NCBI GenBank assembly: GCA_016926475.1
Contig: JAFGON010000075.1
Span: 1 to 38,777 of the forward strand
DNA: 38,777 bases
Source: a candidate division WOR-3 bacterium
GTDB taxonomy: Bacteria; SDB-A
Direction: 5' to 3'
Below, one piece after another: positions 1-38,777 of this stretch. The stretch's first letter is position 1. Every line of letters begins with the position of its first letter. The notes under the pieces are model-generated. The model had not been told where the DNA came from and did no database searches. It saw only the letters and a list, made by a program, of their open reading frames with translations. The position numbers were made by a program, and so were the translations under genes.

Positions 1-538
1 CGGCGTGCATCATTTGCTTGCCTGCTCTTGAAGCTCCGCCCATGGAAAGATTTTTTATCGCCCCCCCAACTCCGGCGAGAAGATGCCCTTTGAAATGCGA
101 AAAAACCAGCAGGCTGTCCGCTCTGAATATAGCCCCGCCCACTGGAAAATTCTTGAAATGTACGCCTTTTGTCTTCACCCTCACAACATCTCCTCCGTCG
201 TAACCGTCGGCGATCAATACCGGAACTTTTAGTTTTTCCTGGCAAAATCCATGGTCGTAGGCGAGGTTCAGATGGCTTACAGTTCTGCTCCTCTCGCTTC
301 TGTAGAGAACGTTGGTGTCGGTGACAAAACTCATCCGCGCCTTTTCTCCCAAAGCTTTCAACAATGCCGCGAGAAGATCGGAGGACAGATGGGTTTTGTT
401 TCCCCTCTCGCCGAAATGAACTTTTACGGCTACGGTTCCTTTTAAAACCTCTGGTATCGAGGGGATCAGTTTCAAAAGAGCCTCTTCGGCAGTCGCGTTT
501 TTTACACCGGAAAAATGCACTTTGGCTTTTTTGTCCAT
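1..538 (-). CDS. DUF362-family iron-sulfur protein, cut by window edge
   Basis: An open frame runs on the minus strand from an ATG at 538 to the left edge without a stop, so only the first 179 residues are present. The translation starts MDKKAKVHFSGVKN and contains AVKVHFGERGN, TDTNVLYRSERSRT, HLNLAYDHGF, LLVFSHFKGHLLAGVGGAIKN and MGGASRAGKQMMH. These match the conserved core of DUF362 proteins, which usually go on to a C-terminal 4Fe-4S ferredoxin-like part. That part would lie beyond the edge and cannot be checked. The gene starts 12 bases after the stop of the FtsB-like gene and is the last member of an eno-ftsB-DUF362 minus-strand run. The molecular function of DUF362 proteins is not established; an electron-transfer role is an inference from the family's Fe-S domain. 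Short plus-strand open frames over the same bases are shadows. Confidence 0.85.
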   Translation of the reverse strand, partial: MDKKAKVHFSGVKNATAEEALLKLIPSIPEVLKGTVAVKVHFGERGNKTHLSSDLLAALLKALGEKARMSFVTDTNVLYRSERSRTVSHLNLAYDHGFCQEKLKVPVLIADGYDGGDVVRVKTKGVHFKNFPVGGAIFRADSLLVFSHFKGHLLAGVGGAIKNLSMGGASRAGKQMMHA

Positions 539-550
539 GTCTTTCACGCC

Positions 551-868
551 TCACTCGGGAGAGTCGAGAAAATCGTAGATCAAAACAAGGCTGTCGTTTT
601 TTATCACAAAAAAAGCTTCTCCCTTCCTACCCATGCCGGAAAGCCTGAAAACCCGCTCCCAGTATGCAGTATCTCTTTCAAGCCTTTGACGGTTGTAGCT
701 CAAAAGAGCTCTTTTCATCTTTAGCTCGACGAGCTTGTATTCAAGAGAGTCGTTCTTTTTTCTCATTTTATTTAAAGCGACGAAACTTTCAGGTCCAACG
801 AAAACAGCTTTAAACACGATCGCTATAGCGACGGCAGCCATGAAGGCAAAAATCACTTTGTATTTCAA
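551..868 (-). CDS. FtsB/DivIC-like septum formation initiator protein
   Basis: This 105-residue protein has a short positive N-terminus, one membrane segment at about residues 5-25, then a charged helical stretch (about 30-70, KMRKKNDSLEYKLVELKMKR) with coiled-coil character. The size and layout are those of the FtsB/DivIC family, bitopic proteins that join FtsL and FtsQ/DivIB in the divisome. The sequence itself is weakly conserved, so the call rests on architecture and context: it lies 2 bases downstream of enolase, an arrangement seen in many bacteria. It is probably cotranscribed with eno and the DUF362 gene. The C-terminal part (FFVIKNDSLVLIYDFLD) looks like a small globular tail. Another small coiled-coil membrane protein remains possible. 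Confidence 0.75.
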   Translation of the reverse strand: MKYKVIFAFMAAVAIAIVFKAVFVGPESFVALNKMRKKNDSLEYKLVELKMKRALLSYNRQRLERDTAYWERVFRLSGMGRKGEAFFVIKNDSLVLIYDFLDSPE

Positions 869-870
869 TC

Positions 871-3655
<2,785 letters not shown>

Positions 3656-3670
3656 TCTCAGGGTCAGGTC

Positions 3671-3705
3671 AAAAAAAGAGCGGTGTTGATCACCGCTCTT
3701 TTTTT
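3671..3705. terminator. Bidirectional intrinsic terminator
   Basis: A stem of 15 bases (3671-3685, ending GAGCGGTG) pairs with 3691-3705 around a 5-base loop. The GC core is flanked by seven A on the left and seven T on the right, so it works on either strand. It sits between the convergent stops of gdhA (3655) and the HAD gene (3707). Confidence 0.9.
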
Positions 3706-3706
3706 A

Positions 3707-4363
3707 TTAGTTCAAAAACCGGGCCAGTTCTTCGAGAGTCTCTTCTACAAAAAAATCTATGAACCCTATTTTTCTTTCTTCCTCTTTTTCTTTTTCTGAT
3801 TTGCAAATCAGGACATCAACCGCTGTAATACCCGCCTTTTTCGACGCTTCAAGAGCAGTCGGAGCGTCGTCGACCAACAGGGATGAATTCACTTTCGAGT
3901 TGGTCTCCTCCAGAACTTTCAGATATGTTTCTGTCAAATCCTTGTGCTGACAAAAAAACATACCGTCGAAAAACCCATCCATGCTGAATTTCCTTAAAAC
4001 AGGGATGACGAGTTCGCTTTTGTTTGAAGTCTGAAGGTAGATCCTGTAACCGTCTTTCCGCAATCCCGTCAGAATTTCTACAGCGCCTTTTACTGGTTCC
4101 ACTTCTTCCTCGTAGGGTTTTCTGGCTATTTCAAACCATTCGGCGACTATCTGCTCCGTAGAGCTTTTTATTCCGAAATTTTCCCTGAAATACACCGCAG
4201 TGTTCTCGAAAGACATGCCCTCGATTTTCGATTTCAGGTCCATAGGGACTTCTATACCGTGTTGCGCGAGAAACTTCTCGTCTATAGATTCCCATATCCA
4301 AATCGTGTCCGCGAGAGTTCCGTCAAAATCGAAAAATATGGTTTTGTGTTTTTTTTCTTTCAT
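3707..4363 (-). CDS. HAD-superfamily hydrolase, phosphoglycolate-phosphatase-like
   Basis: This 218-residue soluble protein has haloacid dehalogenase motif I as FFDFDGTLADT (nucleophile D12, general acid D14), a helical cap (about 20-85), motif II as LQTSNKS, and motif IV as LLVDDAPTALEAS with tandem aspartates. The motif III lysine is probably in CQHKDLTETY, not the usual GKPxP. Most relatives dephosphorylate small metabolites such as phosphoglycolate; the substrate here cannot be told. It stands alone: convergent with gdhA across the shared terminator and divergent from the CxxCxxCC gene. No clear Shine-Dalgarno precedes the ATG at 4363. The tail is unusually rich in Lys and Glu (KSEKEKEEERK). 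Confidence 0.88.
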   Translation of the reverse strand: MKEKKHKTIFFDFDGTLADTIWIWESIDEKFLAQHGIEVPMDLKSKIEGMSFENTAVYFRENFGIKSSTEQIVAEWFEIARKPYEEEVEPVKGAVEILTGLRKDGYRIYLQTSNKSELVIPVLRKFSMDGFFDGMFFCQHKDLTETYLKVLEETNSKVNSSLLVDDAPTALEASKKAGITAVDVLICKSEKEKEEERKIGFIDFFVEETLEELARFLN

Positions 4364-4421
4364 GTAATATAATTAGAGCTGGATTTTCAGAACCGAAATA
4401 AACTAAAAGGAAAACACTGCG

Positions 4422-4853
4422 ATGTCAAAGTATTTTTTTGAACGGGGAATAAGGTTCGAGTGTCAGAATTGCGGAGCCTGCTGCGACGTCGAAAACGGAG
4501 TGGTCTATCTTTCTGAAGAAGATATGATAAAAATTCCAAAATTTCTCGGAATTTCCCAAGATGATTTTCGGCTAAAATACACTGCCAGAGATGAAGACGG
4601 AAACAATATCATAAAAGACGGGCACCCTTCTAAATGCAGGTTTTTATTCCAAAACAAGTGTATGATATATCCAGTCAGACCTGTTCAGTGCAGAACTTAT
4701 CCTTTCTGGTCAAGCAATCTGCAGGACGAGAAAAAATTCTTTTCTCTGCCTTGCCCGGGAATAGGAAAAGGCAAAATCGTAGGGGCAGAAACCATTCAAG
4801 AGATGTTTTTGGAACACAGAGAATTTTTAGCGAAGCTTTTTGGGTTAATATGA
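4422..4853 (+). CDS. YkgJ-family cysteine cluster protein
   Basis: This 143-residue protein carries the family signature FECQNCGACCDVENG (C14, C17, C20, C21) followed by KCRF (C72), NKCMIYPVRPVQCRTYPFW (C80, C90). This layout defines the YkgJ/UPF0153 group, thought to bind zinc or an Fe-S cluster; its biochemical role is unknown. It is the first gene of a five-gene plus-strand run. Its TGA stop overlaps the ATG of the ApbE gene by four bases (ATGA at 4850), which suggests translational coupling. The pairing with a flavin transferase and a radical SAM enzyme hints at a role in metal or redox cofactor handling, but that is inference. Confidence 0.9.
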   Translation: MSKYFFERGIRFECQNCGACCDVENGVVYLSEEDMIKIPKFLGISQDDFRLKYTARDEDGNNIIKDGHPSKCRFLFQNKCMIYPVRPVQCRTYPFWSSNLQDEKKFFSLPCPGIGKGKIVGAETIQEMFLEHREFLAKLFGLI

Positions 4854-5848
4854 ATTTCAAAAAAATCATTTTTTTCGTCTCCCTCGTCGCGATTTTTTCC
4901 TGTTCAAAAAATTCCCGGGAAATTTTCAGGGAAGAGACTTCTTTTATATGCATGGACACCAAAATCAAAATCGTAGTCACCGGTCAAGACCGGGAAACTT
5001 TGAAAAACTGCCTGCAAAAGGCTTCACAAAAACTTTCTTTGTTCGACTCTCTCTTCGGACCCGAGAACAGATTTCTCATAGATTCTCCACTGGATCCGTT
5101 GTCGGTCTATCTCTGGGAAAAGTCCTGCGAAATGAACAATGCCACCGAAGGGGCTTTTGACCCAGCTCTCGGAGAAGTATCCGCGCTCTGGGGAGATTTC
5201 GACGCGGGAGACATAAAAATTCCCGACAGGTCATTGTTGGACTCGTTGATAGAAGTCAGAAAACTTTGTTTTCCTAACGTCGAAAACGGATTGTTGGTTT
5301 ATACTCAATGGATGAAACCCGACCTCGGAGGCATCGCAAAAGGTCTCGCCGTAAGGACAGCCGCTGAAATTTGCGATTCTCTTGGAGCGGAAGGGATCCT
5401 AGTCGAAGCCGGCGGAGACATCTGCGCTCTGGGTTTTCGCGAAGACAAGAAGCCATGGAAAATTGGAGTGCTGCACCCGAGAAAACCAAACGAACTCGTA
5501 GCTGTTTTATCACTAAAAAACCTTTCTGTATGCACATCCGGCGACTATGAAAGGTATGCCGTCAAAGACGGAGTTAGGTATCACCACGTTTTAAACCCTT
5601 TTACCCTGAGCCCATCGGAAGGAATCGCCAGCGCGACGGTCGTCTGTGAAAAGGCAGAGGAAGCGGACGCCTACTCGACGGCGTTCATGATTCTGCCCTT
5701 GGAAAAGAGCATGAACATAGCAAAAGAAAAAAATCTCGATATTCTATTGGCGGTTTTGTCGGACACTACACTTGAGTTTATTTGCTCTCCGGGTTTTGAA
5801 AGACACGTAATCAAATGGAACTGCCCCCACAGGGAATTCAGACCTTGA
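4850..5848 (+). CDS. apbE: ApbE-like FAD:protein FMN transferase, lipoprotein
   Basis: ApbE enzymes move FMN from FAD to a threonine or serine of target proteins, usually outside the cytoplasmic membrane. The 332-residue product begins MNFKKIIFFVSLVAIFSC, a lipoprotein-type signal with acceptor C18, although the -2 residue is a less usual Phe. Family motifs seen are EGAFDPALGEVSALWG, KPDLGGIAKGLAV, LVEAGGDICALG, CTSGDYERY, HHVLNP and EADAYSTAFMIL, the last holding metal-binding Asp/Thr positions. The normal PxTG after HHVLNP reads PFTLSPSEG, a deviation from consensus. The open frame extends upstream, but the ATG at 4850 overlaps the preceding stop and gives the signal peptide. Its 3' end overlaps the radical SAM gene by 34 bases. 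No FMN-acceptor domain is seen in the window. Confidence 0.92.
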   Translation: MNFKKIIFFVSLVAIFSCSKNSREIFREETSFICMDTKIKIVVTGQDRETLKNCLQKASQKLSLFDSLFGPENRFLIDSPLDPLSVYLWEKSCEMNNATEGAFDPALGEVSALWGDFDAGDIKIPDRSLLDSLIEVRKLCFPNVENGLLVYTQWMKPDLGGIAKGLAVRTAAEICDSLGAEGILVEAGGDICALGFREDKKPWKIGVLHPRKPNELVAVLSLKNLSVCTSGDYERYAVKDGVRYHHVLNPFTLSPSEGIASATVVCEKAEEADAYSTAFMILPLEKSMNIAKEKNLDILLAVLSDTTLEFICSPGFERHVIKWNCPHREFRP

Positions 5849-6831
5849 AAAAAGCATTGTTCTCCCAAAAAATGCCAGACGGCTCGGTCAAATGCCTTCT
5901 CTGTTTTCATGAATGTGTCATAGGAGAAAACAAAACAGGACTATGCAGAGTAAGGGGGAACGTTGGTGGAGAACTATACAACATCGGCTATGGAAAGACA
6001 ATTTCGATGTCGATAGACCCCATAGAAAAAAAACCTCTCTACCACTTCAAACCAGGTTCGGTAATTTTGTCAATAGGACCCAACGGGTGCAACCTCGACT
6101 GCCCTTACTGCCAAAATTCCGAGATCTCCCAGGAAAACGCCCAGACAATCTACCTTTCCCCGGAAAATGCCGGCAAATTGTCGAGAAAAAACGGATCTGT
6201 AGGTTTGGCTTATACGTACACGGAACCTCTGGTGTGGTATGAATACATTCTCGATGCGGGTGAGGAAGTTAAAAAAAACGGGGGTTGCAACGTAATAGTC
6301 TCCAACGGCGTCATAAATGAAGCGCCTCTTAAAAAAATCATACCCCTGATAGACGCGGCGAACATAGACTTAAAGACGTTTTCAAGTGAAAAATACAGAA
6401 AAATACTCAAGGGAGATCTCGATTCGGTGCTCAGGACAATCAGACTTCTCAAAGAAAATTCGGTTCACGTCGAAGTGACGACACTCGTCGTCACCGGATT
6501 CAACGACACCGATGACGAAATTGAAAACTCCGCTAAGTTTATTGCTTCTGTGGACCCTCGAATTCCATACCACATATCGAGATATTTTCCCCATTATAAA
6601 TACGAAGCGCCCCCGACATCCGAGGAAAAACTCGGCAGATTTTACGAGATAGCTAAAAATTATCTGTCGTTCGTTTACCTTGGGAATACCTTTCAAGCTG
6701 GTAAAAACGACACTTATTGCCCGGATTGCCTAAACCTCTGGATTGAAAGATCGTATTTCTCTGCTGACATAATCGGAATCCGGGATGGAAAATGCTCTAA
6801 GTGCGGCAGAGACACCGGGATACAGTTCTGA
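5815..6831 (+). CDS. AmmeMemoRadiSam-type radical SAM enzyme
   Basis: This 338-residue protein matches the radical SAM member of the AmmeMemoRadiSam trio (radical SAM, MEMO1-like, AMMECR1-like). It has an N-terminal CLLCFHECVIGENKTGLCRVRGN segment, DPIEKKPLYHFKPGS, then the cluster motif CX3CX2C as GCNLDCPYCQN (C92, C96, C99). Four further cysteines at the C-terminus (CPDC 302-305, CSKC 327-330) look like a zinc-ribbon. The reaction is unknown in the family; older annotation as pyruvate formate-lyase activase is misleading. MEMO1 and AMMECR1 homologues are not in the window. The ATG at 5815 lies inside apbE; a later ATG at 5872 would remove part of the N-terminal segment, so the earlier one is preferred. 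The next gene starts 5 bases after the stop. Confidence 0.92.
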   Translation: MELPPQGIQTLKKALFSQKMPDGSVKCLLCFHECVIGENKTGLCRVRGNVGGELYNIGYGKTISMSIDPIEKKPLYHFKPGSVILSIGPNGCNLDCPYCQNSEISQENAQTIYLSPENAGKLSRKNGSVGLAYTYTEPLVWYEYILDAGEEVKKNGGCNVIVSNGVINEAPLKKIIPLIDAANIDLKTFSSEKYRKILKGDLDSVLRTIRLLKENSVHVEVTTLVVTGFNDTDDEIENSAKFIASVDPRIPYHISRYFPHYKYEAPPTSEEKLGRFYEIAKNYLSFVYLGNTFQAGKNDTYCPDCLNLWIERSYFSADIIGIRDGKCSKCGRDTGIQF

Positions 6832-6836
6832 CCCAG

Positions 6837-7220
6837 ATGAAGAGCATTTTAAAATTCTATCCCTATCAGAGAGACTACTTTGTAGTCGGAATTTTTTTCG
6901 CTCTCGCCGTCATTTTAATAATCAACAAATTCAAAACGGAAGAAAAAAGCTATTACGCCGTTGTGGAAACAGCCCAGGGTGAAAATGTTTCGGTTCCCCT
7001 TTCAAAGGACACGTCTTTCTCCGTCGAGGGGAGAATCGGAAGAAGTGAAATCCAAATCGAATCCGGAAGGGCGAGAATAGCATCCTCTCCTTGCCCGAAA
7101 CAGATATGCGTGAAAAGGGGATGGATAAGCCGCACATGGGAATCTGCCACCTGTCTGCCTAACGGAGTTTGGCTTTCCATAGAAGGCGAAAAACAAGATA
7201 TTGACGCGACGACTTATTGA
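6837..7220 (+). CDS. NusG domain II-containing membrane protein (EetA-like)
   Basis: This 127-residue protein has one N-terminal membrane helix (about 14-30, YFVVGIFFALAVILIIN) and an extracytosolic domain with the NusG_II signature SSPCPKQICVKRGWISRTW plus ATCLPNGVWLSIEG (C86, C91, C106). Despite the name this is not the transcription factor NusG. An open frame extends 12 codons upstream, but the ATG at 6837, 5 bases after the radical SAM stop, gives the expected N-terminus. Such proteins are often encoded beside a Gx transporter gene, as here (1-base gap), and near apbE. I recall the same pair as EetA/EetB in Gram-positive extracellular electron-transfer loci. The biochemical role is unknown; a redox role through the cysteines is inference. 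Confidence 0.88.
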   Translation: MKSILKFYPYQRDYFVVGIFFALAVILIINKFKTEEKSYYAVVETAQGENVSVPLSKDTSFSVEGRIGRSEIQIESGRARIASSPCPKQICVKRGWISRTWESATCLPNGVWLSIEGEKQDIDATTY

Positions 7221-7221
7221 T

Positions 7222-7740
7222 ATGAAAATCGGCTTGGGAAAAATAATCGAACTCTCTGTCTTTTCTTCGTTGGTAGTCTCTCTGCATACGATAGAGAGCT
7301 TTCTCAACCCCACATTCTTTAAAATCGGACTCGGCAACGCCGTTGTTCTTTACCTGATTCTCAACAGAAGGACATCGACGGCGCTGATTACAACGCTTTT
7401 AAAAATCGCCGCTTACGGATTTTTGTCAGGTTCATTCCTAAGTCCTGTTTTTTTTGCCGTATTATTTGCATCAATTTCAAGTTTTACGTTGATGGCGGTT
7501 TTCATCCGAGTTTTAAAAACAGGACCGATAGGCGCGAGCATACCCGCGAGCTGTGCTCATAACCTGGTAATTCTTCTGTTCGCCGAAATTCTGATCAGGG
7601 GCATAACCTCTTCCCTTTTCCCCTTTGTTTTCGCGTTCAGTGTCTTAACCGGCTTTATAACCGGCTGGGCCGCTTTTATTTCTTTGAAAACTCTAAAAAA
7701 CCTTGACACAAAAAAAGATGAGTATAAAATAACTTTTTAA
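7222..7740 (+). CDS. Gx transporter family membrane protein (EetB-like)
   Basis: The 172-residue hydrophobic protein has about five membrane segments and the family pattern HTIESFLNPTFFKIGLGNAVVLYLI near the N-terminus, then GFLSGSF, SFTLMAVFIRVLKTGPIGASIPASCAHN and a final segment near FSVLTGFITGWAAF. The family is also annotated as heptaprenyl diphosphate synthase component I, but it looks like an ECF-type S-component-like membrane protein, and substrate and function are not established. The ATG at 7222 follows the NusG_II stop by one base; a TTG at 7201 in the same frame lies inside the upstream gene and is not preferred. It closes the plus-strand run, and tRNA-Ala begins three bases after the stop codon. 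Confidence 0.88.
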   Translation: MKIGLGKIIELSVFSSLVVSLHTIESFLNPTFFKIGLGNAVVLYLILNRRTSTALITTLLKIAAYGFLSGSFLSPVFFAVLFASISSFTLMAVFIRVLKTGPIGASIPASCAHNLVILLFAEILIRGITSSLFPFVFAFSVLTGFITGWAAFISLKTLKNLDTKKDEYKITF

Positions 7741-7742
7741 GT

Positions 7743-7819
7743 GGGGCTGTGGCGCAGTTGGCTAGCGCGATTGACTGGCAGTCAATAGGTCACGGGTTCG
7801 AATCCCGTCAGCTCCACCA
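7743..7819 (+). tRNA. tRNA-Ala (anticodon GGC)
   Basis: A full cloverleaf can be read: acceptor GGGGCTG (7743-7749) with CAGCTCC (7809-7815), D stem GCGC/GCGC (7752-7755, 7765-7768), anticodon stem ATTGA/TCAAT with loop CTGGCAG and anticodon GGC at 7777-7779, T stem ACGGG/CCCGT with loop TTCGAAT. The third acceptor pair is G7745-T7813, the G3:U70 pair that marks alanine tRNAs. The terminal CCA is encoded. It starts just after the Gx transporter stop and ends 28 bases before a lipoprotein gene on the same strand. Confidence 0.98.
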
Positions 7820-7847
7820 TAAGTCGCGACAATAAGATGGAGGTAGC

Positions 7848-8732
7848 ATGAAGAAGTGTCTTATAATATTTCTCTCGGTTGCATTACTGTTGAGTCTTTT
7901 CTCCTGTGTCACTGAATCTGAAGCGGACGCTTCGGGTAAAATTAAAAGAGCTGACCTCGCGCTGAAGAATCTCAGGCAGTCAATGGATAAGTTTTACCAG
8001 GTCAGAGGTTACTACCCATACATCTCGGCGAATCTCGTCCCCGAAAATGCCAGTGTTGAACTGATTGTTGACGACACCGGAATATTCATAAATTCAAGGG
8101 AAAATTCAGTCGCTCTGTCGTACATCACCGACACGACTCTTTTCAACGAATCAGACGACAGCATCCTTCTGAAAAAAGACGAGTTTCTCGTGAGAAGGTG
8201 GGTTTACTACCTGAGGTCTTCGGACAGACACCTGATTATAGACACACTGAACGCGTCATTGAATTTTGGAGAAAACGAAAGCCTCGGAGCTGTTTTACGC
8301 GTTAAAGACACGAATTTCATCATCGCTGTCCGCGACGGAACTTCTGAAATGCCTTATCACATATACGAAGTTACACCTTCGAATCTTCTGGCGGTGAAAG
8401 ACAGCGGGTTGATTTCATTCGTGAAAGGCGAATACACGCTTTCTTTTGAGAGTTATTCGTATGCGCAAAACAACGAGACGAACAGTTTATGGCTTTTTGA
8501 CACTTTGGCTTTGATCGAAGACTCCACAACTCTTAGGGAGATAAAAGAAGCCATCGCTCTTGAGGATTTTATCTACGAAACTTCCGACCCTTTCAGAAAG
8601 TATTTTATTGCGGCTCACGCCACCGATAGAAACAACACTCCTGTCACCACGAGAAAAGTCGCCAAAGCTTCTTACGATTACTCCATGGAAAACATTCAGG
8701 CTATAGATCCTGTAGAATACAGCAGTGAATAG
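7848..8732 (+). CDS. Lipoprotein with pseudopilin-like N-terminal segment, function unknown
   Basis: I do not recognise the family as a whole. The 294-residue product starts MKKCLIIFLSVALLLSLFSC, a lipoprotein signal with acceptor C20. Residues about 30-65 (KIKRADLALKNLRQSMDKFYQVRGYYPY) resemble the stalk-to-globular junction of type II secretion pseudopilins, where a helix leads to an xYxxxxGxYP pattern; it lacks the type IV prepilin leader, so it would be lipid-anchored. The rest is beta-rich with many acidic residues and no catalytic motif. GGAGGT at 7839-7844 sits 3 bases before the ATG. It is the first gene of a plus-strand cluster with a TPR lipoprotein, a single-pass membrane protein and an Omp85-like gene, which suggests an envelope role. 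Confidence 0.7.
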   Translation: MKKCLIIFLSVALLLSLFSCVTESEADASGKIKRADLALKNLRQSMDKFYQVRGYYPYISANLVPENASVELIVDDTGIFINSRENSVALSYITDTTLFNESDDSILLKKDEFLVRRWVYYLRSSDRHLIIDTLNASLNFGENESLGAVLRVKDTNFIIAVRDGTSEMPYHIYEVTPSNLLAVKDSGLISFVKGEYTLSFESYSYAQNNETNSLWLFDTLALIEDSTTLREIKEAIALEDFIYETSDPFRKYFIAAHATDRNNTPVTTRKVAKASYDYSMENIQAIDPVEYSSE

Positions 8733-8776
8733 ACTTAATTCAAGGCAGAATTTGCATGAATAGATTTGGAGGGATA

Positions 8777-9931
8777 ATGTTTGGAATATTTAAAAAAGCG
8801 GGATTTTTGCCGATATTGATGTTTCTCGTCATGACCTGCCAGACCACCGGTCAGGTTCTAAACGGGGAAGACAATTCACTCGCAAGCGATGAATACGGAT
8901 GCAAAAAATTCTACAACCTCGCGATAAACTACCAGAGGAGCAGGTTGTGGATGGAGGCGGTCGAATTTTACGAAAAAGCCATCGCTTGTTCTTCAGACTA
9001 CACCGAAGCTTACGTCGGACTCGGGAACCTCTATGAAGAGATAGATTCCACCGAAGCCGCTCTTTCGGTTTGGCAGAATATGATGACGACTTTCCCGGAC
9101 AGAATAGAACCCTACATCGAATACGCAGGGTATCTGAGTGATCAGGAAAATTTCGTCGAAGCCGAGGAAATGTATAAAACAGCCTATTCAATAGATTCAA
9201 CGAATTCTACGGCGATACTCGGTCTGGCTGATATTCTCACAAAGCAGGACAAATTTGACGAAGCCCTGCCGTATTTGGAAAGAGCGATTGATTTCACTGA
9301 AGATTCCGCTGTTCTGCTCGCTCTCAAACAGAGAATGGCGAAATGCTATGTCGGAATAGGTTGTCCCGATAAAGCTTCGAGCCTTCTCGAGGAGATTTTA
9401 ATCGCTTATCCGGACAGGATTGAAATTCACGCGTGGTTAGCGGAAGCCTACCAGGGAATGCGCGAATACGACAAAGCCATCCAGCACATGGAAATCCTGA
9501 TAGAGAGCGATTCATCTTTGCAGAGGTTGATGGAATACGGCTCTCTTCTCGCGGTCGCCGGAAGGACATCCGAAGCCATAGCCATCTTCAGAAGGGCTAT
9601 CGGAAGCGGAGGCGGTCTGTCGGCTTATAAAAAAGTGATAAGCCTTCTAAACAGCTCCGGTCAGACTTCCATGGCAATGCAGTTCGCCCAGGAAGCCCTC
9701 TCTTCTTATCCAACCGACAGCTACCTGAACGTTTTGGTCGGCACAAAATACCAAGCCGCGGCCGTAGACGCGTGGAACAACCAGAACTGGGACGAATGCA
9801 TAGCCAACTGTGATATAGCAATTTCATATTTCTCAAACGCTACATCCGGCTCATACGTCTCCCAGGCTCAGCAGAAACTCGCTAATGTACAACAGTTGAG
9901 AGAAGCCGCAAGGCTCAAGAAGATATACTGA
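8777..9931 (+). CDS. TPR-repeat lipoprotein
   Basis: The 384-residue product has a probable lipoprotein signal MFGIFKKAGFLPILMFLVMTC (acceptor C21, with an imperfect lipobox) and then a solenoid of roughly eight to nine tetratricopeptide repeats, for example YQRSRLWMEAVEFYEKAIAC, TEAYVGLGNLYEEIDSTEAA, NFVEAEEMYKTAYSID, KFDEALPYLERAIDF and MREYDKAIQHMEILI. TPR proteins are scaffolds for protein contacts. An ATG at 8756 in the same frame would add seven residues, but GGAGGG at 8768-8773 points to the ATG at 8777. It lies 44 bases after the preceding lipoprotein gene and 2 bases before the next gene. In context it may assist outer-membrane assembly in the manner of BamD-like TPR lipoproteins, but that is inference from neighbours only. 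Confidence 0.85.
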   Translation: MFGIFKKAGFLPILMFLVMTCQTTGQVLNGEDNSLASDEYGCKKFYNLAINYQRSRLWMEAVEFYEKAIACSSDYTEAYVGLGNLYEEIDSTEAALSVWQNMMTTFPDRIEPYIEYAGYLSDQENFVEAEEMYKTAYSIDSTNSTAILGLADILTKQDKFDEALPYLERAIDFTEDSAVLLALKQRMAKCYVGIGCPDKASSLLEEILIAYPDRIEIHAWLAEAYQGMREYDKAIQHMEILIESDSSLQRLMEYGSLLAVAGRTSEAIAIFRRAIGSGGGLSAYKKVISLLNSSGQTSMAMQFAQEALSSYPTDSYLNVLVGTKYQAAAVDAWNNQNWDECIANCDIAISYFSNATSGSYVSQAQQKLANVQQLREAARLKKIY

Positions 9932-9933
9932 AA

Positions 9934-10347
9934 ATGGACAAAACACACACAACCAAAAATGGCGCCGCAAAGAAATGGGCATTGCTCTCATTTCTCCTGC
10001 TGTTAATAGCTGGTTATATCGGCTTTCAGTTTTTGGCGATACCAATCCGCCAATACGAAATCAGAAAGAAAGCGGATGAAAAAATCAGGTTCGAAGACAA
10101 TGAAGTCATCAGGACAAAACTCGTCCAATTCATGAAAGAAAAAGGGGTAACCATATCACCCGACAGCATTTTCATAAGGCGGAAAGGGAAAGGTGAAATT
10201 GGTGACAGTGTCGCTATACAATTCAGCTACACCGACAGCTGCAGACTCTTGGGCGATGTTCTGGACATACCGCTTAACCGATACTTTGTCTTTCACCATG
10301 ACATCGAGCTGAAAAACATCATGCAAGATGCACCTCTGCGTAAGTAG
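9934..10347 (+). CDS. Single-pass membrane protein, function unknown
   Basis: This 137-residue protein has a polar N-terminus, one membrane helix at about residues 14-34 (WALLSFLLLLIAGYIGFQFL) and a soluble domain of about 100 residues, presumably extracytoplasmic. The domain (VIRTKLVQFMKEKGVTISPD through FHHDIELKN) has an alternating helix and strand pattern that reminds me of DUF4845-type domains, but I cannot confirm this. It follows the TPR gene by two bases. Its last 20 bases (10328-10347) overlap the probable start of the Omp85-like gene, so the three are likely translated from one message. Confidence 0.72.
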   Translation: MDKTHTTKNGAAKKWALLSFLLLLIAGYIGFQFLAIPIRQYEIRKKADEKIRFEDNEVIRTKLVQFMKEKGVTISPDSIFIRRKGKGEIGDSVAIQFSYTDSCRLLGDVLDIPLNRYFVFHHDIELKNIMQDAPLRK

Positions 10348-11688
10348 CCTGTTTTTTTTTTTAGCGCCTTCGTCAACCTGAGTATCGAAGGCGCATTTTC
10401 TTTTCCCGACAGTCTAAAACAGAAACTAGTCCGAACGGAAGACGTCGAATTAGCCGCAGAAGAAATTTTATCTTTTTATCTTTCAACCGGAAAACCTTAC
10501 GCGCGGGTATTCGTGGAAGAACTCGCGTTTGAAGAAAGCGGAATGTCGGTGAAATTCAAGGTCGAAGAGGGACCTTACGTGACGATAAAAGACGTCGTTT
10601 TCACCGGGAATCATTCAACTTCACAGCACTTCCTTTTGCTCGAATCCCGACTTCCAAGGTCGGATTTTTTATTTGACTCCAGAAGAATATCCCGGGCTAC
10701 AAATAATATAGACGAACTCGGTTTTTTGACGGTAAGCGAAAACCCCTACCTTGTCAACACGGGCAGAATCGAATACGCCTCACTCGTCATACCCGTAAAG
10801 TCCAGGAGGACTAACACTGTCTCGGGTTCATTTTTTGTTTTGCCCCAAACCAACGCGACAGGCGGCAAAATCTACGCCACCATCAAAAACATAGCCGGGT
10901 CAGGACATTCTTTGTCTGTCAACTGGGAAAAACCCGACGAAAAAAAGACTCTTTTGGCCCTTTCCTCCAAAGTCTTATGGCTTTTCTCAAGACCTTTGGA
11001 CGCCGAAGCAGGACTATCAATACGAAGGGACGAACAGTCAGACAGGCTTACCGCAGAAATCAAATTGTATTACAACTTGCAATACGCCAGTATATACAGC
11101 GGTTTGGAATACCTGGATTTTTCGTCAACCAACGGACGCTGGGAAACGTACAGAAACGTCAGCGGCGTTGTTTGCGATTTTATCGACTACAAAAAAAACC
11201 CGTCACGTGGTTTTTTGGGAAAACTTGAGGTCAAAAACGGCTCTTTGACTTCCAACAGCGTCAACTATTACGATTTTTCTTTCACCCTATCCGCAGAGAC
11301 TTTCTTGCCATTGAAACCTTTCACGCTAAGACTTGCATCGACAACTCAAGCCATATTGACAGACGCCGACCTGGAAGATTTGAAAATACTGTACGGAGGC
11401 GAAAACGGCCCAAGGGGTTTTTTAAACGAGAGTATATCGGCGAGAAAAGGATCGATATTTGTTGTTGAACCCCGCGTTCTGACCGGCAAGACAAGTCATG
11501 TAATGCTGTTCTACGAATTCTTCTTGTACGAAGACACGCAGAAAGAAGTGGAAAGGGAACACAGTTTCGGAGCCGGGTTTTCTCTGGGTACAAACGAAGC
11601 TGTTTTAAAAATATACATAGCCGGCAACCCCAAGATTGAAAGTTACAGAGACGCCGTCTTCTACGCCGACGTCTCCTACGATTTCTGA
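10328..11688 (+). CDS. Omp85/BamA-like outer-membrane protein, frameshifted at T11
   Basis: The frame ending at 11688 encodes a POTRA-like part (TGKPYARVFVEEL, FKVEEGPYVTIKDVVFTGN) and a beta-barrel with the Omp85 loop motif YGGENGPRGF and a C-terminal Phe (YADVSYDF). Relatives insert or export outer-membrane proteins. In this frame the first usable start is a GTG at 10513, inside the POTRA region, with no signal peptide; upstream codons stay open to a TAG at 10345-10347. The ATG at 10328, in another frame, encodes MHLCVSSLFFF and reaches 11 T at 10352-10362, then stops at 10379. One extra T (or a -1 slip) would fuse it to FSAFVNLSIEGAFSFPDSLK, giving a complete signal peptide. An assembly error, slippage expression or a true mutation are all possible. 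The barrel is short, about 330 residues. Confidence 0.82.
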
Positions 11689-11694
11689 AAGTTT

Positions 11695-12000
11695 CTATTT
11701 ATGCCTTTTTGAGGAGTATTTCTCGTATTCTTTCTTCATCTGAGTTTGTATTTTTACGAAAGCGGAATTGAAACTCTCTTTCAAGTTCTTTTTCAGGGCT
11801 TTTGAATAGAACTCCTTGTTGTGGGAGTGGAGCGATATTTCCACCAACGTGTCAACTCCGCTTTTGTCGACGATCAACTTCGCGTTGTGTATTTCTTTAG
11901 CGAACTGTGTCAGTTTGTCCAGTTTTTTGTCAATCTTGTCCTGCATTTTGACGTATTCATCCTTCAGTTCTTCATTTCTGACCGTCACGGAGATTTTCAT
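11695..12000 (-). CDS. hpf: Ribosome hibernation promoting factor, HPF/RaiA family
   Basis: The 101-residue protein MKISVTVRNEELKDEYVKMQ... has the small beta-alpha fold pattern of HPF/YfiA: an N-terminal strand, a helix KIDKKLDKLTQFAKEI, paired strands with AKLIVDKS and LVEISLHSHNKEF, and a long Lys-rich C-terminal helix (AFVKIQTQMKKEYEKYSSKRHK). The family binds the 30S decoding region and stabilises idle ribosomes in stationary phase. It is the short form without the long C-terminal dimerisation domain. ATGs occur at 12015, 12003 and 12000; AAAGGAGG at 12012-12005 gives a 4-base spacing only for 12000. It follows nadB by 11 bases, and its ribosome site overlaps the nadB stop. Confidence 0.85.
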   Translation of the reverse strand: MKISVTVRNEELKDEYVKMQDKIDKKLDKLTQFAKEIHNAKLIVDKSGVDTLVEISLHSHNKEFYSKALKKNLKESFNSAFVKIQTQMKKEYEKYSSKRHK

Positions 12001-12011
12001 CATTCCTCCTT

Positions 12012-13568
12012 TCAAATTGACAATACAGTGTCCCGAGAAAATTCCTGCTTTGTTTGAGGGTAATCTTTTCTAAAGTGCAAACCCCTTGATTCTTCCCTCA
12101 AATAAGCGGATCGGATTATCAGATCTGATACGATGATCATGTTTCTAAGTTCGACTCCCGAAGCCGAGTATTCGCCGCTTTTATCACCGCCGAGAGAGGC
12201 TTTCATCTCCCCTAAAACCTCTTTTGCTTCATCGAGGTTTTCCTTCATCCTTACAATGCCGCAATTTTTCCACATGGTTCTTTTCAGTTTCATTTTCATG
12301 GTCTCGGCCTCGTCTTTTTTCTCCGAACAATCCATTTCGTCCATCTTTATTTCGCGGTTGTTCTGACCGCGTACGACCTCGTCCTCATTGAGAAGAAACC
12401 TAGCCGCCCTGTTTGAAAATACGAGCGTCTCGAGAAGCGAATTCGAAGCCAGTCTGTTTGCGCCGTGAACTCCGGAGAAAGCCGTCTCCCCCGAAGCGAA
12501 AAGGTTGGGGATTCCCGTCTGTCCGTTCAAATCAATTTTTACACCTCCACACATGTAATGAGCCGCAGGAACTACAGGTATGAACCCTTTTGACAGGTCG
12601 ACGTTTCTTTTGGTGCATTCTCCGTATATATGGGGAAATTTTGTTTTGAACTTTTCAAGAGAAATTTCTGAAATGTCAAGAAGGACGTGTTTGTCTCCTG
12701 TCTCTGTCATGTAGGAGTGTATAGCTCTCGCGACTATGTCTCTCGGAGCAAGAGACTCGAGTCTGTGGACTCCCTTCATGATCTCATCTCCCGAGATGGA
12801 TTTAATCACCGCCCCTTCTCCCCTAACCGCTTCGGATATCAGGAAAGAATTCATGCTTTCGTCCCTGTTCTCTTCGTACAAACTCGTGGGGTGAAATTGG
12901 ATGAATTCCATGTTGCAAATCTGAGCTCCGGCTCTGTAAGCCATAGCTATACCATCGCCGGTCGCTATTTTCGGGTTGGTCGTGAACTCGAATACCTGCC
13001 CGGCTCCGCCGGATGCTATCATCACAGCTTGAGCTCTTTCTTCTTTGAGAACTCTCTTATCCGGTAAAATGGTTTTTACTCCCTTGCACACGCCATTCTC
13101 CATGATAAGATCCACGACCATAGTCGTCTCTCTGAGTTCTATGTGGCTGTTGCTTTTGACGAGAGAAAGAAGGGTTTTTTCAATAGCGTTTCCAGTGCTG
13201 TCCTTAGCGTGCCATATCCTTCTTCTGGAATGCCCTCCCTCAAGCCAAAGTTCGGGTCCGCTGTTTGCCATCGAGAATTCGACCCCGAGAGAAAAAAGCC
13301 TCTCGACGAGAGAAGGGCCTTCTTCAACCATGACTTTGAGAGCTTCGAGATGGCAAAGCCCCTCACCCGCGGATACAGTGTCGTCAAAATGAAAGCTGAA
13401 CGAGTCGTCTTTGCCGTGAACAGCGGCTATGCCTCCCTGAGCAAAGTTTGTGTTGGCATCGATCCCCTCTTTTTTTGTCAGAATCAATACATCGTATTTC
13501 TTACTCGTTTCGAGGGCAAAATAGAGACCGGCGAGTCCAGAGCCGATAACTAATATCTTTTTCCTCAC
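12012..13568 (-). CDS. nadB: L-aspartate oxidase
   Basis: NadB oxidises L-aspartate to iminoaspartate, the first step of de novo NAD synthesis; quinolinate synthase NadA then uses the product. The 518-residue protein has the FAD dinucleotide motif VIGSGLAGLYFALE at the N-terminus, TNFAQGGIAAV, HSRRRIWHAKDSTGNA, ASGGAGQVFEFTTNP, MEFIQFHPTSLY, ISEAVRGEGA, and the family ending HYMCGGVKIDLNGQT, LFASGETAFSGVHGANRLASNSLLE. This distinguishes it from succinate dehydrogenase flavoproteins by length and tail. The likely start is GTG at 13568, which overlaps the upstream TGA by four bases and is 7 bases after GGAG; a TTG at 13571 is the alternative. nadA and nadC are not in this window. Confidence 0.94.
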   Translation of the reverse strand: MRKKILVIGSGLAGLYFALETSKKYDVLILTKKEGIDANTNFAQGGIAAVHGKDDSFSFHFDDTVSAGEGLCHLEALKVMVEEGPSLVERLFSLGVEFSMANSGPELWLEGGHSRRRIWHAKDSTGNAIEKTLLSLVKSNSHIELRETTMVVDLIMENGVCKGVKTILPDKRVLKEERAQAVMIASGGAGQVFEFTTNPKIATGDGIAMAYRAGAQICNMEFIQFHPTSLYEENRDESMNSFLISEAVRGEGAVIKSISGDEIMKGVHRLESLAPRDIVARAIHSYMTETGDKHVLLDISEISLEKFKTKFPHIYGECTKRNVDLSKGFIPVVPAAHYMCGGVKIDLNGQTGIPNLFASGETAFSGVHGANRLASNSLLETLVFSNRAARFLLNEDEVVRGQNNREIKMDEMDCSEKKDEAETMKMKLKRTMWKNCGIVRMKENLDEAKEVLGEMKASLGGDKSGEYSASGVELRNMIIVSDLIIRSAYLREESRGLHFRKDYPQTKQEFSRDTVLSI

Positions 13569-14812
13569 CAAATATCTCCGATATTCTCATTCGTGTACTT
13601 CTCCCAGTTTGGATGATTTGTCTCGTTGGGGTCGTTTGAATAGACCAGTTCGAAAACTCCGTGTCCGGACATGTCGGCGAATACGTATTTCCTTCCGTAA
13701 CGCCAGTAAATCCATATTTCATTGGGGACATAGTGGTCGTCGGCAGGGATAATTTCGATTTCTTCGGGTTTTCCGTTTTGAATGTATATTCTGCCCCTGT
13801 CCGATTCAGAACCTGTTTCAAAACCGCTTGAATAATGCTCTTCAGCGTAGTCCATTCTCTCGGCGAAAAGTTCGAGTTCTTCGTTGATGGGTGTCATGGG
13901 GTTAGGGTCTCTTGTGGACCAGAAAATTCTCGCCAGGTTGTCTTTTGCCTCTTCTTCGAGTATTTCATAGACCTGCAGTTGGTTCACTGTTAAAAGCATC
14001 TCAATCCTGGTGTAATACTTCTGGGCTAAATCCGACATTTCCATCTGGACAGTCTCCTGTGCTATGTCGACAGGCTGCCAGTTTACCGAAAATTTTTCGG
14101 TTCTCTCCACGCCGTTTAGGTAAATTTTAAACGTGTAGTCTCCGTCTTCGAAGTCTCCTATAGGCACGTTTATGACTTTTCCGACATAACCGCCGCTTTC
14201 GACATCGCCGATAAATGAAGTGTATTTCCACACCTCATTCTCCTCGCTATCCAAAACCGAAGAAATGACGTTGATCGAATCTGTTTGAGGATAGACTTCG
14301 TAATAAACAATGAGTTTAGGATTTACAACAGTCATCTCCCTGTCGAAAAGAGGGTAAATCAAAAGTCCGTTTTTTACCAAAAATCCGGAATCAGAAGACG
14401 CGGAAACGCTTTTGGAGAGAAAAATATCAGAGAGCGGAGTCCCTTGTTCCAGAGGCGAAGCTCTGAAAGAAATTCTGCCCTCCCTGGTGCCCATAGTCTC
14501 TGTGAGAGTTATCTTAAGAGTATATGCCTGGGTGAGGTCAATTGAAAAATTGTCCAGCGCCGAGTAATCCGTGCCTGTGGAGGGTATCTCCAAGGGCCAC
14601 GATGTCGACATTCTCGTGCTGTCATTTTCGTCAACTACATCGAGATTTAAATTCACCGAGCTGTATAAAGGGTTGGATGGAACATTTATATACATCTCCA
14701 GCCATGTCACACCAGATCTGTCAAGATACCTTGAAGTTTGAACGTAAAACCTTATATCGCCTTCGGATACAAATAGGCTGCTAATTATAGTCAAAATAAT
14801 CGCGCCAAACAT
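13565..14812 (-). CDS. GWxTD-domain protein with degenerate signature, exported
   Basis: This 415-residue protein has an N-terminal signal (MFGAIILTIISSLFVSEGD) and beta-rich repeats, then a C-terminal domain like the GWxTD family: YAEEHYSSGFETGSESDRGRIYIQNGKPEEIE, followed by EIWIYWRYGRKYVFADMSG. The defining GWxTD here reads GSESD, so Trp and Thr are both lost while the flanking DRGRIY and GKPxEIE remain. Function of the family is unknown. It overlaps the 3' end of the neighbouring GWxTD gene by 32 bases and its stop overlaps the nadB start. A purine-rich GGGGGTGG lies just upstream of the ATG. The two proteins align only in their C-terminal domains by eye, so this is an old paralogous pair, perhaps acting together in the periplasm. 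Confidence 0.85.
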   Translation of the reverse strand: MFGAIILTIISSLFVSEGDIRFYVQTSRYLDRSGVTWLEMYINVPSNPLYSSVNLNLDVVDENDSTRMSTSWPLEIPSTGTDYSALDNFSIDLTQAYTLKITLTETMGTREGRISFRASPLEQGTPLSDIFLSKSVSASSDSGFLVKNGLLIYPLFDREMTVVNPKLIVYYEVYPQTDSINVISSVLDSEENEVWKYTSFIGDVESGGYVGKVINVPIGDFEDGDYTFKIYLNGVERTEKFSVNWQPVDIAQETVQMEMSDLAQKYYTRIEMLLTVNQLQVYEILEEEAKDNLARIFWSTRDPNPMTPINEELELFAERMDYAEEHYSSGFETGSESDRGRIYIQNGKPEEIEIIPADDHYVPNEIWIYWRYGRKYVFADMSGHGVFELVYSNDPNETNHPNWEKYTNENIGDIW

Positions 14813-15935
14813 CGAGCCACCCCCTAGGTTCAGTTAATTCATAGTTTCCTATCAAATGCTCATCGACAAAAGTAAATTTCAGGCCTCTGGAATAATAGTA
14901 CCAGATCTGAAACGGTCTTGTTTCAAGTTGGAATGAATAATCTTCGATTTCATCGGGCAAACCAAGAAGAACATAGATTCTTCCCCTGTCTGTTTTCCAC
15001 CCTTTTGTGCCTTCGACGAACCTCTCGTCAGCGAATTCTATTCTTCTGTAATAGATCTCCATAACCTCGTTTCTTTCTGAAGACGGCGTCGGGTCGTGTC
15101 CACCCCAGAATTCGTTTAAAAAAGCCGCTTTATCCTCGATACTCTTCCGCGATAAAATTTGGAGCTGGTTAGGAGGTACGGCGAAAACGAGTTCCTCCAC
15201 CATCTTCTCGGTCATCACGGAATCGAGATACTCTCGGTTTATTACCCTGATGGTTCTTCTCGTAGTGTCGAGTCCGTTGGAGAAAGAGACAATGTAAAAT
15301 CCAGTGTCTTTCGGAGCTGTAAAAGTATGTCTGAAGATATCCTGTCCAAGGAGCGTGGAAGTTTCACACTGTTCGGTTTCTATTTGAACCGAACCCCGGG
15401 AAAGAGAAAAGATGCAAGGATCTATAACGGACGACGAGTATATATCGTATCTCTCCCCGTATCCCAACTCGTCTCCAAAGACTATTGAGTCATCCTTCAT
15501 AATCAATATTTCTCCGACGGTTCTGACAGGGTTATCAAGTGATACGAACAACTGACTTTTTTTGCAGGAGTTTACGTCCGAAAAGGTGACGCCTATTTTC
15601 CCGGCGTTGAAATCTTCGACGTAGAATGAAAATGAGTAATCATCTGTGACTGAACGCATCAGCGTTTTCATGTATTCCTGAAGATGCCAGTCTCTTTGAA
15701 CTATTTCACCCTGAACGACTTCACCTTTTTCATCGAAGACTTCAATTACAAGCCTGTATGTCGCTTTCCAAAGCGAATCATCCCTGAGAAAGATCAAATC
15801 GTTTGAGCTGACCCTGAAAAACACGAGGAAAGATAATTTATCTTCACTTGGTTCTCTGTATATCTGGAATCCGGTTCCGTATATATCTAAAGCCGAAAAT
15901 AAAATTAGCGATAAAAACAACGCTTTAAATCTCAC
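14781..15935 (-). CDS. GWxTD-domain protein, exported
   Basis: The 384-residue product starts from GTG at 15935 with a cleavable signal (MRFKALFLSLILFSALDIYG). Residues about 260-384 carry the GWxTD domain with an intact signature: YRRIEFADERFVEGTKGWKTDRGRIYVLLGLPDEIE, then FQIWYYYSRGLKFTFVDEH. The N-terminal two thirds are beta-rich and carry no motif I know. GWxTD proteins occur in several diderm phyla, and their role is not known; an extracytoplasmic location is inferred from the signal. It is the first gene of a minus-strand run of two GWxTD genes, nadB and hpf, with overlapping ends that imply one message. Confidence 0.9.
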   Translation of the reverse strand: MRFKALFLSLILFSALDIYGTGFQIYREPSEDKLSFLVFFRVSSNDLIFLRDDSLWKATYRLVIEVFDEKGEVVQGEIVQRDWHLQEYMKTLMRSVTDDYSFSFYVEDFNAGKIGVTFSDVNSCKKSQLFVSLDNPVRTVGEILIMKDDSIVFGDELGYGERYDIYSSSVIDPCIFSLSRGSVQIETEQCETSTLLGQDIFRHTFTAPKDTGFYIVSFSNGLDTTRRTIRVINREYLDSVMTEKMVEELVFAVPPNQLQILSRKSIEDKAAFLNEFWGGHDPTPSSERNEVMEIYYRRIEFADERFVEGTKGWKTDRGRIYVLLGLPDEIEDYSFQLETRPFQIWYYYSRGLKFTFVDEHLIGNYELTEPRGWLDVWRDYFDYN

Positions 15936-15987
15936 AACTTATTTTACCCTATATTCATTCTGTTTTGGATAGAAATATTTCTGAACC

Positions 15988-17109
15988 CTAAAAACCTTTT
16001 TTCAAGCAAAATCTTCCGATTTCATCACAGACCATGTTTACATCATCATCTTCCAGTTCAGGATAAATTGGAAGAGACAAAAGCCTTTCCCCTGCTTCTT
16101 CCGCCACCTGGAAATCCCCCTTTCTGTGCCACAAGTATTTGTATGCTTCCAGCCGATGCAGCGGAAAAGGGTAATGAACGCCTGTCTGTATCCCATTTTC
16201 GTTTAAATAACCGGCAAGTTCGTCTCTTTTGGAATGCTGGATGGCGAATATATGATAGGCAGGTAAGCCGTCTTCACCCGGGGACTGGGTCCAGACACCA
16301 AGAGATGAAAGTCTTTCTCTGTAAATATCCGCTATGTCTCTTCTTCTTTGGACCCAACGATCCAAGTGTTTTAATTTAACGCTCAAAACCGCCGCCTGAA
16401 TTCCGTCGAGTCTTTCGTTGAACCCCTCCAGGGAGTGGGTGTATTTTCCCTCTCTGCCGTGATTCCCAAGTTTTCTTATGTATGCTTCGGATTGATCCGA
16501 GTCGGTGACTACGGCTCCAGCATCGCCGTATGCGCCTAAATTTTTTCCCGGATAAAAACTGAAGCAAGCGCAGTCTCCAAATTCCCCCGAAACCTTTTCT
16601 TCTGCCTGTAAATTCATCCTAGCTCCGTGACTTTGACAGCAGTCCCATACAACTTTCAGCCCTTTTTCCTCCGCGGTTTTCTTGATGCTTTCGACGTCGG
16701 CGATCTTGCCGAACAGGTCCACGGGAATTACCGCCTGGACGTTTTTCACACAAGAAAGTTTTTCTACATCCATGAGCAAATCTTCTTTTTTTACGTCCAC
16801 GAGAACTACCTCGGCGCCTGCCCATGTCACGGCTTCTGCCGTCGCTATAAAAGTCATCGCTGGAAGAGCTACTCTGTGACCTTTTCCTATGCCCTGGCTT
16901 TTAAGGGCTAAAAAAAGAGCTGCGGTTCCGTTGGCTGTGCCTATAGTGTGTTTTCTTTTGGTGTAAACAGAAAACCCCTTTTCAAATTCTTCGAGATATC
17001 TGCCTCCGACAAAAGCTGAATCCCGAATCACCGAAAATAAAGCGCGGTCAATATCTTCTTTTATCGAATTATACTGAGTGTTCAAATCGAGAAATTTAAT
17101 TTTTTTCAT
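15988..17109 (-). CDS. DegT/DnrJ/EryC1/StrS sugar aminotransferase
   Basis: The 373-residue protein is a PLP enzyme of the sugar aminotransferase group that makes amino sugars from keto-sugar nucleotides. Motifs: FLDLNTQYNSIKEDID at the N-terminus, GTANGTAALFLAL, ALPAMTFIATAEAV, WDCCQSHGA (D156, Q159; most relatives read DAAQAHGA), SFYPGKNLGAYGDAGAVVT with the PLP lysine K189, and NERLDGIQAAVL. A GGAGG ribosome site lies just before the ATG. It is divergent from a polyprenyl-phosphate sugar transferase gene, which supports a role in surface polysaccharide precursor synthesis. With the WlbA/WbpB-like dehydrogenase at 25881 it could be the WbpE partner of a 2,3-diamino sugar pathway, but they are not adjacent. 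Confidence 0.9.
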   Translation of the reverse strand: MKKIKFLDLNTQYNSIKEDIDRALFSVIRDSAFVGGRYLEEFEKGFSVYTKRKHTIGTANGTAALFLALKSQGIGKGHRVALPAMTFIATAEAVTWAGAEVVLVDVKKEDLLMDVEKLSCVKNVQAVIPVDLFGKIADVESIKKTAEEKGLKVVWDCCQSHGARMNLQAEEKVSGEFGDCACFSFYPGKNLGAYGDAGAVVTDSDQSEAYIRKLGNHGREGKYTHSLEGFNERLDGIQAAVLSVKLKHLDRWVQRRRDIADIYRERLSSLGVWTQSPGEDGLPAYHIFAIQHSKRDELAGYLNENGIQTGVHYPFPLHRLEAYKYLWHRKGDFQVAEEAGERLLSLPIYPELEDDDVNMVCDEIGRFCLKKGF

Positions 17110-17166
17110 TCCCCCTCCAGTGATATAATAATTAGTTGTTCAACAATTGATTGGAATTGATCTATA
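17110..17166. promoter_or_regulatory. Divergent promoter region with small palindrome
   Basis: The 57 bases separating the aminotransferase and sugar transferase starts are AT-rich. They hold TATAAT at 17124-17129 in plus orientation and the palindrome TTGTT-C-AACAA at 17136-17146. No matching -35 hexamer is clear, so the promoter assignment is weak. The palindrome could be an operator for both genes. Confidence 0.3.
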
Positions 17167-18612
17167 ATGACAAGACAAAGAGCTATAAAGTATAAATACG
17201 ATCTCCTCCTTATAGATTTGATCTCGTTGAATTTTTCTTTCGCCTCAGCGCAAATAGCAAGGTTTTCAGGGTTTATTAAACCACAAGTGGCTTTATTCGG
17301 TCAAATACATATATCCGTCAATTTGATCGTCTTTTTCTTCTTCTCTCTGTTCGCCGTTTTCATTTTTCACCTTTTCGGTTTGTATAAAATTCAAATGCTC
17401 ACCAACCGTTTCGGCCACACGTTGGGCCTACTTCAGGCTCTTTTCACCTCAGCTATCTTTTATGCATTCCTCAACTACATCACCAAATTGAACTATCATT
17501 TCACCGACAGCAGGCTCGTACTCATCTATTGGCCTTCTTTCTCCCTCGTCCTGCTGATTATTTTGAGGGTTTTTTTCTACCCGATTTTTCACAGGTATGT
17601 TTCAAAAGTACCATTCAACAAAAGGAGAATGCTCGTCATAGGAGACGCCGATATAGTGGCAAAATGCGTGACGTACCTTGAAAAAAACCAAGCTTACGGA
17701 TGTCAGGTAGTAGCCGCCCTCAAGATCAAAGACGAAGACGGAAAACACGAAGATTTGGAGATTTATTCTTTTGAAAAAGCTTCGGACATAATAGACAAAT
17801 TCGCGCCTACCGACCTTTTTGTGGCTCTGAGGGACACATCGACAAAAAACGCTATATCTATAATTTCAAAGCTTCACCCTTCAATAAAGAACATTGAATT
17901 CACCTCCCTTCAATACGAAAGGCTGGCGACCTTTATCAGAACAGACAAATATTGCGATATACCGGTATTCTCTCTCGGAATGTCTCCTTATTTCTTCTGG
18001 TACAAATATTTTAAAAGAGCCGCGGACCTATTTTTATCACTTTTTATAATAGCCCTATCACTTCCTCTTTTAGCGACGTTATGGGCTTTGATAAAAATTT
18101 CCTCAGACGGTCCGGGTATAATATCCCAGCCGAGGGTGGGGAAAAATGGCAAGCGTTTCAATTTTTACAAGTTCAGGACCATGCGGCTTTCAGAAAAAAA
18201 ATCCGCCGAGAAAAGAAACGACGCCTACATAGAAGCTATTGAAAATGAAAACAATGTCATCAGCAAAATCGTCGACAAAAAAAGAATAACTTGGATTGGG
18301 AGCTTTCTCAGAGCAACAGCCCTCGACGAAGTCCCCCAATTCTTCAACGTCCTCAAAAATGACATGAGCCTTGTCGGTCCAAGACCCTGCCTTTTATCGG
18401 AATACCTGGCTTATGACGACTGGCACAAAAAAAGATACTCAATAAAACCAGGTTGCACCGGCATCTGGCAGGTCTTGAAATCCAGGGGTCTGAGTTTTTC
18501 AGACACGATCCTGCTCGATTTGATTTACGCCCACAGCGTAAGCCCCTGGCTCGATTTACAGCTCGTATTGAACACCCTTTTGATAATGATCACAGGTTCA
18601 GCTGACAAATGA
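17167..18612 (+). CDS. Polyprenyl-phosphate sugar-1-phosphate transferase (WbaP/WcaJ-like)
   Basis: It is the initiating enzyme of surface polysaccharide repeat-unit synthesis, moving a sugar phosphate from a nucleotide sugar to undecaprenyl phosphate. The 481-residue protein has four to five N-terminal membrane segments (to about residue 145), a Rossmann-like central part (RRMLVIGDADIVAKCVTYLE), a further membrane segment after FKRAADLFLSLFIIALSLPLL, and the catalytic domain: GPGIISQPRVGKNGKRFNFYKFRTM, RATALDEVPQFFNVLKNDMSLVGPRP, YSIKPGCTGIWQV. Length and motifs match the large bacterial polyisoprenyl-phosphate hexose transferases. The sugar cannot be told. It is divergent from the amino-sugar aminotransferase, and purH follows 10 bases after its stop, so the purine gene may be read from the same message. 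Confidence 0.92.
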   Translation: MTRQRAIKYKYDLLLIDLISLNFSFASAQIARFSGFIKPQVALFGQIHISVNLIVFFFFSLFAVFIFHLFGLYKIQMLTNRFGHTLGLLQALFTSAIFYAFLNYITKLNYHFTDSRLVLIYWPSFSLVLLIILRVFFYPIFHRYVSKVPFNKRRMLVIGDADIVAKCVTYLEKNQAYGCQVVAALKIKDEDGKHEDLEIYSFEKASDIIDKFAPTDLFVALRDTSTKNAISIISKLHPSIKNIEFTSLQYERLATFIRTDKYCDIPVFSLGMSPYFFWYKYFKRAADLFLSLFIIALSLPLLATLWALIKISSDGPGIISQPRVGKNGKRFNFYKFRTMRLSEKKSAEKRNDAYIEAIENENNVISKIVDKKRITWIGSFLRATALDEVPQFFNVLKNDMSLVGPRPCLLSEYLAYDDWHKKRYSIKPGCTGIWQVLKSRGLSFSDTILLDLIYAHSVSPWLDLQLVLNTLLIMITGSADK

Positions 18613-18622
18613 AAGGTTTAGT

Positions 18623-20134
18623 ATGATTAAAACAGCTCTTATATCGGTATTCGACAAAACAGGCCTTGAAAGTATCGTCGAATTTCTGCGGGAGAAAAAC
18701 ATAAAGATCATTTCGACCTCCGGAAGCGCTAAATTCATAAGGGAAAATGGCTGCAAAGTCACCGAAGCGGGAGACTTGACAGGTTACGGAGAAATTTTGG
18801 GTGGGAGGGTCAAAACCCTTCATCCAGCACTTTTTGCAGGTATACTCGCAAAAAGAGACAGTCAAAGAGACATGGAAGAACTTCAAAAAGCCAAAATAGA
18901 ACCCATAGATCTTGTAGTTGTCAATTTTTACCCTTTCTCCAGCAAAGGTTTGCATTCTCGGGACGAAGACGAATCCGTAGAATACATAGACATCGGCGGT
19001 CCTTCTCTCGTCAGATCCGCCGCCAAGAACCACAAATGGGTGACCGTTCTGACGTCTCCCTCGCAATACGGAGAATTTTTGGCAAACATCGACAGAAAAA
19101 CTTTAGACACAGACGCCGATTTTCGGAAAAAATGCGCTTCTAAAGCTTTCAGCATGACCTCTCACTACGACGCTATCATATCCGGGCAGATGAACGATGG
19201 AAGCATGGAGCCGTTATCGTGCTTTCCTTACGTCATCGCGGACAAACTCGCCTACGGCGAAAATCCGCATCAGGAAGGTTATTTTCTCAAAAACCCGCTT
19301 TGTTCCGTATCGCTTGCCGAGATTCAACCCCGGCTTTCTTACAACAATATTCTCGACGCCGAAGCCGCTCTGAGGGCTGTAAAAAGTTTCGAAAAACCCG
19401 CCGTTGCAGTCGTGAAACACCAGACGCTCTGCGGCCTTGCGGAAGACGACGATATCCTCAAAGCCTACGCCGAAGCCTACGAAACCGACCCAGATTCTGC
19501 ATTCGGAGGCATTTTTGCTATCAACAGAAAAATCGGGGTCGACTTGGCTGAAAACATCGACAAGACTCCCTTTTTGACCATGATACTCGCCCCTGACGCT
19601 GACGATGAAGCGAAAAAGATCATCACGAAAAAGAAAAAAAGAATAATAATTTTAGATGACAGGATTTTTTCAAACTCTCCCAAACTGCAGATACGATCAG
19701 TCACGGGAGGTTTTTTGTGCCAGACCGCTGATTTTTTTGAAGACCCGTCTTCATGGGATACTGTATCAGACCAAAAACCGGACAAGGAGACGCTTAAATC
19801 TCTCGTTTTCGCGCAAAAAGCCGTCATGTTCGTCAAATCAAACGCAATAGTCCTGGCAAAAGGTACAGAGATCGTAGGAATCGGCGGAGGAAACGTCAGC
19901 AGGGTAGATTCTGTCATTCAAGCTTGCTCTAAAGCAGGGGAGAGATCAAAAGGTTCAGTTTTGGCTTCGGACGCATTCTTTCCTTTTCCCGACAGCGTCG
20001 AATACGCTTTTAAGTGCGGCGTCAGGGCAATAGTCCAGCCCGGAGGTTCCAAGGGCGATTCGAAAGTTCTTGAATGCGCAGACAAGTGTGGTATCATTAT
20101 GGTCTTCAGCAAAAGAAGACATTTTTACCATTGA
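18623..20134 (+). CDS. purH: Bifunctional AICAR formyltransferase / IMP cyclohydrolase
   Basis: PurH performs the last two steps of IMP synthesis. The 503-residue protein has both domains: IMP cyclohydrolase (about 1-190; ALISVFDKTGLESIV, ISTSGSAKFI, LGGRVKTLHPALFAGIL, IDIGGPSLVRSAAKNH) and AICAR transformylase (about 195-503; KLAYGENPHQEGYF, LSYNNILDAEAAL, DPDSAFGGIFAIN, GIGGGNVSRVDSV, SDAFFPFPDSVE, VQPGGSKGD, ending RRHFYH). The catalytic Lys-His is present (K265, H266) but the motif reads KHQTLCG where most bacteria have KHxNPCG, so the Asn-Pro pair is replaced by Thr-Leu. GAAAGG precedes the ATG. It lies 10 bases after the sugar transferase gene and 4 bases before the dNTPase gene. Confidence 0.95.
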   Translation: MIKTALISVFDKTGLESIVEFLREKNIKIISTSGSAKFIRENGCKVTEAGDLTGYGEILGGRVKTLHPALFAGILAKRDSQRDMEELQKAKIEPIDLVVVNFYPFSSKGLHSRDEDESVEYIDIGGPSLVRSAAKNHKWVTVLTSPSQYGEFLANIDRKTLDTDADFRKKCASKAFSMTSHYDAIISGQMNDGSMEPLSCFPYVIADKLAYGENPHQEGYFLKNPLCSVSLAEIQPRLSYNNILDAEAALRAVKSFEKPAVAVVKHQTLCGLAEDDDILKAYAEAYETDPDSAFGGIFAINRKIGVDLAENIDKTPFLTMILAPDADDEAKKIITKKKKRIIILDDRIFSNSPKLQIRSVTGGFLCQTADFFEDPSSWDTVSDQKPDKETLKSLVFAQKAVMFVKSNAIVLAKGTEIVGIGGGNVSRVDSVIQACSKAGERSKGSVLASDAFFPFPDSVEYAFKCGVRAIVQPGGSKGDSKVLECADKCGIIMVFSKRRHFYH

Positions 20135-20138
20135 TAAT

Positions 20139-21296
20139 ATGTTTAGAAGCAGAAAAGATTTGGAAAGTTTAGAATCGAGCCAATTGGCTCCTTTCGCTTT
20201 TTTTTCAAAAGACTCGCTGGGAAGAGACTACCCCGAGGAAGAGACCTCTTTCAGAACAGCTTTTCAGCGCGACAGAGACAGAATAATCCATTCACGCGCC
20301 TTCAGGCACATGGAATACAAAACCCAAGTCTTCGTCAACCATGTGGGAGATTATTACAGAACACGTCTGACCCACACGCTCGAAGTCGCTCAAATAGCGA
20401 AGTCCATCGCCAAAACACTAATTCTCAACGAAGACCTCACCGAAGCTATAGCCCTGGCACACGATATAGGGCACACACCTTTCGGCCACGCCGGAGAAGA
20501 AGCTCTCAGAGAACTGATGTCTCAAGACGGAGGTTTCGAACACAACAGACAAGGGCTTCGAGTAGTAGAGGAACTGGAATTCAGGACAGACAAATACAAT
20601 GGACTCAACCTTACAGTCGAAACGCGCGAGGGTATAATCAAACACAGAAGCGAGTACGACTCGCCGGAAACCGATTGCAGGGGAATTTTTAAACCCGACA
20701 GCAGTGCGTTTTTAGAAGCGCAAATAGTCAACATCGCAGATGAAATAGCTTACAACAACCACGATATAGACGACGGTCTCAAATCAGGTTTGATAGACCT
20801 GGAACAGCTCGGTGAAATTGAACTCTGGAAAGAGACCCTTTCATCGGTCAAAAAATCAGAAAACACGAGCGGTAAGCTATTGAGGATAACTGGAGTCAGA
20901 GAGCTCATCGGAAGACAGATTGAGGATGTTATAGAGACATCACATTCACAAATTGATGAAAGAAATCTAAAAAGCGTCGAAGACGTCAGAAATTCTCCTG
21001 TGCTTCTGGTATTTTCCGCAGAAATGAAAACTAAAAACGCTGTTCTAAAAAGATTCCTATACGAAAACCTATACCAACACTACAAAGTAGTTAAAATGCA
21101 GGATAAAGCGAAAAGGTTTGTTCAGAGGCTTTTTGAATCATACCTAAAAGAGATAAAACAACTCCCGCCTTTTCACAGGTCGAGAATCGAAGATGAAGGC
21201 AAAAAACGAGTTATCTGCGATTACATAGCGGGTATGACCGACAGATTCGCTATGGACGAGTATTCGAGACTTTTTGAACCATACACCAGGCTCTGA
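20139..21296 (+). CDS. dgt: Deoxyguanosinetriphosphate triphosphohydrolase-like HD protein
   Basis: The 385-residue protein belongs to the HD-domain dNTP triphosphohydrolases, which cut dNTPs to nucleoside and triphosphate. Motifs: GRDYPEEETSFRTAFQRDRDRIIHSRAFRHMEYKTQVF at the N-terminus, RTRLTHTLEVAQIAKSIA (first His), ALAHDIGHTPFGHAGEEAL (HD pair), FEHNRQGLRVVEELE, and IADEIAYNNHDIDDGLKSG. Length fits the shorter dGTPase-like group rather than E. coli Dgt. The open frame extends into purH, but the ATG at 20139 gives the usual N-terminus and starts 4 bases after the purH stop. Which dNTP is used and whether it has an antiviral role cannot be said; the housekeeping context suggests nucleotide pool control. 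Confidence 0.92.
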   Translation: MFRSRKDLESLESSQLAPFAFFSKDSLGRDYPEEETSFRTAFQRDRDRIIHSRAFRHMEYKTQVFVNHVGDYYRTRLTHTLEVAQIAKSIAKTLILNEDLTEAIALAHDIGHTPFGHAGEEALRELMSQDGGFEHNRQGLRVVEELEFRTDKYNGLNLTVETREGIIKHRSEYDSPETDCRGIFKPDSSAFLEAQIVNIADEIAYNNHDIDDGLKSGLIDLEQLGEIELWKETLSSVKKSENTSGKLLRITGVRELIGRQIEDVIETSHSQIDERNLKSVEDVRNSPVLLVFSAEMKTKNAVLKRFLYENLYQHYKVVKMQDKAKRFVQRLFESYLKEIKQLPPFHRSRIEDEGKKRVICDYIAGMTDRFAMDEYSRLFEPYTRL

Positions 21297-21327
21297 TTTT
21301 AAACTATCAACTCTAAAGGAGGTCTTT

Positions 21328-22395
21328 GTGAAGCACAAAAAACTTTTTATCCCGGGTCCAGTGGAAGTGTCCGAAGACGTTTTAAAAGAAATGGGTCATT
21401 TCATGATAGGTCATAGGAGTAAGGACTACTCTGAACTTCATGGTGAAGTTGTACCTAAACTAAAAAAACTTCTCTACACCGAGAACGACGTTTTCCTGGG
21501 CACACATTCATCCACGGGATGGATGGAAGCGGCTATAAGAAACTGCGCTCACAAAAAAGTTTTGGCTTGCGTCAACGGAGCTTTTTCAAAAAGATGGTTT
21601 CAGATGACCGCTCCGAACATGGTCGAAGCGGACAAATACGAAGTCGAATGGGGGCATGGTCACGACCCAAAGGAAATCGACAAGCTTCTCTCGACAGGCA
21701 AATACGACTGCTTTCTCGTCGTCCACAACGAGACCTCCACAGGAGTGATGAACAAGATTAATGAGATATCCGATGTGCTCAAAAAGTACCCTGACGTATC
21801 ATTCTGCGTGGACTGTGTTTCGTCGATGACCGGAATCAAAATCGAAGTTGACAAACTCGGAATAGACGTCTGTCTCGCCGGTGTGCAGAAAGCTTTCGCT
21901 CTCCCGCCAGGACTCGCGGTAGCGGCGGTCAGCAAAAAAGCCCTCGAAAAATCCGCAAAAGCCAAAAACAAGGGTTATTACTTCGACTTTGTAGAATTCA
22001 AGAAATACCAGGATAAAAACCAGACCCCGACGACTCCGACGATCTCTCACATTTTCGCCCTCAACAAACAGCTCGATAAATTCTTCGCCGAAGGACTCGA
22101 AAAACGCTTCGCCAGGCATCTGGAGATGGCAACTTTCGTCAGAGAGTGGGCTAAAAAGAATTTCGCTCTTTTCGCCCAACCCGGTTACGAATCGGTCACT
22201 CTGACTTGCATCACAAACACAAAAGGCATCGACGTGGCAGACCTGAACAAAAAGCTCGGTGAAAAAGGACTTACGATTTCCAACGGCTACGGCGACCTCA
22301 AGGAGAAGACGTTCAGGATAGCCCACATGGGAGATTTTACAATTACAGACGTAAAAGAGGTCATCGCTGCCATAGACGAAATTCTCGGTTTTTGA
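21328..22395 (+). CDS. Class V aminotransferase, probably phosphoserine aminotransferase
   Basis: The 355-residue PLP protein belongs to the alanine-glyoxylate/serine-pyruvate aminotransferase group: KLFIPGPVEVSEDVLKEMGHFMIGHRSKDY, FLGTHSSTGWMEAAIRN, VHNETSTGVMN, FCVDCVSSMTGIKIEVDKLGIDVCLAGVQKAFALPPG (PLP lysine K188) and the C-terminal TNTKGIDVADLNKKL. The start is GTG at 21328, 5 bases after the strong AAAGGAGG at 21315-21322; upstream codons overlap the dNTPase gene. It is followed after 10 bases by a 3-phosphoglycerate dehydrogenase-like gene. That pairing argues that it makes phosphoserine from phosphohydroxypyruvate, as such AGXT-like proteins are thought to do where standard SerC is missing. 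Alanine- or serine-glyoxylate activity is the alternative. Confidence 0.88.
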   Translation: MKHKKLFIPGPVEVSEDVLKEMGHFMIGHRSKDYSELHGEVVPKLKKLLYTENDVFLGTHSSTGWMEAAIRNCAHKKVLACVNGAFSKRWFQMTAPNMVEADKYEVEWGHGHDPKEIDKLLSTGKYDCFLVVHNETSTGVMNKINEISDVLKKYPDVSFCVDCVSSMTGIKIEVDKLGIDVCLAGVQKAFALPPGLAVAAVSKKALEKSAKAKNKGYYFDFVEFKKYQDKNQTPTTPTISHIFALNKQLDKFFAEGLEKRFARHLEMATFVREWAKKNFALFAQPGYESVTLTCITNTKGIDVADLNKKLGEKGLTISNGYGDLKEKTFRIAHMGDFTITDVKEVIAAIDEILGF

Positions 22396-22405
22396 GGGAG
22401 GAAAA

Positions 22406-23323
22406 ATGAAAGTTTTGATATGCGATCCAGTAGACGACAAAGCTGTCGAAAAGATTAAATCGGCAGGGGTGACAGTAGACATCAAAACAGAGATGAAACC
22501 CGATGAACTGCTTAAAACCATACCGGGTTACGACATCTGTGTTGTACGGTCCGCTACTAAAATCACAAAAGACGTGATCGAAGCGGGTAAATCATCGCTG
22601 AAACTCATAATAAGAGGCGGCGTCGGTGTCGACAACATAGACGTAGAAGCCGCGAAATCCGCAGGCATGGAGGTTAAAAACACCCCTACAGCGAGTTCCG
22701 CGTCGGTCGCTGAGCTCGCTCTCGCGCACATATTCGCTCTATACAGGTATATCCCAAGAGCTACGAGCGGAATCCAGAACGGCAAATGGGAGAAAAAAGT
22801 TCTCAAGGGCAAAGAACTTTCGGGAAAGACAATTTCGATAATCGGCTACGGAAGGATAGGATCCGAACTGGCAAAAAGATGCAACGCGCTCGGCATGAAT
22901 GTACAGGTCTTTCAGCATGTGACGAAAATAGAACCTCTTTTCCCCCAAATGAAAATCCTCACCGACCTCGAAGAAGCTGTCTCGACCGCCGACATAGTCA
23001 GCCTTCACATGCCGAAAACTGACAAGTCAAAGAATCTCTTCGATAAAAATCTCATTTCCAAAATGAAGAAAGGCGCTGTACTCATTAACTGCGCCCGTGG
23101 GGGAATAATTGACGAAGCCGCTCTCGCCGAAGCTCTCAAGAGCGGGCACCTCTTCGGCGCCGGTCTTGACGTTTTCGCGGAAGAACCCGTAAAAGCGGAC
23201 AATCCTCTTCTCAACCTGGAAAATGTTTCCTTTACTCCTCACATCGGCGCTCTTACAGCGGAAGCTCAAAAAAGAGTAGGAAGCGAAGTCGCCGACATAA
23301 TAATCGAATACGTGAAAAGATAA
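22406..23323 (+). CDS. serA: D-3-phosphoglycerate dehydrogenase-like 2-hydroxyacid dehydrogenase (short form)
   Basis: It likely oxidises 3-phosphoglycerate to phosphohydroxypyruvate, the entry to serine synthesis. The 305-residue protein has IIRGGVGVDNIDVEAAKSAGMEV, NTPTASSASVAELALAHIFALYR, the nucleotide motif GYGRIG (147-152) and the catalytic triad R231 (NCARGGIIDE), E260 (DVFAEEP) and H279 (FTPHIGALT). It lacks the C-terminal ACT domain, so serine feedback through that domain is absent. After the second strand, where NAD enzymes have an Asp, the sequence reads VQVFQHVT, so cofactor preference may differ. GGGAGG stands before the ATG. It is the last gene of the purH-dgt-aminotransferase-serA run and ends in a strong terminator. 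Confidence 0.9.
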   Translation: MKVLICDPVDDKAVEKIKSAGVTVDIKTEMKPDELLKTIPGYDICVVRSATKITKDVIEAGKSSLKLIIRGGVGVDNIDVEAAKSAGMEVKNTPTASSASVAELALAHIFALYRYIPRATSGIQNGKWEKKVLKGKELSGKTISIIGYGRIGSELAKRCNALGMNVQVFQHVTKIEPLFPQMKILTDLEEAVSTADIVSLHMPKTDKSKNLFDKNLISKMKKGAVLINCARGGIIDEAALAEALKSGHLFGAGLDVFAEEPVKADNPLLNLENVSFTPHIGALTAEAQKRVGSEVADIIIEYVKR

Positions 23324-23325
23324 AG

Positions 23326-23349
23326 AAAAGGGGGCTCATGCCCCCTTTT
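23326..23349. terminator. Bidirectional intrinsic terminator
   Basis: AAAAGGGGGC at 23326-23335 pairs with GCCCCCTTTT at 23340-23349 around the 4-base loop TCAT, with T continuing to 23351. A-rich and T-rich flanks allow function on both strands. It separates the convergent stops of serA (23323) and the YitT-like gene (23352). Confidence 0.9.
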
Positions 23350-23351
23350 TT

Positions 23352-24311
23352 CTACAAAGTCGTCCTGTCTATTCTCTTGAACCCCGATCCCAATACATCA
23401 AAAGCGTCGTAGAGAACTATAAAAGCGTTTTTGTCGACTTCTTTGACGATTTCTATGAGCTGGAAGACCTGATTTCTCGAAATCACGCAGAAAATTACAG
23501 GTCTCTGCGTGCCCGTGAATCCCCCTTCAGATTTTATCAAAGTAGTCCCTCTCCCGAGGGAGTTCATTAATCTCCCGTTGATTTCCTCGTATCTGTCGGA
23601 GATGATATATGCGGTTTTGGCTATCGAAATACCCTGCATGACTAAATCGCATGTCTTTGCAGAAATAAACAATCCCAAAAGCGCCCATACGAGCAGGTTA
23701 AGATCCTTAAAAGCAAAACAGGCGAAAAGGATTATAAAAGTGTCCACTATCATAAAACCCATTCCCAAGGGCAGACCAGTGTATTTTTTTATCAGAGCGG
23801 CGGGAATGTCGGTTCCAGCCGTAGATCCTCTGTGCCTGAATATCACCCCAAGCCCTATTCCAAGCAAGACATTTCCGGCAAGGCAAGCCAAAACAGTCTG
23901 GTCAGTCAGCGACATGTATCCTTCATATTGAGGTATCCCGACCAGAAAAGAGCCCAAGAGCTTTTCGGTGAAGGCGTTTCCGGGCTGAAACATGTCCACG
24001 AAAAAAGACAGGGTCAATATGCCCAGGACTGTTTTTGCCCCGAAAGTTTTACCTATGAAAATTACCCCTAGAATGAAAAGAGGGATGTTGAAGACGAGCA
24101 TCACCAATCCTGTTTTTAAACCGAAGAGGATGTGAAGTACTTGAGCGAGGCCGCTTATTCCCCCCGGAGCTATTCTGTGCGGGACGAGGTAAAGCGAAAT
24201 CCCCGCGCCGGCAACCAATGATCCGACGGCAATCCAGACCGAGTCGTAGACGAAAAGGCCTACCCTGTTCTTCTTTATCAGTTCAGAGGTCGTAGTAAAG
24301 TTCGATTTCAA
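23352..24311 (-). CDS. YitT-family membrane protein with C-terminal DUF2179 domain
   Basis: The 319-residue protein has about six membrane segments in the first 200 residues, with family motifs LYLVPHRIAPGGISGLAQVL, MLVFNIPLFILG, FRHRGSTAGTDIPAALIKKYTGLPLG and a soluble C-terminal domain (about 225-319) with AYIISDRYEEINGRLMNSLGRGTTLIKSEGGFTG, RPVIFCVISRNQ and IKEVDKNAFIVLYDAFDVLGSGF, as in DUF2179. The transported compound is unknown. The likely start is TTG at 24311, 29 bases inside the end of glnA, with AGGA about 9 bases upstream; no ATG or GTG occurs in frame before the first membrane segment. The overlap implies cotranscription with glnA. Confidence 0.88.
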   Translation of the reverse strand: MKSNFTTTSELIKKNRVGLFVYDSVWIAVGSLVAGAGISLYLVPHRIAPGGISGLAQVLHILFGLKTGLVMLVFNIPLFILGVIFIGKTFGAKTVLGILTLSFFVDMFQPGNAFTEKLLGSFLVGIPQYEGYMSLTDQTVLACLAGNVLLGIGLGVIFRHRGSTAGTDIPAALIKKYTGLPLGMGFMIVDTFIILFACFAFKDLNLLVWALLGLFISAKTCDLVMQGISIAKTAYIISDRYEEINGRLMNSLGRGTTLIKSEGGFTGTQRPVIFCVISRNQVFQLIEIVKEVDKNAFIVLYDAFDVLGSGFKRIDRTTL

Positions 24312-25719
24312 AAGGATGCGTCCTGATTTTCAAGGGAATAATTTCATTATTTTGTTTTATCTGCGTCCAAATTTTTATCAGGTCTTCGTCAAAGACATCT
24401 CCCCTGAAGAGGTATTCCCTGTCATGGTTGAGTGATTCAAGGGAATCTTCCAAAGAAGAAGGTATGGGCAGGAATTTTCTCTGTTCTCTGGGCGGAAGTT
24501 CAAAAAGATTTTTGTCCAGCGGGCCGAATTTCGACGGGGATATTTTGCTTTTTATGCCGTCAAGACCCGCCATCAGCATAGCCGAAACAGCGAGATACGG
24601 ATTGCAAGTAGCATCCGGCATTCTGAATTCTATTCTCTTTTGGTCTTCCGTGACCGCCGATTTGGGAATTCTTATCGCCGAACTTCTGTTGGCGACCGAA
24701 AAGAAGAATCTCGTCGGCGCTTCGTAGCCTTCCACAAGCCTCCTGTAAGAGTTTGTGGAAGGGTTGGTGAATGCCATGACAGACGCTCCGTGCGTTCCGA
24801 GACCGGCTATATAGAATGTCGCCTCCTCGCTGAGGTCAAAATATCCTCCTTGGGAAAAGAAAATATTTTTCCCCTTCTTGTGAAGTTTCTGGTGGAAGTG
24901 CAAGCCGCTTCCAGGCTCCCCGAATATTGGCTTTGGCATGAAAGTCACAGACTTTTCCCTCTTCAGGCATATATTTTTTATTATATATTTCCCTTTTACT
25001 ATGTTGTCGGCGCACCTGACCAGACCCGGAGAAAGAGTGAGCTCGATTTCAGCCTGTCCCGCACCTCCAACCTCGTGGTGGTGATACCTAACCGGTATAC
25101 CCGCCTTTTCAAGGGCGACTGTTATCTCGGCTCTCAGGTCGTGAGTGGAGTCTGTGGGGAAAATCGCGTGGTAACCTCCATTGTGTTTTATCCAGGGTTC
25201 GACCCTCTCCTCGAAGGAATTCCAATTCGCCTCGAGTGAATCCACCCCGAAACCGAAATCGTATGGTTTGTCGGAATACCTGACCGAATCGAAAACATAA
25301 AACTCGAGTTCAGGCTGCCAAAAACTTTCATCGGCAATTTCAGACTCCGACAGATATTTTTCCGCCCTCTTCGCGACTCCTCTTGGGTCTCTCGCGAAAG
25401 GTCTAAGGGTGTCAGCCTCAACTATGTCGCAGATAAATGAGAGAGCCGGAATCTCGTAGAAGTCGTCCATGAAAGCAGTCTCTGGATCAGGAACCACATT
25501 AAGATCTCCGGATTCCAGGGAAGTGAAACCGGGACAACTCGACCCGTCAAAACCGACACCTCTCTCAAAAAGCGTTTTTTTTACGTTAGAAACCGGCAGT
25601 GTGAAATGATGCCATTTTCCGATAAGGTCTATGAATTTCAAATCCACAAAAGCTATCTTTTCGTCGTGAATTTTTTTTAAGACGTCATCAGGCGTGAGTT
25701 TTGTCCCGTGTTCCTGCAT
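24283..25719 (-). CDS. glnA: Glutamine synthetase, type I
   Basis: It joins ammonium to glutamate using ATP. The 478-residue protein has type I motifs: GVGFDGSSCPGF, QPELEFYVF (E137, E139), HHHEVGGAGQAEIEL, SGLHFHQKL, FTNPSTNSYRRLVEGYEAP, NRSSAIRIP and EFRMPDATCNPYLA. At the place of the adenylylation tyrosine (NLYDLP in enterobacteria) the sequence is KNLFELPP, with F406, so control by adenylylation is unlikely. ESGDLNVVPD replaces the usual ESDMxLxPD. TAGGAGG lies 4 bases before the ATG. Its 3' end overlaps the YitT-like gene. With gdhA this gives the cell low- and high-ammonium routes; no glutamate synthase gene is in the window. Confidence 0.96.
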   Translation of the reverse strand: MQEHGTKLTPDDVLKKIHDEKIAFVDLKFIDLIGKWHHFTLPVSNVKKTLFERGVGFDGSSCPGFTSLESGDLNVVPDPETAFMDDFYEIPALSFICDIVEADTLRPFARDPRGVAKRAEKYLSESEIADESFWQPELEFYVFDSVRYSDKPYDFGFGVDSLEANWNSFEERVEPWIKHNGGYHAIFPTDSTHDLRAEITVALEKAGIPVRYHHHEVGGAGQAEIELTLSPGLVRCADNIVKGKYIIKNICLKREKSVTFMPKPIFGEPGSGLHFHQKLHKKGKNIFFSQGGYFDLSEEATFYIAGLGTHGASVMAFTNPSTNSYRRLVEGYEAPTRFFFSVANRSSAIRIPKSAVTEDQKRIEFRMPDATCNPYLAVSAMLMAGLDGIKSKISPSKFGPLDKNLFELPPREQRKFLPIPSSLEDSLESLNHDREYLFRGDVFDEDLIKIWTQIKQNNEIIPLKIRTHPFEIELYYDL

Positions 25720-25880
25720 AAAACCTCCTAAATTTCTTTATTTGCTCATTACCCTGTCCATACATTATAATCAAAATTTTCAAAAATAATACAAAGCTTC
25801 TAATTTCGACACTCTCTTTGCCGCCGCAAAAAATTCTACAGCGCCTTGCTTTTAAAAATCCGAAGCTTTATATCCCCTAA
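25720..25880 (-). promoter_or_regulatory. Leader and probable promoter region of glnA
   Basis: This 161-base AT-rich gap separates glnA from the WlbA-like gene, both on the minus strand. Reading towards glnA, TATAAT lies at 25769-25764, about 45 bases before the ATG. The best upstream hexamer, TTGTAT, is 19 bases away, so the -35 is weak. No hairpin terminator for the upstream gene was seen. Confidence 0.4.
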
Positions 25881-26828
25881 TCATAAATACAAAAGAAAAG
25901 GATGAGGGTTTTCAGCTTTTCCTGCTATTTTCGAGGTCCTCATCCTGTAAGCCAATTCTATCGAAGGCCTCACCTGGTCTATTCCAAAACCGTTTCCTTT
26001 GAGAGTTTCCTCGTACACTTTTGTGTGCAAATCGGTGAATCCCTGAGTGAATTCGACTTCTTCACCGTCTATCGTGATTGACCTGTACGTAGAAGCGCCC
26101 TTCAGAACTGCCGCTTCAGGAAGATCTTTTCTGTCGATGGACAGAAACCACCTTACATCAGCCTTTTCAAGTTCCAAAAAACCGGACATCTTCTGCTTCT
26201 CACTCGCGTATATTTCGTTTTTCTCAGGTCTGCCGAAAAACCAGAGCAAAAGGTCAAAAAAGTGTATTCCGATGTTGCAGACGACTCCCCCCGACTTTTC
26301 GACATCGCCTTTCCAGGAATAATTATACCAAGGGCCTCTGGATGTGATGTACGTCAGTATGACTTCTTTTCTTTTGCCGGATCTGTCATCTTCCAATTTC
26401 TTTTTCAGTTTTAAAAGCGCTTCATGTACCCTCAACTGCAAAATGCAGTTGACTTTCTTCCCTGTTTCTTCTTCGAGTTTCTCAAGAGCGTCGAGGTTGG
26501 ACGGTTTCAGAACCAGAGGTTTTTCGCATATAGCGTCGGCATCAAGTCTGAGAGCCAACCTTATGTGTGCGTCGTGGAGATGATTCGGCGAGCAAATCGA
26601 AAGATAGTGAGCCCTTTCTTTTTCGGATTTCCTCCTCAACTTCTCAAGGTGCCTGTCAAACCTCTCTATCTCGGTGAAAAAACTCGCGTCGGGAAAATAT
26701 CTGTCGAGAATTCCGACCGAATCGTGCGGATCGACCGCGGCTATCAGCCTGTTTCCAGTGTTTTTGATTGCTTCAAGGTGCCTCGGGGCAATGTAACCCG
26801 CAACCCCCGTCATGGCGAAATTCTTCAT
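25881..26828 (-). CDS. Gfo/Idh/MocA oxidoreductase, WlbA/WbpB-like
   Basis: The 315-residue protein matches the UDP-N-acetylglucosaminuronate 3-dehydrogenase group closely: NFAMTGVAGYIAPRHLEAIKNTGNRLIAAVDPHDSVGILD at the N-terminus, FFTEIERFDRHLEKL, LSICSPNHLHDAHIRLALRL, ADAICEKPLVL, LQLRVHEALLKLKKKL and TYITSRGPWYNYSWKGDVEKSGGVVCNIGIHFFDLL. Such enzymes use NAD to oxidise C3 of UDP-GlcNAcA on the way to 2,3-diacetamido sugars in O-antigen; an aminotransferase (WbpE) and an acetyltransferase (WbpD) follow. Only a possible WbpE-like gene (15988) is in the window. AGAGGT precedes the ATG weakly. It is divergent from a second oxidoreductase of the same superfamily. Confidence 0.9.
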   Translation of the reverse strand: MKNFAMTGVAGYIAPRHLEAIKNTGNRLIAAVDPHDSVGILDRYFPDASFFTEIERFDRHLEKLRRKSEKERAHYLSICSPNHLHDAHIRLALRLDADAICEKPLVLKPSNLDALEKLEEETGKKVNCILQLRVHEALLKLKKKLEDDRSGKRKEVILTYITSRGPWYNYSWKGDVEKSGGVVCNIGIHFFDLLLWFFGRPEKNEIYASEKQKMSGFLELEKADVRWFLSIDRKDLPEAAVLKGASTYRSITIDGEEVEFTQGFTDLHTKVYEETLKGNGFGIDQVRPSIELAYRMRTSKIAGKAENPHPFLLYL

Positions 26829-26955
26829 CTCAGACCTCTTTCGCTTTTTATTATACGCAATTGAAAGTTGCTAAAAAAAAGAATAGATATTATATTATTT
26901 ATCAACCCGTGGAGTCAAACTCCGGACTTGTTGCAATTTTTTACCTGGGAGAAAT

Positions 26956-27951
26956 ATGAAAACCGCTTTGATAGGGTTCGGATACTGGGGACCCAACCTC
27001 GCGAGAAACGCCGTCTCTTTGAGCGGCGTGGACTTAAAATACATCTGTGATAAAGACGAAAAACGGCTCTTTGAGGCATCTTCCAAATACACCGGAGCTA
27101 AAACTGTAGAAGACGCGAATATAATATTTAAAGACTGCGATGTAAAATCCGTAATAATAGCAACCGGAGTTTCAACTCATTACCCATTGGTTAAAAAAGC
27201 TCTAAAATCAGGGAAAGACGTCTTCGTCGAAAAACCGATGACTTCATCCTACAAGGAAGCCAAAGAACTAGTCGCCCTGGCAAAAGAAAAATCGAAAATA
27301 TTGATGGTCGGTCACACATTCTTATACAGTCCGCCGGTTCTGAAAATAAAAGAAATCCTGGATTCAGGAGAACTCGGTGAAATTTATTTCATCACTTCTC
27401 AGAGGGTAAACCTCGGAAAACACCAGAAAGATACAAGCGTTATATGGGATTTGGCGCCGCATGACCTGTCAATTTTCAGTTTTTGGCTCGGCACCAAACC
27501 GGTTGTACTCGGATCATTCGGAAACTCATACATAATAAAGGGAGTGCCAGATGTGGCTTTCATCCACCTAAGGTATCCCGAAGAGATTTGCGTCAACCTC
27601 GAGCTCGGATGGCTCGCCCCGTCAAAATTAAGGCATACGGCAATAGTAGGCTCCAAGAAAATGCTCGTCTACAACGACCTCGACTACGAAGAAAAGGTCA
27701 AAATATTCGACCTCGGGGTTGACTACAAAGACCCGGAGACATACGGCGAGTATCAGCTAAGCTACAGAACAGGGGACATCCACTCTCCTTACATTCAGAG
27801 CAAGGAACCTCTCTTCCTCGAAATGAAAGATTTTTTTGATTCGATAAACGAGAGAAGACAGCCCATCAGTTCATGCGAATTCGCTCTCGACATCGTCAGA
27901 ATCTGCGAGGACGCGGAAAACATACTGAACAAAAAAAACAACAGGGGGTAA
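26956..27951 (+). CDS. Gfo/Idh/MocA-family oxidoreductase, probable sugar dehydrogenase
   Basis: The 331-residue protein has the Rossmann motif ALIGFGYWGPNLARN, VIIATGVSTHYPLVKKAL, GKDVFVEKPMTSSYKEAKELV (catalytic Lys of EKP), MVGHTFLYSPPVLKIKEIL and VIWDLAPHDLSIFSFWLG with the conserved His. It is of the kind found in polysaccharide clusters acting on nucleotide sugars, but the substrate is not evident. It differs clearly from the WlbA-like neighbour, so it is not a recent duplicate. GGGAG lies about 6 bases before the ATG. Transcription diverges from the WlbA-like gene across a 127-base AT-rich gap; a lipoprotein gene follows after one base. Confidence 0.88.
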   Translation: MKTALIGFGYWGPNLARNAVSLSGVDLKYICDKDEKRLFEASSKYTGAKTVEDANIIFKDCDVKSVIIATGVSTHYPLVKKALKSGKDVFVEKPMTSSYKEAKELVALAKEKSKILMVGHTFLYSPPVLKIKEILDSGELGEIYFITSQRVNLGKHQKDTSVIWDLAPHDLSIFSFWLGTKPVVLGSFGNSYIIKGVPDVAFIHLRYPEEICVNLELGWLAPSKLRHTAIVGSKKMLVYNDLDYEEKVKIFDLGVDYKDPETYGEYQLSYRTGDIHSPYIQSKEPLFLEMKDFFDSINERRQPISSCEFALDIVRICEDAENILNKKNNRG

Positions 27952-27952
27952 T

Positions 27953-28741
27953 GTGAAGATTTTCAATATTTTCATCCTTTTGGCTTTATCTCTCTTTTCG
28001 TTTTTGACATTTTCATCCTGCTTAAATTTCAGCCCTTCCAGAACTATCCTTCACGCTGACACCGTAGAATATTCAATCTCAACGATGGTGAATTCTATCG
28101 ACCCAGCGCCTGGAGCCTACATTGAAATCGACAGTTTTTACGCTTCAAAAGCGCCTAACAAATCAGCGGATTCCATCAACTACTACACTAAATCTATGAC
28201 CTACCCGGCAGGTCTCGGATACCAAGCAATGATAGACACTTTCATGGCTCAATACTCGAGCGCTTTAAAAGATTATCCGGACATGTACGCCTCATGGGAA
28301 GCTCAGATGAAAGTTTCCGTAAACTTGAACGAATCAGGAATATTCAGCATGACTTACAATTTTTATGAATTTACCGGCGGAGCCCATCCAAATGGCTGGA
28401 CATACTTCTTGAACTTCGACCTTTCGACCGGCAAACCCATTAGGTTCGAAGAAATTTTCACGAGGGATGAAATCATCGAAATCAACAAAAGAGCAGAGGT
28501 TATTTTCAGGGACGTCTATGGTCTCGATCCAGAGGGATCTCTCGAAGAAGCTGGATATTGGTTTGACAACAATAAATTCAGCCTGAACAACAACTTCCTC
28601 GTTAAAGAAAATTCTCTTTACTTCATATTCAACTCATACGAGATAGCGCCTTACGTTGCAGGTCCCTCGGAAATCGAAATCCCCTATTCTCAAATTGAAG
28701 ACCTCATAGACGATTATAACCCGCTCAAGAAACTTCTCTGA
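27953..28741 (+). CDS. DUF3298/RsiV-like lipoprotein
   Basis: The 262-residue product starts at GTG (27953), one base after the preceding stop, with AGGGGG just upstream. The signal MKIFNIFILLALSLFSFLTFSSC gives lipid acceptor C23. The rest resembles the DUF4163-DUF3298 pair seen in RsiV and PdaC: a strand-rich part with paired Tyr and Asp, then FYEFTGGAHPNGWTYFLNFDLSTGKPIRFEEIFTRDE, the family's most conserved block, and IAPYVAGPSEIEIPYSQI at the end. RsiV-like proteins bind lysozyme or act as anti-sigma factors, but there is no sigma factor gene here, so only an envelope location is supported. Confidence 0.8.
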   Translation: MKIFNIFILLALSLFSFLTFSSCLNFSPSRTILHADTVEYSISTMVNSIDPAPGAYIEIDSFYASKAPNKSADSINYYTKSMTYPAGLGYQAMIDTFMAQYSSALKDYPDMYASWEAQMKVSVNLNESGIFSMTYNFYEFTGGAHPNGWTYFLNFDLSTGKPIRFEEIFTRDEIIEINKRAEVIFRDVYGLDPEGSLEEAGYWFDNNKFSLNNNFLVKENSLYFIFNSYEIAPYVAGPSEIEIPYSQIEDLIDDYNPLKKLL

Positions 28742-28810
28742 CGTATTCGGACCAATACATTTGTCTCGCCGGCGGCGCCAAAAGGTGAAAGTAGAATATT
28801 TTTCCCATCC

Positions 28811-29704
28811 GTGTTAGACAAAGACTTCATACCTGTCGCGGCTTACATCATAGGCGCCACTTTTCAGTGTTTTGGTTTGCTGAGAAAAAAACCACCAAAA
28901 TGGTCTTTTTTCGTCTTTGCCCTGATGTTCGTCTACATTGTTTTCATGATGTTGTATTCCACGGCCAGCGTCTCAGGACAAGTAACCACGAACGAAAGTT
29001 TCAAAAGCATAGTTATCAACCAGGGAATGACGCTTGGATTGGCCATATCGTTCCTTTTCGTCTCGGTATTTCTAAAAGAAATAATAAGAGTTATAAACGA
29101 ATCGGTCATTATTTCCGTGACGGTGAGTTACATGCTTTTGGTCTTTGAATCGAGAGATCTTTGGAGCACTGCTGGTATTTGTATCGCGGCGGTTCTCGGA
29201 ACTTTCTTCAGCGCGTTCTCGGTTTGGCTTCTCCTCACAAAGAAGAAAATCGCCAAACCCTACAAATTGATTCTCTGGGGATGGTTCTTCTTCGTCAACG
29301 GTTTTTTCGCCTTCAGTTATTATTCCCGCCTCGGGTTGGATTTCAGCGGGATTCCGACCGCCGTAGGAAAAGGTGAAATCGGCCCTCTGAAAATGGCTGT
29401 TCTGGGAATGATATCCGTCCAGATCCTTGTGAATTTCGGAATACTCTATTACAGTTTCATATACTCCCTGTTTTCAAAACAGACCAGGACAGCTATTATC
29501 TCCTATACTGAAAAAGCATTTGATGATGAGCAGTTCAACTTGAAAAACATAGGCATAACGGCAATAATCCAGTTATCCTCATACGCTCTGATAACATATT
29601 TCCTCTCGCAAATAGCCCTGGAGTTCATAGCATTCTGGGTTCTTCTCTCTCCGTTGATCACGAGAGGTTTTGGATTTTTCGCGTCAAAGGTCAGCACGCG
29701 CTGA
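28811..29704 (+). CDS. Multi-pass membrane protein, function unknown
   Basis: The 297-residue protein starts at GTG (28811) with no good ribosome site, so the exact start is uncertain. Seven or eight hydrophobic segments are visible, for example WSFFVFALMFVYIVFMMLY, LGLAISFLFVSVFL, VIISVTVSYMLLVF, AAVLGTFFSAFSVWLLL, MAVLGMISVQILVNFGILYYSF and ALITYFLSQIALEFIAFWVLL. I do not recognise the family and see no catalytic or transporter signature. The last coding bases (KVSTR and the stop) lie in the first copy of a 51-bp repeat. It stands 69 bases after the DUF3298-like gene and converges on a glycosyltransferase gene. Confidence 0.72.
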   Translation: MLDKDFIPVAAYIIGATFQCFGLLRKKPPKWSFFVFALMFVYIVFMMLYSTASVSGQVTTNESFKSIVINQGMTLGLAISFLFVSVFLKEIIRVINESVIISVTVSYMLLVFESRDLWSTAGICIAAVLGTFFSAFSVWLLLTKKKIAKPYKLILWGWFFFVNGFFAFSYYSRLGLDFSGIPTAVGKGEIGPLKMAVLGMISVQILVNFGILYYSFIYSLFSKQTRTAIISYTEKAFDDEQFNLKNIGITAIIQLSSYALITYFLSQIALEFIAFWVLLSPLITRGFGFFASKVSTR

Positions 29705-29789
29705 CCCCAACCTTAAATTAAGCGCTTTTTGTAGTGTAAAAGGTCAGCACGCGCTGACCCCAACCTTAAATTAAGCGCTTTTTGTAGTG
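29686..29789. repeat. Tandem 51-bp exact repeat carrying a palindrome
   Basis: Bases 29686-29736 recur exactly at 29739-29789 (51 of 51 identical by eye), period 53, separated by TA. Each copy begins AAAGG and contains the palindrome GGTCAGC-ACGC-GCTGACC (7-bp arms, 4-base loop), then TTAAATTAA and AGCGCTTTTTGTAGTG. Copy 1 holds the stop codon of the membrane protein gene, copy 2 the end of the convergent glycosyltransferase gene, so the tail-to-tail junction itself is duplicated. Confidence 0.92.
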
Positions 29790-30916
29790 GCTATTTGACA
29801 GAGTGCTTTTTTGTATTTTACCATCTGTTCTTCAAACGAAAGTTTTTTGATAACAGCTCTTGCGTTTTGGGCTTTCTCGAGGGCACTGTCGTAGTTCTGC
29901 AGGGCTTGGACGATATTTGCCGCAAGAGAATCCGAGTCGCCGGGACGGGTAAAATAACATTCGTCCCCAGAAAAATATTTTTTCATTCTGTCTATTTCCG
30001 AACAGACGAAAGGCACACCCGATGCGGCGTATTCAAGAGTTTTCAACGAATCCACCATATCTGTGAAAACCGTCTTTCTGTAAGGCGACAGGGCAAGGTC
30101 TGAAACCAAAAGTTTTTTTATTGCTTCTTTATGGCTTACAAAATCCGGACTCATCCTGACATTCTCTTCAATCTTCAGATTTTTTATCTTCTTCAATATG
30201 GACTTAACCCCTCGCCCCCCAGTCAAAATTTCGAATTTCACCCCAGGTAATACTTTCAAAACTTTCGAAAACGCATCCAGAGCGACGTCGAGACCGAACC
30301 TTTTTGTTGCGCTGCCGGCATAGAAAATCTGGAAATTGTCGTGTTTTTCTTTGGGAGTCTTGACGTTTTCGAACATTTCAGGAGAAGGCAGATTGAGTAT
30401 GTATTCTACTCTTTTCCCTGAAACGCTTCTTTTTAACAATTCTCTGTGGTCCTCGTGAACGCAGAAAATTAGATCCGAAAATTTCGCGGCGAGTTTTTCC
30501 AACAGCAGGGAAAAGCCGAAAAAATACCTACCCCAACGATATTCAAGCGAGATTTCAGGAAACATATCGGAAAAGCTCAAAACAATCTTTTTACCTGAAA
30601 GTTTCGGGCAAAGAGCCGAAAAAACGAGAAAGTCGGGCATGGTGTGGACAAACACCACGTCGTAATAATTTCTCCTGCTCCTGATGAAAAAAAAGGTTTC
30701 AGCAAAAAATACAGCGTGTCTAAAAGGCAAAAAATCAATGAATCCGGTCGGGCAGAAATAATGAGCTGAAAGGTTTTTTTTTTCTTTAAAAGTCTCTTCT
30801 CCGTCTTTTATTGATACAACATCTGTCTGCCAACCAAGATCTTGACAAACTTTTACAGCGTTGAGAACCCTCGGATTTCTCTTCACCACTGAAAAACTGA
30901 CATGCAGTATTTTCAA
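29771..30916 (-). CDS. Glycosyltransferase, GT4-like
   Basis: The 381-residue protein is a GT-B fold glycosyltransferase. It has N-terminal ILHVSFSVVKRNPRVLNAVKVCQDLGWQTDVVSI, FVHTMPDFLVFSAL, a middle DLIFCVHEDHRELLKRS, then the C-terminal half with FQIFYAGSATKRFGLDVALDAFSKV and KTVFTDMVDSLKTLEYAASGVPFVCSEIDRM, the last being the donor-binding acidic motif of family GT4. It probably adds a sugar to a surface polysaccharide or lipid; donor and acceptor are unknown. The ATG at 30916 lacks an obvious ribosome site. Its last codons (ATTKSA and stop) lie within the second copy of the tandem repeat. It is divergent from the M28 peptidase gene across 118 bases. Confidence 0.88.
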   Translation of the reverse strand: MKILHVSFSVVKRNPRVLNAVKVCQDLGWQTDVVSIKDGEETFKEKKNLSAHYFCPTGFIDFLPFRHAVFFAETFFFIRSRRNYYDVVFVHTMPDFLVFSALCPKLSGKKIVLSFSDMFPEISLEYRWGRYFFGFSLLLEKLAAKFSDLIFCVHEDHRELLKRSVSGKRVEYILNLPSPEMFENVKTPKEKHDNFQIFYAGSATKRFGLDVALDAFSKVLKVLPGVKFEILTGGRGVKSILKKIKNLKIEENVRMSPDFVSHKEAIKKLLVSDLALSPYRKTVFTDMVDSLKTLEYAASGVPFVCSEIDRMKKYFSGDECYFTRPGDSDSLAANIVQALQNYDSALEKAQNARAVIKKLSFEEQMVKYKKALCQIATTKSA

Positions 30917-31034
30917 ACAAGTTCCTCTTCTTTACAGCTCTATATTCCTAAAAAATTTTTAATCTTTTCGCCAAATTGATGTAAAATAAACCTAAATATA
31001 TTTTACCTCATAACCCGTTCTGAAAGGAAAAGAT

Positions 31035-32288
31035 ATGTTGAACGCGTTAAAAATTCTCAAAGAACTCGATTTTGAAAGAATTGCCGGAAGCGACGGCGAG
31101 GAAAAGGCCCGTAATATTTTGTGCGGAATACTGGACGATCTTGGAGTCAACCAGGAAATTGAAGAGTTTGAACTCTCTTCTTTCGAGACCGGCAAAGCCG
31201 AGATAACAACCGACAGAGGAGTTGTTAAAGCGCACCCCTTCGGCTTGACAAAATCATGTGAACTTGAAGGAGAACTCGTCTTTGTTGAAAACTCAGCGAC
31301 AATCGCACTTGCCAAAAACAGGTTCAAAGACAAAGTGGTCTTATCCAAGACTTATTCAAGGGGCGTCGCCGAAGAACTTAAAAAAAGCGGAGTCATAGCG
31401 TTTGTTTTGATAGGGGGGGTTCACAGAGAAGCCACCAGCTTAAGCTACAGGCAAAAAACTTACAAAGAAGGCCCCGTCCCTTGTTTTACAGTCACCTATG
31501 AAGACGGAGCAAAACTTTCAAAACAAGCGGGAAACAAGATTGTACTGAAGGTTGAACAAATTGTGGCTGAGAAAAAAGCAAAAAATATCGTCGCGACTAT
31601 AAAGGGTAAAGGTTTGGACGACAACCTAACTTACGCGGTCGGGCATTACGACACAGTTTCACGTTCTCCGGGCGGGACGGACAACGGAGGGGGAACGGTA
31701 ACTCTGCTTAAAATAGCCGAATATTTTTCCAAAAACACTCCCGGTAGAGACCTAAAAATAATATGGTTTTCAGGAGAGGAGCTTGGGCTTCTCGGTAGTT
31801 ACAACTACGTCAAGTCACACTTAGAGGAGATTAAAGATAGAGCTGCTCTCGTCGTCAACATCGACGTAACGGGTGATGATGTCGGAGAAGACTATTACAA
31901 TGTCCTTGGGACAAAAGAGCTTTTGGGCTACGCGGACGGCGTCACACGAGAAATGGGTTTTCTTTTCAAATCTTCTCTTGAAATCTACAGCAGCGATTGC
32001 ATGCCATTCTCGGTCTACGAAATTCCTTCTGTAAACGTCTTCAGGTCCGGCGGAATTTCTTCTTTTCACATACACACTCAAAACGACAGCGTAAAAAATG
32101 TAACTGGAAGAGGTCTTCAGACGACAATAGACGCCTCCATCAACTTTTTAAACAGAGTTCTGAACGCGTCGCTTTATCCGGTTAAAAGGGAGATCGACAA
32201 ATCTCTGAAGGAAAAGATTGAAAAGTACATCTGGAATTCAACCATGGAAGAACCTAAATTGCAATGGAGACCGGAATATAAAAAATAA
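31035..32288 (+). CDS. M28-family zinc peptidase with PA-like insert
   Basis: The 417-residue protein shows the M28 aminopeptidase metal site: H204 (AVGHYDTVS), D216 (GGTDNGGGT), E248-E249 (WFSGEELGLLGSYNY), D277 (VVNIDVTGDD) and H347 (SFHIHTQNDSV). Residues about 60-170 form a PA-like domain (KVVLSKTYSRGVAEELKKSGVIAFVLI, PVPCFTVTYEDGAKLSK). There is no signal peptide, so it is probably cytosolic, unlike many M28 enzymes. All five metal ligands are present, so it should be active; the peptide substrate is unknown. AAAGGA lies about 7 bases before the ATG. The histidine kinase frame follows closely, but no shared function is apparent. Confidence 0.92.
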   Translation: MLNALKILKELDFERIAGSDGEEKARNILCGILDDLGVNQEIEEFELSSFETGKAEITTDRGVVKAHPFGLTKSCELEGELVFVENSATIALAKNRFKDKVVLSKTYSRGVAEELKKSGVIAFVLIGGVHREATSLSYRQKTYKEGPVPCFTVTYEDGAKLSKQAGNKIVLKVEQIVAEKKAKNIVATIKGKGLDDNLTYAVGHYDTVSRSPGGTDNGGGTVTLLKIAEYFSKNTPGRDLKIIWFSGEELGLLGSYNYVKSHLEEIKDRAALVVNIDVTGDDVGEDYYNVLGTKELLGYADGVTREMGFLFKSSLEIYSSDCMPFSVYEIPSVNVFRSGGISSFHIHTQNDSVKNVTGRGLQTTIDASINFLNRVLNASLYPVKREIDKSLKEKIEKYIWNSTMEEPKLQWRPEYKK

Positions 32289-32410
32289 ACGAAAATTACA
32301 ATCAGGGGGTATTTGCGGAGGATATTTCGAATAACAAAAATCCTGAACTTGGAACCGTCTCCAAACACGCGAAACTGATAGCTGTTCTCTTTTTTGTAGT
32401 ATCAACTATA

Positions 32411-35400
32411 TTGGTTGTCTTATTTGCCGCAATAATATATTCAAATGAACGCAAAAGGGTCGTAAAAGACGAATACGAAAAAATTTCTGCTATAGCCGAC
32501 CTCAAGATAGACGACATACAAAACTGGCGGCAGTACAACATTTCTCACGTCCAAACCCTCGCGAATAACCCTTTCATCGTCCAAGCGGTCGAGGAAATAA
32601 TCCATTCGGTAGATTCTTCCCCGTTCAACGAAAACCTCTTCAGGCACCTTGATACCGTAAAGAGAGTTTTCAAATATTCCAATGTAATCGTCGTAGCACC
32701 AGCAGGAAACGTTTTAATCAACCTCAGGGACCATCTCCCTGAACCCGGTCAAGCGCTTTTAGAGACTTTAAAAAAAGCCAACTCCCTTAAAAACGAGTTC
32801 CTCTCGGATCTCTTCGTGTGTCCTGAAGGCAGCGTTTATGTTGACGCGGTTTCTCCGATAAAAGATTTAAATGACCAACCCTTCGCTTATTTAATTCTGA
32901 GAATAAACGCGGGAGATTATCTCCGTTCCGACATTCTAAACTGGCCGACTCCTTCGATGACAGGAGAAATAGTATTAATACAGAATATAGGAGACGAAAT
33001 AATTATTGTCAGCCGTCGGACGTCCGATTCAGCTTCTTTTACAAGCATTCGAAAAATTATTGAGGACAGTTTGTCTCCTTGCGCGAAGGCTTTCAGGGCT
33101 GAGGGTTTTTATATAGGCAAAGATTATAATGGCAACCAAACCCTCTCCGACCTAAGGGTTGTTGAAAACTCAAACCTTTTAATGGTTACGAAAATTGATT
33201 TAAGAGAAGTTTATGAGGAACTCAACAGAAACTCTATTTTCCTCCTGCTTTTTTTCTTGATGTGTATTTTCTTCGCCGGTGCCGTGACGTCATTTTTATA
33301 CAGAAACAGACAAAACCTGCTCCTAAAAAAAATCATAGAAGCTAAATCAAAGATTTCCAGTCAGGAAAAGGAATTGAGCACAATCATAGACAGCCTTCAG
33401 GAAGGCTTGATCGCCGTAGATGAAAATGATGTCATAACTTTCGTCAACCCAAAGTTCTGCGAAATGCTCGAATACAGGCATAAAGAACTTGTCGACAGGA
33501 AAATATATGTATTTTTTCATAAGAAATCGGATGTCGAAAGGATCAAGAATTACAACAAGGAAAGGCAAAAGGGCAAATCCGGGAGTTACGAACTCGAAAT
33601 GGTCAAAAAATCCGGCAGTATTGGAATTTTCACAATGAATGCTTCTCCTTTAAAAGACTCCAAAGGTAAAATAATCGGATCCATGGCTACATGCCTCGAC
33701 GTAACTGAACATAAAATGATTGAAAAGAGCGCCGTCGAGAGCGAATCAAAATACAAAATGCTCGTCAAGAATATGCAGGAAGGCCTTTTGTTCGCCGACA
33801 ACGAAGACATAATACAATTCATCAACCCCACCTTATGCGAAAAACTCGGATACACCGAAGAAGAACTCATCGGGAAGAGAGGATTGGATTTCCTTCTAAA
33901 CCCTGATGGAAAAGAGTTCGTCATGGAAAGGACAAAGAAGAGAATGGAAGGGCTTTCCGAACAATACGAGATAGAGTTGATAAAAAAGAATGGTGAAGAA
34001 GCTGTATTTCTTGTCAACGCCGCTCCCATAAAAAACGACAAAGAGGTTGTGATCGGTTCATTGTCAACAATGCTCGACATCACAAATCGGAAAAAAGCGG
34101 AGGACGAACTCAAAAACCACCAGTCGCAGATGCTTTCAATTTTTGAAGGCATTGACCAACCTATCTACGTCAGCGATCCTGAGACCTATGAAGTGTTGTT
34201 CATCAACAACGCCTTGAAAAGTTCTTTTGGCGAAGTTTTGGGTACAAAGTGTTATGAATACCTTCAGGGCAGAGATTCACCCTGCCCATTTTGCACAAAC
34301 AGCATTATTTTCGGAGAATTTTTCGGAAGATCCTACATCTGGAAATATCAAAATAAAAAGAATCAAAGATGGTATAACTGCACCGACAAAGCAATCAAAT
34401 GGTACGACGGAAGACTTGTCAGATACCAAATGGCAAACGACATAACCGAACTGCAAAAAGCCATAGAAAAGAGCAAAGAGACAGAAGAAAAATACCTCCA
34501 GGCTCAAAAAATGGAAGCTGTCGGAAGGCTGGCTGGAGGCATAGCTCACGATTTCAACAATATGCTGTCGGTAATATCCGGGAACGCGGATCTAATCCTT
34601 ACAAAAGAGGATCTGCCCAGAGATATCCGCGAAGGGCTTTCCGAGATTATTAAGGCGAGCGAACACTCCACGACCCTCGTCAGACAGCTTCTCGCCTTTG
34701 CCAGAAAACAGACAGCAGAACCTGAGACAACAGACCTAAACAAAATAATTTCCGACATGACGACAATGCTGAAAAGACTCATCGGAGAAAACATTGAACT
34801 CGTCTTGAAGCCCTCAAAAGAAATATGTCCTATTTTCATAGATCCCGCGCAAATCGACCAGATAGTCGCAAACCTCGTCGTAAACTCCCGCGACGCTATA
34901 ACAGGCAACGGAAAAATTATTATCGAGACTTCCCTGCTTAAAAGCGCTGAAATCACAGAACCGAGACTGCAGGGATTTCCGCTCGGTGACCTCATACTTC
35001 TTTCGGTTACCGATAACGGAGACGGAATGGATAAGGAAATTCAGGAACATTTATTTGAACCTTTTTTCACCACAAAACCTAAGGGAAAAGGCACCGGGCT
35101 CGGGCTTTCGACTATATATGGCATAGTAAAACAAAATAAGGGTTTTATAAATGTCTACAGCGAACCCGGAAAAGGCACGACTGTAAAAATATACTTTCCG
35201 AGAAGCGAAAAAGAACCAAAAAAAGTATTGAAGAAAAAAGATGCAGAGAAAAAAGAACTTCTAGGAAAAACCGTCCTACTCGTCGAAGATGAAGAGACTC
35301 TTTTAAAACTCAACATCAGAATACTTCAGATCTGCGGATTCAAAGTTCTTTCGGCTCAGAGCCCTTTCCAAGCCCTTGAAATTGCCAAAACTTTTAAGTC

Positions 35401-35629
35401 GAAAATCGACCTACTGATAACCGACATCGTGATGCCCCGGATGAGCGGACAGGAGTTGTGGAACGAAATTTCAGTCATAAGCCCCGAAACCAAATGCCTT
35501 TTCATATCGGGTTATACATCGGACATAATTGACAACCAAGGTGTTTTAATGGAAGGCATACATTTCCTTCAAAAGCCCTTCACAAAAGATACTCTGTCTC
35601 AAAAAATAGAAGAAATGTTTTCCGAATAG
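32411..35629 (+). CDS. Hybrid sensor histidine kinase: sensor, three PAS, kinase, receiver
   Basis: A membrane sensor of about 1,070 residues. Order: first membrane helix; extracytoplasmic Cache-like part (EKISAIADLKIDDIQNWRQY); second helix at about residues 275-300; PAS1 (IIDSLQEGLIAVDENDVITFVN); PAS2 (LVKNMQEGLLFADNEDIIQFIN); PAS3 with DSPCPFC; HisKA GRLAGGIAHDFNNML (phospho-acceptor H713); HATPase NLVVNSRDAI, DNGDGM, FTTKPKGKGTGLGLS; receiver with D1005 (LLITDIVMPRMSG) and K1055 (LQKPF). Numbering is from TTG at 32411, but that start cuts the first helix. The frame is open from 32282 and encodes KLIAVLFFVVSTILVVLFAAI across it; no ATG, GTG or TTG lies further upstream in frame. ATT at 32324 (just after GGAGG) or CTG at 32375 may be the true start. 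Confidence 0.92.
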   Translation: MVVLFAAIIYSNERKRVVKDEYEKISAIADLKIDDIQNWRQYNISHVQTLANNPFIVQAVEEIIHSVDSSPFNENLFRHLDTVKRVFKYSNVIVVAPAGNVLINLRDHLPEPGQALLETLKKANSLKNEFLSDLFVCPEGSVYVDAVSPIKDLNDQPFAYLILRINAGDYLRSDILNWPTPSMTGEIVLIQNIGDEIIIVSRRTSDSASFTSIRKIIEDSLSPCAKAFRAEGFYIGKDYNGNQTLSDLRVVENSNLLMVTKIDLREVYEELNRNSIFLLLFFLMCIFFAGAVTSFLYRNRQNLLLKKIIEAKSKISSQEKELSTIIDSLQEGLIAVDENDVITFVNPKFCEMLEYRHKELVDRKIYVFFHKKSDVERIKNYNKERQKGKSGSYELEMVKKSGSIGIFTMNASPLKDSKGKIIGSMATCLDVTEHKMIEKSAVESESKYKMLVKNMQEGLLFADNEDIIQFINPTLCEKLGYTEEELIGKRGLDFLLNPDGKEFVMERTKKRMEGLSEQYEIELIKKNGEEAVFLVNAAPIKNDKEVVIGSLSTMLDITNRKKAEDELKNHQSQMLSIFEGIDQPIYVSDPETYEVLFINNALKSSFGEVLGTKCYEYLQGRDSPCPFCTNSIIFGEFFGRSYIWKYQNKKNQRWYNCTDKAIKWYDGRLVRYQMANDITELQKAIEKSKETEEKYLQAQKMEAVGRLAGGIAHDFNNMLSVISGNADLILTKEDLPRDIREGLSEIIKASEHSTTLVRQLLAFARKQTAEPETTDLNKIISDMTTMLKRLIGENIELVLKPSKEICPIFIDPAQIDQIVANLVVNSRDAITGNGKIIIETSLLKSAEITEPRLQGFPLGDLILLSVTDNGDGMDKEIQEHLFEPFFTTKPKGKGTGLGLSTIYGIVKQNKGFINVYSEPGKGTTVKIYFPRSEKEPKKVLKKKDAEKKELLGKTVLLVEDEETLLKLNIRILQICGFKVLSAQSPFQALEIAKTFKSKIDLLITDIVMPRMSGQELWNEISVISPETKCLFISGYTSDIIDNQGVLMEGIHFLQKPFTKDTLSQKIEEMFSE

Positions 35630-35630
35630 A

Positions 35631-36278
35631 TTATTTTTTGTCCCTGTTGAAATCCGGATACAGACTTTTAAGGCATTCCGGACAAAGCGAGTGGCTGAAT
35701 TCCAGATTATGATGATTTTTAAAATAATCCTCGATTTCATACCATAAGCCGTCTTTGTCCCTTATTTTCTTGCAGTTTGCGCATATAGGAATAAAGCCGT
35801 TTAGCTTTTTTTCAAGGTCTTTTTTTAAATCACCTATCAGCTTTTCTTTTTCTTTTATCGCGATTGTCTGTTCGGTGACGTCGGTGCCAACGTCGAAGAC
35901 CTCTGTCACAATCCCGTTTTTCATCAGCGGGATCCCGAGTAGTTCAATGTAAAACTTTTTCCCTTCTATTTTGATTTCATAGATTGTTTTATCCGTGACT
36001 TTCCCCGAAAGGTTTTTTTTAAACTCCCTGATACCTTTGAAAATATCCCTTCTCTGAAGAAAACCGATTTCATAAAACCCCTTGCCTCTTACCTTTTCAA
36101 TCTCAATTTTGAAAAGTTTTCTGGTGTATTCATTGCATTCTATAAACCTACCCTTCCTGTCCAAAGTGAACGCAATATAAGGGAGGTTTTCAAATATCGC
36201 CCTGTAGTGTTCATGAGACTTTTTTGAAAGAATTTTTATACTGCCGTCGTCTGTGAATAAATTTGAAAAGTTTTTCAA
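35631..36278 (-). CDS. PAS-domain protein with C-terminal CxxC-H-CxxC module
   Basis: The 215-residue protein has one PAS domain (about 22-140: YRAIFENLPYIAFTLDRKGRFIECNEYTRKLF, then a PAC-like FYIELLGIPLMKNGIVTEVFDVGTDVTEQ), a short coiled linker (KEKEKLIGDLKKDLEKKL) and a tail FIPICANCKKIRDKDGLWYEIEDYF...SHSLCPECLKSLYP. The tail has C166, C169, H196, C199 and C202, a probable metal site. I know this tail from the ends of many PAS and sensor-kinase proteins, but not a function or a named domain. No output enzyme domain is present. The stop is one base from the stop of the convergent hybrid kinase, so the two could be partners, though they are not cotranscribed. Confidence 0.85.
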   Translation of the reverse strand: MKNFSNLFTDDGSIKILSKKSHEHYRAIFENLPYIAFTLDRKGRFIECNEYTRKLFKIEIEKVRGKGFYEIGFLQRRDIFKGIREFKKNLSGKVTDKTIYEIKIEGKKFYIELLGIPLMKNGIVTEVFDVGTDVTEQTIAIKEKEKLIGDLKKDLEKKLNGFIPICANCKKIRDKDGLWYEIEDYFKNHHNLEFSHSLCPECLKSLYPDFNRDKK

Positions 36279-36466
36279 ACCTAATTTACCTTTTATCTTT
36301 CATAAATTGTAAACTTTTTATGACACTTTATTATATAACATTTTATCATTTTTACTGCAATTTACTTTTTATTAGAGCTAAATATTCCCTTTTTACTTGT
36401 AAATTACAAAATTTGAATACAAATCTCCCAGGCATCGTATATAATTTGTAAAAAAAGGGGTGACCT

Positions 36467-37072
36467 ATGAAAGTTTTTTTCGTGAATTTCTTTTTAATCT
36501 CCATGAGCGTTCAATTATTCGGGCAAATACCTCCTTTTCAACCAAGAAACTCTGCTCTCTTCACGCTTGAAACAGACCAATCGGGAACTCCGAAGGTATT
36601 CCTTTTGAAGTGCGAATCCGTGTACCTGACAAGCGGGTCATACGGCGCTCTTGAGATGAACTTTTCACACCAAAACGAAAATGGCGAGACAATGGATTTG
36701 AGTGTCCAAATCCTCTATATTGATAAATTCAGCATAATATACGAAAAGCTTGAAAACAGATTCAAAACCGAACACATTGATTTTCCTCTTGTCCTGACAG
36801 ATTCGGATTTCGTCGATATGTATTCTGTTTTTGAAAACCCTATACACTCCTTTTTCTGGCTCGAGTCATCACAAGGTTCTGAAGTATTGAGAAGAGAATA
36901 TTTAGGCAATTTTATAGTCTCTTTGCACGAAATACATTTCAATGGAGATTCAATCAACATTGACTTTGATTTCACTGCGGACAACTACGACAACGTCTAT
37001 TATGCCCAGAGCGAGATAAGCGGCAGGGTCAAGATCTCAGGTTTCCAGTTTGGCTGGAAAATGGTGGACTGA
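36467..37072 (+). CDS. Secreted hypothetical protein
   Basis: The 201-residue product starts MKVFFVNFFLISMSVQLFGQ, a signal peptide probably cut after the Gly of LFG. The mature part is beta-rich and acidic, with many Phe, Tyr and Asp residues (for example IHFNGDSINIDFDFTADNYDNVYY) and no recognised motif. GGGGTGA lies 4 bases before the ATG, and TATAAT at 36440-36445 could be a -10 element. It stands alone: 188 AT-rich bases before it hold no gene, and it converges on the fic gene. I cannot assign a function. Confidence 0.7.
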   Translation: MKVFFVNFFLISMSVQLFGQIPPFQPRNSALFTLETDQSGTPKVFLLKCESVYLTSGSYGALEMNFSHQNENGETMDLSVQILYIDKFSIIYEKLENRFKTEHIDFPLVLTDSDFVDMYSVFENPIHSFFWLESSQGSEVLRREYLGNFIVSLHEIHFNGDSINIDFDFTADNYDNVYYAQSEISGRVKISGFQFGWKMVD

Positions 37073-37184
37073 TCTTGTCTTTAAATATACGACTTTTGAT
37101 TTATGCAATTTATAAAAAAAGAGCTTCTCCCCGCAAACACTCGGGAAATTTGCATGACAAATTTTATGAGGATATCTTTTTTTC

Positions 37185-38162
37185 TTAGTCTTCTCTTCCC
37201 TTTGATAAAAAATATGAATAAAGTGTCATTCTTCCAGAACCTTTTGAAACAACTTTTCCTTCTTCTAATAATCTTTTCAAATCTCTGCTGGCGGTTGCGG
37301 AAGAGATTCCCTTGTTTACGATCATATATTCTTTTCGAGTAAACCAGCCCCTTAACTTTGAAATGGCATATTCAGTTCTTTTTTGATAATCAATATTCGG
37401 CGCTTTTGTTTCAAGAATTGTATTTATTAAAGTTTGATTTATGACGTTCAGCATAAATTCAATAAATTCTGTTGAGTTACCTTTATTGTCGCAATTCTCT
37501 AATATTCTGTAGTAATCCTGCTGATTATTTTTTATAGTGTCTTCAATAGGTACATACTCAAACAAAGGATTTACATCCATAAGAATACGAATCTGCCACA
37601 AACGCCCTATTCTTCCATTTCCATCTTCGAACGGGTGAATAAATTCAATTTCATAATGAAAAACACAGCTTTTAATAATATCTATATCTTTATCTTTTTT
37701 TAAGTAATCAAATAGATCTTCTATCAATCCAGGGACCGAAATATATTTAGGCGCGATATGTTTTACTTCGGCTCCTTTGACAATTCCGACCTGTTTTCTG
37801 CGGTATTCTCCAGGTTTTTGTATTAAATTATTCATCAATAAGAAATGGGCTTTTAAAAAATCTTTTATTGAATAGGTTTTAAATTTTGTTAATTCATCGT
37901 ATGCTTTAATTGCATTTTTGACTTCAAGGATATCTTTTTTGGGGCCTAATATACGTTTATTATCAATAATAGCCGTAACCTGTTTTACATTCAAGGTATT
38001 GCCTTCTATTGCCAGCGATGAATGTATGGTTTTAATCCGGTTTTGTTTTCGTAATTTGGCCTGGGGCTTTACCAGAAAAAGGCTTATTGCCTGCCCAAGT
38101 GTCTCTTTAATTTCACCATAGCATTTTAATATTGATTGTGTAATTTCATACGGCGGTTTCAT
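37185..38162 (-). CDS. Fic-family protein with C-terminal winged helix
   Basis: Fic enzymes usually transfer AMP from ATP to Ser, Thr or Tyr of target proteins. The 325-residue protein has the active-site motif HPFEDGNGRIGR complete (H176 to R187) and an N-terminal inhibitory helix SSLAIEGN (48-55), typical of the self-inhibited class in which a Glu blocks ATP. The C-terminal part (about 250-320: WFTRKEYMIVNKGISSATASRDLKRLLEEGKVV) is a winged helix-turn-helix. Target unknown; such proteins act as toxin-like or regulatory modifiers. The gene is AT-richer than the core genes. No Shine-Dalgarno is seen before the ATG, but a perfect 20-bp palindrome lies 9 bases upstream, a good operator candidate for its own DNA-binding domain. 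Confidence 0.92.
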   Translation of the reverse strand: MKPPYEITQSILKCYGEIKETLGQAISLFLVKPQAKLRKQNRIKTIHSSLAIEGNTLNVKQVTAIIDNKRILGPKKDILEVKNAIKAYDELTKFKTYSIKDFLKAHFLLMNNLIQKPGEYRRKQVGIVKGAEVKHIAPKYISVPGLIEDLFDYLKKDKDIDIIKSCVFHYEIEFIHPFEDGNGRIGRLWQIRILMDVNPLFEYVPIEDTIKNNQQDYYRILENCDNKGNSTEFIEFMLNVINQTLINTILETKAPNIDYQKRTEYAISKLRGWFTRKEYMIVNKGISSATASRDLKRLLEEGKVVSKGSGRMTLYSYFLSKGRED

Positions 38163-38171
38163 ATTTATATA

Positions 38172-38191
38172 ATAGTATCATATGATACTAT
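38172..38191. promoter_or_regulatory. Perfect 20-bp palindrome, candidate fic operator
   Basis: ATAGTATCATATGATACTAT is a perfect inverted repeat with 10-bp arms and no spacer. It begins 10 bases upstream of the fic ATG and so would lie over or next to the promoter or ribosome site. A homodimeric winged-helix regulator, perhaps the Fic protein itself, is the natural candidate ligand. Confidence 0.6.
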
Positions 38192-38481
38192 CGTCAATTG
38201 ATTCTGTTTACAATTTTCCTTCTGGATGGGCGAGTATTTGTAGCCTTTCGATAAAATATATATATTCATGTTTCTCTGTGTTTTCCCTGGTAGATATTTT
38301 TCATATATCTTTGGGTATATATTTTAAATAAAAGAATTCTCACCACGAAGTATAAATCAAATATTGTCATTGATATTTGTATCTAAAACTTCACTCCGTT
38401 TAGGAAAATCGTAATCGATTTTCCCTTAGTGAAGATGTTTTGCTCCGCTTAATGGCGGATATCTCTTGTTTTTCTCACATT
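38192..38481. other. AT-rich non-coding stretch
   Basis: I see no coding frame with recognisable content here. It contains AT-rich runs (such as ATATATAT near 38260), a long imperfect hairpin at 38389-38434 and a small hairpin CCGC-TTAATG-GCGG at 38445-38458. It separates the fic operator from the toxin-gene relic and probably includes the 3' region of the latter. Confidence 0.6.
38389..38434. repeat. Imperfect long inverted repeat (hairpin)
   Basis: Outer arms CTTCACT (38389-38395) and AGTGAAG (38428-38434) enclose inner arms GGAAAATCG (38403-38411) and CGATTTTCC (38416-38424) with loop TAAT. The side bulges are 7 and 3 bases. No T-run follows on either strand, so it is not a standard terminator; a decayed palindromic repeat unit is possible. 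Confidence 0.65.
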
Positions 38482-38777
38482 TCATGACCCGTCACTAAAA
38501 ACAATCTTCTCCAATATCTCATTAAAAAACCTCTATTCCAAAGCGACAATTCCTGCCGATCTTTAATAAAAGCCTGACATCATTTTTTGCTTTTTTAAAA
38601 TCCACAAACTTGAATTTACACTAGCCCCGTTTTCCGCTCTGAATTAATTTATTTCTTAAATAATCAATATTGCATAGCGTTTTTCTCCCGACAAAACAGA
38701 TCATAACAATCTCTGCCCTTGACTCTTTTTCCCCAGTGGCGGCAGAGAATAGCTTGTATTTTTCCCGTTAGTAAATC
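38482..38777 (-). pseudogene. Decayed C-terminal part of an AbiEii-type toxin gene
   Basis: Read on the minus strand from the right edge, one frame gives LLTGKIQAILCRHWGKRVKGRDCYDLF, then a shift gives NIDYLRNKLIQSGK and, after a stop, FVDFKKAKNDVRLLLK; further shifts give KDRQELSLWN and FFNEILEKI, ending at a TGA at 38482-38484. In this order these match the C-terminal third of AbiEii/AbiGii nucleotidyltransferase toxins (type IV toxin-antitoxin, abortive infection). At least three frame changes and an internal stop show that the gene is dead here. The catalytic N-terminal part and any AbiEi antitoxin would lie beyond the right edge. The family call is by eye from conserved blocks. Confidence 0.75.

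Follow-up and report, generated by a model that had tools for sequence, protein, structure and literature searches.

The locus considered here raises the question of what a radical SAM (rSAM) enzyme does inside a compact set of flavin-related genes, and whether that set works as one unit. The window, which means the whole analysed stretch of 38,777 nucleotides from a candidate division WOR-3 bacterium, carries this set at positions 4422 to 7740, and the original prediction had described five packed plus-strand genes forming a possible flavinylation or electron-transfer unit. All five open reading frames have been confirmed, and each product scores above the curated cut-off of its family. The run begins with a small cysteine protein of the CxxCxxCC (YkgJ-type) family (4422-4853, plus strand, 143 residues; PF03692 at 49 bits, cut-off 23), followed by ApbE, the FAD:protein FMN transferase (4850-5848, plus strand, 332 residues; PF02424 at 200 bits), and by an rSAM of the AmmeMemoRadiSam family (5815-6831, plus strand, 338 residues; TIGR04337 at 268 bits, cut-off 220, together with PF04055). 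NusG_II (6837-7220, plus strand; PF07009 at 85 bits) and Gx (7222-7740, plus strand; PF07456 at 58.9 bits, cut-off 30) complete the run, and a tRNA-Ala gene (7743-7819) lies directly behind Gx. The proposed equation of NusG_II and Gx with EetA and EetB is borne out, both domains being above cut-off and the two genes adjacent.

The spacing is as first described: CxxCxxCC and ApbE overlap by 4 bases (ATGA) and ApbE and rSAM by 34, while 5 bases separate rSAM from NusG_II and a single base separates NusG_II from Gx. The longer overlap rests on the ATG at 5815, the TTG at 5845 being an alternative start, and in both congeners (G001 and G002) it amounts to 31 bases, near the value of the window. 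The order of the five genes is kept in these two genomes of the same genus and in G003, a member of the same family. In G001 and G002 the flanks also match those of the window: genes for a HAD hydrolase, glutamate dehydrogenase and enolase lie at one end of the run, and those for a lipoprotein and a TPR protein at the other. The short contig of G003 keeps the run and its two downstream neighbours (lipoprotein, TPR) in the same order. Since gene order and the lipoprotein/TPR flank are shared by all three, the arrangement is not a product of chance. A promoter and terminator scan of the run gave signal at or near the chance level. Neighbourhood profile searches place the CxxCxxCC gene beside the module in the window's own family alone, and it has been rejected as a general module part. 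Of the two metallo-cysteine proteins that the original prediction saw as a gain, the rSAM recurs with the module, whereas CxxCxxCC is a local neighbour.

The rSAM possesses the motif CNLDCPYC, an N-terminal Cys motif and the C-terminal Cys pairs CPDC and CSKC, and among the top candidates scored it is the sole TIGR04337 match found in the genome. Its linkage to the module was surveyed through PF07009 matches in 386 genomes, whose profile-searched neighbourhoods yielded 99 NusG_II loci. Within 2.5 kb and on the same strand, Gx was found at 63 of these loci, ApbE at 47 and the rSAM at 29, the last spread over 16 families; 29 is a lower bound, because some loci end at contig ends. Random placement would give about 0.2 such linkages, by a rough estimate that ignores phylogeny. 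A separate scan of named organisms recovered this pairing at 9 of 80 loci, belonging to WOR-3, Thermotogota, Deferribacterota, Spirochaetota and Cloacimonadota. At the level of gene neighbourhoods the linkage is shown to be non-random, the rSAM appearing as a recurrent part of the module. The family as such is far wider than the module, with members in 268 of the 386 genomes, and at 70 of the 99 NusG_II loci no rSAM lies in the vicinity.

These last figures bear on the possibility that the locus is an ordinary EetAB-ApbE cluster, in which the rSAM shares nothing more than the promoter and carries out AmmeMemo work unrelated to flavins. Most TIGR04337 enzymes are indeed encoded away from EetA and ApbE, many of them beside Memo-AMMECR1. 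In the window genome, which has all three AmmeMemoRadiSam families, the rSAM (contig C75) is separated from adjacent Memo and AMMECR1 genes on contig C10 (2977-3780, TIGR04336 at 233 bits, and 3846-4343, TIGR04335 at 185 bits, respectively; both above the curated cut-offs). A single TIGR04337 match was found in 17 of the 29 module genomes, and 15 of those 17 also encode Memo and AMMECR1; other module genomes carry two rSAM copies, the second lying in several of them beside a Memo-AMMECR1 fusion. At three loci (L033, L133 and L046) AMMECR1 directly precedes rSAM-ApbE, and in G003 and G105, where the module rSAM is present, no match to Memo or AMMECR1 was obtained.

An rSAM tree included 38 module enzymes and 18 that are encoded elsewhere, either as a second copy or in a genome whose module is unlinked. 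Every one of these 18 groups on one side of the tree, while 34 of the 38 module enzymes, the window rSAM among them, are found on the other, lower-scoring, module-type side. The exceptions are L125 and three members of family f14, and a starred branch joins f14 to the canonical side. A single origin of the link is not supported by this tree, and the branching indicates an old module-type rSAM plus at least one independent recruitment, in family f14. Most of the Bacillota enzymes on the module side adjoin Memo-AMMECR1, and neither EetA nor ApbE occurs in their fetched flanks, so the module-type rSAM has not left the AmmeMemo system. As much as this favours a mere promoter-sharing passenger, the linkage recurs in 16 families with genes close or overlapping, and at least one further recruitment came from the other side of the tree. 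So frequent a recurrence is not expected of hitch-hiking, which is therefore disfavoured, and we regard it as rather unlikely.

ApbE moves FMN from FAD onto the Thr of an [S/T]GAT motif. The enzyme encoded in the window combines the flavin-transferase domain with a secretion and probable lipoprotein signal (..AIFSC), read from the sequence, and with the conserved metal-site residues D273 and T277 near the C-terminus, which are invariant in the alignment; it is accordingly annotated as a putative exported flavin transferase. A genome-wide profile search found one ApbE, one NusG_II and one Gx. It had been stated that the set lacks an NADH dehydrogenase and an acceptor lipoprotein; neither is indeed present in the locus, but acceptors are encoded in trans. 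Two FMN_bind proteins, each with a GAT motif, were identified in the genome: RnfG (L040:7832-8422, contig C40; DAISGATIS), inside rnfC-D-G-E-A, and a protein of 174 residues with a secretion signal (L041:6449-6973, contig C18; DAVTGATIS). The former belongs to a full Rnf complex, whose rnfB lies apart on contig C5. The latter is a single-domain protein adjoining a TPR gene, and its counterparts in G001, G002 and G003 are found beside a like gene. Thus, relatives keep the genes together and the genome does encode exported FMN acceptors, the two points on which the original prediction had been made to depend.

As the only ApbE found in the genome, the window enzyme would therefore have to serve both RnfG and the second FMN_bind protein. 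An FMN_bind protein is present in all 29 genomes with an rSAM-bearing module. In one of them (L125, genome G210) rSAM-ApbE-EetA-EetB lies directly downstream of rnfE-A-B (and cutA), and in another (L158, genome G341) rnfG and rnfE are followed by a menA-like gene, ApbE and the rSAM. Because of these acceptors, the single ApbE and the Rnf neighbours at both loci, we read the operon as a kit that supplies and loads flavin, with Rnf as its main client.

The same evidence has to be weighed for a variant chain of flavin-based extracellular electron transfer (EET) to outside acceptors. In Listeria the genes for EetA, EetB and ApbE belong to EET; in the window genome RnfG is accompanied by a second FMN_bind protein, and the menA-like gene of L158 adjoins the module. 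Against this, the full Rnf complex offers ApbE a housekeeping client, the second FMN_bind protein has one domain and a TPR gene for a neighbour, and an NADH dehydrogenase, quinone genes and an acceptor lipoprotein are all absent from the window locus. An EET chain is consequently held to be highly improbable. Of the predicted flavinylation or electron-transfer unit, the EetA-EetB-ApbE type, its retention in relatives and the existence of acceptors stand, while nothing specific to EET was found.

The EetA of the window shows the expected traits: a NusG_II domain, a membrane anchor and a position next to eetB. In its predicted fold a single membrane helix at the N-terminus precedes a DUF1312/NusG_II domain, and its Cys triad (C-x4-C ... 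C-x-P-N) is invariant. EetB is a six-helix membrane protein whose score of 59 bits is among the lowest for PF07456 in the sample, its family being the weakest group bar one fragment; because of this divergence its structure was predicted. The model has six helices and a mean pLDDT of 80, and its best eleven matches in the PDB are all ECF S components, with Thermotoga maritima RibU (5kc0) first at a TM score of 0.69; the E-values are weak (0.04 to 0.2; 0.038 for RibU) at probabilities of 0.98 to 1.00 (1.00 for RibU). With small helical membrane proteins, weak E-values are not surprising. The model assigns to EetB a predicted RibU-like S-component fold.

In Listeria, EetB binds FAD, PplA flavinylation depends on it, and it is described as acting as S component in an FAD exporter of the ECF type, which requires ECF-T and ATPases; deletion of eetA gave no phenotype (PMC9973259). 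No match to ECF-T (CbiQ) was obtained in the four genomes of the window's family (G000-G003), and in the window genome no ECF ATPase reached its cut-off. On these results the exporter described for Listeria cannot be put together here. A fused double ATPase lies near the gene of the second FMN_bind protein in the three congeneric genomes; its best match is ECF_ATPase_2, far below cut-off. Since the ECF-T and ATPase partners were not found, FAD export by EetB in this genome is a step that we infer.

Taken together, we favour a flavin-trafficking and flavinylation operon with acceptors in trans, in which the rSAM is a functional and recurrent member, and assign to this reading a probability of roughly 0.6. 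The run would be translationally coupled and co-transcribed. EetB, with EetA beside it, may carry FAD across the cytoplasmic membrane to its outer face, as suggested by family members studied elsewhere; by analogy, exported ApbE would split FAD and attach FMN to the Thr of the target motif in exported proteins, RnfG and the second secreted FMN_bind protein presumably being loaded in trans. The rSAM would act in the cytoplasm as an AmmeMemoRadiSam sub-type, most likely with Memo and AMMECR1 supplied from the other contig, on a target needed by the export or flavinylation step or by Rnf. That it modifies something in the flavin pathway is speculative; the leading guess for its substrate is a protein of this pathway, EetA with its Cys triad coming first. 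The wider proposal, that the AmmeMemoRadiSam system acts partly in flavin export or flavinylation and that the module-type rSAM modifies a protein of the EetA-EetB-ApbE-Rnf set or the flavin, is put forward tentatively, as less probable than its opposite.

A narrower alternative has the rSAM act directly on a protein of the module itself, modifying it while it is still in the cytoplasm; EetA, at its Cys triad, or ApbE would be the likeliest target. It draws on six loci, four from Cloacimonadota (L050, L057, L066 and L080) and two others (L136 and L153), in which the rSAM lies beside EetA and no ApbE or EetB was detected nearby, and on the occurrence of rSAMs related to the Memo-Ammecr1 ones in peptide-processing systems (PMC7159879). 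A comparison of 37 rSAM-linked with 70 unlinked EetA sequences speaks against it, for the triad is equally conserved in both groups (100% versus 97-99%) and just three columns lean towards the linked one (window residues W 62 versus 31%, D 70 versus 36%, R 78 versus 49%). Kinship could explain this lean. As a residue signature of modification, EetA offered no clear specific site. Direct modification is thus judged unlikely. Under the favoured operon, the rSAM becomes a candidate for a step still lacking from FAD export or from EetA maturation, and the 17 module genomes whose sole detected family rSAM lies in the operon allow a clean genetic test.

Among known systems, the EET locus of Listeria monocytogenes comprises fmnB/apbE, pplA, ndh2, dmkA/B, eetA, eetB and fmnA. 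ApbE, EetA and EetB are common to both loci, and the RibU-type model of the window EetB agrees with what PMC9973259 reports for the Listeria protein. In contrast to Listeria, the run of the window is without PplA, Ndh2, DmkA/B and FmnA, possesses the rSAM and CxxCxxCC, and has its acceptors in trans; no NADH dehydrogenase, quinone gene or PplA-type acceptor was found among the genes around it, the genome-wide search having covered FMN_bind proteins. The gene census in PMC9973259 gives eetB with eetA in 3,328 genomes and with apbE in 2,169, and EetAB-ApbE clusters beside Rnf in 572 genomes of Clostridia; system types are treated in PMC8238504. A diderm or Rnf-linked cluster of this kind is accordingly no novelty in itself. 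The Rnf-linked clusters resemble the present module in that EetA-EetB-ApbE would serve RnfG; at L125 the module stands immediately behind rnfE-A-B, whereas the Rnf genes of the window genome lie on other contigs (C40 and C5). The closest published setting is thus Rnf-linked flavinylation as much as EET. An rSAM is not mentioned in the searched parts of PMC9973259 and PMC8238504, and a search of the open literature returned no paper linking AmmeMemoRadiSam or a radical SAM enzyme to ApbE or flavinylation. The EetAB-ApbE core and its Rnf link are already known, and the added value lies in the recurrent rSAM partner, which appears undescribed in the open literature.

The AmmeMemoRadiSam system extends from archaea to humans (with MEMO1 and AMMECR1 as human relatives); the main paper on Memo-AMMECR1-rSAM is that of Burroughs et al. 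2019. The window genome resembles this system in possessing all three families, the module rSAM being the only enzyme of the rSAM family detected in it. In contrast to the clustered form, this rSAM is located in a flavinylation operon, away from Memo-AMMECR1, and its linkage gives the AmmeMemoRadiSam proteins a first concrete, testable pathway context.

Two genes that adjoin the five-gene operon (CxxCxxCC protein, ApbE, radical SAM enzyme, NusG_II/EetA and Gx/EetB) are conserved: those for a lipoprotein-like protein that matches no Pfam family (window 7848-8732) and for a TPR protein (8756-9931) keep this position in each of the family's four genomes. A tRNA-Ala(GGC) gene (7743-7819) lies directly 3' of the operon, 2 bases past the Gx stop codon. 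Downstream of EetB, the module is often extended by DUF4321 and Maf genes (loci L028, L128, L130 and L044).

The Memo and AMMECR1 genes, partners of the module's radical SAM enzyme, are preceded by genes for potassium uptake, TrkH-like and TrkA-like, together with one for a response regulator (L218:823-4361, contig C10 of the window's genome, G000); this arrangement, with genes identified by eye, is present in both G000 and its congener G001. The rnfB gene is located apart from rnfC-D-G-E-A (L219:3410-4219, G000 contig C5), and the gene downstream of it resembles lgt (prolipoprotein diacylglyceryl transferase).

On G000 contig C18, a fused, degenerate double ABC ATPase (L041:9203-10282) has ECF_ATPase_2 as its best, weak match. 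In three congeneric genomes (loci L041, L223, L224), pdxS-pdxT and the gene of the second, secreted FMN_bind protein are found close to it. This ATPase is a candidate energiser of EetB, in a family with no detected ECF-T.
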